Below, piece after piece: positions 1-64,000 of a stretch of DNA of 64,000 nt. Within the stretch, counting starts at the first letter, position 1. The number at the start of each line of letters is the position of its first letter. Both the position numbers and the translations under genes were made by a program. The notes under the pieces were generated by a model. It was not told the origin of the DNA and searched no databases. It was given only the letters and a program-made list of their open reading frames with translations. This DNA comes from Thermococcus argininiproducens (GTDB taxonomy: Archaea; Methanobacteriota_B; Thermococci; Thermococcales; Thermococcaceae), in NCBI RefSeq assembly GCF_023746595.1, contig NZ_CP080572.1, forward strand, positions 1,534,530 through 1,598,529. Direction: 5' to 3'.

Positions 1-713
1 CCTAACCCCACATTGCCTGTTTTGATCTCCACAATATTAGTCTCCTTAAGAAGCCTAAGCCTCACAAATCTAAGAAGAGCATCGTATGTGCCAAAAGTTC
101 CGAGCCTTGCAGTGGATCCATCTATAGGAGCAAGCCACATAAAGAATTCATTATTAATCTCTTTGTTGACCCAGATTTCTACAAAGTCTGTCTTCTTAAA
201 GTCGCCAACAACTTCCACTTCATATCCACTCAAAAACTCGGCGTCAGTCTTTGCCCCTATTTCTTGAGCTACTTTACTTCCGACACCATCAGCGCCTACA
301 TAAAAATCTGCTTCAATTTCAAATCTCTCATTAAACCTCTGGACAATAGCTTTCCCATTCTTAAATTCTAAAAACCTAGTTCCCATATAATATTCGGCAC
401 CTTTTTTAATAGCATTTTCTGCAAGTTTCCTTTCTAGGATCTTTCTATCTACTACATAAGCTTGAGAGGCCGGGCGTTCTATCTCAAAACTCTGAATTCT
501 TGAATAAAATACTGCTCCTCTCAACTTATTTACAATGGCTTCTTTTGGAAGATTGAGTTTTTCATAGTTTTCTGCTCCCAGAATCCCAGTACAGGCTTTG
601 CCTCCAAAAGAGTTTTTCGCTTCCACAACAGCAACTTTAAACTCGCCTGCAAGAAGGTTTGCCAAATAATTCCCTACTGGACCCCCACCAATTATCGCAA
701 CATCATATTTCAT
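1..713 (-). CDS. geranylgeranyl reductase family FAD oxidoreductase (3' part outside window)
   Basis: Only the N-terminal ~237 residues are present; the gene runs off the left edge. Translation from the ATG at 713 gives an FAD-binding dinucleotide fold at the N-terminus (MKYDVAIIGGGPVGNYLA), an FGGKACTGIL segment, and a second FAD motif, FYVGADGVGSKVA. This arrangement is typical of geranylgeranyl reductases, which saturate the isoprenoid chains of archaeal membrane lipids. A GGTGAG site lies just upstream. It is divergent from pcp across a 64-nt gap. Family assignment is firm; the exact substrate (free geranylgeranyl diphosphate or digeranylgeranylglycerol lipid) is inferred. Confidence 0.85.
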   Translation of the reverse strand, partial: MKYDVAIIGGGPVGNYLANLLAGEFKVAVVEAKNSFGGKACTGILGAENYEKLNLPKEAIVNKLRGAVFYSRIQSFEIERPASQAYVVDRKILERKLAENAIKKGAEYYMGTRFLEFKNGKAIVQRFNERFEIEADFYVGADGVGSKVAQEIGAKTDAEFLSGYEVEVVGDFKKTDFVEIWVNKEINNEFFMWLAPIDGSTARLGTFGTYDALLRFVRLRLLKETNIVEIKTGNVGL

Positions 714-734
714 CAACCTCACCAAAAAGGTGTA

Positions 735-745
735 AGCTTTAAATC
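735..745 (+). promoter_or_regulatory. TATA box for pcp
   Basis: The sequence CTTTAAATCC lies about 35-40 nt before the pcp start codon, in the short divergent gap with the reductase. It fits an archaeal TATA box with a short leader carrying a GGTGG ribosome binding site at about 767-771. Confidence 0.5.
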
Positions 746-777
746 CTAATTAAACTTTTAGTTTTTGGTGGCAAACA

Positions 778-1383
778 ATGAGAGTTTTGATCACAGGTTT
801 TGAACCCTTTGGAGGAGAAAAAATAAATCCCTCTTGGGAAGCAGTTAAAGACCTCCCCGAAAAGATAGATGGAGTAAAAATCCTAAAAAAAGAACTTCCT
901 GTTAGCTTCAAGGGCATCAAAGAGAAACTTCCACAGATTCTAAACAAGACAATGCCAGATATTGTAATTTTGACTGGACAAGCAGCAGGAAGAGCAAACA
1001 TTACTATTGAAAGAGTGGCAATAAACATTATGGAATCAAAAAAAGAGGACAATGATGGCTACAAACCTGAGGATGAACCAATTTTTAAAGAAGCACCCGC
1101 AGCATACTTTTCAACGCTACCAATCAAAAGAATCGTGAAGAGTTTAAGAAATAATAAAATCCCTGCCGCGATTTCAAATAGTGCTGGAACTTATGTATGC
1201 AATACAGCAATGTATGTTGCTCTTCACCACATAGCAATAAACAACTTGAATATAAAAGCAGGGTTCATACATGTACCTTACATCCCAGAGCAAGTTTTAG
1301 AAAAGCCCCAGCCCTCAATGAGCTTAGAAATGATAAGAAAAGCACTAGAAATAACAATAAAAGAAAGTATAAAGGATCAATAG
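778..1383 (+). CDS. pcp: pyrrolidone-carboxylate peptidase
   Basis: This 201-residue cysteine peptidase (C15) removes N-terminal pyroglutamate from peptides in the cytoplasm. It starts with [13 protein letters not shown], the family signature. The catalytic Glu lies in the [10 protein letters not shown] region, the catalytic Cys in [12 protein letters not shown] (about residue 142) and the His in [11 protein letters not shown] (about residue 166). Length equals that of Pyrococcus and Thermococcus enzymes. A GGTGG site precedes the ATG. Its last 7 nt overlap the 3' end of convergent proS. Confidence 0.97.
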
Positions 1384-2843
1384 GTTCTTGCAAATCTTGC
1401 TACGTATTTTGCATCCCTTCCACAGTTGGCGCACTTCTTTCCTTCAATTTTGGCTGTTTCTTCTGGATATGGAATTCCAAGCATGCTGGCATCAAGGATT
1501 TCTTCCATTTCCACGCCACAACTTTCTTCGCCACACCATGGAAGTTCTACTACCCCTCTTCTGTCTTCGAAGACCTTCTTAGCGTCTTCTATCGTATCTA
1601 CCCTCTTTATGTGAGTCTCTAAGAATTCCCTTGCTCGTGCATATAGATTTTCCATGATTGCATCAAGGGTCTTTCTGGCCTCTTCCACAATCTTATCTCT
1701 ATCAACACTGAACTTTTCAAAGGTATCCCTTCTAGCAAATACTGCCTTGTTTCCTTCAACGTCTCTTGGACCAACTTCAATTCTCAAGGGAACACCCTTA
1801 ATTTCCCAATCGTAGAACTTCCTTCCTGGCCTTATATCCTCTCTATCATCAACATAAACTCTTATACCTGCTGTTCTAAGGTCTTTGGCTATCTCTTTAG
1901 CATATGCATTTACATCATAGGGGGAATCCTTCATTGGAATTGGCACTATCACTATTTGTATTGGAGCTATGGTTGGAGGCAATACAAGACCACTATCATC
2001 TCCATGAATCCCCATGACAGCGGCTAAGAGTCTCTCACTCATTCCGAATGTTGTTTGGTGAACATATTCATGAGTTCCTTCCTCTGTTTCATACGTTATT
2101 TCATATGCTTTGGCAAAGTTCTGCTTGTAGTTGTGCATAGTTCCAATTTGCAATGTCCTTCCATCTGGCATTATAACTTCTGCTCCAAGGGAATAGAATG
2201 CTCCTGGGAATTTGTCCCAATCAGGTCGTTTAGAGACTATATATGGGAGGGCAAGATTCTTGGCAAGATTATCAAATATCTCCAAGTCCTCTCTTATTTG
2301 TCTTTCAGCATCCTCAAAACTATCATGGGCTGTATGGGACTCAAAGAACCTGCTTATCTCTCTAACTCTAATTAAAGGTCTGGTATGCTTTGTCTCATAA
2401 CGATAAACATTAACTATTTGATAGATTTTAAATGGCAGGTCTGCATGAGACCTAATCCATAAGTTAAACATGGGATACATAGCAGTCTCGCTTGTTGGTC
2501 TCAGAATTAGTTTTACTTCGAGGGGTTTTTCACCAGCATGAGTAACCCATAAAACTTCACCATGGAAACCCGCTATATGCTCAGCCTCTTTTTCAAATTC
2601 ACTCTCGGGGATTAGTGCTGGGAAGAGAACTTCATTATGACCTGTCCTCACCATCTCTTCATGTATTAAATTCTCGATATTCCTCATAATTCTAAGGCCG
2701 TATGGCAACCATACGTTCATACCTTTTACTGGATATCTCTTATCTTGTATCTCAGCAAGTTCTATCATCTCATTGTACCAGTCGCTAAACTCATTCATCA
2801 CTCTCTCTCGTTTTACATTTGCTGTTTTGCTAACATTTTCCAT
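1377..2843 (-). CDS. proS: prolyl-tRNA synthetase (archaeal/eukaryotic type)
   Basis: This class II aminoacyl-tRNA synthetase charges tRNA-Pro. The 488 residues comprise a catalytic core with [14 protein letters not shown] and [16 protein letters not shown] (class II motif 2), an anticodon-binding domain (about 285-400), and a C-terminal zinc-binding domain with Cys pairs (CGEESCG and CANCG). It ends in the conserved terminal Tyr of this subtype. GGTGGTGAT lies just before the ATG at 2843; Met16 is an alternative start closer to most homologues. A TATA-like GATTAAAAAATATT sits at about 2875-2890. Confidence 0.97.
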
Positions 2844-2951
2844 AAAATCACCACCTATCCATTAAAATCATCCAATATTTTTTAATCTTTCGCAAATAAA
2901 AGAGGAAAAGTTTATTAACATGCTTCGATGAAGATTTTAATGGTGGAACTC

Positions 2952-3953
2952 ATGCGACCGAAGGTTTTAGTCCTGTTTAACATGAAAACTGAGCCCCTAA
3001 AGCTTCTGAAAGAATTCTGCGATGTAAATGTCATAGTATATCCGGAGAGAAGCCAAATACTCGAAATTATTGAAGAATATGATGGACTAATAGTCTCTCC
3101 CCTAAATCTTGTGGATGAGGAGATTATAGAAAGGGGTAAGAATCTCAAAGTGATAAGTACTCATTCAGCAGGCTATGATCATATAAACATTGATGCAGCA
3201 ACCAAAAAAGGAATATACGTAACAAAGGTGAGTGGTGTTCTAAGTGAGGCAGTTGCAGAATTCGCCGTGGGACTTACAATAGCACTTTTAAGAAAGATTG
3301 TTTATTCCGATAAATTCATTAGAAAAGGCCTTTGGGATTCCCATAAAACAGTGTGGGCTTGGTATAAAGATATAGAAACTGTCTATGGTAAAAAAGTTGG
3401 GATTTTGGGAATGGGACCAATTGGAAAGAGTATAGCAAGAAGAATGAAGGCTCTCGGTGCTGAAATTTATTATTGGAGCAGAAGTAGAAAAGGGGACATC
3501 GAAAGAGAAGTTAATGCAAAGTGGCTACCTCTGGATGAAGTAATAAAAGAAAGCAACATCATAATTCTAGCACTCCCCTCTACTCCGGAGACGTATCACA
3601 TAATTGACGAGGAGAGACTTAAACTGCTAGAAGGAAAATATCTAGTCAATATTGGAAGGGGAACACTAATAGATGAAAAAGCACTTGTCAAAGCTCTAGA
3701 AGAAGGAAAATTAAAAGGCTTTGCTACAGATGTTTTTGAAAAAGAGCCCATTCAAGAAAGTGAACTTTTCGAGATGGAATGGGAGACAGTGTTAACACCC
3801 CATCATGCTGGACTAGCAGAAGAAGCTATGAAAGATATGGGATTCCAAGCAGTTAAAAACATAATTTCGATATTTAAAGGGGAGATACCAGAGAATCTTG
3901 TCAATAGGGATGTGTTAAAGATAAAACCAATTGAAGAAGTAAAGCTCCTCTAA
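2952..3953 (+). CDS. D-isomer specific 2-hydroxyacid dehydrogenase
   Basis: This NAD(P)-dependent oxidoreductase is about 333 residues long. The Rossmann motif is GILGMGPIGKSIARRM, and the catalytic triad is visible as Arg in NIGRGTLIDE, Glu in DVFEKEPI and His in LTPHHAG. The family includes glyoxylate reductase, phosphonate dehydrogenase and phosphoglycerate dehydrogenase; the substrate cannot be told from sequence. I chose the ATG at 2952 because GGTGG precedes it and the result has the family's usual length. The ATG at 2928 lies too close to the TATA-like TTTATTAAC at 2911-2919. Confidence 0.88.
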   Translation: MRPKVLVLFNMKTEPLKLLKEFCDVNVIVYPERSQILEIIEEYDGLIVSPLNLVDEEIIERGKNLKVISTHSAGYDHINIDAATKKGIYVTKVSGVLSEAVAEFAVGLTIALLRKIVYSDKFIRKGLWDSHKTVWAWYKDIETVYGKKVGILGMGPIGKSIARRMKALGAEIYYWSRSRKGDIEREVNAKWLPLDEVIKESNIIILALPSTPETYHIIDEERLKLLEGKYLVNIGRGTLIDEKALVKALEEGKLKGFATDVFEKEPIQESELFEMEWETVLTPHHAGLAEEAMKDMGFQAVKNIISIFKGEIPENLVNRDVLKIKPIEEVKLL

Positions 3954-3954
3954 C

Positions 3955-3966
3955 TTTTTACTTTTA
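3955..3966 (+). terminator. T-rich terminator
   Basis: TTTTTACTTTT follows the stop codon of the hydroxyacid dehydrogenase directly. Oligo-T tracts without a hairpin terminate transcription in Thermococcales. Confidence 0.4.
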
Positions 3967-4009
3967 ACTTATAAGTTCTAACTTAGAAATAAGAATAAAA
4001 GAGATGGAT

Positions 4010-4927
4010 TCATTCTCCTTTAAGAATCTTGACGACCTTCTCTGCAACTTCTATGCCTGCTCTCGCTTGAGCTTCAACTGTAGATGCTCCTATATGGGGA
4101 GTAAGTACTACATTGTCAAATCTTGTTAGTGGGTGGTCCTTTGGAAGGGGTTCCTCTTCAAATACATCTAAACCCGCTCCTGCAATCCACCCTTCTTCAA
4201 GTGCCTTTACTAAAGCATTAGTATCAATAATTGGCCCTCTTGATGTATTGATAAGCACTGCGGTGGGTTTCATGAGCTTTAATTTCTCTTCATTAATCAG
4301 GTGATAGGTGCTCTCTAAGAGAGGAACGTGGATTGTAATGACATCGCTATTTTTCAAGAGATATTCAAGTTCAACAAACTCTGCTCCTATCTCCTTTGCT
4401 CGTTCATAATTTTTGTATACATCGTAGAGAAGAATATTCATTCCAATGGTCTTTGCTATTTTCCCAACATTGTATCCTATCCTTCCAAAACCGATTATTC
4501 CAAGTGTCTTGCCCTCAAGTTCGAAGCCCATGCTCTGTTTTTTAGCCCAGATTCCTTCTCTCATCTTTCTATCAGCAAAAGCCACTTTTCTAGCAACATT
4601 AAACATTAAGGCCACAGCAAGTTCAGCAACACTTCTGCTTGAAGCCCCAGGAGAGTTAACAACCTCTATCCCTTTACTCTTTGCATATTCTACATCTACA
4701 TTATCCAACCCAACACCTGCTCTTGCTATAACCTTAAGATTTGGAGCAGCGTCTATAATCTCTTTCGTAACTTTTGGTTTGCTCCTAACAATTATTCCAC
4801 TTACATCCTTCACGAGGTCTTTAAGTCTATCTTGGTTGGGGTACTCTTCATAAACCACTTCCAATCCGGCATTTTTTAAAACATCAATTGCTTTTTCATG
4901 CAATGGCGCAGCAACTAACACTTTCAT
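4010..4927 (-). CDS. serA: D-3-phosphoglycerate dehydrogenase, short form
   Basis: First enzyme of serine synthesis: it oxidises 3-phosphoglycerate to 3-phosphohydroxypyruvate. The 305 residues end after the catalytic domain, so the C-terminal ACT regulatory domain of long SerA is absent. GIIGFGRIGYNVGKIA is the NAD motif; Arg (INTSRGPIID), Glu (DVFEEEPLP) and His (LTPHIGAST) are in place. The ATG at 4927 has GGAGGGG six nt upstream. It starts 2 nt after the stop of the DUF47 gene, so the two are probably co-transcribed. Confidence 0.9.
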   Translation of the reverse strand: MKVLVAAPLHEKAIDVLKNAGLEVVYEEYPNQDRLKDLVKDVSGIIVRSKPKVTKEIIDAAPNLKVIARAGVGLDNVDVEYAKSKGIEVVNSPGASSRSVAELAVALMFNVARKVAFADRKMREGIWAKKQSMGFELEGKTLGIIGFGRIGYNVGKIAKTIGMNILLYDVYKNYERAKEIGAEFVELEYLLKNSDVITIHVPLLESTYHLINEEKLKLMKPTAVLINTSRGPIIDTNALVKALEEGWIAGAGLDVFEEEPLPKDHPLTRFDNVVLTPHIGASTVEAQARAGIEVAEKVVKILKGE

Positions 4928-4929
4928 TT

Positions 4930-5577
4930 TCAACCCCTCCTCTTTAATGCGATCAACAATACTTGATCGGAGGCATCTTCAGCCCTATCGGCTATGTCCC
5001 CGATTTTAGTCAAGACTTGATTCCATACAAGTTTTGCAAAAGTTGTTATCTTCTCACTCTCAAAAACTTTTCTCACTAGTTCGTACTCTATCCTATCAGC
5101 ATCTTCCTCTGCAAGCTCTGTTTTCTTTGCATACTCTATCGCTCCATCAACGTTGGTATTAAGCATTTTTACTGACTGCTCAAACAATTTATATGTCTCC
5201 AAGGAGGTATTTACAAACTCTAAGATTTCTTCCTTTAAATCCACAGGTGTTTTGGGCTTGGCTAAGATCAATGCATGGGCTGCACTCTCCGCTGCATCTG
5301 CGACACTATCTATAAGTTCAGATAATCTAGCATAATCGCCCCTATTTACAGGTAAGAATGCACCCTGATATAGCATTACCTCAATTTTTCTTCTAAGCTC
5401 GTCGGCTACTCTTTCTTGATCTTCAACTTCCTTCATTAAAGTTTCAGCTTTTTCCAAATCCCCTGCAAGATAGGTTTCCATTAATATACGGAGTTTTTCT
5501 ATTGTGAGTTCAACGGCTTTAAGATGTTCATCTATTGTCTTAAAGACATTGTTTTCTTTACCCCCAAATATAGGCAT
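4930..5577 (-). CDS. DUF47/PhoU-like protein
   Basis: A helical protein of about 215 residues in the TIGR00153/DUF47 family, distantly related to PhoU. Members usually accompany PiT phosphate transporters and are thought to modulate them. The fold is two helical-bundle repeats; LPVNRGDYARLSELIDSVAD is the family core, shared with the paralogue at 20785 (MPVNRGDILRYLHMQDKIAD). The ATG at 5577 is chosen because GAGGGGAG lies just upstream. It is unusual in being followed by serA instead of a transporter gene. Confidence 0.82.
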   Translation of the reverse strand: MPIFGGKENNVFKTIDEHLKAVELTIEKLRILMETYLAGDLEKAETLMKEVEDQERVADELRRKIEVMLYQGAFLPVNRGDYARLSELIDSVADAAESAAHALILAKPKTPVDLKEEILEFVNTSLETYKLFEQSVKMLNTNVDGAIEYAKKTELAEEDADRIEYELVRKVFESEKITTFAKLVWNQVLTKIGDIADRAEDASDQVLLIALKRRG

Positions 5578-5611
5578 TTTCTCTCCCCTCAATATAATGA
5601 CTGTTAATTCC

Positions 5612-6514
5612 TTATTTAATTTGTGGGTTCTCCTTAGCTTTCACTAAACTCCAGAGGGCAAAATTTAATGGTGTTTCTATCCCAATTTCTCTTCCATATT
5701 CGACTATTTTTCCGTTTATAAAGTCTACCTCAGTTTTTTTCCTTCTTTTGATATCCTGAAGCATGGAATTATAATTTTCTTGTGTATTTTCCAAAGTTTC
5801 AATCAAAAATTCAATAGGATGTTTTTCGAATTCTATTCCAAGTTGGGTTGCAACATGACACCCTTCTTTTACAACTCTCTTAGCGAGTTCTAGGAGGTAT
5901 TCCTCTTCAAGAATTTTTCCATTTTTAATACCCAAAATTGCACCTATTGGATTTATTGCAGAATTCACTATTGCTTTTACCCACTTCCATCCGACAATGT
6001 TTTCACTTAATTTTGTTTTCAAGCCAGCTTTGTTGAATATTTTTACGACCTCATCTGCAAATATCTCCCTTCCTTTTGGATATTGGCCAACTATAGTTAT
6101 TCCCTCCCCAACCCATCTTACCACTCCCCACTTCTCCAGTACTGCACCATTTGTGGTTATCCCTCCTAAAACATTCTCACTATATTTTAACGCTTCTTCC
6201 TCGTTACCAAGGCCATTCTGGATGCTTAATATCCAAGTGTTGGGTCCAATACTCTTCTTAGCACATTCAAGAGCATATGGTGTAGAGTGAGATTTTGTAG
6301 ATAAAATTAACAAGTCTGGAGGTTCAGGGGGCATTTCAGTAAGTGCCTTTGGATAAGTTGTAAATTCTTTAATTCCAACTATCTTAAGGCCTCTCTCATT
6401 TATCTCTCTCATATGTTCAGATCTTCCTATCAAGGTTACATCTTCACCAGCCTCTGATAAGAGAGCTCCAAAAAGAGAACCAATTGAACCCGCTCCAAGA
6501 ACATAAATCCTCAT
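5612..6514 (-). CDS. panE: 2-dehydropantoate 2-reductase
   Basis: Reduces 2-dehydropantoate to pantoate in coenzyme A biosynthesis. The 300 residues begin with the Rossmann motif MRIYVLGAGSIGSLFGALLS. The C-terminal helical domain carries the catalytic Lys region (VGWKWVKAIVNSAINPIGAI, about residues 165-195). GGTGA precedes the ATG by 7 nt. Archaeal versions are reported to use NADH and to be feedback-inhibited by CoA; that is family knowledge, not visible here. Confidence 0.92.
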   Translation of the reverse strand: MRIYVLGAGSIGSLFGALLSEAGEDVTLIGRSEHMREINERGLKIVGIKEFTTYPKALTEMPPEPPDLLILSTKSHSTPYALECAKKSIGPNTWILSIQNGLGNEEEALKYSENVLGGITTNGAVLEKWGVVRWVGEGITIVGQYPKGREIFADEVVKIFNKAGLKTKLSENIVGWKWVKAIVNSAINPIGAILGIKNGKILEEEYLLELAKRVVKEGCHVATQLGIEFEKHPIEFLIETLENTQENYNSMLQDIKRRKKTEVDFINGKIVEYGREIGIETPLNFALWSLVKAKENPQIK

Positions 6515-6654
6515 GCCTCGTTCACCTCACAAAAGGAAATTTGCCAGTGTAAACTACTCGCATAATTGAATACATAAAAAACATAAGTATCTTCAACATT
6601 ACTCATCGTTCCACCGTAAGCATTTTAATGCTTGTCTTTAAATATCTTGCAGTC

Positions 6655-7395
6655 ATGGAGATAAAAGTAATACTCGTCGAACCGGAATACACCATAAACC
6701 TAGGGGCTATTGCAAGGGTCATGAAAAACTTTGGAGTAAAAGATCTCATTCTTGTAAATCCTAAGGTTAGCCCAAATAATGAGATAGCAAGAAAGTTTGC
6801 AGTGCATGCAGTAGAAATATTAGAAAATGCTCAAATAGTAGAAACACTTGAAGAGGCCCTAAACGGCACTGACTTAGCCATAGGTACAAGCGGTCTGGCT
6901 GGAGAGGATTATATTCCCGAAAGAACCCCTATAAATCCAGAGGAGTTTGCAAAGCGACTTTTCCTTTATGATGGGAGTGTTGGAATAGTATTTGGACGAG
7001 AAAGCAGAGGATTAGATAACAAAGAACTCAAAATGCTTGATTTCACTGTGACAATACCCACAAGCCAAGAATATCCTGTGATGAATTTAAGTCACGCAGT
7101 TGGCATCATTCTTTACGAGATATACAAACAGCGATTAAAACTCTCACCTCCTGAAATTAAAGATAAATTGAGAAAATCTACAAGAGATGAAAGAGAAAGG
7201 GCAGTAAACCTCTGGGCACGATTCTTGGATGTCCTTCAATATCCTAAGGATTTAGAAAAAAGGAAATTTTATGTGTTGATGTTTAAACGGTTTTTAGGAA
7301 GAGGCTTTATATATGCAAAGGAAGTTCATTCAATTTATGGTCCTCTACGAAAAGCCACTGAGATCCTTGAGAGGTGTAAAAATGATAACGATTAA
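6655..7395 (+). CDS. SPOUT-family tRNA/rRNA 2'-O-methyltransferase (TrmJ-like)
   Basis: About 246 residues. It has the SpoU knot motifs: N-terminal EPEYTINLGAIARVMKNFG, then GIVFGRESRGLDN, then C-terminal YPVMNLSHAVGIILYE, where SAM binds. The family includes archaeal TrmJ, which 2'-O-methylates the tRNA anticodon loop; the exact target is inferred. The start at 6655 (MEIKVILVEPE) matches family N-termini better than the ATG at 6628. A TATA-like GCATTTTAATGC at 6619-6630 would give a nearly leaderless mRNA. Its last 14 nt overlap ogt. Confidence 0.85.
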   Translation: MEIKVILVEPEYTINLGAIARVMKNFGVKDLILVNPKVSPNNEIARKFAVHAVEILENAQIVETLEEALNGTDLAIGTSGLAGEDYIPERTPINPEEFAKRLFLYDGSVGIVFGRESRGLDNKELKMLDFTVTIPTSQEYPVMNLSHAVGIILYEIYKQRLKLSPPEIKDKLRKSTRDERERAVNLWARFLDVLQYPKDLEKRKFYVLMFKRFLGRGFIYAKEVHSIYGPLRKATEILERCKNDND

Positions 7396-7909
7396 GTCTT
7401 TCAAGATAAAAAACAAGGAGATTTTAATAGCAGTTATATTTGATAAGAAAATTCAAGGGATAACATTTTCTTTTGATGGGAGAGAATTCCTTCAGGAAAG
7501 AATAACTTCCTTAACGCAGTATCTTCAAAAAAGAGGAGTAAATGCTGAACTTAAGGAAAAAGAAAGTCCATTTCCGGAGATTGTCTACAAAATCCTTATT
7601 GGAGATATCGAGAATAAAAAAGGTCTCAAGTATTTAAGCTTTGAAGGAACTACTACATTTGAGAAGAAAGTTTACGATACACTTACAAAAAAGGTTAAAA
7701 GAGGGAAAGTCATAACTTATGGTGAGCTAGCTAAGATGCTTAGGAGCTCACCGAGAGCTATTGGTGGAGCCATGAAAAGGAACCCCTACCCCATAATAGT
7801 TCCTTGCCACCGAGTAATTGCTTCGAATAACATTGGAAATTATACACCAAAAAGAGAGTATAAAAGATTTTTACTTGAGATTGAGGGGGTGAAAAAGTGG
7901 ACAAATTGA
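7382..7909 (+). CDS. ogt: methylated-DNA--protein-cysteine methyltransferase
   Basis: A suicide repair protein that takes the alkyl group from O6-alkylguanine onto its own Cys. The active-site motif IIVPCHRVIASN is at about residues 140-150, preceded by the helix-turn-helix GKVITYGELAKML. Length is 175 residues, as in Pyrococcus MGMT. The start at 7382 has GAGGTG seven nt upstream and overlaps the preceding methyltransferase by 14 nt. The gene also overlaps the next one by 13 nt, so the three form a compact operon. Confidence 0.95.
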   Translation: MITIKSFKIKNKEILIAVIFDKKIQGITFSFDGREFLQERITSLTQYLQKRGVNAELKEKESPFPEIVYKILIGDIENKKGLKYLSFEGTTTFEKKVYDTLTKKVKRGKVITYGELAKMLRSSPRAIGGAMKRNPYPIIVPCHRVIASNNIGNYTPKREYKRFLLEIEGVKKWTN

Positions 7910-8934
7910 AAGCCTACCTAATTGGATTCCTATTCCTCATTATTGCGATAGTAGCGGGCATAATATATAAATGGGGTTTTTGGATGTTAGTAAGGATAGT
8001 CTTAGGATTAGGTTTCTTGGGTTTGACTCTCATGCTTGGATTTTTCCTCGCATTAACACTATATGCTGAAAGCTGGAAATATGCAGGGTTACTAATTATC
8101 CCTACTGGTCTTAGTGCCTATGCCACATATCTAACCATTACTTGGCAAAAACTTAAGATAGTTGGAGGAGTAATACTCTTCTTTATCTTCGGACTGGCCT
8201 TTGGGATTTGGTATATAAGCGAACCAGATTTGAGCTTAATGGATCGCTTTAGAAGTGCTGAAAATCTTGAGAAAGCCGGCAAGTATAAAGCTGCTGCAAG
8301 GAAGTACGAAAAAAAAGGGAACTATCTAAAAGCCGCACAGATGTATGAAAAGTTGGGATGGATGGAAAGTGCTGCATGGGCCTATGAAAAGGCAGAGAAC
8401 TACGAAAAAGCTGCTGAGATATACGAGCAACTTTATGAAAAAGAAAAAGATACTTATTACTTGAAAGAGGCTCACGAATATTGGAAAAAAGCAGGAAAAA
8501 TGGAAAGAGCCGCAAAGGCCTTAGAAAAGTACGCTGAAGAAGAACCATGGTTCTGGGAGGATGTAGCAAAACTCTATGAAGAACTTGGTAATGAAGAAAA
8601 AGCTATTGAAGCGTGGGGAAAGGCATTAGAGTACTACAAAGGCGAAGCTCAAGAAGAAGGTGTCTTCTGGGAGGACGTTGGAAACATAGCAAGAAAGCTT
8701 GGCAACGAAAAACTTGCAAAAGAGGCTTATCAAAAATTCCTTGAATACTGCCTCAAAGAAGTTGAAGAAGATCCTATGTGGTGGAAACATGTAGCAGAGG
8801 CTTATGACTACCTTGACGAAAAAGAAAAAGCCAAAGAGGCAAGGCAAAAATATGAAGAGTACAGAAAAAAGATTATGACGACTAATGAGGAGACCTCAAA
8901 CTTTCCAGAAGAAGAAAAAGAATCCAACAACTGA
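7897..8934 (+). CDS. membrane-anchored TPR-repeat protein
   Basis: 345 residues with a GTG start (GAGGGGG lies just upstream). About four transmembrane helices occupy residues 5-105. A run of tetratricopeptide-like repeats covers about 115-320 (for example YKAAARKYEKKGNYLKAAQMYEKLG-like units), very rich in Lys, Glu, Ala and Tyr. The tail is acidic. TPRs usually mediate protein-protein contacts, so a membrane scaffold is inferred; no partner is evident. It is the last gene of the operon with ogt. Confidence 0.75.
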   Translation: MDKLKAYLIGFLFLIIAIVAGIIYKWGFWMLVRIVLGLGFLGLTLMLGFFLALTLYAESWKYAGLLIIPTGLSAYATYLTITWQKLKIVGGVILFFIFGLAFGIWYISEPDLSLMDRFRSAENLEKAGKYKAAARKYEKKGNYLKAAQMYEKLGWMESAAWAYEKAENYEKAAEIYEQLYEKEKDTYYLKEAHEYWKKAGKMERAAKALEKYAEEEPWFWEDVAKLYEELGNEEKAIEAWGKALEYYKGEAQEEGVFWEDVGNIARKLGNEKLAKEAYQKFLEYCLKEVEEDPMWWKHVAEAYDYLDEKEKAKEARQKYEEYRKKIMTTNEETSNFPEEEKESNN

Positions 8935-8955
8935 TTTCTAGAGGATTTGAGAAAC

Positions 8956-8965
8956 TGTTATATAT
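8956..8965 (+). promoter_or_regulatory. TATA box for nac
   Basis: GTTATATATT lies about 32-40 nt before the nac start. The short leader holds a GGTGAT ribosome binding site. Confidence 0.5.
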
Positions 8966-8995
8966 TCCTTTTTGAATTCTTTTTTGGTGATAAAA

Positions 8996-9337
8996 ATGAT
9001 ACCAATGAAGGGTATGAATCCTAAGCAAATGCAAAAACTCATGAAGCAACTTGGAATAAAAATGGAAGAGCTCAAAGGAGTCAAAGAAGTCATAATAAGA
9101 TTTGAGAATAAGGAAATTGTTATTACAAATCCCACTGTCACCAGTATAGTAGCAATGGGAGAGAAGAGTTATCAGATCGTTGGTAAAGAAGAAGTCAGAG
9201 AAGTCCTCAATATTCCAGAAGAAGACATCAAACTGGTAATGGAGCAAACAGGAGCGGATTACGAAACAGCTAAAAAAGCGCTAGAAGAAACAAAGGGAGA
9301 TTTAGCCGAAGCTATTCTAAAACTCCAAGAATCTTAA
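8996..9337 (+). CDS. nac: nascent polypeptide-associated complex protein
   Basis: Archaeal NAC homodimer subunit, which binds nascent chains at the ribosomal exit. The 113 residues contain a Met-rich basic N-terminus ([18 protein letters not shown]), the NAC beta-barrel ([19 protein letters not shown]), and a C-terminal UBA domain (about 75-113). GGTGAT sits 6 nt before the ATG at 8996; an upstream ATG at 8972 would overlap the leader and is not preferred. Confidence 0.95.
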
Positions 9338-9403
9338 TGATTCTTTCATTTCTCTTGAAAAAGATCTACCTTATCCTAAATATCAGATATTTTAGAATAT
9401 AAA

Positions 9404-9413
9404 ACTATATAAA
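9404..9413 (+). promoter_or_regulatory. TATA box for hflX (probably leaderless)
   Basis: ACTATATAAA is centred about 28 nt before the hflX ATG. Transcription would then begin at or within a few nt of the start codon, and no ribosome binding site is seen. Confidence 0.55.
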
Positions 9414-9436
9414 CCCTTCTAGTTTAGCTTTCTTCA

Positions 9437-10711
9437 ATGAAGGCAATTGGAGTAATAAGACATTCACCAAGAAAAGCCGTGAATAGAGAAGAGTTCGAGG
9501 AGCTTCTGAAAAGTGCAGGCTATGAAATTCTAGCAATAGTAGAGCAAGTTAGGGAAGAACACCCTAAGTACAATGTAGGGCCTGGAAAACTTCAAGAGAT
9601 TAAAAAACTAATAACAGAGCTAAATCCAGATAGGATAATATTTGCCAATCCCCTAACACCATCACAATCATTCAACATCACAAAAGAACTCAAAATAGAT
9701 GTTATTGATAAATGGCAACTAGTTCTGGAAATATTCGAACAACGGGCTCACTCAAAAGAGGCAAAGTTACAAGTAGAACTCGCTAACCTTCAATACGAGC
9801 TTCCTCTTGTTAAAGAAGCCATTAGAAGAATTAAACTTGGAGACAGAGCCGGTTTCAAGGGTATGGGTGAATACCAGACACAACAATATCTCAAACACAT
9901 ACGTTATCGTATGGGAAGGATAAGAAAAGAGCTTGAGAAAGTAAAGGCAGATAGAGAGGTCAAAAGAAAAAGGAGAGAAGAGGTAGGATTTATACTCGTT
10001 GCCTTAGCCGGTTACACGAATGCTGGCAAATCGACTCTTCTTAATGCTTTAGCAGATGAAGAAATTGAGGCTAGAATGCAGATGTTTACAACACTAGATA
10101 CAACTACAAGAAGATTTACAATAAATGGAAAGAGAGCATTGGTAACTGATACCGTTGGATTTATAGATGACCTTCCGCCGTTTATAGTTGAAGCTTTTCA
10201 CTCCACCCTAGAAGAGATTATTAGAGCAGATATCGTTCTGTTAGTTCTTGACGTGAGCGAACCATGGGGCGAAATAAAACGGAAGTTTTTAGCTTCAATT
10301 GAAGTCCTAAAAGAGCTAAAAGCCTTAGATAAGCCCCTTATAATCGCCCTAAATAAAAATGATCTAACTAGTAAAGAAGATGTTCAGGATAAAAAGAAAG
10401 CCTTGAAAGAGCTCGTTAAGAGGAAAGGAGTGGTTGTGCATAGTATTGTCTCAATATCAGCGAAGAAGAATGACCTAAACGAACTTCAAGCTTCTTTAGA
10501 TGAGATAATGTTTACTCTTCCAAAATATAGGTTATTTGAAATTTTAATAAAGGACAAAGAGAAAGTCCCCAAAGTCATGGCTCTAATAAACTCCATTGGA
10601 GAAATCTTGGACGTAAAGTACGGAGAAACCACTCGGATTTTTGCTTATATTCAAGTTGGTATGATAAAAAGCTTAACAAGAATGGGAGTAGAATTGAAAC
10701 ACCCAAGCTAG
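9437..10711 (+). CDS. hflX: ribosome-associated GTPase HflX
   Basis: 424 residues. The N-terminal HflX domain (about 1-110) includes NVGPGKLQEIKKL. A coiled-coil linker carries GDRAGFKGMGEYQTQQYL. The GTPase domain starts near 185, with G1 GYTNAGKST, G3 DTVGF and G4 NKND. Family members bind the large ribosomal subunit and can split stalled ribosomes; the archaeal role is less clear. It is preceded by a TATA box at leaderless distance and abuts the convergent downstream gene with no spacer. Confidence 0.95.
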   Translation: MKAIGVIRHSPRKAVNREEFEELLKSAGYEILAIVEQVREEHPKYNVGPGKLQEIKKLITELNPDRIIFANPLTPSQSFNITKELKIDVIDKWQLVLEIFEQRAHSKEAKLQVELANLQYELPLVKEAIRRIKLGDRAGFKGMGEYQTQQYLKHIRYRMGRIRKELEKVKADREVKRKRREEVGFILVALAGYTNAGKSTLLNALADEEIEARMQMFTTLDTTTRRFTINGKRALVTDTVGFIDDLPPFIVEAFHSTLEEIIRADIVLLVLDVSEPWGEIKRKFLASIEVLKELKALDKPLIIALNKNDLTSKEDVQDKKKALKELVKRKGVVVHSIVSISAKKNDLNELQASLDEIMFTLPKYRLFEILIKDKEKVPKVMALINSIGEILDVKYGETTRIFAYIQVGMIKSLTRMGVELKHPS

Positions 10712-11119
10712 CTATTCTATTGGAACTCCATCTTTTGTCCTAGGGGCAAGCCATTTCATGAGTCGTTGTGGATCTCTTGTTTTTATTATAATTGTTATTG
10801 GTCCTAACGGGGATTCTTCATTAAAGTTGACTTTCCCAACATAGGCAACTTGCTTGTGGACTTTTATTATTATTTCTTCACCAAAATATCCATCTTCAAG
10901 CATCGCCCTTGCTGTATCCAATATCTGTTGGCCTCTAAAGAGTTCATAAAGCCTTTGTAGGGCCCTTTTATCTTTCGTTTTACCCACCAATAATATATAT
11001 TCGCCCTTATCAAATGCATCAAACTCTAAGGGAGACACTAAGTTAAGCATTGCTTTTTTTACTTTTTCTATATCTTCTGTGGGGTAAACGTAAGCTTCTA
11101 CCTCAATTTCTTCAAACAT
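10712..11119 (-). CDS. UPF0201-like conserved archaeal protein
   Basis: 135 residues. Visible signatures are an N-terminal beta segment with [15 protein letters not shown], then [17 protein letters not shown], then [13 protein letters not shown] with SPLGPITI, and the end [16 protein letters not shown] recognise these as the UPF0201 (COG1931) pattern, an archaeal family of unknown or RNA-related function. GGTGATC precedes the ATG. It is convergent with hflX and directly abuts it. Confidence 0.65.
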
Positions 11120-11240
11120 TTTTTGATCACCATTACTAGTTAAAGTACGGGGTTTTTGAAGTTTTTGACTTTTTCAGAATGAGGAAGACCTTAGCGAAAG
11201 GGTTTTATTATTTCGAAATACATCTCAATTGGTGAAAAAC

Positions 11241-12284
11241 ATGATAAGGATTGAAAAGATCAGGGGATATCTCAAAGAAAATGGAATAGATGTAGCTTTA
11301 ATCACGAGCGCTCCAAATCTATTCTACTTTACTGGAAGTGCACCGCTCATTGGGGGATACCTAGTTATAGACTCCGATGAAGAAGTACTCCTCGTACCAG
11401 AGCTTGAGTATGAACAGGCAAAAGAAGAGTCAAAGATCCCTGTTGAGAAGTTCAAAAAAATAGACGAGGTTTACGAATATTTAAAACGATTTAACACAGT
11501 TGCAGTAGAAGGTTCTATGAGTCTCTCATTTAGTAAAGCTCTGAAAGAAAAATCGGGAATTAAGGAGTTTAAATTCTTGGATGAAATTATAAAAGAACTC
11601 AGAATGATAAAAACTGAAGAAGAGATAAGAGTTATTGAAGACGCTTGCAGATTAGCCGACATTGGAGTAATGACTGCAATAGAAGAAGTCAGTGAAGGAA
11701 AAAGAGAAAAGGAAGTAGCCGCCAAAGTTGAGTACATTATGAAGATGGAAGGTGCTGAAAAGGCTGCCTTTGATACTATAATAGCAAGTGGTTATCGCTC
11801 CGCCCTTCCACATGGAACTGCAAGTGACAAACGGATTACAAAAGGAGATCTTGTTGTTATGGATCTTGGAGCCTTTTATCGGCATTACAATTCTGACATA
11901 ACGAGAACTATTGTAGTTGGTTCTCCAAATGGGAAGCAAAAAGAAATTTATGAAATAGTCCTCGAAGCCCAGAAAAAGGCTGTAGAGTCTGCTAAGCCCG
12001 GGATAACAACCAAAGAACTTGACAGCATTGCAAGAGATATAATATCAGAATACGGATATGGCGATAAATTTATACATTCCCTTGGCCATGGACTTGGTCT
12101 TCAAGTACATGAATGGCCTAGGGTTTCTCAACATGACGAAACTGTTCTAAAAGAGGGCATGGTAATCACCATAGAGCCTGGGATATATATTCCAAAGTTT
12201 GGAGGAGTTAGAATTGAAGATACTGTAGTTATCACAAAAAATGGTGCAAAAAGACTAACAAAGACTGAGAGAGAGCTTATTTAG
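11241..12284 (+). CDS. pepQ: Xaa-Pro dipeptidase (prolidase)
   Basis: M24 metallopeptidase that cleaves Xaa-Pro dipeptides. The 347 residues have an N-terminal creatinase-like domain (1-120) and a pita-bread domain. The two-metal ligands are visible: Asp in VVMDLGAFYRHYNSDITRT (two Asp), His in SLGHGLGLQVHE, Glu in TIEPGIY and Glu in GVRIEDT. The ATG at 11241 is used because GGTGA lies six nt upstream. A TATA-like GTTTTATTATTT is at about 11200-11212. Confidence 0.93.
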   Translation: MIRIEKIRGYLKENGIDVALITSAPNLFYFTGSAPLIGGYLVIDSDEEVLLVPELEYEQAKEESKIPVEKFKKIDEVYEYLKRFNTVAVEGSMSLSFSKALKEKSGIKEFKFLDEIIKELRMIKTEEEIRVIEDACRLADIGVMTAIEEVSEGKREKEVAAKVEYIMKMEGAEKAAFDTIIASGYRSALPHGTASDKRITKGDLVVMDLGAFYRHYNSDITRTIVVGSPNGKQKEIYEIVLEAQKKAVESAKPGITTKELDSIARDIISEYGYGDKFIHSLGHGLGLQVHEWPRVSQHDETVLKEGMVITIEPGIYIPKFGGVRIEDTVVITKNGAKRLTKTERELI

Positions 12285-12297
12285 TTTTTTATCTTTT
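12285..12297 (+). terminator. T-rich terminator of pepQ
   Basis: TTTTTTATCTTTT follows the pepQ stop codon directly, just ahead of the non-coding elements. Confidence 0.45.
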
Positions 12298-12303
12298 AAG
12301 AGT

Positions 12304-12333
12304 CCCGTTCTTTAGGGTGGAGATGTTGTGAAC
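12304..12333 (+). repeat. IS605-type right-end/omega-RNA hairpin relic (copy E)
   Basis: CCCGTTCTTTAGGG can fold as a short hairpin and is followed by TGGAGATG. This closely matches copy D at 62830 (TTGTTCTTTAGGGCAGG). The tail after the hairpin has diverged from GGAGGTCAGC, so it looks like a decayed copy. No transposase gene is adjacent. It sits right after the pepQ terminator. Confidence 0.5.
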
Positions 12334-12361
12334 TACCCAAGGAAACTTTTAAACCACCGAA

Positions 12362-12374
12362 ATTTTTTAAACTT
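12362..12374 (+). promoter_or_regulatory. putative TATA box for the downstream non-coding RNA
   Basis: ATTTTTTAAACTT, preceded by a purine-rich CCGAAA (BRE-like), lies about 25 nt ahead of the point where base composition turns GC-rich. It predicts a transcript beginning near 12392. Confidence 0.45.
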
Positions 12375-12391
12375 ATAGGATAGCGTAATAA

Positions 12392-12663
12392 GATCCCAAA
12401 GGGGCCACTTAAGAACAACCCCTGTAAGGGAGTTTCATTGTGTCCTCCTGTCTTTGCGAGGAAGACGCCGTAAGGCGTCCTTTATAATATATCACCGCTG
12501 AGATGGTTGAAACTCTTAGAATGATCTTTGAAGCGATAACCTCGAACCGCTCTGCGGTAGGGGTAACGGGCCGGAGACCCGGCCCTCGGGCTGAACCGAA
12601 AGCGGTAACGCGAGTAAGTGATGGGCCCGTAAACATTTCTCTCGCGGTGAGGAGGAGGTCAGC
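12392..12663 (+). ncRNA. GC-rich structured RNA, IS605 omega-RNA-like (copy A)
   Basis: A GC-rich 270-nt block in an AT-rich genome. Visible hairpins include GACGCC-GTAA-GGCGTC (12463-12479), CCGC-TCT-GCGG (about 12548-12558) and GGGCCGG-AGAC-CCGGCCC (about 12568-12585). It ends with GGTGAGGAGGAGGTCAGC. The stretch from the first hairpin to GGGGTAA is clearly homologous to copy B at 21860-22131 (minus), with loop changes and indels that fit RNA better than protein. The tail resembles the 3' end of TnpB-associated omega RNAs. High-GC non-coding RNAs are known from Pyrococcus screens; whether this is one of those named families cannot be checked here. The 5' end is estimated from the TATA box. 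Confidence 0.6.
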
Positions 12664-13933
12664 TTATTATCTCCCCTAATAGATACGTAGAGGTGGCTTT
12701 TGTAACTTTCACTTTCATGAATTCTCCTACTGGAGCTTCGGGAAGAATAATATCCTTATAGTTCATGGTTCTTCCTTCTATTCCACCTTTCTTACCTTCG
12801 TTATGTGTTAAGACTAGAATCTCCTTACCAACGTACTTTTTATTTATTTCGTAGCTTATGGCCAATCTAAGTCTATGGAGATATCTAGATCGTTCCTTTA
12901 CTCTCCATCCCACAATCTGATCTCGCATCTTAGCAGCCAAGGTACCCGGTCTTGGTGAGAAGCGCGAGACATTTATTTTATCAGGCTTTATTCTCTCAAT
13001 AAGCTCCACTGTGTGTTGAAAAGCCTCTTCGTTCTCGCCTGGAAACCCTACAATTATATCAGTGTTTAAGTTGAGATTATCTATGTGCTTCCTGAATTCC
13101 CTAACTATTTCCTCGAACTCTTCTACGGTGTATGTTCTCCCCATTTTCCTTAAAATTTCATTATCTCCACTTTGAACCGGAAGATGAAGGAATTTGTAGA
13201 TTTTTTCATTTTTATAAACTTCTATGATCTCATCAAGTATTTTTATCGCATTGTTTGGGTTCATCATGCCCACTCTAACCCTAAAGTCCCCCTCTATTGC
13301 TGTGATTTCGTCTAAAAGCTCAGCTAAGTTTGTACCTATATCAAACCCATAACATCCCGTGTCTTCACTGGAAAGTTGTATCTCTTTGTATCCCCTATTT
13401 ATTGCATCTTTTACCCATTTCACTATAAGCTCTGGCCTGTAACTTCTTAAAACACCTCGTGCAAAACGAGTTGCACAGTAAGTACAGGCATTTAAACACC
13501 CCTCACTTATAGGAACTACAAAAACAACCCCACTTTTCCACACTCTTGGAAGTTCAAGTTTGTCGATGTTCCGATCTTTCCATCCCTCAACACTAACGAG
13601 CTTTCCTCCCCTTTCAGCGATCTCTATTGCCTCAATGATCCTATCCAAACTTTTAACTCCAAGAATTCCAGAAACCCTCTCATCTATAGCCTGCAGGTTA
13701 ATGTGGGGTAAGCACCCTGTCACTATAACTTTCTTTCCGCTGTCAAGAAGCTCTTTGATTCTTTTAACCATATGCTTTTCCGTCGGATCTTTAACAGCAC
13801 ATGTGTTTACAATAGCATACTCTGCACTATCTAAATCAACTATTTCATGATTTGCTCTAAGGAGTAGAGCCTCTATCATTTCAGCATCTGCTTTATTCCT
13901 TGTGCAACCGTAAGTTTCTAAATAAATCCTCAT
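12659..13933 (-). CDS. tRNA t6A methylthiotransferase (MiaB-like/CDKAL1 type)
   Basis: Radical-SAM enzyme predicted to convert t6A37 to ms2t6A37 in tRNA. The 424 residues have an N-terminal UPF0004 domain with three cluster Cys (YGCTRNKAD, VNTCAVKDPTE, VTGCLPH), the radical-SAM motif CLNACTYC near 150, and a C-terminal TRAM domain. The TGA stop (12659-12661) is formed by the terminal GGTCAGC of the convergent non-coding element, so its last codons are set by that insertion. TATA at about 13954-13965 suggests a leaderless mRNA. Confidence 0.9.
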   Translation of the reverse strand: MRIYLETYGCTRNKADAEMIEALLLRANHEIVDLDSAEYAIVNTCAVKDPTEKHMVKRIKELLDSGKKVIVTGCLPHINLQAIDERVSGILGVKSLDRIIEAIEIAERGGKLVSVEGWKDRNIDKLELPRVWKSGVVFVVPISEGCLNACTYCATRFARGVLRSYRPELIVKWVKDAINRGYKEIQLSSEDTGCYGFDIGTNLAELLDEITAIEGDFRVRVGMMNPNNAIKILDEIIEVYKNEKIYKFLHLPVQSGDNEILRKMGRTYTVEEFEEIVREFRKHIDNLNLNTDIIVGFPGENEEAFQHTVELIERIKPDKINVSRFSPRPGTLAAKMRDQIVGWRVKERSRYLHRLRLAISYEINKKYVGKEILVLTHNEGKKGGIEGRTMNYKDIILPEAPVGEFMKVKVTKATSTYLLGEIIS

Positions 13934-13953
13934 CGCAATCCAATCCTTTGAAG

Positions 13954-13965
13954 CATTTAAAAAGA
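13954..13965 (-). promoter_or_regulatory. TATA box of the methylthiotransferase gene
   Basis: Read on the minus strand, CTTTTTAAATGC lies about 25 nt before the ATG at 13933. This implies a leaderless or very short leader mRNA. Confidence 0.5.
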
Positions 13966-14019
13966 CTATGGTTTATAGATGTGGTACTTAAAAATCGAAT
14001 AAAGAAAAATAACAACTTA

Positions 14020-14211
14020 CTAAATCTTTGATCTTTTATCCAAAATCCACAAAATAATCCCCAAGATACTCACATAAGCGAATATACCAATAATTGTTAT
14101 CAGAAAATTTGTATAGGTTGCAAGAATTCTAGCTAGCATGATGAGAAATCCCATAGCCACGGCAAATCCCAAAATTAACATGAGAGTGCCAAACTCCTCT
14201 AGGAACCTCAT
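14020..14211 (-). CDS. small two-helix membrane protein
   Basis: 63 residues with no family I recognise. Two hydrophobic stretches (about 8-30 and 35-55; TLMLILGFAVAMGFLIML and LITIIGIFAYVSILGIIL) suggest two membrane helices, ending in a basic LDKRSKI tail that would face the cytoplasm. The ATG at 14211 has GGTGA at good distance; a GTG at 14220 would overlap that site. It follows the MBL-fold gene by about 10 nt and is probably co-transcribed with it. Confidence 0.6.
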   Translation of the reverse strand: MRFLEEFGTLMLILGFAVAMGFLIMLARILATYTNFLITIIGIFAYVSILGIILWILDKRSKI

Positions 14212-14221
14212 ACCCCTCACC

Positions 14222-15124
14222 TCAAATCCTAAATGGTACCTCTACATCTTCCCCCTTTTCAATCATGTGGAGCTCTTTCCTATAAGCTTCAAGTGGCCTA
14301 TCTTTCTCTTTTAAAAACCCAGCAAATGTAAGAGGTTCCCTTTCAAGCTGTATAAAAAACTCTGGGTAACGTTTGTCCCTAATTAGATGGTGATCTAGGA
14401 TTATCTCAGTATTAGTTTCTTTGATTATTTCTTCTAAATTTTTGAGGCCTGTAGTCCATGCTTCTTTAACCCTATATCCCTCGAGATACGTCGGAGGGCC
14501 TCCAGTAATTAGCAAGTCGGGCATTTGTTTTATTATCCACTCTTTAGATATTTGATTCAAAAGCTGAATGTCACTAGCATGAATCACTCTTTTCTTCCCA
14601 TCGTCTACCATAACCATTATCACAAAACCAAGCTTCGAACCTTCATTTCCATGAGGAACTGCAGGAGAGAATTCTATTATAAAATCACCAAAATCAAAAA
14701 ACTTCCCATCAGCATGCTCAATATTTTTAGCTATTTTTTCCGCTTTCTTGAGAAACACCCAGGCCCTCTTTCTTTGGCTGAAATTTATGTTCTCTCTTGG
14801 ATGTTTTATAAAAAGAGTTTTGCCTTCATAGAGTTCTTTTGCTTTATCGGGTGAGGAACTCTCGTAAATTCCCTCAAAAAAAGGCGTATGGTGGTCATAA
14901 TGATAATGAGAAATTGTTATTATATCAGCCTTTTTTGAATATTCTTGTATTTTTCTTCTCGCCCCCATTAGAGCCTCCAATTCTGCCTTTGCAGGAGGCA
15001 AAGAGTATCGTTTTGGTCCCAGTGCCACCCCTGGATCTATTAAAATTCCTATACTCCCAAGTTTTATGAAAGTAGCTAAGCTTCTCACTCCCAAGCTTTC
15101 CGAGGCTAGGGGAATAACTTTCAT
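14222..15124 (-). CDS. MBL-fold metallo-hydrolase, UPF0282 family
   Basis: 300 residues. The zinc-binding motif is ISHYHYDHHTPFF (H-x-H-x-D-H, about residues 73-82). Further metal ligands are likely in VPHGNEGSKLG, HASDIQLL and the late LDHHLIRDKRYPEFF. This pattern and length match UPF0282 (COG2248), an archaeal group of unknown substrate. The N-terminus (MKVIPLASESLGVRSLATFI) is the family signature. Activity on RNA, DNA or a small ester cannot be distinguished. Confidence 0.82.
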   Translation of the reverse strand: MKVIPLASESLGVRSLATFIKLGSIGILIDPGVALGPKRYSLPPAKAELEALMGARRKIQEYSKKADIITISHYHYDHHTPFFEGIYESSSPDKAKELYEGKTLFIKHPRENINFSQRKRAWVFLKKAEKIAKNIEHADGKFFDFGDFIIEFSPAVPHGNEGSKLGFVIMVMVDDGKKRVIHASDIQLLNQISKEWIIKQMPDLLITGGPPTYLEGYRVKEAWTTGLKNLEEIIKETNTEIILDHHLIRDKRYPEFFIQLEREPLTFAGFLKEKDRPLEAYRKELHMIEKGEDVEVPFRI

Positions 15125-15211
15125 TAACTCACCAAAAAATAATGGCCTTATCTTCTCTTAAGTTTAATCTTCCATCAAAGATATAACTTATAAGTTAAAA
15201 CTTCTACCTCT

Positions 15212-15513
15212 TCACTCCAACACTCGTTTTAATATTGCAAGTTGATATGCATTCCAAGCACTTTCATCAACCACTATAAGCAGCACTCCCCCATAGCTTA
15301 TGGCAAAATCTTTCAAAGAGGCCAAAAAATTTGTTGGATAAATCGAATTTTTTTCCTCTCTTCTATACTTAGAAAGTAGGCCTTCCAAAATTCTGGAACA
15401 TTTGAGCTTCTAACAAATGCAAGGACGGGAAACCCCTTGAGTTCCTCTTTAAGAACCTGATACTCATCTAGAATGTCCCCAGAAAAAATGAATAAAATGC
15501 TACCACACCCCAT
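15212..15513 (-). pseudogene. frameshifted small gene of unknown function (A7 run)
   Basis: From the ATG at 15513 the frame reads MGCGSILFIFSGDILDEYQV and onward for 66 codons, then stops. Immediately past an A7 run (15348-15354) the -1 frame continues in protein-like sequence: NSIYPTNFLASLKDFAISYG, then GGVLLIVVDESAWNAYQLA to a stop at 15212. Together they would give about 100 residues. The break may be a real mutation, slippage on the A run, or a sequencing error. The start is also uncertain, because an ATG in another frame upstream (MYGNGILQVAYLW) could join with a second shift. No family recognised. Confidence 0.55.
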
Positions 15514-15637
15514 AAATATGCAACTTGGAGTATTCCGTTTCCATACATCCTTAACGCCTTAAGCACCGCAAAACTGGCAACTTACTCTCCCTTAAAATAC
15601 AGATTTAAAAATATTTTTGTTTATCTTTGGAGAAAGG

Positions 15638-15647
15638 TTTTTAATTT
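15638..15647 (+). promoter_or_regulatory. promoter of tRNA-Arg
   Basis: A TATA-like TTTTTAATTT with a purine-rich GAGAAAG (BRE-like) ends about 23 nt before the mature tRNA 5' end, as expected for an archaeal tRNA gene. Confidence 0.55.
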
Positions 15648-15669
15648 GAAACTTTGGGATAACTAATGA

Positions 15670-15747
15670 GGGCCCGTGGCTTAGTCTGGATAGAGCGTCG
15701 CCCTCCGGAGGCGAAGGTCGCGGGTTCAAATCCCGCCGGGCCCGCCA
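15670..15747 (+). tRNA. tRNA-Arg (anticodon CCG)
   Basis: A full cloverleaf can be drawn. Acceptor GGGCCCG pairs with CGGGCCC. The anticodon stem TCGCC/GGCGA encloses loop CTCCGGA, giving anticodon CCG (codon CGG). The T arm is GCGGG-TTCAAAT-CCCGC. The discriminator is G and the 3' CCA is encoded. No intron. The following 240 nt up to the next gene hold nothing I can assign except a promoter. Confidence 0.97.
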
Positions 15748-15924
15748 ACAAATTTCTTTTTGAATACGTTAGGACTCGGAATTAGATTTCATCTTTTATC
15801 TGGAATGAGGGAGGATTATCCTTATTTCATCAACACCCACTATTTTTCGACCTCTCTGATTACGAATGTATATAATATTTTTGTTTGTATAAACAATTTT
15901 GTCTTTTACGCTTCCAACAGTACA

Positions 15925-15940
15925 GCGAAAAACTTATTAT
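15925..15940 (+). promoter_or_regulatory. BRE/TATA upstream of the 49-residue membrane protein
   Basis: GCGAAAAACTTATTAT combines a purine-rich BRE with a TATA-like CTTATTAT. Transcription would start near 15963, leaving a ~28-nt leader with a GGGGGTGAG ribosome binding site. Confidence 0.45.
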
Positions 15941-15990
15941 ATTCGAAGGTAATATTTACATAAATAATTAACGTATATGGGGGTGAGAGA

Positions 15991-16140
15991 ATGGAGGAGA
16001 AGAAGCTTAATTTTAATGATGGGTTTTGGTTCGGACTCGGCTTTTTCACAGCAGGATTGGTATTTTATATAATCATGCTAGTGATTACATTACTGCTAGT
16101 TGGCGGTATGATGGGTGGCTTTGGATCCATGATGCATTGA
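15991..16140 (+). CDS. 49-residue membrane protein with Met/Gly/His-rich tail
   Basis: ATG at 15991 with a strong GGGGGTGAG site six nt upstream and a promoter further up, so expression is likely. The protein begins MEEKKLNFNDGFWFGLGFF, continues as one or two hydrophobic helices (FTAGLVFYIIMLVITLLLVG), and ends GGMMGGFGSMMH. The Met/His-rich tail could bind a soft metal such as copper, but this is a guess from composition. No family recognised. Confidence 0.65.
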   Translation: MEEKKLNFNDGFWFGLGFFTAGLVFYIIMLVITLLLVGGMMGGFGSMMH

Positions 16141-16252
16141 GGGAAAAATAAATCCCAAGCGTCTATTTTCATCTTTTTGTTTCACAGTCTAAAAGACTTA
16201 GTCCTTACTCCCATTACCATTATGCATTATCCCGTAGCGGCCAGAGTTGTCC

Positions 16253-17428
16253 TCATGCCCCCTCAAACGGCCTTTTACGATAATTTTGTTGCTTTTCCGA
16301 ATATTTTCTCTTAGTCATTGCATCTGGAGTTTTGCCTCTTTTGATGTCTACCCTTGCAACTCTTTTAATGTATTGTAATTTTCTATATTCACCGGGTAGT
16401 ATGAAAGTTATTGCTTTACCTTTCTTCTTAGCTCTACCTGTTCTCCCAATCCTGTGTACGTAGGTCTCTGGATTCTGAGGCAGAGAGTAGTTTACCACAT
16501 GGGTTAACTCATTAATGTCTATTCCCCTTGCAGCAACGTCTGTGGCGACAAGTATCCTTGTTTTTCTTCTTTTAAAACGTTCCAAAATTCTTTCTCTTCC
16601 TCTTTGTGGAATATCACCATTCAAAGCCTCCGCATTGTATCCCCTAGCTACAAGTCTTGATGTCAACTCTTTTGTTTCTTTCTTCGTTTGGCAGAATACT
16701 ATCCCATAGAATTCCTTATCATCCAAAATCCTACACAAAAGACTAAACCTCTTATTTGGGAGTACTTCAAAGTAACCCTGCTCAACTAATTCTGGAGCCA
16801 GACTCTTGCCCTGAATCTTGATAACTTCATAGTTCCTTAAATACCTCCTCGCTAAACGGAGTATCTCTCTTGGAATTGTAGCAGAGAACATCAAAACCCT
16901 CTTTTCCTTGCTTGTGTGCCTCAAAATGTTTTCAATCTCTTCTATGAAACCCATATCCAGCATTCTATCTGCTTCATCTAGGATAAAATAATCAACCTCA
17001 CTTAAGGATAGTGTGCCCCTCTCTATATGATCAATCACTCTCCCTGGAGTGCCCACAACTATATGCACGCCTTTCCTTAAGTTTCGGATCTGGGGCCCGA
17101 TTGGTTGACCTCCATAGACGGAGAGTACTCTTATCTTTTTCCTCCCTTTTAAGGAATTTATTTCATTTGCAACTTGGATTGCAAGTTCTCTAGTAGGTGT
17201 TATCACTATCGCTTGGACATTTCTCATCTCTTCATCTATAAGATCTATAAGTGGAAGAGCAAATGCAGCCGTTTTGCCAGTTCCAGTTTGAGACTGCCCA
17301 ATTATATCTTTATTTCCGCTCAAAAGTCTCGGAATTACTTCTCTTTGAATATCGGTGGGCTTCACAAAGCCCTTTCTTTTTACAGCATTTAAGCTGTTTT
17401 CTGAGAGTCCTAATTTTTCAAAACTCAT
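16253..17428 (-). CDS. DEAD-box RNA helicase
   Basis: ATP-dependent RNA helicase of 391 residues. Motifs appear in order: Q motif (GFVKPTDIQ), I (SQTGTGKT), Ia (PTRELAIQV), GG, II (ILDEADRML), III (SAT), IV-V (VATDVAARGIDI) and VI (HRIGRTGR). A short basic tail (KRKYSEKQQNYRKRPFEGA) may add RNA affinity. AAGGAGA lies ahead of the ATG. A TATA-like GTTAAAAATCC lies about 60 nt upstream at 17488-17498. Thermococcales versions can be cold-responsive; nothing here proves it. Confidence 0.95.
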   Translation of the reverse strand: MSFEKLGLSENSLNAVKRKGFVKPTDIQREVIPRLLSGNKDIIGQSQTGTGKTAAFALPLIDLIDEEMRNVQAIVITPTRELAIQVANEINSLKGRKKIRVLSVYGGQPIGPQIRNLRKGVHIVVGTPGRVIDHIERGTLSLSEVDYFILDEADRMLDMGFIEEIENILRHTSKEKRVLMFSATIPREILRLARRYLRNYEVIKIQGKSLAPELVEQGYFEVLPNKRFSLLCRILDDKEFYGIVFCQTKKETKELTSRLVARGYNAEALNGDIPQRGRERILERFKRRKTRILVATDVAARGIDINELTHVVNYSLPQNPETYVHRIGRTGRAKKKGKAITFILPGEYRKLQYIKRVARVDIKRGKTPDAMTKRKYSEKQQNYRKRPFEGA

Positions 17429-17718
17429 TTTTGCATTCTCCTTAACATTGTACTCATTAGAGAACAGAACTGCCGATTAGTGTTGGATTTTTAACGTTCC
17501 GTGCTCTAATTGGATTTCCTTACAGACTGCTTAAATCTCTTGAGTTTATAAACATTTGCAAATGACAAACCCTCTACTTTAAGCATAAACTTGAGAATCT
17601 TCTCGACACGAAGAGCGAGGCTTTCAAACAGAAAACAAAACTTCTCTTGCTAACTTAAGAAAAGGTAACATATTCAAAAGTGATTTAAAGACCGGAGTAA
17701 ACTATAAATGGTGAAAAC
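17429..17718. promoter_or_regulatory. divergent 290-nt intergenic region
   Basis: Lies between the helicase (leftward) and the phosphoesterase (rightward). It holds the helicase TATA box (about 17488-17498) and the TATA-like GATTTAAAG (about 17684-17692) for the phosphoesterase, followed by a GGTGA ribosome binding site. The middle (17530-17660) is unassigned; I see no convincing ORF or C/D-box pattern. Confidence 0.5.
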
Positions 17719-19443
17719 ATGAAAAAAGTATGGGCCCTCATTCTGATAGGAGTTATAATTTTCGCAAGTGGCTGTACCCAATCACCCACTACTACCCAAA
17801 CTACTCCCAGCGAAACGACAAGTTCTGAGAGTCAAACAACTTCCTCTCCAGTAAAAACCACCACTCATACCACTACCACAACCACAACAGAAACTCAAAC
17901 CACAGTTACAACCACTACAACAACAGCCACAGTCTCAGAAAAGTCTGGCATTGATTTTAGCTCCTACAAAACTGGAGAGATTCTACAAAACTGGGCAAGT
18001 CTTTTTAGTCGAAAAATAATTTATGTAAGCGAAGGATACGAAGAATTGGCTAAACATTATTTCCCCAATGCTGAGATAAAGAGTAAAAACGAATTTGCTA
18101 GTGGTATAGCGATTTTGTCTCCATCCGATGCTAGAGAGCTTTTGAGAGGAAAACCAATCCTTACAACACCAAGAGATTACTTCGGATATGTTCTCTACAA
18201 AGTCGGTACTAAGTTCGTTGGGGGAGAAATGGGAACGATAATAGCATATAAAGAAGATGGCAAAGACAGACTCATTTTCACAGGTAATGATGTTTCAGGT
18301 ATTGGTGCTGCTTTGGCACTCGCCAAAGAGTTAAGTGAGGGAAGAAAACTAAATCCTAGCTATGTACTTAGAAGAGGGGAGTTTGAAGGAATAATTGTAA
18401 AAGTAATAGGAGATAACGACTGGGACGGAATCAAAGACGATGATGAATACTGGATTGTAAAGGAAATTTTCGTAAAAGAACCATTTGTCTATACTTGGAG
18501 AATAATCAATGGAGAAAACGTGACCGTTAGTGGTGGCTTTATAAGATTAGTAAATGGATCTACAGTATATATAAGGGCACTAGGCTTTAACGTAAGTGTT
18601 AAAGTAATTGGGACAAATCATGCACAGATCACATATATTATTGAGAATATCAATCCAGCGCTTGTTGAATTCTCGGAAAATGCGGAAACTGGGGAGACTT
18701 GGATAAAACTAACTACAAACGAAGACTTTTCGCTCATACCAAAAAACGTGAATAACTTTACTTTTCTAGCCTTTGGAGACCACAGGCCAGGGAGTGGCAC
18801 AAAACAGCCAGAAGTCTTCTTCAAAATAAGAGATCTCATGAACCAAGAAGAGGGAGTCTTCATAATTGATAGCGGTGATTTAGTGTACTCTGGAAAAGTA
18901 GAGGAGTGGGCCGAATTATTAAAAGTCTGGAATTTCAACAAACCTGTATTTGTTGCTCCAGGCAATCATGAGTATCAAGGGGAAGGAATAAATATATATC
19001 ACAAGTTCTTTGGGCCTACAGACTACTCATTTGTCTTGGGTAACTATTATTTCATCTTCGCTAATAACGTTGAGAGAAATTATCAGCTTACTTCTGCCCA
19101 ATGGAATTGGTTAGAAAAAGAGCTTGAAAAGGCAAAAAGCCTCGGTAAGAGACCAGTTATCGTAATGCACGCTCCTCCAATAGATCCTAGACCCGAGGGG
19201 AGCCACACTATGAACCCTACTCACGCAAAAAAACTCTTGGAGCTAATGAAAGTATACAATGCATTTGGAGTCTTTGGTCATATCCACATTTACTGGTATG
19301 GAGAAAAAGACGATGTAGAGCTCATAATAACCGGCGGAGGCGGAGCACCAGTCTATGCAAAACCTGAAGAAGGAGGCTTCTACCATTACGTAAAAATAAC
19401 TGCTGGGGATATCTTAACTGTAGAGCCCGTGAAGGTAGGGTGA
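17719..19443 (+). CDS. surface lipoprotein metallophosphoesterase
   Basis: 574 residues. An N-terminal signal peptide with lipobox FASGC (Cys19) anchors the protein outside the membrane. A Thr/Ser-rich linker (about 21-75) is likely glycosylated. A middle domain of about 270 residues with no motif I recognise includes a calcium-type DNDWDGIKDDDEYW. The calcineurin-like phosphoesterase domain (about 350-560) shows FGDHRPG, DSGDLVYSG, GNHE, VMHAPP and GHIH, the five metal-binding blocks. It probably cleaves phosphoesters outside the cell. It lies just upstream of the phosphate transporter genes, which fits phosphate scavenging (inference). Confidence 0.88.
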   Translation: MKKVWALILIGVIIFASGCTQSPTTTQTTPSETTSSESQTTSSPVKTTTHTTTTTTTETQTTVTTTTTTATVSEKSGIDFSSYKTGEILQNWASLFSRKIIYVSEGYEELAKHYFPNAEIKSKNEFASGIAILSPSDARELLRGKPILTTPRDYFGYVLYKVGTKFVGGEMGTIIAYKEDGKDRLIFTGNDVSGIGAALALAKELSEGRKLNPSYVLRRGEFEGIIVKVIGDNDWDGIKDDDEYWIVKEIFVKEPFVYTWRIINGENVTVSGGFIRLVNGSTVYIRALGFNVSVKVIGTNHAQITYIIENINPALVEFSENAETGETWIKLTTNEDFSLIPKNVNNFTFLAFGDHRPGSGTKQPEVFFKIRDLMNQEEGVFIIDSGDLVYSGKVEEWAELLKVWNFNKPVFVAPGNHEYQGEGINIYHKFFGPTDYSFVLGNYYFIFANNVERNYQLTSAQWNWLEKELEKAKSLGKRPVIVMHAPPIDPRPEGSHTMNPTHAKKLLELMKVYNAFGVFGHIHIYWYGEKDDVELIITGGGGAPVYAKPEEGGFYHYVKITAGDILTVEPVKVG

Positions 19444-19450
19444 GATCTTC

Positions 19451-19462
19451 TTTTTTCTTTTC
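19451..19462 (+). terminator. T-rich terminator
   Basis: TTTTTTCTTTTC lies 8 nt after the phosphoesterase stop codon. A separate TATA box for the transporter follows at 19513-19522. Confidence 0.45.
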
Positions 19463-19512
19463 TACATATTCTATATAGATCAATGTAGCCAACTATATTC
19501 TACTGCGGTAAA

Positions 19513-19522
19513 GTATTTATAC
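19513..19522 (+). promoter_or_regulatory. TATA box for the phosphate transporter operon
   Basis: GTATTTATAC lies about 30-40 nt ahead of the ATG at 19553, leaving a short leader with GGTGAT. Confidence 0.5.
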
Positions 19523-19552
19523 ACTCCCAAGTAGCTGGTTTCGGTGATAAAA

Positions 19553-20779
19553 ATGATTGAGATGCTTAGTGATCCATGGCTCTTTATCACAATAGCTGTA
19601 GGCCTATTTATGGCATGGGCAATAGGAGCAAATGATGCTGCAAATTCAATGAGTACTGCTGTTGGTGCTGGAGCAATAACACCCAAGCAGGCCGTTATAA
19701 TTGCAGGTATACTCGAATTTACTGGTGCATATCTCTTCGGAAAGAGCGTCACTGAAACTGTTAGAAAAGGTATAATAGATGCATCTCAAATAAGTGACCC
19801 CCATGTTATTATTTATGGATCTATTGCAGCTCTTCTTGCTGCCTCTCTATGGTTGGTTTTTGCCACTAAGTTTGGTTTACCTGTCTCAACTACCCACTCT
19901 ATCATAGGAGGAATCGTGGGGTATGGAATTGTATATGCTGGAACCTCTATAGTGAACTGGAGTAAGATGGCCCAAGTTGTTGCAAGTTGGATATTATCCC
20001 CAATCTTCGGGGCAATTGTTGCTTTTACCGTTATTAAATTAGTATCTAAAACGATTCTCCAAAAGGATAAACCAATAGAAAGTGCTAGACGGTGGGCCCC
20101 TGTATGGATAGGCCTAGCCTTTATTGTTATAGGATCGATGTTTTACATAAAGGTTATGCATGGAAAGTCCCTCTTTATAGCAATAACAAGGTATGGAGCT
20201 ACAGCAGGACTAATCACATTTGTAATAAGCTTCGTTCTACTAAAAAGGAACTTTAGAACAAAAGACCCGTATTTGGGCGTAGAAGCAATATTCAAAAAAG
20301 TTCAAGTATTAACTTCTGCCTATGTAGCCTTATCTCATGGGGCAAACGACGTAGCAAATGCCATAGGTCCTGTGGCAGCAGTTTATGCCGTGGCAACCAT
20401 GGGACTAGCAGGAATGAAAGTTCCAGTACCAAAGTGGATTTTAGCAATGGGGGGATTAGGTATAGCAATAGGTGTAGCTACATATGGATACAGAGTCATG
20501 GAAACTGTTGGGAAGAAAATTACCGAACTAACAAATACTAGAGGATTTAGTATAGATTTTTCAGCGGCCACAGTTGTTTTAGTAGCATCTTGGATGGGAC
20601 TACCAATTTCAACTACTCACACCGTAGTTGGCGCAGTGATAGGTGTAGGATTAGCCAGAGGAGTAAAAGCAATAAACAAAGATATCGTTAAAGATATAAT
20701 AATCTCGTGGTTTGTTACCGTACCCGTTGCAGCTATAATTGCAGGAATCATATTTAAGATATTAATGGTATTGGGGTGA
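19553..20779 (+). CDS. pit: PiT-family inorganic phosphate transporter
   Basis: Low-affinity phosphate symporter with about 10-11 membrane helices. Two inverted PD001131-type signatures are present: IGANDAANSMSTAVGAGAIT near residue 25 and SHGANDVANAIGPVAAVYAV near 265. Each half also has a G-L-P-[IV]-S-T-T-H motif (GLPVSTTHS and GLPISTTHT). The ATG at 19553 is preferred because GGTGAT is five nt upstream. It is followed by its DUF47 partner only 5 nt later. Confidence 0.95.
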   Translation: MIEMLSDPWLFITIAVGLFMAWAIGANDAANSMSTAVGAGAITPKQAVIIAGILEFTGAYLFGKSVTETVRKGIIDASQISDPHVIIYGSIAALLAASLWLVFATKFGLPVSTTHSIIGGIVGYGIVYAGTSIVNWSKMAQVVASWILSPIFGAIVAFTVIKLVSKTILQKDKPIESARRWAPVWIGLAFIVIGSMFYIKVMHGKSLFIAITRYGATAGLITFVISFVLLKRNFRTKDPYLGVEAIFKKVQVLTSAYVALSHGANDVANAIGPVAAVYAVATMGLAGMKVPVPKWILAMGGLGIAIGVATYGYRVMETVGKKITELTNTRGFSIDFSAATVVLVASWMGLPISTTHTVVGAVIGVGLARGVKAINKDIVKDIIISWFVTVPVAAIIAGIIFKILMVLG

Positions 20780-20784
20780 TTATA

Positions 20785-21471
20785 ATGCAAGTTTGGACGA
20801 AATTATTTGCTAAAAGTCCATTTAAACCATTGATAAAACATGCAGAGGTTGTTTTGGAAACTGTAGAGGTTTTAGAAAAAGCTCTTGAAGCGTGGGAAGT
20901 AGGAGACTATGAAACAATGAGAAATTATGCTCGAAAAGTTGATGATCTCGAAGATTTTGCCGACAGGATTAAAGAAGAGATCAGGGACAGTTTAAGTTCA
21001 AAGTTATTTATGCCCGTGAACAGGGGTGACATTTTAAGATATTTACACATGCAAGACAAAATAGCTGATGCTGCTGAAAACACAGCCAAGTGGCTTCTTG
21101 TTAGAGATCCCAATGACATGCCAGAAGACATCAAAGAGGAAATAAAAAGTCTGATAATGAAAATGAGTCAAGAAAGTATTAAAGCTGCCAAACTCGTATA
21201 TGAAGCTATTGTTCAGATGGACACAGTAATAGAGAGTGGTTTTGGAGAGAAAGAGATCGAGAAGGAATATGAACTTATCAGAGAGATTGAAAGCGTAGAA
21301 CACAAAATAGATGAACTTGACACCGAGTTTATGGAGATAATATTCAAAAACTCCTCAAAACTAGAATGGGGCCTTGGAATGTACCTTCTTAATATAGCAA
21401 AAACTCTAAGCAATATCTCAGATAAAGCAAAAGACGCAGCAGAAAGAATAAGGTTAATGATGAACAAATGA
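20785..21471 (+). CDS. DUF47/PhoU-like partner of the phosphate transporter
   Basis: 228 residues, all helical. The DUF47 core FMPVNRGDILRYLHMQDKIA is near residues 75-95, with a second repeat around VEHKIDELDTEFMEIIFK. The gene follows pit by 5 nt with a GGGGTGAT site that overlaps the pit stop. PiT-DUF47 pairs are widespread, and the DUF47 protein is thought to control the transporter. A paralogue lies at 4930-5577, about 35% alike by eye. Confidence 0.88.
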   Translation: MQVWTKLFAKSPFKPLIKHAEVVLETVEVLEKALEAWEVGDYETMRNYARKVDDLEDFADRIKEEIRDSLSSKLFMPVNRGDILRYLHMQDKIADAAENTAKWLLVRDPNDMPEDIKEEIKSLIMKMSQESIKAAKLVYEAIVQMDTVIESGFGEKEIEKEYELIREIESVEHKIDELDTEFMEIIFKNSSKLEWGLGMYLLNIAKTLSNISDKAKDAAERIRLMMNK

Positions 21472-21522
21472 CATACTTTTACCCTAAAGAGCAAAGCCTT
21501 CAGAAGAAAAGATAGAAAAACT

Positions 21523-21750
21523 TCAAATGGCTATCATTGTTGAAGTCATCTGTATTTCTGGCATTTTTCTTATTCTTTCAGTTATGAAATGGTCAAGATC
21601 TTTTAGGGTTTCAGTTTCAACCTTGACTATAAGGTCATATTCCCCATAGACTACATAGGCTTCCTTTACCTCTGGATAGGTAAGAAGTTTTTCCATAACT
21701 TCTCTTTCCTTCCCAGCGGCTGTCACCATCAAAATAAACGCCGTCACCAT
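21523..21750 (-). CDS. stand-alone AsnC/Lrp ligand-binding (RAM) domain protein
   Basis: 75 residues covering one RAM (Lrp/AsnC C-terminal) alpha-beta domain: AFILMVTAAGKEREVMEKL, then EAYVVYGEYDLIVKVETET, and the end PEIQMTSTMIAI. The DNA-binding helix-turn-helix half of Lrp proteins is absent. Such stand-alone RAM proteins form oligomers and may sense amino acids or modulate full-length Lrp proteins. A second RAM-like reading frame is at 63775-63993. Confidence 0.85.
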   Translation of the reverse strand: MVTAFILMVTAAGKEREVMEKLLTYPEVKEAYVVYGEYDLIVKVETETLKDLDHFITERIRKMPEIQMTSTMIAI

Positions 21751-21859
21751 AGCTTACCACCAATAATATTTGGTCTTTTGACTATTTAAGCTTATCGTCG
21801 TCGATAAAGAAAAAATGACGAATTAGGGGAAGCTAATTTACTTTGCCACTAGTGCCTCT

Positions 21860-22131
21860 GGTCTCCTCCCCTACCGTGAACGGTGAGGGTTCTAGTGAGT
21901 TAACCCCCTAACCACTGCCGGGAAGGTTTGAGGAATTCTCATCAGACAGGCCTTTGAGAAGGATTCTCCGAGCCCCTCCGGAAGGGCCTTTTCCCAATTA
22001 CCCTCCGCAAAGCGGTTTGGGTTATCGTTTCAAAGGTTACTCCTAGAGTTTTCAGCCGCCCAAAGCTGGTTTTGAGAAGACGCCTTATGACGTCCTATCC
22101 CAAAGAGCAAGGCCCGCCTTTAATTGGATTT
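21860..22131 (-). ncRNA. GC-rich structured RNA, IS605 omega-RNA-like (copy B)
   Basis: Minus-strand homologue of copy A at 12392-12663. Read 5' to 3' it has GACGTC-ATAA-GGCGTC (about 22078-22094), then GGCTGAAAACTCTAGGAGT, then ACCTTTGAAACGATAACCC, then a CCGC-TTT-GCGG hairpin (22005-22015). It ends with ACCGTTCACGGT (21873-21884) and GGGGAGGAGACC. The inner block to GGGTAA is shared with copy A, while the 3' third differs in length. A TATA-like CGAAATTAAAG at about 22152-22162 (minus) could drive it. Coordinates are estimates. No tnpA or tnpB is adjacent. Confidence 0.55.
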
Positions 22132-22342
22132 CTGGATCAACAAGCACTTTAATTTCGAGTTCTAAAATAAGAGTTGCGAGCGTATCTCTCCTCTTATTTC
22201 AAATTGACCACGTTCTGCTGAGTATTAATCCCTGAATCCGCCACAGGTCGATCTTTAAGTGTTCGAAAGACGTCTATATCCTAAATTAGCACCTAGAACA
22301 TATATCTTCGCTTTTGTTTATGAGAACCAGTTTGGAGGCCAC
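22132..22342. other. unassigned intergenic stretch upstream of copy B
   Basis: About 210 nt with no convincing ORF on either strand. It contains the candidate promoter of the minus-strand RNA (about 22152-22162). I see no repeat or tRNA-like fold in the rest. Confidence 0.4.
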
Positions 22343-22355
22343 CATTTAAATACTC
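22343..22355 (+). promoter_or_regulatory. TATA box of the kinase-like gene
   Basis: CCATTTAAATACT lies about 32-44 nt before the ATG at 22387. The leader ends in a GGGGAGAAGG ribosome binding site. Confidence 0.5.
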
Positions 22356-22386
22356 TACGAAGCTAATTAACCCCTCGGGGAGAAGG

Positions 22387-23037
22387 ATGATTGATCATCT
22401 AATAAGCAAAGAAGAGCTTGAAAGATTCAAGCACTTTATGCACATGAAAGGTATTGAGAATTTAGAGGTTTATTCAAAGGGAACCACAAGCTTAATTTTC
22501 CTTGGGAGGCTGGAAAACAAAGACGTCATTATAAAATTAGAAAGAAGAGATGCACCTAGAAGAAATTTTCAAAAAGAGGTAAAGATTCTAAGATTTCTCG
22601 AGGGGAAAGGAATAACCCCCCATTTGGTCGATTATGGAAGCTTTGAAAATAGAGAGTTCTTAATAAGAGAATTCGCAAAGGGAGAGCCCATACTCTATGC
22701 AATACCTGAGAAGAAGCATCTTCTAAAAATCCTCGAAAAGATGTACAAACTTGATATCCTTGGGGTTGATCATGGTCAAATACAGGGAGGAAAGCACATC
22801 ATAATTGGAACTGACGTATGGGTGATTGATTTTGAAAAAGCGAGCCTTAAGAGAAAAACCAAAAACCTCACATCCGCGATGGCAATGATATTTCTTAATG
22901 AAAACTCCATTTCAAGAAGAGTTCGAGAAAAGTTTGAGATAGGCGAAGAATTTCTAACAACTCTCCAAGAGAAGCTCCAAAAATATAAAGAAACACACGA
23001 TATTACGGAACTTAAAGAGCTACTATCTAGCCTTTAA
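22387..23037 (+). CDS. RIO/Bud32-like Ser/Thr protein kinase (COG2112 type)
   Basis: 216 residues, a minimal kinase. The ATP-binding Lys is in KDVIIKLERRD (about residue 55). The C-helix region is KEVKILRFLEGKGITPHLVD. The catalytic loop is replaced by LGVDHGQIQGGKHIII, and the metal-binding DFG by DFEKAS. These features match the archaeal predicted kinases of COG2112, whose targets are unknown. Its 3' end overlaps the convergent membrane-protein gene by 15 nt. Confidence 0.8.
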   Translation: MIDHLISKEELERFKHFMHMKGIENLEVYSKGTTSLIFLGRLENKDVIIKLERRDAPRRNFQKEVKILRFLEGKGITPHLVDYGSFENREFLIREFAKGEPILYAIPEKKHLLKILEKMYKLDILGVDHGQIQGGKHIIIGTDVWVIDFEKASLKRKTKNLTSAMAMIFLNENSISRRVREKFEIGEEFLTTLQEKLQKYKETHDITELKELLSSL

Positions 23038-23331
23038 CCTATCCCATGTCCATATAGCTAAAGGGATCAAAAAAGCCGCTAATATGAGACCAATCCTAGG
23101 ATCCAAAAAATATTCAAAAACTAAAATCACAACAATCGTTATTCCAATCATTATAAAGAGATCTTTGTCAAATATTCGTGATTTTGCAAGAATATTCCTC
23201 TCTTTTGATACGTAAGCTAGATAAACGGGAATTCCCAAAGCCGCTAAAACAACTCCTATATAGCTTTTAAAAACCACGGATATCAAAAGACCTGCCAATA
23301 AAATGCTAAACACAGCATATTCGTCTTTCAT
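23023..23331 (-). CDS. small multi-spanning membrane protein
   Basis: 102 residues from the ATG at 23331. Four hydrophobic helices can be seen (around 6-20, 23-40, 55-72 and 78-95), with a charged KERNILAKSRIFDKD loop in the middle. No family recognised. The longer reading frame from 23424 would start inside the promoter of the divergent peptidase, and a TATA-like ATTATTTAAAG at about 23351-23362 places transcription near 23331. It may be leaderless. Confidence 0.6.
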   Translation of the reverse strand: MKDEYAVFSILLAGLLISVVFKSYIGVVLAALGIPVYLAYVSKERNILAKSRIFDKDLFIMIGITIVVILVFEYFLDPRIGLILAAFLIPLAIWTWDRLKAR

Positions 23332-23395
23332 ATCCCAAGATTTGACAATTAACTTTAAATAATTTAGGGCCTGAATATATTTAGGTGATAGCGTT

Positions 23396-25288
23396 ATGAA
23401 CAAAATCGAATGGAACGAAAACACCTTTTCTAAATTTGCCTATCTAAGCGATCCACGAATCGCAAAAGATGGAAAAAGTATTGCTTACGTATTAACAAAA
23501 ACCAATTTGAAGCAAAACAAATACGAAAATACAGTTGTGATTGAAGAACTTGAAAGCACGGGAAGAAAATTTATTGAAAACGCCTCAATGCCAAGGTTCT
23601 CACCAAGTGGAAGAAAACTCGCACTTGTTAAACCAAACGAAGAAAAGAAGAGTGCTGAAGTTTGGCTCTATGATCTAACATCAATGAGCGGAAAGAAAGT
23701 CCTCGAGGCAAAAAATATCCTTAATATCAGCTGGAACAGAGACAGCCGAAGAATTTTGGTGACTGGGTTTAAGAGGAGAGATGATGAAGAGTTTATTTTT
23801 GAAGATGATGTGCCAGTGTGGTTTGATAATAAGGGATTCTTTGATGGAGAAAGGACAACCTTTTGGATAGTTGACACAGAAAGTGAGGAAATCCTAGATG
23901 AATTCACAACAGAAAAGTTCTCCTTTGGAATTTGGCATGGAGATAACATAATTTACAATGTACCACATAGAGAAGACGAAAAACCACAATTCTTCAAGTT
24001 CTATGACATTTATCTCTGGAAAGATGGAGAAAGTGAAAAGCTTTTTGAGAGGGTTTCATATGTCGCCGTAGACTCCAATGGCGATATTCTCCTCCTCCAT
24101 GGAAAACCAAAGAAAGAAAAAATAAGCGAGCATGACTACCTATACACTTGGGATGGATCAGAAATTAAACCATTAACAGAACGTTTTGTTTACAATAACT
24201 GGGAAGGAAAACTCGATGGAAAGGGAAACGTATACTTCACTATGGCAAGAGAAGGAAGAGTTAGTTTATACAAACTTGAAGAAGGAGAACTAATCCCAAT
24301 AGTCGATGGAAATTCGTGGGTAATAGGATTTGATGTAAGTAATAATGGAAAAGTTATCTTGTTAAAGGAAACAGATACCCGCTTGAGAGAGCTATTTATA
24401 TGGGATAAAGAATTGCAACAGCTCACAGATTATAACGGGCCAATATTTGAGCGATTGAAAACACTACCTCTCCAGCACTTCCGCTTTAAGAGTCTTGGCT
24501 TAGAACTAGATGGATGGTATATCAAACCCGAGACTGAAGAAAAAGCCCCAGTAATAGTCTTTGTTCATGGTGGGCCAAAGGGAATGTATGGCTATTATTT
24601 CAAATATGAAATGCAGTTAATGGCCAATAAAGGATATTACATTGTCTTTGTGAATCCACGGGGAAGTAACGGTTACGATGAAGAGTTCGCTTTGAAAGTA
24701 CTTGAACGAACAGGCCTAGAAGACTTCCAAGATATCCTCAATGGCGTTGAAAAGTTCTTTGAAATCGAACCCAATGCAGATAGGGAGAGAGTTGGAATAA
24801 CAGGGATAAGCTACGGAGGATTTATGACAAACTGGGCATTAACACAAAGTGACTTATTTAAAGCAGGAGTAAGTGAAAACGGCATAAGCTATTGGCTTAC
24901 AAGCTATGCATTTTCCGATATTGGTTTATGGTTTGACAAAGAAGTAATTGGCGAGAACCCCCTTGAAAATGAAAACTACAAGAAGCTCAGCCCACTTTTC
25001 TATGCCCAAAATGTCAAAGCTCCTTTACTACTCATACACAGCTTAGAAGATTATCGTTGTCCACTCGACCAGAGCGTTATGTTTTACCACGTGCTCAAAG
25101 ATCTAGGAAAAGAAGTTTACATAGCAATATTCAAAAAAGGAGCACATGGGCATAGTTTAAGGGGCAGTCCTAAACATAGGGCAAAGAGGTACAAACTCTT
25201 CATGGAGTTCTTCGAAAGGAAACTCAAGAAATACGAAGAGGGATTTGACGTGGAAAAGATCCTAGAGAAAAGTAAAAGCAATGAATAA
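23396..25288 (+). CDS. S9-family acylaminoacyl/prolyl oligopeptidase
   Basis: Cytosolic serine peptidase of 630 residues. The N-terminal seven-bladed beta-propeller (about 10-360) gates access, and the alpha/beta-hydrolase domain follows. The nucleophile is in GISYGGFMTNW, the Asp in HSLEDYRCP and the His in KGAHGHS. The oxyanion segment is VFVHGGPKGMYGYYF. Thermococcales relatives are acylaminoacyl peptidases; exact specificity is inferred. GGTGAT lies ahead of the ATG. It is divergent from the small membrane protein. Confidence 0.93.
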   Translation: MNKIEWNENTFSKFAYLSDPRIAKDGKSIAYVLTKTNLKQNKYENTVVIEELESTGRKFIENASMPRFSPSGRKLALVKPNEEKKSAEVWLYDLTSMSGKKVLEAKNILNISWNRDSRRILVTGFKRRDDEEFIFEDDVPVWFDNKGFFDGERTTFWIVDTESEEILDEFTTEKFSFGIWHGDNIIYNVPHREDEKPQFFKFYDIYLWKDGESEKLFERVSYVAVDSNGDILLLHGKPKKEKISEHDYLYTWDGSEIKPLTERFVYNNWEGKLDGKGNVYFTMAREGRVSLYKLEEGELIPIVDGNSWVIGFDVSNNGKVILLKETDTRLRELFIWDKELQQLTDYNGPIFERLKTLPLQHFRFKSLGLELDGWYIKPETEEKAPVIVFVHGGPKGMYGYYFKYEMQLMANKGYYIVFVNPRGSNGYDEEFALKVLERTGLEDFQDILNGVEKFFEIEPNADRERVGITGISYGGFMTNWALTQSDLFKAGVSENGISYWLTSYAFSDIGLWFDKEVIGENPLENENYKKLSPLFYAQNVKAPLLLIHSLEDYRCPLDQSVMFYHVLKDLGKEVYIAIFKKGAHGHSLRGSPKHRAKRYKLFMEFFERKLKKYEEGFDVEKILEKSKSNE

Positions 25289-25294
25289 TTCTTT

Positions 25295-25891
25295 TTATTC
25301 TTTGAGCAAAATTGTTATGTTTTTGTAGGTCACTGGGGCAACTAAAACTTTTCTTCCATCTTTCATGTATTTAAAAGTACTTCCTACACCCACATTCAAA
25401 GTCAGGTTCTTGGAATTCTTTTCAGGCACTAGCTCGATAAAAATATTCCCAACTCCGCCACCACAAGAATGATTTCTACAAAAGAAGGGATCATATCCCG
25501 CAGGGCCTATATACACGTGATATTTTGCTGGCCATGTTGGATCTGAGGCTACAAGGACGCTTATCCACTTGGAAATATTCGTAAATGTTCTGTCTCTATA
25601 GCTTGTTGACCAACTCGTTATTTTCCATCCCTGTGGCACACTGACTACTGCTCCTGAAACATCCGATTCGGTTATATTGATCCACCCAACTAAAAGAACC
25701 CTCTTGAAATCCCCATTAGTTTGAACAAAAACCGTACCTATAAACGTTGAATCTGTACCATTGTCTCGAAGATAAAATTCCACCATGTCAACCGTCTGCC
25801 AAAAGGTTCCCTCATTTTGGTTACCATGGTAAAAGAACATCAACACAAGTAGCATTGAGATTCCCAAAGCTGCAGATATTGTTTTTCGCAT
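25295..25891 (-). CDS. secreted protein of unknown function
   Basis: 198 residues. An N-terminal hydrophobic segment (ISAALGISMLLVLMFFYHG) is a signal peptide or anchor. The remainder is beta-rich, contains one close Cys pair (FFCRNHSCGGGVGN) that may form a disulfide, and several N-x-S/T sites suited to N-glycosylation. No family recognised. It is convergent with the S9 peptidase, with only 6 nt between stops. Confidence 0.6.
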   Translation of the reverse strand: MRKTISAALGISMLLVLMFFYHGNQNEGTFWQTVDMVEFYLRDNGTDSTFIGTVFVQTNGDFKRVLLVGWINITESDVSGAVVSVPQGWKITSWSTSYRDRTFTNISKWISVLVASDPTWPAKYHVYIGPAGYDPFFCRNHSCGGGVGNIFIELVPEKNSKNLTLNVGVGSTFKYMKDGRKVLVAPVTYKNITILLKE

Positions 25892-25961
25892 ATTTGTTTA
25901 TTAGGCTTAAAGAGTTAAAAATCTTATTCTCCATGTTGTGATGAACACAAGATAAGAGAGA

Positions 25962-26651
25962 CTAGATCTCAATTATCTCCGCTCTCCCATTCCTTCTAAG
26001 CCAATCCAAAAGTCTCTCTGCAATTTGGAACTTTTTCTTTTTGTTTTCCCATATGAGGGCATGAGTATTCAAATGAGGTTTACTCCATTTTCCCACAATA
26101 TCACCAAAATCAAATCCAACGAGAGATATTCTTTTTGCTCCGAGCTCTTCAGCGAGAAAAGCGGCCCTATCCCCATCAGTGAAGCCACCAAAGTTATAAA
26201 CTATGTCTAAAGGCTCTGTTTGACACGTTCCTAGAACGTTCTTAAGCCCTGGAACATACGTTCTGAGCTTGTCCATGTTATCTCCATGAGCATGAACAAC
26301 TACAATAGAACCCAACTCATTGGCTCTTTTTATGTCTTCAAACCTACCGTCCAAATCCGTTACAATAATGTGGGGGATAATGTTATTTTCAAGCAAAGCG
26401 GAAGTAGCACCATCGGAGGCTATTAACGTCCCCACAAATTTTCTGTTTAGCTTACCATCTAAGCTTGGACCAGGGGCAAAAACATAAACTTGCTCTCTAA
26501 TTCGTTCTTTAAGTTCTATGGGTGAAACATAGTTCTTACTCTTTAACAAGAGTTCTCTCAAGAGCAGGGCAGCTTTTTTGTCTGCCTCTCTATCATAACC
26601 CATGACCTCGAGGATATACTGATAAAAAGGTTCCCACTCACTCCATTTCAT
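25962..26651 (-). CDS. mptE: 6-hydroxymethylpterin diphosphokinase MptE-like
   Basis: 229 residues of the DUF115 family (COG1634). Archaeal MptE transfers diphosphate from ATP to 6-hydroxymethyl-7,8-dihydropterin, a step toward folate or methanopterin-type cofactors. Visible motifs are FAPGPSLDGKLN, ASDGATSALLENNIIPHIIV, TDLDGRFEDI, VVHAHGDNM, and GFTDGDRAAFLAEELGAKRI. GAGGGAG is seven nt before the ATG. It overlaps the upstream nuclease gene by 14 nt, so they are an operon. Confidence 0.87.
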   Translation of the reverse strand: MKWSEWEPFYQYILEVMGYDREADKKAALLLRELLLKSKNYVSPIELKERIREQVYVFAPGPSLDGKLNRKFVGTLIASDGATSALLENNIIPHIIVTDLDGRFEDIKRANELGSIVVVHAHGDNMDKLRTYVPGLKNVLGTCQTEPLDIVYNFGGFTDGDRAAFLAEELGAKRISLVGFDFGDIVGKWSKPHLNTHALIWENKKKKFQIAERLLDWLRRNGRAEIIEI

Positions 26652-27123
26652 TGGACTCCCTCATATTTCTTAACTTTCTATCAATTTTTACCATTTCCCT
26701 CCACTGCCTCCCAGGCCAATAAACTTGACCACATTGAACACATACATAAAACTCATCGTAGTCTTCATAAACCCCTTTTGGAACTCGATCTTTGATTTCT
26801 TCCTTGCTAATCCTCCTTATCAGACCATTGCACTTTGGACACCTAGCATTTTCAGGAAAAAGATCATCAAAATTAAAACCAAGTTCCATAAGTTGTCTCA
26901 CTTGTTCCTCAAACTTGTTTGATCTTATTAAGATAGTATTTTTTGATCGTTTTGCAAGATCCTCATCCCGAGTTAAGATTATTCTATTCTCCTCCCGTGA
27001 AATCCTCAAAATTTCACTATCCTCCTCTACCCCATAAATAGTATCATACCCATAAAGTCGAAGCCACCTAGCTAAACGACCAAGCATCATATCAGCGATA
27101 AACTTTGTATTTTTCCCCCTCAT
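26638..27123 (-). CDS. Mut7-C RNase-domain (PIN-like) protein with zinc ribbon
   Basis: 161 residues. The N-terminal PIN-like domain has FIADMMLGRLARWLRLYGYD and IILTRDEDLAKRS, with the conserved acidic residues. The C-terminal half carries a zinc ribbon, CPKCNGL with CVQCGQVYWPG. This is the Mut7-C/DUF82 arrangement (COG1656), predicted to be an RNase; activity is not proven. ATG at 27123 is chosen over a TTG one codon upstream. Its 3' end overlaps mptE. Confidence 0.82.
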   Translation of the reverse strand: MRGKNTKFIADMMLGRLARWLRLYGYDTIYGVEEDSEILRISREENRIILTRDEDLAKRSKNTILIRSNKFEEQVRQLMELGFNFDDLFPENARCPKCNGLIRRISKEEIKDRVPKGVYEDYDEFYVCVQCGQVYWPGRQWREMVKIDRKLRNMRESNEME

Positions 27124-27208
27124 CAACTCTAACTTGGAAGAAGATAATAAAGCTCTTTTGGAAGAAACCTTATAACTATCCTAACATTTTTTAAGTGGGG
27201 TGAAACAA

Positions 27209-27955
27209 ATGATAGTCTATTTCATTGGCACTGGAGGCAGTGAGGGTATCCCAGCTCATTTGTGCACATGTGAAACATGTGAAGAAGCTCGTAAACTAGG
27301 TTTCGCACAGCGAAAGCCTTCTACTTTAGCAATCATTACCAAGAACAAAAAGGCAATACTCATAGATGTAGGAACAGATATCAGGGATCTGTTACATGTA
27401 CCTCTTGAGGGGATCCTTCTTACTCACTGGCATCACGATCATATTTATGGCCTATATAAGCTCAGGTGGATTGCAAAGAAAACTAGGCTTTATGGTCCAA
27501 AAGGAGATGCAGATTGGTTAATGATTCATGATCCAAAAAACATCCAAGTGGGATTCATCAAGGCTGGAAATATGCTTAAAATAGACTCCCTTAAAATAAC
27601 AGCTCTAAAACTTAATCACCAAGTAGAAACTCTTGGATACCTGATAGAAGAAGATAATAAAAGTGTGGCAGTTCTTTATGATACCAAAGGGCTTCCTGAA
27701 GAGACTTTTAAATTATTAGAAAAGAAAAAACTTCGCCTTGCCATAGTGGATGCTACTTACGCTCCAGGTGTTGATGATCCGTATCACAATAACGTTGATG
27801 AGGGTGCTGAAACAGGACTCCAATTAGCTGAAAGAACCATGTTAAGTCATATATCCCACAAAAATCTCTCATTTTTGAAGCTTGATGAGTATGTCAGAAA
27901 GAAATACAATGGAAAAGTTCTTGTTGCCTATGATGGGATGCTCTTTTATGTGTGA
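27209..27955 (+). CDS. MBL-fold phosphodiesterase-like hydrolase (PhnP-like)
   Basis: About 248 residues. The metal site motif is LTHWHHDHIYG (H-x-H-x-D-H), with an upstream IGTGGSEGIP and a downstream LYDTKG segment. An N-terminal HLCTCETCEEAR Cys cluster, seen in PhnP-like enzymes, likely binds a structural zinc. PhnP cleaves cyclic phosphodiesters; the substrate here is unknown. The ATG at 27209 has GGGGTGA six nt upstream. The nitroreductase gene follows by 9 nt. Confidence 0.83.
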   Translation: MIVYFIGTGGSEGIPAHLCTCETCEEARKLGFAQRKPSTLAIITKNKKAILIDVGTDIRDLLHVPLEGILLTHWHHDHIYGLYKLRWIAKKTRLYGPKGDADWLMIHDPKNIQVGFIKAGNMLKIDSLKITALKLNHQVETLGYLIEEDNKSVAVLYDTKGLPEETFKLLEKKKLRLAIVDATYAPGVDDPYHNNVDEGAETGLQLAERTMLSHISHKNLSFLKLDEYVRKKYNGKVLVAYDGMLFYV

Positions 27956-27964
27956 GGTGAGAAA

Positions 27965-28528
27965 ATGATAGTTGAACTTGCCAAAAAACGGAAAACCGTG
28001 AGAAAGTTTAAAACCAAAAAACCACCCCTTGAGAGTGTTTTAAAAGCTATTGAAGTAGCAAAAGAGGCCCCTTCTGGAATGAATGCTCAACCATGGCACT
28101 TTCTTTTAATAGAAAGTTCTGAGAAAAAGAGAAAAATCAGGGAAATTTGTGAGAAAGATGAAATAAAGTTCTATGAAAAGATGAAAGGAAAACTTGGAGA
28201 ATGGCTTCACGAAAAAGGCTTTACGTGGGAAAAACCATTTCTAAGTGATGCTCCATATCTGGTGCTAGTATTTACCGATATCAGAGCGCCCTTCGCAATC
28301 CAATCAACATGGCTTGCTATAGGATATCTTCTCCTTGCTCTTGAAGAAGAAGGTTTAGGAACAGTGACCTATACTCCTCCAAATCCAAAAAAGGTTGAAA
28401 AACTCTTGAATGCTCCAGAATATTATCGGCTTCAAACAGTTCTCCCCATAGGCTATCCAAATGATGACAAACCAAAATATAAAAGGAAAAGTTTAGAAGA
28501 CATCATAACCTTCGAAAAATTTGAATAA
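27965..28528 (+). CDS. nitroreductase-family flavoprotein
   Basis: 187 residues. FMN-binding motifs are visible: KKRKTVRKFKTKKPPLESVL at the N-terminus, APSGMNAQPWHFLLI, and the late GLGTVTYTPPNPKKVEKLLN. The family uses NAD(P)H to reduce nitro or quinone compounds, but in anaerobic archaea the physiological substrate is often unknown. GAGGTGAG precedes the ATG, and the gene is in an operon with the MBL-fold gene. Confidence 0.85.
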   Translation: MIVELAKKRKTVRKFKTKKPPLESVLKAIEVAKEAPSGMNAQPWHFLLIESSEKKRKIREICEKDEIKFYEKMKGKLGEWLHEKGFTWEKPFLSDAPYLVLVFTDIRAPFAIQSTWLAIGYLLLALEEEGLGTVTYTPPNPKKVEKLLNAPEYYRLQTVLPIGYPNDDKPKYKRKSLEDIITFEKFE

Positions 28529-28706
28529 ATGAGAATCCATTCGGTTTCCTTTGTCTTAATGTCCTCCATCTTAAGATCTACATAGATAATAAAATCTCCT
28601 GTCTCGTTTATCCTTATAAATATCTTAGTTATTACTCAATAATGAAATCAAAGTTAACCGAAAGTCGTTTCAATATTGGACTCTGACATTTGATATTTTA
28701 CAAGAA

Positions 28707-29156
28707 TCATTTTGATTTTAAATATTTCTCAAGATTCTTTAAAACTTCCATTTGGTCCTCTGTTTCAACAGCAGAGGGCTTAAGGGAACGCACTCTTAGT
28801 AAAGCTTCCCTTAAAGGCAGATCATACAAATACATCAAATAAGCAACGGCCACACTCCCACTTCTTCCACTTCCTCCAAAACAGTGAATCAGGATTTTCT
28901 TACCTTTTTTGACTCTTTCCTCAATCCATCCCAAAATATCAAGCAGTTCCTCTAAACTTGGTGCAGTGAAGTCTTCTATTGGAGAATAAAGCACGTCGAC
29001 ACTATGGTTGGCCCATTCCTCTAGTGTATAATATAATTCGTATTCGTAGGCTAGAACAACAACGGCATCAAATTCTTTTGCAAGATTAGGAATATCCTCA
29101 GGATACGGCATCGGTGAAAATGCCACATTACTGTCAACAAACTTAGGATAGACCAC
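28707..29156 (-). CDS. dual-specificity protein phosphatase
   Basis: 149 residues. The Cys-dependent phosphatase loop HCFGGSGRSG (HCxxGxxRS) is near residue 90. The general-acid Asp is likely in PIEDFTAPSLEEL. The size matches Thermococcus protein tyrosine phosphatases that act on phosphotyrosine and phosphoserine. The start is GTG with GGGGGAT upstream. The 178-nt gap on its 3' side (28529-28706) has no gene I can support. Confidence 0.88.
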   Translation of the reverse strand: MVYPKFVDSNVAFSPMPYPEDIPNLAKEFDAVVVLAYEYELYYTLEEWANHSVDVLYSPIEDFTAPSLEELLDILGWIEERVKKGKKILIHCFGGSGRSGSVAVAYLMYLYDLPLREALLRVRSLKPSAVETEDQMEVLKNLEKYLKSK

Positions 29157-29188
29157 TGAAAATCCCCCTAGACAAAATTACCGGATAA

Positions 29189-29198
29189 GTTATAAATC
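29189..29198 (+). promoter_or_regulatory. TATA box of the 29.2-31.8 kb operon
   Basis: AGTTATAAAT lies about 30-40 nt ahead of the ATG at 29229, and a GGTGAG ribosome binding site follows it. It is divergent from the phosphatase gene. Confidence 0.5.
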
Positions 29199-29228
29199 CT
29201 TTGTTAAATATACATTATGGTGAGAAAA

Positions 29229-30821
29229 ATGAAAAAAGAGATTCTTAAGCTATTCCCCCCAATCGGGATTTTTATATTGATTTTGTGGTTCTCCAGACCA
29301 TGGTTTCATGGAATTGTAATGAGCTTATACAGAAATCCATCAATAATCTATCTCATACTTACCTTACTACTATTAGCAAAATATAGCTCAAAAAAGAGGT
29401 TGGAGGAATACAACAGAAAAAACATCACTATAAGTGGAATTTTTGCGTTGATGCTCCTTCTGTTGATATTTGTTTCAGTACTAACTGGTGCACTCTCCAA
29501 CACTGCCCTATACAAAGAGCATCACCCAACCCAGGTTTCAAAAGAGCTTGAACTCTCGAGTAGTAAAATAAGGATACTCCCAAAGTTAACCGCATACCGT
29601 TATGCTGTTGATACTATTGAGTATGCTAGATATACACTCGGTTCCTCCCATTTGACTATTAGAGATGGTACACCAGTTTGGGGATTCTTTATAATACCTG
29701 ATGGAGCATGGAATGCAATAAGGCTCAAAGATAAGGGCGTTCTTTTTGTTGAGATGAACACTACTCAGGCAAAAATGGCGAGAATGGAGAACGAACTTCA
29801 AGTTGGCCCTGGAATGCAAATTTTTGATAATTTAGAATGGAATCTTTACAAAAAGCACTACCTAATAGACCTTGATGTTCCAAGGGCACTTTATTACGAT
29901 GGAAAGATCTACATTGTTGTTCCATACATATCGTACAGCTTTCGCGTTTTTTATACTGTTCCAAAATGGGGAGGAGTATTAATAGTTGATGAAGATGGTA
30001 ACGTTGAGGATCTAACCCCAGAAGAGGCTCTTAAAGACGAACGGCTCAAGGATTTCCCAATATTCCCAGAACTTTTGACGAGAAGAATTATCTATGCCCA
30101 AAACTATTGGAAAGAAAACGTATTCTCAAACATAAAAAATCTCTGGTTACACCACGAAAGCCAAATAGAACTCATCGATGTAAGCGGACAAGGAAATAGA
30201 CAACCCTTCTTGGTTATTGCCAACGATGGGAGAGAATACTGGATGATTGCTGTTGAACCATACGGAAGGGCCCATGGACTAGCAGCTATTTACCTAATCA
30301 ACGCCCAGAGTGGAGAAATGAGCCAAGTAAAGTTTGAAACTCCTCTAACCGGGCCGGTTAAGGCAATAGATTACGTTAAAAAGGCCCTACCAACCTTTGA
30401 CTGGAGTCAGTTCATGGCAGTTGAACCTATTCCTATCTTCTTGAATGGTAAACTCTGGTGGAGGATAGCCATCATACCCCAAAGCGGCTCAGGAGTTGCT
30501 AAGATAGCCTTTGTAAATGCAGAGACTAAGGAAGTCGAGATATTCGAAAATGAAGATGACGTAAGAGCATTCCTTCTTTATGGTCAAATTGGAGCTAAAG
30601 TTGAGGAAGTTAGTGGAACAGTTAGGGGAATCTACTCCTACATCAAAGACGGAAACACTCATTGGATACTAATTGTGGATAATAGAACCCTCTATTTAAG
30701 CGCAGATCAGCTGAACAACGAACTCATCTTTAAAGTGCTCAACTTAAAAGAAGGTGAGAATGTAACTATAAAAATGAGTGAGGGAAGAGTTGTGGAGATC
30801 GAGAAAAGCTGGGGAGGATAA
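29229..30821 (+). CDS. large membrane-anchored protein of unknown function
   Basis: 530 residues. Helices lie at about 10-28, 37-50 and 68-88. After them comes a ~440-residue extracytoplasmic part, rich in beta structure with repeated segments such as PFLVIANDGREYWMIAVEPY and WWRIAIIPQSGSGVAKIAFV. The repeats suggest two or three copies of one beta domain. No family recognised. The ATG at 29229 has GGTGAG upstream. It is followed by a lipoprotein and a small membrane protein on the same strand. Confidence 0.7.
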   Translation: MKKEILKLFPPIGIFILILWFSRPWFHGIVMSLYRNPSIIYLILTLLLLAKYSSKKRLEEYNRKNITISGIFALMLLLLIFVSVLTGALSNTALYKEHHPTQVSKELELSSSKIRILPKLTAYRYAVDTIEYARYTLGSSHLTIRDGTPVWGFFIIPDGAWNAIRLKDKGVLFVEMNTTQAKMARMENELQVGPGMQIFDNLEWNLYKKHYLIDLDVPRALYYDGKIYIVVPYISYSFRVFYTVPKWGGVLIVDEDGNVEDLTPEEALKDERLKDFPIFPELLTRRIIYAQNYWKENVFSNIKNLWLHHESQIELIDVSGQGNRQPFLVIANDGREYWMIAVEPYGRAHGLAAIYLINAQSGEMSQVKFETPLTGPVKAIDYVKKALPTFDWSQFMAVEPIPIFLNGKLWWRIAIIPQSGSGVAKIAFVNAETKEVEIFENEDDVRAFLLYGQIGAKVEEVSGTVRGIYSYIKDGNTHWILIVDNRTLYLSADQLNNELIFKVLNLKEGENVTIKMSEGRVVEIEKSWGG

Positions 30822-30823
30822 AC

Positions 30824-31393
30824 ATGAAAAGGGCCCTTTTTGTTTTTCTTCTCTCTTTGATTGTCTCAGTGTCCCTATGCATAAATCAATCCTCAACCAA
30901 ACTTGCTTCTCCAACAATTTCAATTTCAGATGTCGTTTCTTTTCTAACTGAAGCCAAAGAAAACCTCAATAAATGCAATACTACCTTGAAACTACCTTTA
31001 AGCCCTCAGAGTGATCCAGCATATCTTAACATAACCGTCCTAAACGAAACAATACTTAGAGTAAATGGAGCATTATATGAATATGTAGTTTTGGGTGTCC
31101 AGAACGTCAGCTTCTCAGGAGAAACGTCGTTTAAAGGACACAGAATAACATGGAGCACTCCGAAGAATCTCACAACTACAGGAGGACAGAGAATTGATTT
31201 TAAGATTTACAGAGAAAGCTCACTTATTGGTTCGCTTGTGTACTGGTACATACCATTTCAATTAGATTCATATTGCGTTACAATTCATACTAAGAGCTTA
31301 AAGCTCCCAGATGGAGAAATAATCTTCGTCTTCATGCATACAGGAGGAAAAGATTTGTGGATAGTTATGGCAAAAAATAAATATTACTCCTAA
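30824..31393 (+). CDS. lipoprotein of unknown function
   Basis: 189 residues. The signal sequence is MKRALFVFLLSLIVSVSLC with a plausible lipobox Cys at 19, then a Ser/Thr stretch. The mature part is beta-rich with several N-x-T glycosylation sites. No family recognised. It begins 2 nt after the preceding gene, so it is co-transcribed and may act with that membrane protein. Confidence 0.65.
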   Translation: MKRALFVFLLSLIVSVSLCINQSSTKLASPTISISDVVSFLTEAKENLNKCNTTLKLPLSPQSDPAYLNITVLNETILRVNGALYEYVVLGVQNVSFSGETSFKGHRITWSTPKNLTTTGGQRIDFKIYRESSLIGSLVYWYIPFQLDSYCVTIHTKSLKLPDGEIIFVFMHTGGKDLWIVMAKNKYYS

Positions 31394-31416
31394 CTATACT
31401 GATTTTGGGATCTCGG

Positions 31417-31824
31417 ATGAAAGAGAACATCAGGGTTTTCCTCTTTCTCCTTTCTGCAACCCCCTTGTGGGCACTAATAGCTTTTGGGATAGAGAGACTT
31501 GAAAGCATATATGGAAAAATTTCTCCTGAAATTCTTTTCTTTATTTATCCAACTCTCATTGTAGCCTTAATAACCGCACTTTTTCTATGGAAACTGAGAG
31601 TTTCCCTCCCTGAGTTTAGTATAATGGTGGGTTTTGTCCCACTCATAGTCGCAGTAACCTTTTCCATCCTAAGTACGATTACAGACCTTCGCTCTAATTC
31701 TTATCACAGTGATGACCTAGCGTTTTTTATTTTCTTTCTCTTTTACCTCTTTCCTGTGGCTTCTTTCCTTCTAGGAATGGTCATCTACCATGGAATTCGA
31801 CACATAATAGGTGAGAGATCTTGA
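31417..31824 (+). CDS. small membrane protein of unknown function
   Basis: 135 residues from the ATG at 31417 (GGGAT upstream; a TTG at 31405 is less likely). Four hydrophobic helices can be placed (about 5-23, 38-58, 67-85, 103-125). No family recognised. It is the last gene of the 29.2-31.8 kb cluster, 23 nt after the lipoprotein. Confidence 0.6.
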   Translation: MKENIRVFLFLLSATPLWALIAFGIERLESIYGKISPEILFFIYPTLIVALITALFLWKLRVSLPEFSIMVGFVPLIVAVTFSILSTITDLRSNSYHSDDLAFFIFFLFYLFPVASFLLGMVIYHGIRHIIGERS

Positions 31825-31835
31825 GTTAAACTCTC

Positions 31836-32624
31836 TCAGGATCGGACAAACAAAGCAGCACCCATACCAAAGTAGCTTGGACAAGCATAGGCTGTTGCTT
31901 TTACTTTCATAGGTACTTTTTTGAGCACTCCATAGAGAACAAGCAGTTGCCAGTAGCTATCAGGAAGGGCTTTGTTTATCAGTTCATCCGAAATACTGAG
32001 GAGTTTTTCAAGTTTGTTCTCTTTAATGAATTGCATAATGCGCTTATCGTATTCTTTTGCCTCCGGAGCATAACCATAAGGGCCGTTTGGATCATGTGCA
32101 TGGCCATGATCAGCACTTACTATAAATGCAATTCTCTTTTCATCTTCTTCAAGAACTTCGGCAATGACTTCTCCAAATCCAACAAGGATTCTCCTTGGAA
32201 CTTTTCGTGCTGGAGTTAACAGAACAAGGGGCCTCTTTTCGAGGAAGTGAAGGGGTATAAGTTCTCCCCATGTGAGGGGAAAACGTGAATATTCCCCACC
32301 TAGTGAAGCAAAGTTTATATCAACCACAGGAAGTCCCTTAGCCTTTGCCCTCCCATATATTTCTCTGGCGAGTTCTCTTTCAGTTTGGTAATCACCAGGA
32401 AGTTCGATTCCTCCAAAACCAATCCATGAGACAAGGTTTTCAGCCATTATAACTCCAAAAGCTTCACTCATGCGGACGTTGTGAGGACTTATGATAACGT
32501 ACGAATCTGCCTTTGAAAACTCTCTACCAATTTCTTCAAGGACTTCTGCAAGCCTTCTCGTTTCTTCATCTTCAGGGTTAAGAACAGGGTTTCCGTGGGG
32601 CATCAGACCGATTCCAACAAGCAT
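31836..32624 (-). CDS. LigB/Memo-type class III extradiol dioxygenase-like protein
   Basis: 262 residues. Metal-ligand His positions of the LigB family are visible: GLMPHGNPVL (about 9), YVIISPHNVRM (about 49) and VSADHGHAHDPNGPYGY (about 170). Bacterial relatives cleave catechols; archaeal and eukaryotic Memo-like forms often lack known substrates. GAGGGTGAT precedes the ATG. The substrate is not predictable. Confidence 0.83.
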   Translation of the reverse strand: MLVGIGLMPHGNPVLNPEDEETRRLAEVLEEIGREFSKADSYVIISPHNVRMSEAFGVIMAENLVSWIGFGGIELPGDYQTERELAREIYGRAKAKGLPVVDINFASLGGEYSRFPLTWGELIPLHFLEKRPLVLLTPARKVPRRILVGFGEVIAEVLEEDEKRIAFIVSADHGHAHDPNGPYGYAPEAKEYDKRIMQFIKENKLEKLLSISDELINKALPDSYWQLLVLYGVLKKVPMKVKATAYACPSYFGMGAALFVRS

Positions 32625-32716
32625 GACATCACCCTCTGTAATTGCAATTCTATGTTTATACCATTTGCCGTTTGTTACTTGTGGATACTATATAACTATG
32701 TACATAAATGCCGAAA

Positions 32717-32726
32717 AAATTATATA
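32717..32726 (+). promoter_or_regulatory. TATA box of the secreted-protein gene
   Basis: AAATTATATA follows GCCGAA (BRE-like) about 45-55 nt ahead of the ATG at 32771. A GAGGGGG ribosome binding site lies closer to the ATG. Confidence 0.5.
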
Positions 32727-32770
32727 CAACTTTGTAGTAATAAACATGAAAAAGTATTTGAGGGGGACAA

Positions 32771-33967
32771 ATGGAAAGGAGAGCCAAACTTATGGTGGCC
32801 ATCCCCATCTTAGTTTTAGTAATACTTGTAGCCATTCCCACAGCGTATGGAGTGCCTCTTGAGAACTCCGATGTTCTTTACAGTGCATACCTAGACTGGC
32901 TCCAAGGAAAGCCCATTGGGCTTGTAAACATTAATGTGAACTTAGAGAAGACCCTTCACAATCCCATCATAGTAATCAAAGATTATAGCACGGAAATTCC
33001 AAAGATCCTGTATTCCGGAAACTTTATGAGCCCCACGGTGAAGATAGAAAGAATTCCCATTGGCACATACATAGAAAATGTCCAAGAGAATGGAGAAATC
33101 AAGCAGGTTCTCAAGACGAGATTCAGACCGGTTTCACTTCTGGTAATCATTGCAGATGAGAACTACTGGGGTGCACGGGTGATAAATTTTGAGCCTAAGG
33201 AACCCCTAACAAAGGTCTCCGTGGAAGTTCCCCTCCACTATGAGCCCGTTAAGAAAGGGGTTTACGTTCAAGGTACTTCGTCCATAGATTATGGCACTCT
33301 TAGGATGAACGGAATAAAAACAGCTAAAATAAGAAGCCTTCCTGGGTTAGAAGTGAGTTGGGTGGTTGAAAGAGACGATGCAATATCCTACGAAAGCTTT
33401 TCCCAGTCAAAGTCAATATCAGGGGTGCCGCCGGATCCAGATGAATGGCAGAGCAGTGGGCCGACCTTGGTTCAGGACAAAGATGTGTGGATAACCTATA
33501 GTGTCTCCAACGGGAACGTCAGGCTGGTAACTTCTGATGTTCTTTATCAGATAAGTGAGGATGAGATATGTAGCTGGACATGGTGCAGGGCCATCTGGTC
33601 GTTGGTTCCAGTGAGAATAAAGAACTTCCATTCTACAATTACAGGATCATACAGTGGGGGAATACCATCAAACCTCGAGCGTGAGGCAAGGTACAAATCA
33701 GAGGGGACAAATGAGTTCGCCATAAGCTTTGACGCACCAACAGATAATGAAGGAGTCTATTTCAGCACTTCCATCTCAGTCTGTGGGGGTGAAGGAGTGC
33801 AGGTATGTTTCACAGGGAGCGTCGATACTTACAGAGAGAGCAAATCTCACTACAGACCACACTATGAGGTCAAGATTAACGAGTGGGGAAGCCATGACGT
33901 TCTCTATTACGCGTATTTAGACAGAGATGGTAGAAACTACCATGAGATATTCCTTCAATGGGGTTAA
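32771..33967 (+). CDS. large secreted protein of unknown function
   Basis: 398 residues. The N-terminus (LMVAIPILVLVILVAIPTAYG) is a signal peptide with a likely cleavage after AYG, so the mature protein is exported. It is rich in beta structure and Tyr/Ser. Cys pairs (EDEICSWTWCRAIW and SVCGGEGVQVCFTG) probably form disulfides, which are common in extracellular hyperthermophile proteins. The ending is DRDGRNYHEIFLQWG. No family recognised. Confidence 0.7.
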   Translation: MERRAKLMVAIPILVLVILVAIPTAYGVPLENSDVLYSAYLDWLQGKPIGLVNINVNLEKTLHNPIIVIKDYSTEIPKILYSGNFMSPTVKIERIPIGTYIENVQENGEIKQVLKTRFRPVSLLVIIADENYWGARVINFEPKEPLTKVSVEVPLHYEPVKKGVYVQGTSSIDYGTLRMNGIKTAKIRSLPGLEVSWVVERDDAISYESFSQSKSISGVPPDPDEWQSSGPTLVQDKDVWITYSVSNGNVRLVTSDVLYQISEDEICSWTWCRAIWSLVPVRIKNFHSTITGSYSGGIPSNLEREARYKSEGTNEFAISFDAPTDNEGVYFSTSISVCGGEGVQVCFTGSVDTYRESKSHYRPHYEVKINEWGSHDVLYYAYLDRDGRNYHEIFLQWG

Positions 33968-34046
33968 TATTCTTCTACACGCTTTTTAGTTTATTTTTGT
34001 CAAAACTTTGACAGCTATTCTAACCTTGTAAGGGCATTTCCTTTTC

Positions 34047-35216
34047 TTATCGATACCCAAGACACTCTTCAAGTTCCTCCAGCCAGCACTCTTTTATCCT
34101 TCCCCTTTCAACGTGCGAGAGTGTCTTCAACCCGGAGCCGGTTAGTATGGAGACAACCCTCGAGTTCTCCTTAATCTTTCCATCCTCAATAATCCCTTTT
34201 TCCCTGAGCTTTCTTATCGCAGCGATCCCTGTTGCAGAGGCTGGCTGGACGAATAAGCCTTCTCTACCAAGCTCCCTTTGGGCCTCCAAAATCTCTTCAT
34301 CACTAACTGTAACACATAACCCTTTAAGTCCCCTCAAAAGTCTCAAAACACCATTTCCGCTTGGCGGATAGGGATTTTCTATGGCATGGGCTATTGTATG
34401 TGGATTTTCAAACCGCTCTATCTTCTCTTTCCCCCCATTAAATGCCTTACATATCGGAGAACAACCTTCAGCTTGAACCACCACAAAGCAAGGAAGCTCC
34501 TCAATGAGTCCACTTTCCTTAAGTTCCAGAAACCCCTTCACAATCCCTCTGAAAAGCCCTCCTGATGATGTTGGCACAACAACGTAGTCCGGGGTTACTT
34601 CCTCAATTATCTCAAAGCTCATGCTCTTGTATCCTTCAACTCGGAAAGGATCGTCCGAATTTATGAAGTATATTCCTTTTTCCCTCCCTATTTTGAGGCT
34701 TTTGTAGTAGATCTCCCCATAATCGCCCTGAACTTTAATAATTCTAGCCCCATAAAGGGCAAGAGCTTTCAATTTTTCTTCTGCTATGTCCGAGGAAACC
34801 AGAACGTATGTCTCAAGCCCAGCTCTTGCTCCATAAGCCGCAACACTCGCAGCCATATTACCAGTCGAAACAGTGCCAATTTTTTTAAACCCCAACTGAA
34901 GGGCCCTATGAATACCTAAATAAGTCCCTCTATCTTTAAAGCTCCATGTTGGGTTGAGAGTTTCATTTTTAAGGTAAAGTTTAACTCCAAGTTCTCTTGA
35001 GAGCTTCTTTGCTTTGGTTAGTGGAGTATCCCCTTCACCAAGACTGAGCTCAGGCCTAAGTTCAAAGGGAAAGAATCCTGAAAACCGTTCCCACACCCTT
35101 CTTCCTATGCCGGGAACGCTCTTAAACAGCTCAAGTTCAAGGGGTTCTCCACATTCACACCTTTGGTAGGCATTCCTTAGGGAGTATTCCCTCTCACATG
35201 ATGTGCACTTCAGCAT
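34047..35216 (-). CDS. thrC: threonine synthase-like PLP enzyme
   Basis: 389 residues. An N-terminal zinc ribbon (CTSCEREYSLRN and CECGEPL) is followed by the PLP fold. The Schiff-base Lys is in WSFKDRGTYLGI (about residue 95), and the phosphate-binding glycine loop is in VVPTSSGGLFRGI. The SLGEGDTPLT motif matches threonine synthase, which makes threonine from O-phosphohomoserine. Paralogues such as cysteate synthase are close, so the assignment is good but not absolute. The ATG at 35216 has AGGTGA upstream. Confidence 0.82.
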   Translation of the reverse strand: MLKCTSCEREYSLRNAYQRCECGEPLELELFKSVPGIGRRVWERFSGFFPFELRPELSLGEGDTPLTKAKKLSRELGVKLYLKNETLNPTWSFKDRGTYLGIHRALQLGFKKIGTVSTGNMAASVAAYGARAGLETYVLVSSDIAEEKLKALALYGARIIKVQGDYGEIYYKSLKIGREKGIYFINSDDPFRVEGYKSMSFEIIEEVTPDYVVVPTSSGGLFRGIVKGFLELKESGLIEELPCFVVVQAEGCSPICKAFNGGKEKIERFENPHTIAHAIENPYPPSGNGVLRLLRGLKGLCVTVSDEEILEAQRELGREGLFVQPASATGIAAIRKLREKGIIEDGKIKENSRVVSILTGSGLKTLSHVERGRIKECWLEELEECLGYR

Positions 35217-35221
35217 GGAAT

Positions 35222-36471
35222 TCACCTCAAAAGAAATCTCCAGAGGGGGACAACGTTGACTTCTATATTCTTCTCTTTAATTTTTTCCTCCTGATTCCAT
35301 GTCACAACGGTCAGTTTTGAACACGATAATTTCTTTGCCGCTTTTATCAGATTCCCAACCTCACGTTCATAGTTATTTGGAGTTAACTCATAGGTAACTT
35401 GAATTAGCTCCGTTATCTCATTCCCCCTTCTCAATACAAAGTCAACTTCCGGGTTGGGATAGTACGAGAGATCGAGCATGTTTCCACGATAGTGCTTTCT
35501 CCTCATCAGTTCAATAAAAACGACATTCTCAATTTTCCGACCTAAATCATGACCCTTGAAGAAGAGACTTGCTATACCTGTATCAATGAGGTATAACTTT
35601 CTTGGAGATCTTGTTTTAACACTTTGAGACGCTGAAAACACCGGATGTTCAAAAATAAGAAAAGCGCTCTCCATGGCATGAACATAATTCATTAATGTTT
35701 TTGTATCGACTTTTACACCGGTAGAGGTTATCACTCTATTGAGAGATCGATAAGTGAAATAACTGGAGTATAGAGCCAGAATATAGTAGAAAACCTCTCT
35801 AAAAAGACCTATATCTCTGAATCCAAAGCGCTCCAAGATGTCCCTATAAAACATTGTATCGAGTATGAAGATGATTTTTTCCCTTGATTTCACTTCCCAG
35901 ACCTCAGGGAACCCTCCATAATTTATATATTCTCTAAGAAGTCCCTGGATCTTTCCCCTCTCCCTAAATGTAAGTTTTTGGAAATCAATACCCTCTCCAC
36001 GAACAATCTCCTTAAAAGATAATGGAAATATCGTCCGGGATATGTAACGTCCTCTAAGACGACTGGGAATTTCGGAAGACAACAAGGATGAGGAAGAGCC
36101 AGATGCATAGATGTCAAAGTCCTTAACATCATGGAGCCATCGAAGGTTATAGTCCCAATTTTTCCATTCTTGAACTTCATCAATAAAAAGATGTACCCTT
36201 CCAGAGGGATATTCACTTCTAACACGTTCTGCGAGCTTTCTCACATCATATTCTCTAACCTCAGGATCGTCAAAATTTAAATACAGCACATTTTCCCCAT
36301 GTTGTAATAGATCTTTGGCTTTTTTAACATTAAAAAAGTTTTTCCGACCCGTCTGGGCCCAATAATAGCTTTTATATCCATTCCAATAGGAAGAACTACC
36401 TCTCTAGGTATCTCCTTAACATAACGTAATCCCTCAATATATTCCCAGGTTAATTCTCTGAGTGATACCAT
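35222..36471 (-). CDS. archaeal AAA ATPase, split by a -1 frameshift
   Basis: Frame 1 (36471 down to 36277) encodes MVSLRELTWEYIEGLRYVKE, then the Walker A motif IIGPRRVGKTF, then stops. The -1 frame from the A6 run at 36320-36325 continues without interruption (KDLLQHGENVLYLNFDDPEV), with Walker B HLFIDEVQEW, and ends at 35222. Together about 415 residues of the COG1672/COG1373-type ATPase fold, with the restriction-endonuclease-like C-terminal part (YYPNPEVDFVLRRGNEI). The shift falls on a classic A-AAA-AAG slippery heptamer, so recoding is possible; a mutation or homopolymer sequencing error is as likely. Confidence 0.75.
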
Positions 36472-36559
36472 GCTTTTCCCTCATTGTAGAGTTATACTCC
36501 ACATAATATATAAATTTTGTGGATTTATACTCCACAACTTGGACAATCTTTGTAGAACT

Positions 36560-37396
36560 TTACTCCACAAATACAGCTTTTCCTAGCACCTCCCTTATTA
36601 TCTTCGCAGCTGCAAAAGCAGTTATCCCCTTGTAATCATACTCCGGGTTAAGTTCTACAATGTCAAAGGCGACTATATCCACATCTAACCCTTTTATTAT
36701 TTCCACAAGCTCTCTCGTGGTTAAACCACCTGGTTCAGGATTTCCAACCCCTGGAGCAAATGCTGGATCAAGAACATCCATGTCAAAGGAAAGATATGCT
36801 TTTTCAAATGGAACTTGCACTCTTGGAGAACGATATATTTCTGAAGCAGAAATTATTCTTATTCCATGCTCTTTCGCAAATTCAATCTGTTCTTTAGTAG
36901 GAGCTCTAACTCCAATCTGAATAACTTCACTCCCTCTTACTAAACCCTCCTCTACAAGACGCCTTACAGTGCATGCATGGGAATAGTTGTCTCCATCATA
37001 CTCAGAGTATAGGTCCGGATGGGCATCAAAGTAAATTAATCCAAAACTCTCTCCAGAGGCTTCTTTAATGGCCTTAATAGTCGCATAGGTTATTGAATGA
37101 TCCCCGCCTAGGAAAAGAAAAAGTTCTCCATTATAATGAGCTGTGACGATGTCATCAATTCGATTCACGAGTTCTTCAAAACTCTCAGCTATAACATTTC
37201 CAAGATCCTTGTATCGCCAGTGCTTTGCAAGGTCCACAAGACCCTCACTAAAGCTGTTATAGAGTTCTCCTGAAGTAGCCTCCCTTATTGCATTGGGGCC
37301 GTCTTTAGATCCTTTCCTGTAAGAAGAAGATTCGTCCCATGGCACCCCGAGAATATACAAATTGGGGGTTATTGAGTGCGGAATCCCAAAAAACAT
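36560..37396 (-). CDS. speB: agmatinase
   Basis: Converts agmatine to putrescine and urea in polyamine synthesis. The 278 residues carry the binuclear manganese motifs: FLGGDHSITY, IYFDAHPDLYSEYD and SFDMDVLDPAFAPG, matching the arginase/agmatinase family. The start codon follows the MetRS-beta stop directly, so the two form an operon. In Thermococcales related enzymes act on agmatine or N1-aminopropylagmatine; the exact substrate is inferred. Confidence 0.9.
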   Translation of the reverse strand: MFFGIPHSITPNLYILGVPWDESSSYRKGSKDGPNAIREATSGELYNSFSEGLVDLAKHWRYKDLGNVIAESFEELVNRIDDIVTAHYNGELFLFLGGDHSITYATIKAIKEASGESFGLIYFDAHPDLYSEYDGDNYSHACTVRRLVEEGLVRGSEVIQIGVRAPTKEQIEFAKEHGIRIISASEIYRSPRVQVPFEKAYLSFDMDVLDPAFAPGVGNPEPGGLTTRELVEIIKGLDVDIVAFDIVELNPEYDYKGITAFAAAKIIREVLGKAVFVE

Positions 37397-37726
37397 TTAC
37401 CACACCTTTGTACCAATGGGCACTTCATCTGGGACAGGCAGGAGGTAAACTTTCCCATCCTCACTTTCAGCTACAATAAGCATTCCCTGGCTCTCTATTC
37501 CAGAGAGTTTTTTAGGTTTTAAGTTTAAGACAAAAATGAGTTTCTTCCCCTCAAGATCTTCAGGACTGTATTGATCAGCTAGCCCTGTTATTATAGTCCT
37601 TTGTTCGCTTCCAAAGTCAACTTCAAGTTTTATGAGTTTTTTAGTTCTTTTTAATCTCTCAGCTTTCTTTATCAATCCAACCCTAAGATCAAACTTCCAG
37701 AATTCATTAACGTCATAGAGTTCCAT
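37397..37726 (-). CDS. tRNA-binding domain protein (MetRS beta-subunit-like)
   Basis: 109 residues forming one EMAPII/Trbp111-type OB fold. Signatures are KFDLRVGLIKKAERLKRTKKLIKL, IITGLADQYSPEDLEGKKLI and LSGIESQGMLIVAE. In archaea such genes encode the separate C-terminal subunit of methionyl-tRNA synthetase, improving tRNA binding. The ATG at 37726 has GGTG upstream. It immediately precedes speB. Confidence 0.88.
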   Translation of the reverse strand: MELYDVNEFWKFDLRVGLIKKAERLKRTKKLIKLEVDFGSEQRTIITGLADQYSPEDLEGKKLIFVLNLKPKKLSGIESQGMLIVAESEDGKVYLLPVPDEVPIGTKVW

Positions 37727-37826
37727 ATTCAACACCAAAATTATTAGGTAGAGGAATATTTAGAGTTTTCTCTTAAATTTATCCCAGTGGCCTCTTACGA
37801 AACTCCGTCCAGAGGAGCAGGGTAGT

Positions 37827-39128
37827 TCATGTTAGCCATATCTCCATGCCCTCTTCTTCATAACTAGGTCCTAAAGATAGGAGAGTAAACCCCAAACTCA
37901 AGAATGCCATCGCTACTCCAGGTGAAAGAATCCACCACCATTTGCTCCCGTATAATGCCCCTTGCTCCATTGCTTCAATCATAAAAGAACCCCAATTGGT
38001 TCCAGGAATCATCCCAAAGAATCCAAAGAGGGAGATTAGGGCGACAATTCTAGGCATTAGGAATGTGAAATGTCTTAGTGCATGCTCTAGGATAATCGGA
38101 CCAATATGTCGTCTTAAGATGTAAAATCCACTAGCTCCTATAGCTACTTCAGCTGTTATGTATTCTTTAGCTTTCTCTTTTATTGTGATCATTCGTATTG
38201 TCTTAGCAAATTTTCCCATTAAGAGAAACGCTAGGATCAACATAAATTTTAGTGGAGGGACATTAATCCTTTCTCCAAATCCTTGGGTTGACATTACCCA
38301 AGTAATAACAACCAAAATTGGAAGAATAGGAAGCGATGTGAGAACCTCAAGCATGAATGTGATTATTTTTGAAAGCCTATTATCAAAGTATCCTGAGAGA
38401 GATCCTATCAACAAACCAAGAAGAACTATAATAGTAGAGGTAATTAAAGCCAAATAAAGGGTATTTCTCATGCTTTTAACAAAACCAACCCATATGTCCC
38501 TTCCGTAATTGTCAGTTCCCAAGATTCCATAAGCATTCCCTTGAACTATGATTTGTGGGGGCCTTCTGCAACTACATAGCACCTCTATTGTATAGGGGCC
38601 ATTTAGTACTGTAAAATCAGGATCTTTTGCAAAGAGGATTTCTATTGGGTACACCATAGCTTTATCTTCTTCATTAAGATTGAGCTTTGATCTCATAGCT
38701 GAAAATATTTGCATAGCCATTTTAGGGTCAGTATTCAAATTGACGTCCTCTTTGAGTTCGTCATCATAAACTCTTATTTTAATACCATCTGGCCGTGTAA
38801 TTTCAATTATATAATATGCTGGTTCAATTCTGCGAAACACTATATCATTTGGAGGGCGAGGATAAGTGTGTGTATAAACATATGTGAAAAGCCAGTAATC
38901 GTCCCCAATCTCTGTAACTTCCGAAAGAGAAAGAACAACAGTAGGAGTTTCCTTATCCAACATGGAGAACCATATCGGATTTGCTTTTTTGGGATATTTA
39001 CTCCAGTATAACGGATTTTCCCAGTTATTGAGCTTTTCTTTGGGCACACTCAATTCACTAAGTAAAACAAAACCAGCGAAGAGTATTAAGATTACAAGTC
39101 CTACTTTTTGACGTAGTTTTAACTTCAT
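37827..39128 (-). CDS. peptide/oligosaccharide ABC transporter permease, DppC-like
   Basis: 433 residues. A first helix (about 9-25) is followed by a long ~185-residue extracytoplasmic domain. Then GILGTDNYGRDIWVGFVKSM opens the conserved permease part, with five helices and the EAA-type loop around YITAEVAIGASGFYILRRHI. Standard DppC proteins of ~290 residues have only a short loop there, so the extended domain is notable. It begins right after the permease gene upstream. No solute-binding protein or ATPase is encoded in the window. Confidence 0.85.
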   Translation of the reverse strand: MKLKLRQKVGLVILILFAGFVLLSELSVPKEKLNNWENPLYWSKYPKKANPIWFSMLDKETPTVVLSLSEVTEIGDDYWLFTYVYTHTYPRPPNDIVFRRIEPAYYIIEITRPDGIKIRVYDDELKEDVNLNTDPKMAMQIFSAMRSKLNLNEEDKAMVYPIEILFAKDPDFTVLNGPYTIEVLCSCRRPPQIIVQGNAYGILGTDNYGRDIWVGFVKSMRNTLYLALITSTIIVLLGLLIGSLSGYFDNRLSKIITFMLEVLTSLPILPILVVITWVMSTQGFGERINVPPLKFMLILAFLLMGKFAKTIRMITIKEKAKEYITAEVAIGASGFYILRRHIGPIILEHALRHFTFLMPRIVALISLFGFFGMIPGTNWGSFMIEAMEQGALYGSKWWWILSPGVAMAFLSLGFTLLSLGPSYEEEGMEIWLT

Positions 39129-40160
39129 TTAACTCACCCTCGGATCAAGCATCCCTTTAATCAGCTCAATAACTAAAGATATCAAAAAGAACAACGTGGC
39201 TATGATTATTGTAAGTGGAAAGAATAGATAAGGCCTGAAATTAACTACAACTCCCACATTTGGAACAACTTCCCTAACGAAGCTACTCTTCAATAGTAAG
39301 CCCAAACCCTGAAGGGAAAAGAACGCATCCAATACAAGGTAATCCGTAAACATCTCCATAAACTTTTGACCAGTAAATGAGCTCAAGGTTATTCCAATAT
39401 TTTTAAGTATGTGTTTCCAATAGATAACCTTATTAGGCATTCCTTTGGCGATTTCAGTAATTATATAAACCTCCCCAAATTCCCTTTGAGTTTCTCTAGC
39501 TACTATGACTATAAATTCCCAAACAAAAACAAAAACTATTGTAGCAACTGGTAGAATCAGATGCTTCAAAATATCAAACGCCAACCCAACCCCCTCTTCT
39601 GGTGGAATACTCATTAACCCACTTGCAGGAAGAATATTATATTTAATGGCGAAAATAAACACAAAAAGAACAGCAATCCACCAAGAGGGGATTCCATTGA
39701 AAAATCTAGCGAGACTTTCTACGAAATCTAAAAGAGAAGGTTTTGTTGCTATCTTCATTCCAACTGTAATGCTCGTAAAAATTATTAAAAGCATTGAAGA
39801 GAGTAACACACCTAAGGTTATTAAAACAGCTCTTCCCAATTTAACAGTTTTTATGGGCTTTATTTCTTCCCAGCTTTGCCTTAAAAGTTGAATTCCCTGA
39901 ATAATTACATTTTTATTTAACCCTCTCACTTCTATTAATTTTTCGTAATAATACTGAACAACAGTTTTATTTTCTTTTGTGGCGTTTTCCTTTAGTAACT
40001 CATAAAACATAGGATTTGTATATTGAAGAATAACTACAGTTTCTTCAGCTTCTTTTCGAGCCAATTTTTCATTGGCCAATCCAGCTGTGGTTGTTATTAC
40101 AAGCAATACACAGAGATAAATTGCAAATAATCTAACTGCAGTTTTGTAAGGAACTTTCAT
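39129..40160 (-). CDS. peptide/oligosaccharide ABC transporter permease, DppB-like
   Basis: 343 residues. The N-terminal helix is followed by an extracytoplasmic domain of about 75 residues (to near 105), then about five helices. The EAA loop is around AKGMPNKVIYWKHILKNIGI. Its stop is adjacent to the dppC-like start, which uses GGTGAG overlapping the end. Ribosome binding site GGAGAAAT precedes the ATG. A TATA-like run lies near 40193-40206. Substrate unknown. Confidence 0.85.
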   Translation of the reverse strand: MKVPYKTAVRLFAIYLCVLLVITTTAGLANEKLARKEAEETVVILQYTNPMFYELLKENATKENKTVVQYYYEKLIEVRGLNKNVIIQGIQLLRQSWEEIKPIKTVKLGRAVLITLGVLLSSMLLIIFTSITVGMKIATKPSLLDFVESLARFFNGIPSWWIAVLFVFIFAIKYNILPASGLMSIPPEEGVGLAFDILKHLILPVATIVFVFVWEFIVIVARETQREFGEVYIITEIAKGMPNKVIYWKHILKNIGITLSSFTGQKFMEMFTDYLVLDAFFSLQGLGLLLKSSFVREVVPNVGVVVNFRPYLFFPLTIIIATLFFLISLVIELIKGMLDPRVS

Positions 40161-40271
40161 AGTATTTCTCCGTATACTATGAACAAGTACAACAATATAA
40201 AATTTTTCAAACTCAAACTAAAACATCACATGAATAAAAGGTATTTGAAACTCAATGTACTTTTTTGCATA

Positions 40272-40991
40272 CTATGTTTGAGCTGCATTTCGTTCTAAAC
40301 AACAAGGCTTGAAGAAATAGTCAAAAATCAGGATATTATCTCCAGTACTCTGAGCCAAGAGATTCCCATTCTCATCGAATACCCATGCACCGCCGAAGCT
40401 GTCCCAGTGGGCGTAGGAGTTCACTATGAAAGTCTTAACTTCTAAGAGCTTGATCCTCCCGCCCATGCATTTAATCTCTTCCTCTAAATTAAAATCGCCC
40501 CATGGAGAGCGATCCATTGGTATAAAGATGTAGTCGGGTTTTTTGCGTTTGATCCACTTCAATATGCGCTTATTGTAGAGGTCGCCGCAGATGATTATTG
40601 CCACCTTACCAAACTCCGTCCTCGCGGTTCTTACGGTGTTGCCGGTGCAGAACTTCATCGGCTCCTGAAACTTGCGGTGCTTTAAGATAACCTCACCTTC
40701 CCGGTTGAAGAGCAGCGCGGAGTTGTAAACGCAGCGCTTGTATGGCTCAAGGAGACCGAGGATTACATAGACAGAGTTCTCCTTCGCAAGTGCGCTCACC
40801 CTGTCCACGATCTCATCGTAGAGCTTTGCTCCGCTGAAGTCCCACTCATCAAAGCCCGTGAGGCAGTACTCTGGGAAAACCATGATGTCGGGGCTGTGCT
40901 CCAGTGCCTCCTCGAACCTCCGTTCAAACTCCTTCCAGTTCGCCTCAAAGTTCCCGGCTTCAACCTTCATTGGAATTAGGGCTACCCTCAT
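40272..40991 (-). CDS. carbon-nitrogen hydrolase (nitrilase superfamily)
   Basis: 239 residues. The catalytic triad is Glu in FPEYCLTGFDEW (about 42), Lys in LKHRKFQEPMKF (about 107) and Cys in IIICGDLYNKRI (about 135). The family hydrolyses nitriles or amides; specificity unknown. The ATG at 40991 has GGTGA upstream. Codon use is more GC-rich than in neighbours to the left, suggesting the start of a region of different origin. The C-terminal CCLERNAAQT is unusual and may be a recent extension. Confidence 0.83.
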   Translation of the reverse strand: MRVALIPMKVEAGNFEANWKEFERRFEEALEHSPDIMVFPEYCLTGFDEWDFSGAKLYDEIVDRVSALAKENSVYVILGLLEPYKRCVYNSALLFNREGEVILKHRKFQEPMKFCTGNTVRTARTEFGKVAIIICGDLYNKRILKWIKRKKPDYIFIPMDRSPWGDFNLEEEIKCMGGRIKLLEVKTFIVNSYAHWDSFGGAWVFDENGNLLAQSTGDNILIFDYFFKPCCLERNAAQT

Positions 40992-40996
40992 TTTAT

Positions 40997-41689
40997 TCAC
41001 CTCTGTAAATACAGCGGGAGAATCACAGCTAAAGAGATTAAAAACGCAATCTCTGTGGGAGCTTTTACGCTCCGGGGAGCATAAATCATGAATGTGAACA
41101 TTTCTAGAAGGTAAATTGACGGAGCGAGCTTCAAAAGCCCCTCCCCAACTTCACCCTTTGAAATACGCTCGTAGAGGTAGAAAAACGTCAAAGACACGAT
41201 AAACCAGCCCAGATAGTTCGTCCATGGGATTCCAAACCAGTTTACAGCTGTTGTTGTCTTCCAGACCCAAGCCCTCCACGAGGTCATGATGGGATCGATT
41301 GAGAGGTCGAGGATGACCATCAGGAGTGATGCAAAAAGTATTCTTCCAGTTTTAGAATTGAAGAAATAGCGTGCCGTTAGATAGGACACAAACCCAAAGA
41401 TTGCCCATGCGAGGGGAACAAATACAGCCACGCCGAAAAGCTGGGGTTTAAGGTTTTCGTAGTAATAGCAGCCAAAGGGTGTGCACATGTGAGTACCAGC
41501 CACCTCGGCAAGGAAGCCCACAAGAACGGAGATTGCGAAAAACCTTGGGAAGTCCCTCCAGAGCCGCTGGGAAGCAACAACCATTGCAAGAAGATAAAAG
41601 AGGTTGTAAATAGGCGAGCGCTTGAAGATGTTGGCGAGCAGGATTAGGGCTGAGATTACGTGGAGATCACGCTTCATACCTTGCGTCAT
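40997..41689 (-). CDS. carotenoid-biosynthesis-type membrane protein (DUF422)
   Basis: 230 residues with about six or seven helices. The family motif is around EVAGTHMCTPFGCYYYENLK, and later MVILDLSIDPIMTSWRAW and WFGIPWTNYLGWFIVS. These match COG2324/DUF422, related to the bacterioruberin-pathway hydratase CruF. No phytoene synthase or other carotenoid gene is in the window, so the role is unknown. The start may instead be Met5 at 41677. It lies 5 nt ahead of the nitrilase gene, so both are likely co-transcribed. Confidence 0.75.
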   Translation of the reverse strand: MTQGMKRDLHVISALILLANIFKRSPIYNLFYLLAMVVASQRLWRDFPRFFAISVLVGFLAEVAGTHMCTPFGCYYYENLKPQLFGVAVFVPLAWAIFGFVSYLTARYFFNSKTGRILFASLLMVILDLSIDPIMTSWRAWVWKTTTAVNWFGIPWTNYLGWFIVSLTFFYLYERISKGEVGEGLLKLAPSIYLLEMFTFMIYAPRSVKAPTEIAFLISLAVILPLYLQR

Positions 41690-41743
41690 ATCCTTAATTA
41701 AGCGGGATTGGGATATAAGTGTGACGGTCTTACTATTAGCTAT

Positions 41744-42115
41744 TTAACCCTTACTGATCTCTTCCATTTTATAGACTAACTCTTCTAGGCTTTTTGCCGT
41801 ATCTGTAAGTGCTCCTGCAATCATCTTGTCCTCTTTATAGCTTTCATCATTTGTCAGACCAATTATTGGTTTCCCAAGTCCATAAGCAAAGCCGACTTCA
41901 AATCCAAGGTCACGTCCATAATTGATTAGGACGGCAACTACAACATCCGCTTTTTTAATACCCTCAATGTTTGCCCTGAAGACAGTCTCTATATCATTAG
42001 ATTGTGGCGTATCTCTCTGAGGAAGATAAACTTCAAATCCGTGCTTTTCAAGAACCTCAGCTATCCTTTTGTTAAACTCCTTATTCCTCAGAGAGGAGGA
42101 TATGAAGACCCTCAT
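41744..42115 (-). CDS. nucleoside 2-deoxyribosyltransferase-like protein
   Basis: 123 residues. MRVFISSSLRNKEFNKRIAE resembles the N-terminal strand and loop of this family; then HGFEVYLPQRDTPQ, KADVVVAVLINYGRDLGFEV and YGLGKPIIGLTND follow. The predicted catalytic Glu lies in GFEVGFAYG. The family exchanges bases on deoxyribonucleosides or hydrolyses nucleotides. The ATG at 42115 has AGGTGA upstream. It is the last gene of a minus-strand series that starts at 43817. Confidence 0.8.
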   Translation of the reverse strand: MRVFISSSLRNKEFNKRIAEVLEKHGFEVYLPQRDTPQSNDIETVFRANIEGIKKADVVVAVLINYGRDLGFEVGFAYGLGKPIIGLTNDESYKEDKMIAGALTDTAKSLEELVYKMEEISKG

Positions 42116-42120
42116 ACTTT

Positions 42121-42738
42121 TCACCTCCTAGCGGTAATTAAAAATGCTTCATAAAAACCCTCATGTGTCTTTGCCCTTCCAATAGTAGTGTCTTTAACGA
42201 TTTTTAGCCCATTTTCTTGTACAAATGCCTTAATTTTCTCCCTAAGCCCGTTTATGTCAAAATCACCAACAATTATTCGTCCATCCTCCTCCAAAGCTTC
42301 AAGAGCTTTTTCTAAAAATGGCTCCGGTTCATAGTCATGGAGTGTATAGAGGAAGACAACACAGTTAAATCCCTCATTAATTTCCACACTCAGGAAATCA
42401 CTGCATAAAAACTCAGCTTTCTCGGTGATTTTGTTTCTCAAACAATTGCAGAAGCTAATCACTTCACAGCCCTTATCAATGCCAACAGCTTTCTCAACTT
42501 CCTCCTTGAGCGCCATCATGAACGTTAAAATCCCGACCCCACAGCCAACATCGAGAACTTTTCCTTTAACATCCTGAACTATTAGATCCATTAATTTTCT
42601 CCTAACTTTGAGTTCATCTCTATGTTGTGGATATTTAACTAATATGCTACTCATTAGCCAGTACAACTCCTCTTCACATCCACCAGATTCATAAAAAACT
42701 TTGAGAGCTTCATCATAGTAGAGTTTGAGAAAGTTCAT
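42121..42738 (-). CDS. SAM-dependent methyltransferase
   Basis: 205 residues. The SAM-binding motif I is GKVLDVGCGVGILTFMMAL (about residue 60), followed by AVGIDKGCEVI (acidic motif II) and FNCVVFLYTLHDYEPEPF. Substrate unknown. It overlaps the GNAT gene upstream by 4 nt (ATGA) and leads into the deoxyribosyltransferase-like gene after 5 nt, so the three are translationally coupled. Confidence 0.8.
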   Translation of the reverse strand: MNFLKLYYDEALKVFYESGGCEEELYWLMSSILVKYPQHRDELKVRRKLMDLIVQDVKGKVLDVGCGVGILTFMMALKEEVEKAVGIDKGCEVISFCNCLRNKITEKAEFLCSDFLSVEINEGFNCVVFLYTLHDYEPEPFLEKALEALEEDGRIIVGDFDINGLREKIKAFVQENGLKIVKDTTIGRAKTHEGFYEAFLITARR

Positions 42739-43289
42739 AAATTACTCCTCCACTCATCTCTAAGCATCCCAAACATGAGCCTATCCGCCCATTCTCCGTT
42801 CCACCAAATAACTTCTCGCTCAACTCCTTCGAGCTTAAATCCAAGCTTTTCCGCAACTTTGATCATCCGTTTGTTGAACGAATACGTGCCAAGGGCAATT
42901 TTATGTATGTCTGAGTTTGAAAACAGGTAATCAACCCACAGCTTTAGGGCTTCACTCCCATAACCTTTCCCGAGGTATGCATCCTCACAGATGTCTATCC
43001 CTACCCACCAGACGCTGTAAAATTCGTTCTCCGTGTACCTAATCACCCATCCAATTGGCCTGTCTTCTTTCGTGGCGATTATTGCAGAGCTTTTTGGTGT
43101 TTTTCTGTCGTTTATGAACTTCTCAAAGAAGTGTTTCCTTATTTCGCCTTCATCTGCCGGGATAAAATCATCTTCCCAAGGAGCATCATACTTTTTCCAT
43201 TCGCCCTCTTTCATCCAGCGGAGGTATGCATCTGCATCTTTTTCAACTGCATCCCTCAGCAGTACCTTCTCACCACAGGCCAAAATCAC
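42735..43289 (-). CDS. GNAT acetyltransferase (RimJ/RimL-like)
   Basis: About 184 residues. The acetyl-CoA-binding site is DAYLGKGYGSEALKLWVDYL (about 115-135), preceded by the beta-bulge strand. The C-terminal RMIKVAEKLGFKLEGVERE is typical of RimJ/RimL-type N-acetyltransferases. GTG at 43289 is chosen because GGTGAG lies four nt upstream; an in-frame GTG at 43298 is the alternative. Target unknown. It is coupled to the methyltransferase that follows. Confidence 0.8.
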   Translation of the reverse strand: MILACGEKVLLRDAVEKDADAYLRWMKEGEWKKYDAPWEDDFIPADEGEIRKHFFEKFINDRKTPKSSAIIATKEDRPIGWVIRYTENEFYSVWWVGIDICEDAYLGKGYGSEALKLWVDYLFSNSDIHKIALGTYSFNKRMIKVAEKLGFKLEGVEREVIWWNGEWADRLMFGMLRDEWRSNL

Positions 43290-43304
43290 AAAACTCACCC
43301 CTCA

Positions 43305-43817
43305 TCAATACTTCAGCTTTTCTGAAGCGTTTAGAAGCTCCTTTGCAAGTTCCCCCGGAATATCCTCAAAGTTCTGATACTTCGTTAGCTTCTTGAAAAG
43401 GCGATCAAACTCTTTGAGTGTTTGAATATTCTCCATGAGTAAAGTCCTTCTATCTTTGGGAGGACGATTGGCAAGCGTGTTGAGAAACCTTGCAAGATTG
43501 TCTATTGCGGTGCTTATCTCAATGAATTTATCCTCGTCAGTTTGGAAGTAGAGAATCGAAAATACCTTTCCAGTAACCATGGCATTGTCTCTGTATTTTA
43601 TGAGGTAAAGGGAAATAACCTCATCAGACGCATTTTGGTTCAAAAGGTACTCCAGTGTACCACCTACTCCTTCAAGTTCCCAGCGGTTCACTTCAAAGTC
43701 GGTATAAATCCTATTCAGGATCTTTTCTCTCTCTTTCCGATATTGATGAAGGGAGTATGTCGATGCGGATAAAGCAATGACGAGCAGAATTAAAACAACT
43801 CCAAAAAGCCTTTTCAT
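43305..43817 (-). CDS. single-helix membrane protein of unknown function
   Basis: 170 residues from the ATG at 43817 (GGTGAT upstream). A membrane helix at about 3-20 (KRLFGVVLILLVIALSASTY) is followed by a helical, charged outer or inner domain with no motif I recognise. It may be a signal-anchored protein. It is the first gene of the minus-strand group ending at 41744. The promoter is probably in the 70-nt gap shared with the divergent flavoprotein gene. Confidence 0.6.
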   Translation of the reverse strand: MKRLFGVVLILLVIALSASTYSLHQYRKEREKILNRIYTDFEVNRWELEGVGGTLEYLLNQNASDEVISLYLIKYRDNAMVTGKVFSILYFQTDEDKFIEISTAIDNLARFLNTLANRPPKDRRTLLMENIQTLKEFDRLFKKLTKYQNFEDIPGELAKELLNASEKLKY

Positions 43818-43886
43818 TTCATCACCAAATTTCAATTCCCCGATAAAGATTTAAAACTCTTTTGCGTTGTAACTTTGAGGGACAAA

Positions 43887-44465
43887 ATGAAAGCTTTAAG
43901 TATAGCGTTCAGCGCAAGGAAAAATGGAAACTGTGCGAGACTTTTAGGCCATTGTCTTGATAATCTCAAAAAGCGAGGCTTTGATACTGAGTTGCTGGAA
44001 GCTTATGACTTTCGGGTCACACCATGCAACCACTGCTCCTATGAGTGCTTCTCCGGGAAATGCCCTATTGAAGATGATGTTCCTCTGCTCTACGAAAAGG
44101 CCATGAAAGCCGATGTCTTAATCTTTGCAGTACCAACTTATGGAGGACATGCATCGGGCCTTTACAGGGCTTTCTGCGAAAGGGGCCAAGCAGTGTTTAA
44201 GAGCTACGAGGAGTGGAACAACTTTGCAAGAAAGCTAAACTTCATCGTCGTAGGAAATCTCTCCTCCGGCGGAGATATGGCACTCCACGAGGTGCTCTAT
44301 GGAACCACAGCATCAGAATACTGGCCCGAGATACTACTAATATCATCAAACGAATATGGGAGAAGCTCAATTAGGAGGGACCTGATTGAAGAGCATGAAA
44401 TCAGAAAGCGGATAAATAGGTTTGTAGAGAGAATAATCCAAAAGGTGAGTGAGAGAAGTGTTTAA
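43887..44465 (+). CDS. Cys-rich NAD(P)H-dependent FMN reductase-like flavoprotein
   Basis: 192 residues of flavodoxin-like fold. FMN phosphate loop is around SIAFSARKNGNCARLL, and the second FMN segment is FAVPTYGGHASGL. A Cys cluster, TPCNHCSYECFSGKCPIEDD, resembles the Fe-S motif of archaeal iron-sulfur flavoproteins. The ATG at 43887 is preferred over a TTG at 43875. It overlaps the first of three tandem methyltransferase genes by 8 nt. A TATA-like GATTTAAAACT is at 43848-43858. Confidence 0.8.
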   Translation: MKALSIAFSARKNGNCARLLGHCLDNLKKRGFDTELLEAYDFRVTPCNHCSYECFSGKCPIEDDVPLLYEKAMKADVLIFAVPTYGGHASGLYRAFCERGQAVFKSYEEWNNFARKLNFIVVGNLSSGGDMALHEVLYGTTASEYWPEILLISSNEYGRSSIRRDLIEEHEIRKRINRFVERIIQKVSERSV

Positions 44466-45162
44466 AAATCTCGGCTATACTGATGAACCATTCTACGAAA
44501 AGATCCGAGATGAATATGATATAGAAAGCAAAAGAGGTAGAGAAAGATTTGCGGAGTTAAAGGATATTCTGTCAAGATATTTACCTATTAAAAATGGCAG
44601 AGCTTTGGACATTGGCTGCAATGCGGGGCTAAGCAGTTTTGTTTTAGAAGAGCTTGGTTTTGAAGTTGTGGGCATAGACATTCAAGAAAAAGCCGTAGAG
44701 CGGGCTAAAGAGTTAGCCAAAAAGCGAGGTTCAAAGGCAGAATTTTACGTTATGGATGCTAAAAATCTGGATTTCAAAGAAAACACTTTTGACCTCGTTG
44801 CGTTGCTCGGCTATCCACTGGCACATTTTAGCATCTGGGATTTTGATAAGATTTTGCAGGGAGTTAGACGAGTTCTGAAACCTCAAGGCTGGATTGTGAT
44901 TCAAGAAAGTGACTTTCTCTGGACGCTCATCAGGGGTTTCAACCAGCCGGGACTTGAGGCTGAAGGGCTGGTTAGGGTAAACGTGGATGTGAACGTGTAC
45001 GAGGGCTACCTCGAAAGACTGCTCGTTGATTTTGAGAAAGGTGTGTTTTCAAGAGATAGATTCTACATATGGTCGCCGTGGATTCTGCATTATGTTCTTG
45101 AGAAGAACGGCTTTGAGGTGGGATTTAAAGAAAAAGATATGATTCTTGCTCGGATGAGGTGA
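44458..45162 (+). CDS. SAM methyltransferase, tandem paralogue 1
   Basis: 234 residues, GTG start (MFKNLGYTDEP). The start is set by alignment with the next paralogue (MFKNLGYTFEP) and by GGTGAG eight nt upstream. Motif I is ALDIGCNAGLSSFVLEELGF (here GCNAG in place of GCGxG), then GIDIQEKAVERAKE and VMDAKNLDF. The C-terminal WSPWILHYVLEKNGFEV is shared by all three. A class I methyltransferase; substrate unknown. Confidence 0.8.
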   Translation: MFKNLGYTDEPFYEKIRDEYDIESKRGRERFAELKDILSRYLPIKNGRALDIGCNAGLSSFVLEELGFEVVGIDIQEKAVERAKELAKKRGSKAEFYVMDAKNLDFKENTFDLVALLGYPLAHFSIWDFDKILQGVRRVLKPQGWIVIQESDFLWTLIRGFNQPGLEAEGLVRVNVDVNVYEGYLERLLVDFEKGVFSRDRFYIWSPWILHYVLEKNGFEVGFKEKDMILARMR

Positions 45163-45166
45163 TACT

Positions 45167-45889
45167 ATGTTCAAAAACCTCGGCTACACATTTGAGCCGA
45201 CATACAAGGAAAAGCTCTGGATGTATGATCCAAGAACTGAAGTTGGGAAAAAGAGAATGAAAAAGCAGAAAGAGCTGCTTGAAAGGTTTCTCCCCATAAA
45301 AAGCGGTAAAGCGCTGGACATCGGCTGCGGCATGGGGATCTCAACCTTCGCCCTCGAAAATCTGGGGTTTGAAGTTATTGGGATTGATGTTCAGGGAGAG
45401 CTTGTGGAGAAGGCAAGGGGAATTGCGAAAGAACTTGGATTTAAAGCAGAATTCCGGGTTATGGACGCCAAGAAGCTCGATTTCCCGGATGAAAGCTTTG
45501 ATTTGGTTGCGCTTTTGGGAAATCCTCTCCCACACCTGAGCGTTTATGATTTCGACGAGATTGTACAAGAGGTTTTCAGGGTGCTTAAACCCAATGGGGC
45601 TATATTCGTTGACTATGCAGACTGGGTTAGACTTCTGCATGATGGCTATAAGCACGTGCTCGTTGAAGATCCATTTATTTCTTTTCACGTTTCCCTCAAC
45701 ACCATGAAAGGACAGGTAGAGCGGTTTTTCATTAATCTTGAGAAGGGCTACTTCTTCAGAGTAAAGATTAATGTTTGGGCACCGTGGATTGTAGAGTTCA
45801 TCCTGAGAAAAGCTGGGTTTGAAGTGGAGACGCACTATCTAGGGACTTTTAGTGTTGTGGGCGTTGGTAGAAAATCTTCGGGTGTTTAA
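45167..45889 (+). CDS. SAM methyltransferase, tandem paralogue 2
   Basis: 240 residues, starting 4 nt after paralogue 1. Motif I is ALDIGCGMGISTFALENLGF, followed by GIDVQGELVEKARGIAKELG and RVMDAKKLDF. LLGNPLPHLSVYDFDEI and the C-terminal APWIVEFILRKAGFEVETHY match the other copies. The motif loop is intact, so it is probably active; substrate unknown. Same operon as the flavoprotein. Confidence 0.82.
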   Translation: MFKNLGYTFEPTYKEKLWMYDPRTEVGKKRMKKQKELLERFLPIKSGKALDIGCGMGISTFALENLGFEVIGIDVQGELVEKARGIAKELGFKAEFRVMDAKKLDFPDESFDLVALLGNPLPHLSVYDFDEIVQEVFRVLKPNGAIFVDYADWVRLLHDGYKHVLVEDPFISFHVSLNTMKGQVERFFINLEKGYFFRVKINVWAPWIVEFILRKAGFEVETHYLGTFSVVGVGRKSSGV

Positions 45890-45890
45890 A

Positions 45891-46622
45891 ATGTTCAGAG
45901 ATTGTGATGATGGTAGTGATGCTTATTACAAAGCCCTTCCCACTACTTGGGATGCAACAAGTGAAATTGGGAAGAAGAGAATAATGGGGTTAAAGGAGAT
46001 CTTAAGGAAATATCTGCCCATAAAGGGAGGAAAAGCTCTAGATGTTGGCTGTGGCACTGGAATCTCAACTTTTGCCTTAGAAGAGCTCGGCTTTGGAGTC
46101 ATTGGAATAGACATTAGAAAAGAAGTGATCCAAAAAGCTAAGGAAATTGCAAAGGAAAGATGCTCAAAAGCAGAATTCTACTTTATGGATGCCAAAAGAC
46201 TGGAGTTTGAGAGTGAAAGCTTTGATCTTGTGGCTTTACTCGGCTCTCCTTTGCCACACTTCAGCGTTTATGACTTTGACGAGATAATTAGAGAATCTTA
46301 TCGAGTCTTAAAGCCAAAAGGAGTGCTTGTAATTGAATACGCAGATACAATAAAAGGGCTTTATAGCTGGCATAAAGATGCTTTTGTAGAGGGCTCGCTG
46401 ATTTCTATTCACAAAGGCTTTAACTTCATTGAAGGCTTAGAGGAAAGGTTCTTCATAAATTTAAACAGCGGAACAACTTTTAGCGTCAAGTTCTACCTTT
46501 GGTCTCCATGGATTGTGGAGTTTATTCTCAGAAAAGCAGGTTTTGAAGTAGAGAGCCATTACATAAATGAGAGGATGGTTGTGACAGTAGGGATAAAGGC
46601 TGGCTCCATCCATAAGATTTAA
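45891..46622 (+). CDS. SAM methyltransferase, tandem paralogue 3
   Basis: 243 residues. Motif I is ALDVGCGTGISTFALEELGF, followed by GIDIRKEVIQKAKEIAKE and FMDAKRLEF, and the C-terminal SPWIVEFILRKAGFEVESHY. The N-terminus (MFRDCDDGSDAYYKALPTTW) differs from copies 1 and 2. The start at 45891 is chosen by this alignment and by spacing of 1 nt from copy 2; upstream codons in frame would overlap copy 2. Substrate unknown. Confidence 0.82.
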   Translation: MFRDCDDGSDAYYKALPTTWDATSEIGKKRIMGLKEILRKYLPIKGGKALDVGCGTGISTFALEELGFGVIGIDIRKEVIQKAKEIAKERCSKAEFYFMDAKRLEFESESFDLVALLGSPLPHFSVYDFDEIIRESYRVLKPKGVLVIEYADTIKGLYSWHKDAFVEGSLISIHKGFNFIEGLEERFFINLNSGTTFSVKFYLWSPWIVEFILRKAGFEVESHYINERMVVTVGIKAGSIHKI

Positions 46623-46628
46623 ATACTT
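46616..46628 (+). promoter_or_regulatory. TATA box of the AAA ATPase operon
   Basis: GATTTAAATACTT overlaps the 3' end of the third methyltransferase gene and lies about 32-44 nt before the ATPase ATG. A GGGGTGAG ribosome binding site sits just before that ATG. Confidence 0.5.
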
Positions 46629-46659
46629 AAAGTGGTAAGTTTAGGCTCAGGGGTGAGCC

Positions 46660-47757
46660 ATGGCTCGGGGCAAAAATCCGTTTAAATTGAAAACACTTAC
46701 AAGAAGGAAAGATCTCCATGGAGAAGAGCATAAGAAAGCATTGGAGGAACTGAAAGATTACATCTTCGATGGGGAGCCTGTGTTGCTGTTAGGGCCCCGC
46801 AGGGTCGGAAAGACAAGCCTCATCAACATAGCCATAAGTGAGCATTCCACAGAACTCTGTTACCTTTACTATGATCTAAGCCCTTTTATCGGCCAAAGAA
46901 ATCTAAGCGTTTCCCAGCTCGTAGTGACTAAGTCAAACTTAAAGCTGTTACAGGAAAAGAAGGGATTAAGAATCAGTTTAAAGGTTATAGAGGGATGGAA
47001 GGAGAGGGTGACTCCTGGAGAATATTCTCGGGAGCTTCTTAACGTTCTCAGAGCCCTTCATGAAACGTGTGAACACGGTGTTGTGGTCTTTGATGAGGCT
47101 CAAGTTTTGGGATTTCCAAGGGGAATAAACTTTATGGGAATCTTTCAGATGATAATGAACTCATATGACAACGTAAGCATAGTTCTAACGGGTTCGATGC
47201 CCGGAATTCTTGCCAGCTACCTAAACGTATCGGAAGAAGAAGCTGGATTTTCAAGGTTTTTTAATGAAATAAACCTATCACGTTGGAATCTCTCGACAAC
47301 GGAGAAATTTTTGAAAAGACACATCCAAATGTCCCGGGATGAACTTCTCGAAGTCTCAACGGAGCTCTCAAACGTTCCAGGCTTCATTGCTATGTACGGC
47401 AATTTGAGGTGGAAGGGTATTACCCATGCAGAGGCCATTGAAAAAGTCAGAGAAAAAGCAATTCGCCTCTGGAAAGCTGACATCGTTAAGTTCTTCTCCG
47501 TTTATAACTCCAAGGTTTACTACTACGTTCTGAAGGCTCTCGCACTTGGTCCCCCTATAGGTCTGAGATATTCAGAACTCTTAGAAAGCACACGGTTTAT
47601 TGCATCAAACGATAACATAATTATCAGCGACTCAAGCTTCAAGCGGGCACTATCGAGGCTTAAAGGGGCGGGACTGATTGAAGAGACAGAAACACGTAGG
47701 TACATAATACCCGAGCTTCCGCTGAGAAAAGCCATTTTGAAGATTGGGGGAATATGA
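46660..47757 (+). CDS. archaeal AAA ATPase, intact
   Basis: 365 residues of the COG1672-type archaeal ATPase fold. Walker A is LLGPRRVGKTSLIN (about 45-57) and Walker B is GVVVFDEAQVLGF. Sensor-like VLTGSMPGIL and a C-terminal winged-helix-type part (YSELLESTRFIASND, LKGAGLIEETETRRYII) follow. The role is unknown: such ATPases are often linked to mobile elements or local stress genes. It has its own promoter and overlaps or abuts the two genes downstream. A frameshifted relative lies at 35222-36471. Confidence 0.82.
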   Translation: MARGKNPFKLKTLTRRKDLHGEEHKKALEELKDYIFDGEPVLLLGPRRVGKTSLINIAISEHSTELCYLYYDLSPFIGQRNLSVSQLVVTKSNLKLLQEKKGLRISLKVIEGWKERVTPGEYSRELLNVLRALHETCEHGVVVFDEAQVLGFPRGINFMGIFQMIMNSYDNVSIVLTGSMPGILASYLNVSEEEAGFSRFFNEINLSRWNLSTTEKFLKRHIQMSRDELLEVSTELSNVPGFIAMYGNLRWKGITHAEAIEKVREKAIRLWKADIVKFFSVYNSKVYYYVLKALALGPPIGLRYSELLESTRFIASNDNIIISDSSFKRALSRLKGAGLIEETETRRYIIPELPLRKAILKIGGI

Positions 47758-47758
47758 G

Positions 47759-48757
47759 ATGAAAGTTTACTCCTTCGGCATTGAAACCGTTCCAGCAGCT
47801 GGAATATCTGCAGAAGACGGCATTTTAATCATAGGGAGCGTAAGGAATGAGAACTACAAGATCATGCTCCTTAAATTGAATTATGAAGAAGAGCTGGAGT
47901 GGTTCAAGCTATTTGGCGGCAAAGATGACTGGGAGGGGCATTCGATAGCCAAGGTGAACGATGGCTACCTTATAGGCGGCGCTGTTGAAGGAATAGCTAC
48001 TCCAAACGGTGGGAAGAGCTGGAGGGCTTACCTTGCAAAGATAGATGGGAATGGAAACAAAATCTGGGAGAGGAAGTACCACATTCTGGGCAACGAGTGC
48101 GTGTATTCTATACTCCCCCTTGAGGACGGCATTCTTCTGGGTGGTGAAGCCTCGGACGACAGCAAAAAGGGTTTTTTCCTAATGAAAACGAACGAGAACG
48201 GTGAACCTCTTTGGTTTAGAACCTATGACAAATGGGAAGATGCAGTCTTTGGCGGCATTGCGATGATAAACGACAGTATTATGCTGATCGGAAGCTCCAA
48301 AAACAGAAATGGCTGGGAGATTCATCTCATACGAGTTGATAAAGAAGGTGACATCCTAGAAGAGAAAACACTTGTCAATGGAGTGGTCTTTGATGTCGTC
48401 AGTACTGAAAAGGGAATCCTCTTAGCTGGCGAGCATAATGAGAGATTCTACGTTGCAAAGCTGAGCGAAGAGAATGAAATTACGTGGGAAAAGAGCTTTA
48501 GAAATGGTGCCGCAATTGCATTAGAGTCTGTGAAAGATGCGATTTTAGTGGGAGGGGAACTCAACCGAAAAGCTGTTTTAGTAAAAATAAGTGAAGAAGG
48601 GGAGATCCTTTGGAAAAAAGAGCTCTGGGAGAATGGGTGGGTTCAGGTTGTTAAGCAGGGGAAAGATAGACTTTTTGTGACTGGTATGGTCGAAAGTGAA
48701 GGAAAAGAGTATATGGGGATTGAGTTCTTAAAGGAGGTTAAAAAGCTTAAACGGTGA
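47759..48757 (+). CDS. WD40/PQQ-like repeat protein
   Basis: 332 residues with repeats of about 45-50 residues, each with a strand ending in a Gly-Gly/Gly-Glu-rich turn: KDDWEGHSIAKVNDGYLIGG, GNECVYSILPLEDGILLGGE and related units. This predicts a beta-propeller. No signal peptide, so probably cytoplasmic. The ATG is 1 nt after the ATPase stop (GGGGG upstream). Acts most likely as a binding or scaffold protein; the partner may be the ATPase (inference). Confidence 0.7.
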   Translation: MKVYSFGIETVPAAGISAEDGILIIGSVRNENYKIMLLKLNYEEELEWFKLFGGKDDWEGHSIAKVNDGYLIGGAVEGIATPNGGKSWRAYLAKIDGNGNKIWERKYHILGNECVYSILPLEDGILLGGEASDDSKKGFFLMKTNENGEPLWFRTYDKWEDAVFGGIAMINDSIMLIGSSKNRNGWEIHLIRVDKEGDILEEKTLVNGVVFDVVSTEKGILLAGEHNERFYVAKLSEENEITWEKSFRNGAAIALESVKDAILVGGELNRKAVLVKISEEGEILWKKELWENGWVQVVKQGKDRLFVTGMVESEGKEYMGIEFLKEVKKLKR

Positions 48758-48763
48758 TAGAAG

Positions 48764-49318
48764 ATGAAACTCCTCGCTCTCTGCTGCTCCCCTCGAAGAG
48801 AGGGAAACACCTCAAAAGCCCTCTCTTTACTTTTTGAGAAGCTTCCAAAAGATTGGCAAAAAGAGATGATAAACCTTTACGAGTTCGATATAAAGGCATG
48901 CGGTGAGCTCTGCAGTGTAGACTGCCTAAAAGGTGAAGATGTCTGCAAAGTTGATGCCCTTGATGAAAGAGTGAAGCTCTTAGAAAAGCTGAAAACTGCT
49001 GATATAATAGTCATCGGAACACCAACTTACAATATGGACGTTCCTTCCAAGCTGAGGGCACTTTTAGAACGAAATTACCTCGAAAATTACCTAAGGAATA
49101 AAGTTGTGGCTCTGTTAATTGTCTCAAACTTAGGTGGTGTAAAAGCACTTTGCACTCTAACATCTTCGCTAATCTTAGATGCTCAAGCAATTATCGCTTG
49201 TGCTGTCATCGTGCCGGGATACCGAGAAGAAGGGAAAACCATAAATGACTCAAAAACGCAGATGCTGGTTGATTATTTAGCAAAGAGGATTGTGGAGGTT
49301 GTAAGTCTTATGCACTAA
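48764..49318 (+). CDS. Cys-rich FMN reductase-like flavoprotein
   Basis: 184 residues, flavodoxin fold. FMN loop is LCCSPRREGNTSKALSLL and second loop is IGTPTYNMDVPSKLRALLER. The Cys cluster KACGELCSVDCLKGEDVCKVD resembles an Fe-S flavoprotein motif, in the same place as in the flavoprotein at 43887. It starts 6 nt after the propeller gene. Its end overlaps the 3' end of a convergent gene by 11 nt. Confidence 0.78.
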   Translation: MKLLALCCSPRREGNTSKALSLLFEKLPKDWQKEMINLYEFDIKACGELCSVDCLKGEDVCKVDALDERVKLLEKLKTADIIVIGTPTYNMDVPSKLRALLERNYLENYLRNKVVALLIVSNLGGVKALCTLTSSLILDAQAIIACAVIVPGYREEGKTINDSKTQMLVDYLAKRIVEVVSLMH

Positions 49319-50297
49319 AGGACACCCACTTGATGCATCTCCCCCCATCTTCACTTTCCTCTGGCTCTGCGAAATAGCCCTCCCTAATTAAAACGTTGTT
49401 TGCCCATCCAAAAATCCAGTGCCAAGCTTCAATGAAGAGTTCTCCAAAAGCGCACCACTGGCTTGCTTTTAATTTGTTTAAATCTTCTTTTAACATTTCC
49501 CATTTTTCTTCAGTTACAAGTTTTTCCACGTCACTTGCAATCCTATCAGCAACTTGCCATGGTATCTTCATATCATGTTTATCGAAGAATGGAACTCCAA
49601 CATATTCGTATCTTTCCAAAATTTCCCTTGTTTTTCCACTTTTGTGAAATTCTTCGAGTGCCTTCCCTAAAGCCTCTGCTTCATCTTTCCTTGCTTTTCC
49701 AGACCAGACTAAGTCGGGAAAAGCGTTTCTTGAGCCAGTGTGATTCCCAAAGGAGTAGAACATGTAATTTCCAAACTTTGCCGAATGGCAACCCCAGTAA
49801 AAGTCCTTTGCAATTTCTTCCCACTTATCCCTAATTTCGCGAGCATAAGGAATGAACTTCCTATTTTCGCCCCATTCATTTTCCAGCATGGTTAAGAACT
49901 TCAAATCTAAGGCGTAGCAACCAACAACGGCAAAATGGAGGTACTCTAGCTTTGAGTATCTCAAACAGTTTAATCTTTTCAAGTTATTATCTACCCATTT
50001 GAAGTTTTTAATTAAATATTCTGCTAAAACCTCTCCATATTTAACTCCGATCTCTCTAAGTTTCAGGACGTCTTCCCACGGTGTAAAGCAGAAGTTGAGC
50101 TTAATCTGTCCACTTTCTTCTTTTAAGATGTCCTCTTGGAGGAGGTAATCCAAGGATTTCTTATCTACCAGCTGTAAGGCGTTTTCCATGCTTATGAGAG
50201 ATTCAGAAAGCTTGAGTATTAACTCCTTAGCTTTGTATGCATGCTCCCAGTACTCTCTTTCTCCATTCCCACATACGTAAACCATCAGTTTGCTCAT
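49308..50297 (-). CDS. protein of unknown function
   Basis: 329 residues from the ATG at 50297. The reading frame extends to a TTG at 50324, but GGGAT lies just before 50297. Rich in Trp and charged residues (YFAEPEESEDGGRC at the end), with no signal peptide or membrane helix. No family recognised. A TATA-like TTTTAAGTATTTT lies upstream at about 50324-50340 on the minus strand. Confidence 0.6.
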   Translation of the reverse strand: MSKLMVYVCGNGEREYWEHAYKAKELILKLSESLISMENALQLVDKKSLDYLLQEDILKEESGQIKLNFCFTPWEDVLKLREIGVKYGEVLAEYLIKNFKWVDNNLKRLNCLRYSKLEYLHFAVVGCYALDLKFLTMLENEWGENRKFIPYAREIRDKWEEIAKDFYWGCHSAKFGNYMFYSFGNHTGSRNAFPDLVWSGKARKDEAEALGKALEEFHKSGKTREILERYEYVGVPFFDKHDMKIPWQVADRIASDVEKLVTEEKWEMLKEDLNKLKASQWCAFGELFIEAWHWIFGWANNVLIREGYFAEPEESEDGGRCIKWVSFSA

Positions 50298-50360
50298 AAG
50301 TATCCCAGAAGGTACTACAACCAAAAATACTTAAAATAATTTTTATCAAATCGATGAAAG

Positions 50361-51113
50361 GTGGTGAAGCTGTCAGACTTCAACATCGAGGAAGTCTTTA
50401 ACGTTGACGATTACATGTATTTTTATTCGGAGAAACTTACTGAAGAGCGAACCAAGAGAGAAGTGGAATTTTTAGTGAAAGTCCTTGAATTGAAGGAGCC
50501 AAAGAGAATCCTTGATTTAGCCTGCGGCTTTGGAAGACATGCAATAAAGTTGGCAGAATTAGGGCATGAAGTAGTTGGCGTTGACATAATGGAGGGTTTC
50601 CTAGAGATCGCAAGAAAGAAAGCAGAAGAGCAAGGAGTGAGCATTAAGTTCATGAAAGGAGATATGAGAGAAACAAACTTCAAAGAAGAATTTGACATAG
50701 TTTTACTTCTCTACACATCATTTGGATATTTCAGTGACGAGGAGAACTTTAAAGTATTGCAAAACGTTTACAAAGCCTTAAAGCCAAATGGGCTCTTCTG
50801 CCTTGATGTTCCAAACAGAGATTTTGTAGTTCAGCAACTCTCTCCCTGTTCAGTGCTTGAGAAGGGTGAAGATTTTATGATTGACATGCCGAGCTTTGAT
50901 GTCTTTACAGGGAGAATGAATGTGAGGAGGATAACCATAAGAAACGGCAGGAGAAGAGAAGTTTCCTATTCAATTAGACTCTACACATTCACGGAAGTAA
51001 AAGAGCTCCTCAAAAGAGCTGAGTTTGAAGTTTACAAAGTTTTTGGGCACTGGGATGGGAGAGAGCTTTCGCTAAACGCCCCAAGGATGATAGTGGTTGC
51101 ACAGAAAGTTTGA
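50361..51113 (+). CDS. SAM-dependent methyltransferase
   Basis: 250 residues. Motif I is ILDLACGFGRHAIKLAELGH, acidic motif II GVDIMEGFLEIARKK, and FDIVLLLYTSFGYF follows. C-terminal NAPRMIVVAQKV is the family's end. The start is one of two adjacent GTG codons (50361 or 50364), with AAGGTG upstream; the site is ambiguous. The substrate is unknown. It differs from the tandem trio, so it is an independent family member. Confidence 0.83.
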   Translation: MVKLSDFNIEEVFNVDDYMYFYSEKLTEERTKREVEFLVKVLELKEPKRILDLACGFGRHAIKLAELGHEVVGVDIMEGFLEIARKKAEEQGVSIKFMKGDMRETNFKEEFDIVLLLYTSFGYFSDEENFKVLQNVYKALKPNGLFCLDVPNRDFVVQQLSPCSVLEKGEDFMIDMPSFDVFTGRMNVRRITIRNGRRREVSYSIRLYTFTEVKELLKRAEFEVYKVFGHWDGRELSLNAPRMIVVAQKV

Positions 51114-51183
51114 ACATTACCAAATGTGTAATATACTCAACTGGTAATACCTCTTTAAGGACTAAAAATTGAGGTAGTGCCAA

Positions 51184-52104
51184 ATGAAAGTCCAAGTCCT
51201 TGAGTTTGAAGAGAAGTTTACAGAAGGTGTTGAGGAACTTTATAATACATTAGGATGGAAATTCAGCCCAAAACTTATCAATATTTGGAAGAGCCTAAGG
51301 AACTATTCAAAAGTCCTAATAGCACTGTCTAATGGGAGAGTCGTTGGAAAAGTAACTCTCGATGTAGCCTTTCCACCTTATGCAGAGATTGTTAATTTAA
51401 TAGTGCATCCCGAATACCAAGGAAAAGGAATTGGAACAAAGCTCATAGAAGAGTGTATCAAAATATCTGAAAGCAAAGGACACAATATTCAATTTTTAAT
51501 GACAGAATACGATAATACTCCAGCCCTAAACCTTTATAAAAAGTTTAACTTTTATCCAGCAATACTCTCTAAAAGGAAGCAACTCTGGCTTTTTAGGTTT
51601 GGAAAAGGCAGTTTTGTCGAAGACTTTCTCAAGGCTCATCCTCTCTTTGAGTTCAAAGTTTCCAGAAAGACAGTTAACTTTCACGGTGAGAAATTCTATG
51701 AGATTTCTTTTGCTGACATAATGAGTAATGCACACTTGAAAATTTACTTTAAAGGCCAGCCAGGACAAGAAGAGACAATGCCGAGAATTGCGGGAATCTC
51801 TTTTATGGAAGGAAAAAAGGCTTTTGATTTAGTTGCCTATGAGAATCCATTTGAGCTTGGGGTTTTTAATTATGGGGAAGACTCACGCTTTGAGATTGAG
51901 CCTTTAAGTTCAAAAGGTTTAGAAGTTTTCGTTGAGAAACAGATTTTAAAACTATCCAAGAATCAAAACGAAAGAGTGAAGATAGATTTTAAGAAAACTG
52001 GAGACTTTGATACTCCCCTTGACTATCTCTCATTCAGAACAATCGTTGCTTCGTTCAAAATAAATGAAAACTTTGTGATTTCAATAGGGGAAGATTGTGG
52101 ATAG
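51184..52104 (+). CDS. GNAT acetyltransferase with C-terminal extension
   Basis: 306 residues. The GNAT core is about 1-150, with acetyl-CoA motif LIVHPEYQGKGIGTKLIEEC. A further ~150 residues (FYEISFADIMSNAHLKIYF) form a second, unrecognised domain. Start is the ATG at 51184. Target unknown. It is convergent with the nucleotidyltransferase gene, whose stop abuts directly. Confidence 0.8.
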   Translation: MKVQVLEFEEKFTEGVEELYNTLGWKFSPKLINIWKSLRNYSKVLIALSNGRVVGKVTLDVAFPPYAEIVNLIVHPEYQGKGIGTKLIEECIKISESKGHNIQFLMTEYDNTPALNLYKKFNFYPAILSKRKQLWLFRFGKGSFVEDFLKAHPLFEFKVSRKTVNFHGEKFYEISFADIMSNAHLKIYFKGQPGQEETMPRIAGISFMEGKKAFDLVAYENPFELGVFNYGEDSRFEIEPLSSKGLEVFVEKQILKLSKNQNERVKIDFKKTGDFDTPLDYLSFRTIVASFKINENFVISIGEDCG

Positions 52105-52587
52105 TTAAACATTCTCTTTTCCTCTCTCTTCCAAAAACTTCTTCAGCATCTTCGCTTTTTCAACTCTTCCCAGCTTGAGATAGGCCTGATACTCATATTC
52201 TAAATCTAGAACTGGGATTTTCATGCCTTCGACTTTCACAAAGCGTTTGTATTTGTTTATGTCTACCGGTGGCTCCCACTCATCGTTAACTTTCTTTTGA
52301 ATGTCTCCCATTATCTCGACTTTAATCCCATCAATTATCAGCGCTCCAAAGTGCGAGCGGATTCTTTCACTCTCCCTAAATCTTACAGGTTCAATCACAA
52401 ACTCAGAAAAAATGCGTTCAATTTCATAAGCCCCCTCCTTATCAGTTTGGATGTCAATGTCATGGGGCTCAACGGGAACACCCTGGAGAGCAAAGCTTGT
52501 ACTCCCAGTGAGGGCCCAGTTAACGCTACTATCATTTAATCGCTCGTATAATTTGCACAGGACTTTGAGATGAGTTTGGGGAATCAT
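52105..52587 (-). CDS. minimal nucleotidyltransferase
   Basis: 160 residues. The Mg-binding signature is LTGSTSFALQG followed by DIDIQTDKEG (GS-x-...-D-x-D), typical of the NTase fold (MNT/AbiEii-like). The end has VEKAKMLKKFLEERGKENV. It lacks a HEPN partner nearby, so a toxin-antitoxin role is not supported. Function unknown. Confidence 0.7.
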   Translation of the reverse strand: MIPQTHLKVLCKLYERLNDSSVNWALTGSTSFALQGVPVEPHDIDIQTDKEGAYEIERIFSEFVIEPVRFRESERIRSHFGALIIDGIKVEIMGDIQKKVNDEWEPPVDINKYKRFVKVEGMKIPVLDLEYEYQAYLKLGRVEKAKMLKKFLEERGKENV

Positions 52588-52643
52588 CCCAGCACCCCAA
52601 AGGGTTTATATTCTGAATGTCATTAAAAATGTTGGGGATACAA

Positions 52644-53462
52644 ATGGAGCCTCTCATCAGGAAAGCCAAACCCGAAGATAAGCCCTTCATCGAGGAAATT
52701 TCAAAACTAACATGGGAAGGTGAAGACTACTTAGCAAGGGTTTTTGAGACATGGTTAAAAGATGGGAACTTCTACGTCCTTGAGCTAGAAGGAAAAGTCA
52801 TTGGAACGGCAAAGCTTACAATCTTGCCTGACAAAGTCGGCTGGCTTGAAGGTCTTAGAGTACATCCCAACTACCAAAAGCGTGGCTTTGGAAGGTTAAT
52901 CCAAAACTTTATGCTCACAAAAGGAAGAGAACTGGCAGAGAAAGGTGTTATAAATGCACTGGAGTTTTCAACGTACTTCCTCAACAAAGAGAGCATTGCA
53001 ATGGCGAAGAAGGACGGGTTTAAGATTGTGGAGCGGTTTTACTACGTTCAGAGAGCGCTTGGAGATGGAGAAAAACCAAAACCTTCAAAAATTGACTCTT
53101 TAGAAGAGCTTGATTATAAAGGCTACATCCCTTACGGATGGAAGCTCCTGCACAGGTGTGAGGAAAGCCTGAAGTGGCTGAACAGAAAGGCAGAAATTAG
53201 AGAATATAAAGGGCTTAAGTTTCTCTATGTCCCAATGCACGAGAATGAACCCGCGTTCACACCTTTTAAGCTTTCAACTGAGAGCATAAAAACGCTTTTA
53301 CCCGCGATGAGCTTTGAAGCCAAGAAAATCGGTTATGACAGCGTTGACATGATGCTCCCCGAAGATAGGAGTGATTTGATCGAGCCCCTAAAGGAGCTCG
53401 GCTTTAAGAACTGGACTGACTTTAAGGAACCTGATGTTTGGGTGTTCAGGAAGGAGCTTTAA
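52644..53462 (+). CDS. GNAT acetyltransferase with C-terminal extension
   Basis: 272 residues from the ATG at 52644 (GGGGAT upstream). The acetyl-CoA-binding strand and loop is RVHPNYQKRGFGRLIQNFML (about residues 72-91), followed by a second half (about 150-270) with LDYKGYIPYGWKLLHRCEES, similar in layout to the preceding GNAT gene. Target unknown. Confidence 0.8.
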   Translation: MEPLIRKAKPEDKPFIEEISKLTWEGEDYLARVFETWLKDGNFYVLELEGKVIGTAKLTILPDKVGWLEGLRVHPNYQKRGFGRLIQNFMLTKGRELAEKGVINALEFSTYFLNKESIAMAKKDGFKIVERFYYVQRALGDGEKPKPSKIDSLEELDYKGYIPYGWKLLHRCEESLKWLNRKAEIREYKGLKFLYVPMHENEPAFTPFKLSTESIKTLLPAMSFEAKKIGYDSVDMMLPEDRSDLIEPLKELGFKNWTDFKEPDVWVFRKEL

Positions 53463-53470
53463 TCCACGAA

Positions 53471-53482
53471 CGAAAATATTTA
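53471..53482 (+). promoter_or_regulatory. TATA box of the MFS gene
   Basis: GAAAATATTTATAG lies about 36-46 nt ahead of the ATG at 53518 and a GGTGAGAGG ribosome binding site follows. Confidence 0.45.
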
Positions 53483-53517
53483 TAGCTCTTGCATGAGTAC
53501 AAACAGCAGGTGAGAGG

Positions 53518-54705
53518 ATGAAATCAAGGCTTTACTACCTCTTCATTTTCACAACAGTGATAAGAATCATAGGCGATGCTATAGAAGGAGTGGCTTTGCC
53601 GTGGCATCTCCTCAACGAGACCAGCTCGCTTCTTAGCGTGGCGGGCTACTCTTTAGCTTCCATGCTCCCCTGGGTCATAGCACCACCCTTAATGGGCCGC
53701 TTTCTTGATAAGACTGAGAAAAAAGTTAGGCTCGCTTTTCTTGCATTGCTTATTCAGTCTTTCTTTGCTCTAACAATAATAAAGTTCGCTTCAAATATTT
53801 GGGCCTTTTATATTTTAATTTCACTGATCTCGGCTCTTGATGTTCTTCATAGATACTTCGGATTTATGCTTATAGCTTCCATGACTCTTGAGGAGTCTGA
53901 GCTTCAAAAGCTCAATGCAAAAGTGCAAACCGTTGGAGAGGTAACTTCCCTTCTTATGTTCCCCGTTGTGGGTTATCTTGCTTACCTCTTTGGGATTAAG
54001 CTTATGCTTTTGGATGCACTTTTTCTCTTAATTGGGGCTCTGCTTCTCATTCCATATGTCAACGTTCCAGTGAGGCGAGAAGAGACAATTGGAGAGGGAA
54101 GTAAATCAACTCAACCTAAAATTTCCCACAGAATCGTTTTTGTAGGGATTGTTTTAGTCCTGGTTTTCAACTTTGCAGTGGCTCCAGCAAGGATTTTCGT
54201 TTTTAATGCTCTCAAAAACTTTAACAAAGGGGAATTTGTTTACGGTCTGCTCAACTCAGTTGGGACTCTAGGAAGCCTGGCTGGTGCTGCGGGAATAACC
54301 ATCTTTGCCTACAAGCATAAAATTGGAATCTCAAAACCCCTTCTCATTGGAATGTTGCTTGAAAGCCTAGCGGTTCTGCTTTTAGGTTTGCCTTCGTTGG
54401 TTCTGCTCTTTGTTGGAATGTTGCTCTTGAACCTTGGAAGACAAATTCTAAACATTTCCTTTGACAGTCTGTTTCAGAGGATAATCCCACTTGAAAAGCT
54501 CGGCACTTACAAAGGAATTTTTGATTCATTGGCTACCCTTATAATCCCACTATCACAGCTGACTTTTGCATGGCTGATTGAGCATGAGATTGGTGTTTTA
54601 GCGCTGGCTGCTGGGGTGTTTGGACTTGGTGTTTTGAGTACAATGGGCTTTTTCATCTTGATATATAGCACCAAAAAGATGGGTTTCACAAAAGAGAAAG
54701 CGTGA
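53518..54705 (+). CDS. MFS transporter
   Basis: 395 residues with about 12 hydrophobic helices. The MFS signature after helix 2 is PPLMGRFLDKTEKKVRLAFL (the G-x-x-x-D-[KR] loop). It has a basic C-terminal tail (STKKMGFTKEKA). The family includes drug and small-molecule exporters; specificity unknown. A TATA box and GGTGAGAGG lie upstream, so it is probably transcribed alone. Confidence 0.82.
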   Translation: MKSRLYYLFIFTTVIRIIGDAIEGVALPWHLLNETSSLLSVAGYSLASMLPWVIAPPLMGRFLDKTEKKVRLAFLALLIQSFFALTIIKFASNIWAFYILISLISALDVLHRYFGFMLIASMTLEESELQKLNAKVQTVGEVTSLLMFPVVGYLAYLFGIKLMLLDALFLLIGALLLIPYVNVPVRREETIGEGSKSTQPKISHRIVFVGIVLVLVFNFAVAPARIFVFNALKNFNKGEFVYGLLNSVGTLGSLAGAAGITIFAYKHKIGISKPLLIGMLLESLAVLLLGLPSLVLLFVGMLLLNLGRQILNISFDSLFQRIIPLEKLGTYKGIFDSLATLIIPLSQLTFAWLIEHEIGVLALAAGVFGLGVLSTMGFFILIYSTKKMGFTKEKA

Positions 54706-54726
54706 GCAGAACATTAAAATAGTGGT

Positions 54727-55155
54727 TCAAGTGAAAACCTTTTCCATCCACTCAGCTTTACCGATTTTCTTAAATCCTTTTTCCTCTAAAATCTTCCAAT
54801 CGTTCATCCAGACCTAGAGAAATAATCTTTTTCCGATTTTTCTGGCAAGGCACTCAGCAACTTTCACAATTCTTCTGTTGAGGCTCTTCCCATAGACAAC
54901 GGTATTTACACAGCTTCCTTCATCAGCAAGAAGTATTGTATCCACCTCTACATCCTTCTCGCACCCAAAGAACATGAATGTGAGCTTTCCCATTGAATGG
55001 CAAAAGTTCAATCTCCCCTTTATCCTCGTAAAGAAATATGTCCTCACCAGAGTTCCTGATGGCTTTTAGGTAAACTTCAAAGTTTTCCCATGGAGGTTCT
55101 CCAGCCTGTATTTTTTCAAACTATTCTCATCTTCAATTCTTGCTCTCCTTATCAT
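54727..55155 (-). pseudogene. decayed GNAT acetyltransferase
   Basis: Minus-strand remnants appear in three frames. First MIRRARIEDENSLKK at 55155, then after an A6 run the -1 frame QAGEPPWENFEVYLKAIRNS and IELLPFNGKAHIHVLWVREG, then a shifted segment VDTILLADEGSCVNTVVYGK, and the last KILEEKGFKKIGKAEWMEKV, typical of a GNAT C-terminus. At least two frameshifts and an internal stop are needed to join them. A C-terminal reading frame of 77 codons survives at 54814-55047 but is unlikely to be functional. Confidence 0.75.
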
Positions 55156-55234
55156 CAAAAAAGCTTAAATCCAACACCTTAAAAATATTTTTAGCAAGAA
55201 GAAACGAATTAAAAGCAAATAAAGCATGTTAAGA

Positions 55235-55525
55235 TTACTCCTCCAGAAACTTCTGCACCTTTTCAACCTTCTCTTCTATGCTGTTGATTTTCCTTTCAAT
55301 CTCCTCAAGCCTTGAATTCAGCGACGAGATTTCACTTGAAAGCTTCAGCTCTTCCCGGTCATAGAGGGAATAGCCCACGGAAAATGATGCCCCAATAGCC
55401 ATAAGGTACAGTAACAGTGCAATTCCCAGGTTTAGATAACTGGTTCCGCCCTTCAGGATTATCACCGCAGATATCACAGTGGCAGCCAACCAGCTTGCTA
55501 AAATAACAACATCTTTGGTTCTCAT
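55235..55525 (-). CDS. two-helix membrane protein with coiled-coil tail
   Basis: 96 residues. Two helices (about 5-25 and 30-50) are followed by a long coiled coil with heptad Leu/Ile (SSEISSLNSRLEEIERKINS). No family recognised. It overlaps the ArsR-type regulator gene by 4 nt (ATGA), so the pair is translationally coupled and may form a regulated membrane sensor unit (inference). Confidence 0.65.
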   Translation of the reverse strand: MRTKDVVILASWLAATVISAVIILKGGTSYLNLGIALLLYLMAIGASFSVGYSLYDREELKLSSEISSLNSRLEEIERKINSIEEKVEKVQKFLEE

Positions 55526-55830
55526 TCCACCACCTCCTTCAAGATATCAGGTGAGAGATGGAGGTCGAAAGGTACAAGCTCATAAAATCTCAGAGCTTTT
55601 CCCCTTTCCTCATCAAGCACAACCTTGCTCTTGACGATTCCTGCCGCTTTGAGCTTTTTGAGGTGAACTTTTGCAAGAGCTCTATTTATCTCAAGAGCAT
55701 TAGCTATCTCATTTAAGTACATGGCCCTATTTTCTCTGGCAAGGAGGCTAACTATCCTCAGTCGCAAGGGGTGTCCTAGTGCGTCAAGTTTCTTGGCAAG
55801 TCTTTCAATATCTTGAGCCACTGTTATCAC
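55522..55830 (-). CDS. ArsR-family winged-helix regulator
   Basis: 102 residues. The winged helix has ALGHPLRLRIVSLLARE (about 17-33), recognition-helix region LNEIANALEINRALAKVHLK, and wing KSKVVLDEERGKALRFYELV. The start is GTG (55830), with the palindrome at 55829-55858 overlapping the promoter, so autoregulation is likely. It is coupled to the two-helix membrane protein. No metal-binding Cys seen. Confidence 0.82.
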   Translation of the reverse strand: MITVAQDIERLAKKLDALGHPLRLRIVSLLARENRAMYLNEIANALEINRALAKVHLKKLKAAGIVKSKVVLDEERGKALRFYELVPFDLHLSPDILKEVVE

Positions 55831-55858
55831 TTAATAACATGTAATCAAATTATTACTT
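55829..55858. promoter_or_regulatory. imperfect palindrome, putative operator
   Basis: The half sites CTTAATAA and TTATTACTTAA flank an AT-rich centre (dyad TAATAA...TTATTA) at the start of the ArsR-type regulator gene. It covers the likely TATA region, so it is a plausible self-regulatory operator. Confidence 0.4.
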
Positions 55859-56051
55859 AAATTTTTTGGTGACTGAACAAGTGGGAGTCTCCACCCCTTA
55901 AAATCCCAAGGCCCTAACTATCACTTAGTGGCCCATGACATATTTATTCTAGCAATATGTAAACTAAAAGAACACTAAATTGTCAATTCTGATTATTTTT
56001 GAGCACTAATTAGTTCTACTTTGACCATGCTACTATCAATTGGTGAGGACA
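55859..56051. other. intergenic region with possible decayed hairpin
   Basis: About 190 nt with no long ORF. On the minus strand a GGGATTTTAAGGGG stem region is followed by TGGAGAC (about 55885-55905), resembling the omega-RNA-like hairpins elsewhere but too weak to call. A TATA-like run precedes the small ORF at 56052. Confidence 0.35.
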
Positions 56052-56165
56052 ATGTTTGATTGTGAGTGTTGGAAGTTTTGGAAAAAAGTGAGTCGAGATG
56101 ATCCGAGGATAGTAAAAGCATGGGCAATTAAAGACGCGATAGATTTTAGAACTAGGATTATTTAA
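56052..56165 (+). CDS. 37-residue possible small protein
   Basis: Reads MFDCECWKFWKKVSRDDPRI, then VKAWAIKDAIDFRTRII. A strong GGTGAGG site lies seven nt upstream and the Cys-x-Cys, Trp-rich N-terminus looks non-random. It could be a real small protein or the start of a decayed gene. No family recognised. Confidence 0.4.
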   Translation: MFDCECWKFWKKVSRDDPRIVKAWAIKDAIDFRTRII

Positions 56166-56181
56166 AGGCTTTTTTAATTTT

Positions 56182-56874
56182 TTATACTCCTATTTCTCTA
56201 GATAAGAACCTTCTCTGAACCTTTTCACTCCTCAGCTCTCTAAGTGTTTCCGTGGCAATGTATCTTGCACTTTTTGTTCCCAATTTTTTAATTTCCTCAG
56301 CCAGTCCAATGGCTTTTTTGTTCAAATACAAGTTCCTCTTTCCAATTTGTCTCAACACCCAGCTTACAGCTTTCTTGACATAGTTTCTCTCGTCCTTAGC
56401 ACCCTCGAAGATGTAGGGGAAGAACTTCTCAAACTTTTCATCACTTGCCTTTTTGTCGCTAATAGCTAATTTTGCCATTAAAGCAAAGCCTGCCCTCCGC
56501 ACAAACTCCTCTTCTCTTTGACTCCACTCAATGGCCTTTTTATATGCAAATTTCGTTCTCCAAAAAAGGTTCATAACACATTGGTCACACAAGTCCCAGT
56601 TGTCAAAGTCCTTGACCCAGTACTCCATTAAGTCTTCATCAACTTTCTCGGGCTCAGCAATCATGCTCGCCAAAATTCGCGCTTCGTGGATGTTGGATTC
56701 CCACAGCTTCAAGGCAAGCTCATGGTCTGTGCCAATTTTCCTTGCCAGCTCTCTCAGCTTTGGCTTAGGGACCCCTAAAATTTTGGAGGAAGAGGTTATG
56801 CCAAATCTCTTCATGCCTTCAACATTTCTTTTATCTCCTAAAGATGCCAAAATATCCAGGATATCCTCTATCAT
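56182..56874 (-). CDS. DNA alkylation repair (AlkD-like) HEAT-repeat protein
   Basis: 230 residues, helical. HEAT-like repeats appear as SKILGVPKPKLRELARKIG, HEARILASMIAEPEKVDEDL and NYVKKAVSWVLRQIGKRN. The layout matches COG4912/AlkD, which excises alkylated bases; key residues include the WDLCDQCVMNLFWRT stretch, typical of the family. The ATG at 56874 is chosen over Met at 56880. Activity not proven. Confidence 0.83.
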   Translation of the reverse strand: MIEDILDILASLGDKRNVEGMKRFGITSSSKILGVPKPKLRELARKIGTDHELALKLWESNIHEARILASMIAEPEKVDEDLMEYWVKDFDNWDLCDQCVMNLFWRTKFAYKKAIEWSQREEEFVRRAGFALMAKLAISDKKASDEKFEKFFPYIFEGAKDERNYVKKAVSWVLRQIGKRNLYLNKKAIGLAEEIKKLGTKSARYIATETLRELRSEKVQRRFLSREIGV

Positions 56875-56905
56875 TATCATACCCCGTCGTAGAGTCCTGC
56901 CAAAA

Positions 56906-56917
56906 GTATTTAAATTT
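56906..56917 (+). promoter_or_regulatory. TATA box of the MFS gene at 56946
   Basis: AGTATTTAAATT lies about 30-40 nt ahead of the ATG at 56946, with GGTG in between. Confidence 0.5.
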
Positions 56918-56945
56918 CACGATAAATCTCAAGAAGGTGCTTCCA

Positions 56946-58109
56946 ATGCGCTGGAGTGAAATCCCCCGCGATGCTAAAGCCTACATGCTATACCATACAA
57001 TCATAGCTCCACAGCTCATAGTTTGGACACTTTTACCTCTCTACATGATGTACTCCGGTTACTCGGTTCTTGAGGTTGGAGCCTTCTTTACAATCGTTAA
57101 TATCATCGCTATTCCGCTCACCTATCTCCTTGGCAGGGCCTTCAACCACTGGGACATAAAGAAGGGACTCATCGTCATAGATGCTCTAGATGGCATAGCT
57201 TACCTTCTGTATGGTTTCTCAAAAGGAGTTATAGCACCGTTCATGCTCTTTGCTGGCAGAACGTTTGAAAAGCTCTCCACGGTTCTTTACCCCCTTTATC
57301 GGGCCTACGAGCAGATAATCTATCCTCAAGATAAGTACGAGGAGATATTCGCGTGGCACTTGCGCCTACCTGAAATAAGCAGGCTTATAACATTTCCAAT
57401 CCTAGGATACATCTTCGGTTATGTCTGGAATACTGCTGATCATTATAGGCTTGCCTTTCTTTTCTTCGGCCTGCTCTCAATTCCCACAATAGCCTACATC
57501 TGGCTCTTTCTTCCTTCGGTTAGAAAAGAGGAAAGAATAACTCCCGAAGAGTTCACGTTCAAAGTAAGTGAGTTTAAGCTTCTGTTAATCTTTGAAACAC
57601 TACTAACCCTAGCATGGGCACTTGCTCCAGAGATAGTTTTAATTAACTACGTTGTCTTTGTGCTACATAAGACCATCTTCGAGGTAACACTAATAGCCCT
57701 CGCAACAAGTTTAGCCTCGATCATCGCCACCTATGTTAGTGAGAGGATTCCAAAAGAGAAGGGATTTCAAGTCATTGGTTTTGGGATGTTCCTTAGTGCA
57801 GTTTATGCCCTCGTCATGACGCTCTCGCCACCCTTCTGGTTAGCATTGTTGGTTTATGCCATTGGGGACTTTGGAGATATTCTTTGGTTCCCCTTTTATC
57901 GCTCCTGGATGTTCAAACTCATTCCCAAGGAAAGGGCCAGTGAGTTCCATGCGGCGATAACGAGCTATCGCAGACTGATTGGGCTTTTTACACCTTTTAT
58001 TGCTGGAGCACTAGCATCTTTACACGCGACCTTACCCTACACAGCAAGTCTTGTGCTTTTCATAGTAACTGGCTTGATATTCATCAGGCTCAGCAGGCCC
58101 AAGGCTTAA
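56946..58109 (+). CDS. MFS transporter
   Basis: 387 residues, about 12 helices. Motif after helix 2 is NHWDIKKGLIVIDAL. Start at 56946 (MRWSEIPRDAKAYML) is chosen because GGTG precedes it and the TATA box lies upstream; longer versions begin inside the divergent alkylation-repair gene. It is not close to the MFS protein at 53518. Substrate unknown. Its 3' end overlaps the convergent membrane protein by 20 nt. Confidence 0.8.
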   Translation: MRWSEIPRDAKAYMLYHTIIAPQLIVWTLLPLYMMYSGYSVLEVGAFFTIVNIIAIPLTYLLGRAFNHWDIKKGLIVIDALDGIAYLLYGFSKGVIAPFMLFAGRTFEKLSTVLYPLYRAYEQIIYPQDKYEEIFAWHLRLPEISRLITFPILGYIFGYVWNTADHYRLAFLFFGLLSIPTIAYIWLFLPSVRKEERITPEEFTFKVSEFKLLLIFETLLTLAWALAPEIVLINYVVFVLHKTIFEVTLIALATSLASIIATYVSERIPKEKGFQVIGFGMFLSAVYALVMTLSPPFWLALLVYAIGDFGDILWFPFYRSWMFKLIPKERASEFHAAITSYRRLIGLFTPFIAGALASLHATLPYTASLVLFIVTGLIFIRLSRPKA

Positions 58110-58560
58110 TCATCAATACATACGCTATGAAAAACCAGGTGATAATAACAGGAACCAAGTCAAAAAGTTGTTTTTCATAATGCCTCCGCTGGAGAAGAAA
58201 GCTAAGGCCTGTGGAAAGTGCAAGAGTATAAAGGATCATAAGTTCGCTACCACCTGAAAGTTCGGTGCAAATACTTGGAGGTAGAACAATAAGCCCAAAG
58301 AGAAGATGTGACTTTGCATGTTCTCTCGGAATCTCATAACGTTCGACCAAAAAGTAGCCGATCATGAGAGGAAGAATCAAAATTGCCAACGCAAATATCC
58401 ATGTGGGTGTTATACAATAAAACTCAACACAGGGATCTTTACCAATTTTCTTTGTCGTCATGTAGAGATCTACTATTTTCCAGTTGCCAATACCAAGGTA
58501 AGCCTCTACAATGAATATAAAAAGGGAATAGGGTATCATGAGAAGTTTCTTTTTATTCAA
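58090..58560 (-). CDS. membrane protein of unknown function
   Basis: 156 residues with about four helices (8-25, 50-70, 80-100, 118-140). One soluble loop holds a Cys pair (KDPCVEFYCITPTW). No family recognised. The ATG is at 58560. The upstream 60 nt before nadM contain the solitary hairpin relic at 58620-58649. Confidence 0.6.
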   Translation of the reverse strand: MNKKKLLMIPYSLFIFIVEAYLGIGNWKIVDLYMTTKKIGKDPCVEFYCITPTWIFALAILILPLMIGYFLVERYEIPREHAKSHLLFGLIVLPPSICTELSGGSELMILYTLALSTGLSFLLQRRHYEKQLFDLVPVIITWFFIAYVLMIKPWAC

Positions 58561-58619
58561 GATGACCCCCTCAACACCAGATGTTGCCTCTAATGGGATT
58601 ACATTTTTCTTTTGAAAGT

Positions 58620-58649
58620 CTCGCCGTTCACGGCGGGGAGGAGGTTAGC
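58620..58649 (+). repeat. IS605-type right-end/omega-RNA hairpin relic (copy C)
   Basis: CGCCG-TTCA-CGGCG is a perfect hairpin followed by GGGAGGAGGTTAGC, nearly identical to the tail of copy A. It ends exactly where the nadM stop codon begins. No longer element or transposase is present, so only the end survives. Confidence 0.6.
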
Positions 58650-59210
58650 TCAAAACTCAGGGATCCTAATAGGGGCTTGAAGTTCTTTTTCATTCTTTTC
58701 TAAATCTGTAGCCAGCATTCTTATTCTCTCAACACCCTTTATCTCTTTAATATACTTCACAACACTCTTTGGTACTAGTTCCTCCCATGGCTCCCCTTCT
58801 ATCATTCTTCTCCTTATTTCAGTGGCTGAAAGAATGTCTTTTCTAAATATTGGTTGAACCACAACTTTGTATCCTCTTTCTCTAAACAGCTGTGCCACGA
58901 GAGAATTCCCCGTAAAGACAACATCAAATTTTGGCACCATAGCCTCAACATATGGAGCCCAGATTGAATTAAAGTTTATATCCGGTAAAGCAACAAGAAA
59001 GTACTTTCCTCTTGGGATGTTCTTTTCGTCCAGAGCCCTTATGAGCATTTCCATTCTTTCACTTGCTGTAAATGGATTCTTCAAAGTGTGGCTTACTTGG
59101 GCACTTCCGATACCAATTATAACCTCTTCTACTTGTCCAAAGACATATTCCAACGCTTTGAGATGGCCATTATGGACGGGTTGAAATCTACCAACAAAAA
59201 GACCCCTCAT
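58650..59210 (-). CDS. nadM: nicotinamide-nucleotide adenylyltransferase
   Basis: Archaeal NMN adenylyltransferase, making NAD from NMN and ATP. The 186 residues begin MRGLFVGRFQPVHNGHLKAL with the nucleotidyl-transferase HxGH motif (HNGH), and the late ISSTR-like motif is SATEIRRRMIEGEPW. The TGA stop lies directly against a convergent hairpin relic. GGAGGG precedes the ATG. The SAM hydrolase gene ends 2 nt upstream of the ATG, so the two may be co-transcribed. Confidence 0.95.
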   Translation of the reverse strand: MRGLFVGRFQPVHNGHLKALEYVFGQVEEVIIGIGSAQVSHTLKNPFTASERMEMLIRALDEKNIPRGKYFLVALPDINFNSIWAPYVEAMVPKFDVVFTGNSLVAQLFRERGYKVVVQPIFRKDILSATEIRRRMIEGEPWEELVPKSVVKYIKEIKGVERIRMLATDLEKNEKELQAPIRIPEF

Positions 59211-59212
59211 TT

Positions 59213-59998
<786 letters not shown>

Positions 59999-60044
59999 CT
60001 AAAGATTATTAAGGTTCATCCTTAAAAGAACTTTGGGGAGAAAC

Positions 60045-61655
60045 ATGAGTTATCTAAAGCTTATCCCACTTATCATCATCTTTTTGGTAATCTTTTCCGG
60101 GTGTTTGGTTAAAGAACCAGCTAAAGTTGACATAACAGTAGACAAAAGTGTTGTGAAAGAGGGGGATGTTTTTCATTTAATTGTAAGGATTAACAATACA
60201 GGAAAGGTTGCGATAACTGGAGTAAACCTATACCTGAGCAATCCTGGGTTTAAAATCCTTCAAGCTCCAAAGTTTAATACTCCCTTAAAGGTTGGAGAAA
60301 GTAGAGAGTTCATTTGGATAATAAAAGCTCCCGAAAATCCAAGTAGATATATTCTTAAAGCATCCGTTGAAGTAATCGACGAACTGCAAAGAACATGGGG
60401 TGGATTTTACAAAGAATTTATCATGAACATAGTTGAAAAAGAGAGTGAGATACCACTATTAGGAATCTTAAATACTGCGATAGTTTCTCCCACAGAAGTT
60501 GAAGGAGGTAAAGAGTTTCAGCTTGAAATACTATTTGAAAACCTCGGAAATGCCCCAGTGACAATCAAAGAAATAACCTTTGACCTTTTAGAAGGGATGG
60601 AAATCGTGAAAAGTTCTGATATCCCTGAGAATATACCACCCGGAGAACAACTTAAAGTAATATACATGCTCAAAACCCCCTACATGCCTAAAACAGGGTA
60701 TATAACCATTTCTATAACGTATAATGAGGGTAATCAGGAAAAAAGAGAATTCAAAAATAGATTCTTAAAAATAGTTTGGACACCTTGGAAGTATGATAAA
60801 GAGACGCTTAAACGTGCATACGGAGAAGAATATTACTGGATTGAACTCCAATATCTTGTTGATGGCTATTGGAAAGAGAAGTTTAATTCCTCCTCAGTTG
60901 TAGAGATGGAGATTTTAAGAAACATCGCTTTACCCACTGTAGAAGGAGCTAAGTCAGAAATAGAGGCTGCTCAAAAAGTATACAACTTAATAACAGCCAA
61001 ATATTCCTTAGGAAACCAGACTACCTCACTAAACCCTAGTGTTATTCTTTCCAAGAAAGAAATAAGCCATGAAGAAGCCACAGTACTATTTACAGGAATC
61101 TTAAGAGCCCTTAACATTCCCGCTAGGGTTGTTTCACTGTATAATGGAAGTGATTGTACAGAGAATCCAATATCTGAGTTTTACTCAGGAGGAAAATGGC
61201 ATGTTATTGACTTTAAAAGAGGATTCTTCGGAAGCAGAGAAGAGTATCTAGCAACTCCTTACTTCCCAAAAATCTATCAGATGCTAACTCAAGGACCTTA
61301 TAACCTAGTGGCTCACGCCCCCGAAGAAATGAAAGGTCATGAGCATATAGACCTAACTCCAGAATATCTTGCTAATATTGAGAATGATTTAAGGGAAATA
61401 GTAAATAATAAACTCTCGCCATTATTAAGACCAAGACTCCCAATGGTACTTGTTGATATGAACAAAAACGAGCGTATATTCACACTTTTCCTCTTTGCCT
61501 CAGCCCCTGAAAAAGAATTAAATCTTATCTTTCAAAAAACCACCCCTAAGAATCTTGCTAAAAACATAGACGCACTTTATAAGTTTTATAAAGATAAACC
61601 ATGGCCAGAAGACTTTAAAGAATATTGGGACATCCTAAAGGAGGTGTACAAATGA
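60045..61655 (+). CDS. lipoprotein with transglutaminase-like domain
   Basis: 536 residues. The lipobox is VIFSGC (Cys21). Two Ig-like beta domains (about 30-240) precede a transglutaminase-like domain (about 300-400). That domain has the strand [20 protein letters not shown] and the [10 protein letters not shown] stretch with the His/Asp of the triad. The position where the catalytic Cys is expected reads His in [11 protein letters not shown], so it is probably inactive (by eye alignment). ATG at 60045, with GGGGAG upstream. Its last 4 nt overlap trm56. Confidence 0.8.
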
Positions 61656-62194
61656 TAGCAATTCTTAGACTTGGACACAGACCAGAACGAGACAAAAGAA
61701 TGACAACTCACGTAGCCCTAACTGCAAGAGCTTTCGGAGCAGATAAGGTAATAATAGCTGCGGAGAAAGATGAACATGTTTACGAAAGTGTTGTGGATGT
61801 TACAAAAAGATGGGGAGGCCCATTTGAAATTGAGTTTGATCCACAGTGGAGACGACTTCTACGAGAATGGAAAGGAAAAATAGTCCACCTGACTATGTAT
61901 GGAATCCATATAGATGATGCACTCCCAAGAATAAAGGAAGATTTGAAGAAAGGAGAAAACGTATTAATCGTAGTAGGAGCTGAGAAAGTTCCTAGAGAGG
62001 TTTATGAAATAGCCCATTATAACGTTGCCGTTGGGAATCAACCACACAGCGAAGTTGCAGCATTAGCAGTATTTTTAGACAGATTACTTGAAGGAAAAGG
62101 TCTAAGAAAGAATTTCGAAGATGCTAAAGTCAAGATAATCCCTCAAGAGAGAGGAAAAAGAGTAATCTCTCTGGGAGGAGATGAACAATGTTAA
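61652..62194 (+). CDS. trm56: tRNA (cytidine(56)-2'-O)-methyltransferase
   Basis: About 180 residues of the SPOUT-type archaeal enzyme that modifies C56 in the T loop. [20 protein letters not shown] is the characteristic N-terminus, then [20 protein letters not shown] and [20 protein letters not shown], with [20 protein letters not shown] near the end where SAM binds. The ATG overlaps the stop of the lipoprotein gene (GGAGGTG upstream). Confidence 0.95.
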
Positions 62195-62748
62195 ATAAAT
62201 ACCGGTCTAGCATTAAAGACTACTTAGAAATTATCGTAAAGCCATTGGTAAAACTCGGACTCACTCCAAACCAACTTACATTTATTGGACTCGCTATTTC
62301 CCTTTTAGGTGCTTACTTTTTTGCTCAAGGTTTCCAAAGAAACGCTGCTATTATACTACTACTTGGATCTCTTATAGACGCTTTAGATGGAACATTAGCA
62401 AGATTGACAGGAAAAACCTCTCGTTTTGGCGCATTTCTAGATTCAACATTTGATAGGCTAAGCGATGCTGCAGTTTTATTTGGAATTGGTTATGGGAACT
62501 TGGTCGAATGGGAGGTTATAGTTATTGCATTAATTGGATCTTACTTAGTAAGCTACGAGAGATGTAGAGCAGAATTAGCTGGAAGTGGTAGCCTTGCTGT
62601 TGGAATAGCAGAGCGGGCTGAGAGACTGCTTATACTAATCATCACGGCCTTATTCAATAGAGTAGATATAGGAGTGTACACAGTGGCGATTTTAGCCTGG
62701 ATAACTGTCTTTCAACGGCTGTGGGAGGCCAAGAAAAGGTTAAGCTAA
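62188..62748 (+). CDS. CDP-alcohol phosphatidyltransferase (archaetidylinositol phosphate synthase)
   Basis: 186 residues, about six helices. The family motif is seen as [20 protein letters not shown] followed by [10 protein letters not shown], with the four essential Asp and the Gly of D-x2-D-G-x2-A-R-x8-G-x3-D-x3-D. Archaeal members join CDP-archaeol to inositol phosphate for membrane lipids. The ATG overlaps trm56 by 7 nt. The same operon as trm56 and the lipoprotein. Confidence 0.88.
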
Positions 62749-62802
62749 AGAGAAAACGGGATGATGAAAATTTCGCTAGCGGATTTGTGAAGATCCCTGC
62801 CG

Positions 62803-63561
62803 TTACTGACCCTTTTTTTCTTTTTTCAAGCCTTGTTCTTTAGGGCAGGAGAGGTCAGCGTTTAACTCTTCAATTATTACCAATACCTCCCTTAAATCAC
62901 TGATTACAAACTCACATTCCCTCCATGCCTCTTTTCTTTCTCCTTTTTTATCAAGGAGAATACTCAGCATCTCAACTTGTCTAGCACCAACACAATCCTT
63001 TAATGGATTGTCCCCTACATATATGGCTTCTTCACCTCTAATCCCAGCCTTTTTCAATGCAACTTCAAATATCCTGGGATGAGGCTTATAGAATCCAGCT
63101 TCCTCACTTGTAGTTATGCCATCAAATAAATGAATGATCCCAAGGGATTCAAGCTGTGCTTTTAGATAATCGTTATCAGAATCTGTGATAATACCAATAT
63201 AATATCCCTCTCTCTTTAGCGTTTCAAGAGTTTCAACAACTTCATCATAAAGTTTTCCATACTTTTGGTGCATCCTTAAATGGATCTCCCAAAAATCAGG
63301 AGAAAATTCCAACCCATGTTTTTCTAGCAACGCTCTCAAAATTTCTTCTTCTATCATTCTGAGAGGTTTGTATGGCATCCCAGCATATTCTTTGAACTTC
63401 TCCCTTGTGCGTTCCTCATATTCCTCCCAAAACTTTAGAACATCTATATTTTCTGCTTTACTTTTATTAAGGACTTCCTTTATTATGTTTTGGTGAGTTA
63501 TGTCTTCGTATTCTTTGCTGAGCAAAGTCCCAACGAAATCAAAAAATACTGCTCGTATCAT
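62803..63561 (-). CDS. HAD-superfamily hydrolase with element-derived tail
   Basis: 252 residues. HAD motif I is AVFFDFVGTLLSKE (nucleophile Asp), motif II is IGIITDSDNDY, motif III Lys in TSEEAGFYKPHPRIFE, and motif IV is AIYVGDNPLKDC. A GGTGAT site lies seven nt before the ATG at 63561. The last 18 residues (ADLSCPKEQGLKKEKKGQ) are encoded by the minus strand of a hairpin relic (62830-62859) plus an A-rich stretch, so the original C-terminus was replaced. Substrate unknown. Confidence 0.85.
   Translation of the reverse strand: MIRAVFFDFVGTLLSKEYEDITHQNIIKEVLNKSKAENIDVLKFWEEYEERTREKFKEYAGMPYKPLRMIEEEILRALLEKHGLEFSPDFWEIHLRMHQKYGKLYDEVVETLETLKREGYYIGIITDSDNDYLKAQLESLGIIHLFDGITTSEEAGFYKPHPRIFEVALKKAGIRGEEAIYVGDNPLKDCVGARQVEMLSILLDKKGERKEAWRECEFVISDLREVLVIIEELNADLSCPKEQGLKKEKKGQ
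62830..62859 (+). repeat. IS605-type right-end/omega-RNA hairpin relic (copy D)
   Basis: GCCTTGTTCTTTAGGGC folds as a hairpin, followed by AGGAGAGGTCAGC. This is close to copies C and E. It lies on the plus strand within the 3' end of the HAD gene. Confidence 0.6.
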
Positions 63562-63774
63562 GTTTATCACCGGTATAAGTTAGTTCTTTAGTTTAAAAAT
63601 TCTCTAGTACAGAAGATACCAAGGCTCTGTCCCATCTATCAATAGATGTTGAAAAAATGACAGAATATCATCAACTTAATTATCAAATTCAGACATCTAA
63701 ACAAAGAATACTAAAAAATATTTTTATAGAATCAAAAACCACTGAAAATATGACTTCATTGTGGAGGGATAGAC
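63562..63774. other. intergenic, no gene recognised
   Basis: About 210 AT-rich nt, with no convincing ORF. A TATA-like stretch (TTTTTATAGA at 63721-63730) lies about 45-55 nt ahead of the RAM-like frame. The GGAGGG site at 63763-63768 belongs to that frame. Confidence 0.4.
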
Positions 63775-63993
63775 ATCAAGGCAATACTTCTCATCTGGAA
63801 TGTAAAAGCTGCCGTTTTGGAAAAATTACCATTTGAGGGAAGTTTAACCTATGGAGAATATGACTTCATAGTACCTCTAGAATTTCATAGCATAGCAGAG
63901 CTTGAGGAATTCAAGAAAAGTCTTTCTGAATTAATTGGAAATAAAAATTTTAAGGTATATGTTGTTAAATGTTTCAAGATTCAATCAAAATAA
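63775..63993 (+). CDS. RAM-like domain protein lacking a standard start codon
   Basis: 72 codons of protein-like sequence: KAILLIWNVKAAVLEKLPFE, TYGEYDFIVPLEFHSIAELE, and the C-terminal NKNFKVYVVKCFKIQSK. The GEYDFIVPLEF stretch resembles the Lrp/AsnC RAM domain at 21523 (GEYDLIVKVET). GGAGGG lies where a ribosome binding site is expected, but the codon that follows is ATC, and there is an in-frame stop at 63751 with no ATG/GTG/TTG between. Either a mutated start or an unusual one. Confidence 0.5.
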   Translation: MKAILLIWNVKAAVLEKLPFEGSLTYGEYDFIVPLEFHSIAELEEFKKSLSELIGNKNFKVYVVKCFKIQSK

Positions 63994-64000
63994 GACAGGT

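Follow-up and report, generated by a model that had tools for sequence, protein, structure and literature searches.

Blocks 1 and 2, two structured RNA segments in the 64,000-nucleotide stretch of Thermococcus argininiproducens DNA analysed here (the window), belong, as judged from sequence comparison, to a Thermococcaceae family of small transposons that are non-autonomous and of the IS200/IS605 type. As reconstructed from its copies, an intact member is composed of a left-end hairpin, usually a TATA-like box, and a structured RNA of ~320 nt that ends GGAGGAGGTCAG and is followed by host DNA; the 3' two thirds of this RNA would be the scaffold of a TnpB omegaRNA, with the downstream host sequence as its predicted guide. 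We consider it likely that these are IS605 elements of the non-autonomous kind, each supplying an omegaRNA that programs TnpB produced elsewhere and thereby helps the element to be retained.

The homology of the two blocks, proposed in the initial annotation, is borne out: a profile of 51 relatives, from which block 1 was excluded, was scanned across the window and returned block 1 with E 9.8e-62 and block 2 with E 1.8e-27, together with a third, short match at 58610-58647. The parts ascribed to them - a GACG[CT]C hairpin, a CCGC-TNT-GCGG hairpin, a GATAACC segment and a GGAGGAG end - are present, and both are indeed structured, the fold of block 1 beating 200/200 dinucleotide shuffles (z -3.9) and that of block 2 198/200 (z -3.1). 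They are not the isolated pair they were taken for, being two of many copies: BLAST finds 11 intact solitary-type copies in the genome (a single contig of 1,946,248 bases), block 1 included, and a match to a T. argininiproducens copy is present in 74 of 94 Thermococcaceae genomes. Block 1 lies between an M24 peptidase (prolidase type) gene on one side and a convergent MiaB-like radical-SAM/TRAM gene on the other, and block 2 between ORFs of 75 residues (21523-21750, -) and 216 residues (22387-23037, +).

Two insertions and their empty sites

Whilst the existence of the blocks stood, their ends did not, and were corrected via empty sites in close relatives to 12293-12662 (+) and 21858-22112 (-). 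In the closest relatives, G079 and G084, whose MiaB-like proteins are 97% and 95% identical to that of the window, the region of element 1 is uninterrupted. With a slash for the junction, the site reads ...TTTTTTAT/TTTATTATCTCCCC in G079, ...TTTTTTTAC/CTTATTATCTCCCC in G084 (TTTAC/CTTATTATCTCCCC, also given as TTTAC/CTTATTATC) and, filled, ...TTTTTTAT/CTTTTAAGAGTCCC...GGAGGAGGTCAG/CTTATTATCTCCCC in the window. The window thus differs from both relatives by a 370-bp insertion on the 3' side of a TTTAC-type motif, with zero target duplication, and such a clean insertion is the signature of IS200/IS605 elements; the target motif of IS608 is TTAC. The features of the window are as follows, T7-T12 being tnpB elements of this genome that are described below.

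12288..12292, +: left junction, with TTTAT as target motif or TAM (TTTAC in the G084 empty site), from the empty-site comparison (L094, L095)
12293..12662, +: element 1, complete, non-autonomous, IS200/IS605-type, 370 bp, no tnpA or tnpB; G079 and G084 are empty at the orthologous site, with no target duplication
12293..12325, +: left end, imperfect hairpin CTTTTAAGAGTCCCGTTCTTTAGGGTGGAGATG, a decayed form of GAAAGCCTCGCCCTTTAGGGCGGGGATG; same left-end type in T7-T12 and in relatives' tnpA+tnpB elements
12358..12376, +: archaeal BRE/TATA-like box CGAAATTTTTTAAACTTAT, at the place where relatives carry one
12384..12662, +: structured RNA, predicted omegaRNA scaffold plus extra 5' domain (52-sequence alignment A2 and the profile match above)
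12464..12479, +: GACGCC-GTAA-GGCGTC hairpin of the 5' domain, covarying helix 4, not found in tnpB loci by nhmmer
12520..12662, +: omegaRNA proper, homologous to tnpB 3' coding end plus right end by nhmmer; start approximate
12638..12662, +: right end, hairpin plus GAGGAGGTCAG; last bases the same in tnpB elements and solitary copies
12663..12682, +: predicted guide CTTATTATCTCCCCTAATAG, identical to what immediately follows TTTAC at the empty site of G084
12659..12661, -: TGA at which the radical-SAM/TRAM (MiaB-like) gene 12659-13933 stops, contributed by the right end of element 1
21858..22112, -: element 2, a chimeric relative shortened on its 5' side, without left end or promoter region; neither G079 nor G084 has it
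21838..21857, -: guide position of element 2, AGGCACTAGTGG...; G079 there has TTTAC/AAGCACTATTGG
58603..58648, +: 46-bp single-hairpin remnant or mini-element of the same family, TTAC/...GGGGAGGAGGTTAG
62810-62858, +: 46-bp single-hairpin form

The predicted guide of element 1 agrees with the G084 empty site at 20/20 bases, next to TTTAC, and is antisense to the last codons of the MiaB-like gene, which in G079 and G084 ends in its own TAA, unlike the window copy. Elsewhere in the genome there is no TAM-adjacent match to this guide with fewer than three mismatches; the only candidates for another target were 3-mismatch matches, all without the TTTAC motif, and these were rejected. Downstream of the same MiaB-like gene, in the neighbourhood of the element 1 insertion, two further genomes carry single-hairpin forms (G080 and G027; L098, L118).

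Element 2 is, on the evidence of its profile scores, a decayed chimera whose 5' half is of the solitary type and whose 3' half is of the tnpB type: the 3' half scores 86.5 bits as tnpB-type omegaRNA versus 50.0 bits as solitary type, and the 5' half matches the solitary-type profile only. This chimerism suggests that the scaffolds of solitary and tnpB-type RNAs are interchangeable. The G079 site reads GGGTTTAC/AAGCACTATTGGC and that of the window ...GACCAG/AGGCACTAGTGGC; compared with G079, the left end of the element plus some tens of flank bases are gone, and the sequence in the guide position differs from the empty site at two of the first 12 bases. A TATA-like box had been reported ahead of each block, which holds for block 1; block 2 has lost its promoter region, and its RNA is probably not made from its own promoter. 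Adjoining block 2 is a degenerate single-hairpin form, CTTCTGAAGGCTTTGCTCTTTAGGGTAAAAG, at about 21485-21525 (-), which is older than the block, since it occupies the same place in G079 and G084.

The solitary RNA and its tnpB relatives

Covariation across homologues, set beforehand as a test of the initial annotation, proved strong. RNAalifold predicted 44 pairs on 52 aligned solitary copies, with two-sided changes at 17 of the 44; in this alignment we counted 108 two-sided cells versus 37 (sd 5) in shuffles, a control that ignores the relatedness of the copies, and 96.3% of cells were paired, falling to 38-57% when partners were slid, a control that keeps it. Ahead of the RNA, a TATA-like box occurs in 41/58 copies, versus 4% of random windows; among the copies without one, several have CTTAAAT boxes and a few have none. 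A sigma-70 promoter scan is uninformative for archaea.

Across the family the subterminal hairpins are GAAAGCCTCGCCCTTTAGGGCGGGGATG on the left and CCCTTCAGGGCGGGGAGGAGGTCAG on the right, imperfect in element 1 and with the left one lost in element 2. In 35/52 relatives, versus a background of 5%, TTAC is found no more than 24 bases before the left end, mostly at a distance of 5 or 10-12 bases, and each copy closes with the same kind of right end, after which host sequence follows that mostly differs from copy to copy. Two copies are identical at 406/411 positions with unrelated flanks, which shows that transposition, or spread, has been recent. One solitary element, with the guide start ATGATTAAGGAAACCATCAT, is common to three related genomes (L087, L089, L090) and is the strongest candidate for a copy that is old and perhaps retained.

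The genome holds 19 TnpB-domain matches above cut-off, and no PF07282 match among them falls inside the window. Eight of the genes, T5-T12 (L035, L026, L049-L054), form one TnpB clade of 68-90% identity, and their elements end GGGGAGGAGGTCAG or a near variant, most of them starting GAAAGCCTCG...GGGGATG, as solitary copies do. Between position ~97-147 and position ~313-319 (of 319), the solitary-RNA profile aligns with the tnpB 3' coding end and the sequence downstream, with E values of 7e-6 to 7e-32 and in most tnpB genes of the T5-T12 clade (nhmmer); the 3' ~200 nt of the solitary RNA is, judging from these matches, homologous to the omegaRNA of the local tnpB genes. The guide-RNA-like reading of the blocks therefore gains from homology to real tnpB 3' ends within the same element ends, and from the elements of relatives that, between those ends, carry a Y1 tnpA and a tnpB of the T5-T12 clade (L138, L141, L143, L144, L146, L148-L150, L158, L159). 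In T. argininiproducens the sole tnpA is of a different subfamily and sits beside a tnpB of another clade, so that the family can probably no longer mobilise itself there. Near the solitary copies of relatives we found no clear tnpB match within the fetched flanks, usually 1.1-1.5 kb; in T. argininiproducens two of the solitary copies each lie close to a tnpB element that is distinct from them. The tnpB element T6 (L035, G000:C1:22242-24128) adjoins a solitary copy in divergent orientation.

Could the blocks simply be the 3' coding ends of tnpB genes, an outcome that had been named in advance as counting against the initial annotation? Homology of this kind is confined to the 3' ~200 nt and does not extend to the rest of the solitary RNA. 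The objection is only half borne out, because the RNA here lies outside any tnpB gene, behind its own TATA-like box, and has an extra 5' domain of about 100-120 nt for which nhmmer finds no counterpart in tnpB loci (profile positions 1 to about 100, the GACGCC hairpin included). Plain decay of tnpB 3' ends was rejected on the strength of that domain, the covariation and the TATA-like box.

The genome also contains, at about a dozen places, 46-bp forms in which TTAC is followed by a fused left/right end hairpin and GGAGGAGGTCAG; the pattern has 19 genome matches versus 0 in a reversed control, some of them being the right ends of larger elements. Judging from their make-up, these forms look like deletion scars, left when the hairpins of the two ends, which are nearly identical, recombined.

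HgcC and other known systems

At the gathering threshold, an Rfam search returned only tRNA. Over their ends, both blocks resemble a single Rfam family, HgcC (RF00062), with 14.3 and 15.0 bits, below its gathering threshold of 50; its model covers only the 3' 130 nt of the RNA, and the window copies share with HgcC the 3' part and the GGGGAGGAGGUCAG end. HgcC-like loci in one relative's genome, which we take to be that of T. kodakarensis, score 31-44 bits, also below 50. There are six of these loci, three of them beside or inside tnpB genes, in agreement with the description of T. kodakarensis HgcC RNAs, some in transposase genes and two without (PMC4247193). One of the six is of the solitary type (E 1.1e-68), has no tnpB within the fetched 3.1 kb, and fits HgcC4 by description. 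HgcC4 was seen by dRNA-seq with a transcription start that is that of the host gene (PMC4247193); it supports expression of such RNAs indirectly, and gives no proof of an element's own promoter.

The link of HgcC RNAs to transposases is thus already published, as are two further precedents. PATEs are ends-only IS605 elements, and a PATE-like element of Halanaerobium keeps the tnpB 3' end plus the right end (PMC7290912); element 1 is likewise short and non-autonomous, with IS605 ends and without transposase genes, whereas the solitary family is a conserved RNA gene with a TATA-like box, covarying structure and many copies family-wide. RAGATH-18, an orphan predicted RNA, was eventually recognised as a guide RNA of TnpB, with 64% of copies adjoining an IS607 tnpB and a third not doing so (PMC11061315), although the IS607 reRNA belongs to a different scaffold family. 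The solitary RNA shares with the omegaRNA of IS200/IS605 TnpB an overlap with the tnpB 3' end in homologues, a stop at the right end, and a predicted guide in the downstream flank with its target beside a TAM; it differs in lacking a tnpB in its element, and in its own TATA-like box and extra 5' domain. In the openly accessible literature that we searched, we found neither a publication equating HgcC with omegaRNA nor a description of promoter-bearing omegaRNA-only elements.

A proposed guide RNA for TnpB made in trans, and the rival readings

TnpB ribonucleoproteins of IS200/IS605 elements cut the empty site left after excision, beside the TAM, and repair restores the element; as Thermococcales cells carry many chromosome copies, templates for such repair exist. 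We posit that the solitary elements exploit this in trans. The RNA, that of element 1 included, would be made from the element's own promoter and bound by the TnpB of one of the eight related tnpB elements; the complex would then cut any chromosome copy or incoming DNA still carrying the empty site, TTTAC plus guide, and repair from an element-bearing chromosome copy would restore or spread the element. Loaded into a T5-T12 TnpB, the RNA of element 1 would protect element 1, and could convert incoming empty alleles.

Perhaps, instead, the omegaRNA is a functionless leftover of a tnpB element in a passive element of the PATE or MITE kind, spread solely through recognition of its end hairpins by TnpA. 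Ends-only IS605 elements are known (PMC7290912), and this genome holds its dozen or so 46-bp forms without an RNA body; yet covariation across 52 copies extends to internal helices distant from the ends, one position is enriched in TATA-like boxes, and the 5' domain is absent from tnpB genes, none of which a leftover would need, and we regard the passive element as unlikely. Less likely again, and in our view improbable, is a co-opted regulatory RNA, one that guides a TnpB-family protein or acts antisense on nearby genes, as on the mRNA 3' end of the MiaB-like gene at block 1. The guide of block 1 is indeed antisense to the end of that gene, three genomes (L087, L089, L090) share an insertion whose guide begins identically, and the guide RNAs of TnpB-derived TldR proteins are known to act as regulators (PMC13418256). 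However, guides differ from copy to copy, set by the landing site; and, unlike in a TldR-type system, the window holds no PF07282 match and the element 1 guide has no near-perfect, TAM-adjacent second match in the genome. The empty sites in G079 and G084 rule out an old conserved regulatory locus for both copies: as these are young mobile-element insertions, old co-option of blocks 1 and 2 is unsupported, and of the initial annotation what endures is a structured, omegaRNA-like, IS605-derived RNA with no transposase gene inside, while co-option of these two copies finds no support. Finally, HgcC could be a free-standing ncRNA of unrelated function that transposons carry by chance, as might be supposed from its being the sole Rfam family like both blocks over their ends; HgcC-like matches, however, lie directly 3' of tnpB genes and share the right end of the element, and the RNA spans the very end that defines the transposon, which makes this a very remote prospect.

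Returning to guide RNAs that programme TnpB in trans, a bolder form of the proposal is one that we put forward tentatively, at somewhat short of even chances: a class of transposon with a promoter-driven guide RNA as its sole gene, parasitising the TnpB of its full-size relatives so as to force its way into empty alleles, and explaining HgcC, with the 46-bp copies as its scars. Such scars would escape cleavage, as the TAM is kept apart from the target. If this were true, HgcC, an orphan archaeal RNA family, would be explained as a TnpB omegaRNA, and a selfish element could carry a guide RNA as its sole cargo while relying on a nuclease in trans. The dozen or so solitary guides and the eight tnpB genes of one genome would then amount to a natural TnpB system of many guides, with TTTAC as the predicted TAM, testable in a genetically tractable Thermococcus.

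A feature of the partner proteins speaks against use of their TnpB in trans. T5-T12 show weak but significant similarity to the sequences of solved TnpB and Cas12f proteins, and carry VGYPKG in place of the VEDL that provides the RuvC-II glutamate in T1. Our literature search found nothing on a relocated catalytic glutamate in TnpB; the glutamate of a DEAFTS motif, conserved in all eight proteins just before the zinc ribbon, may stand in for the RuvC-II residue.
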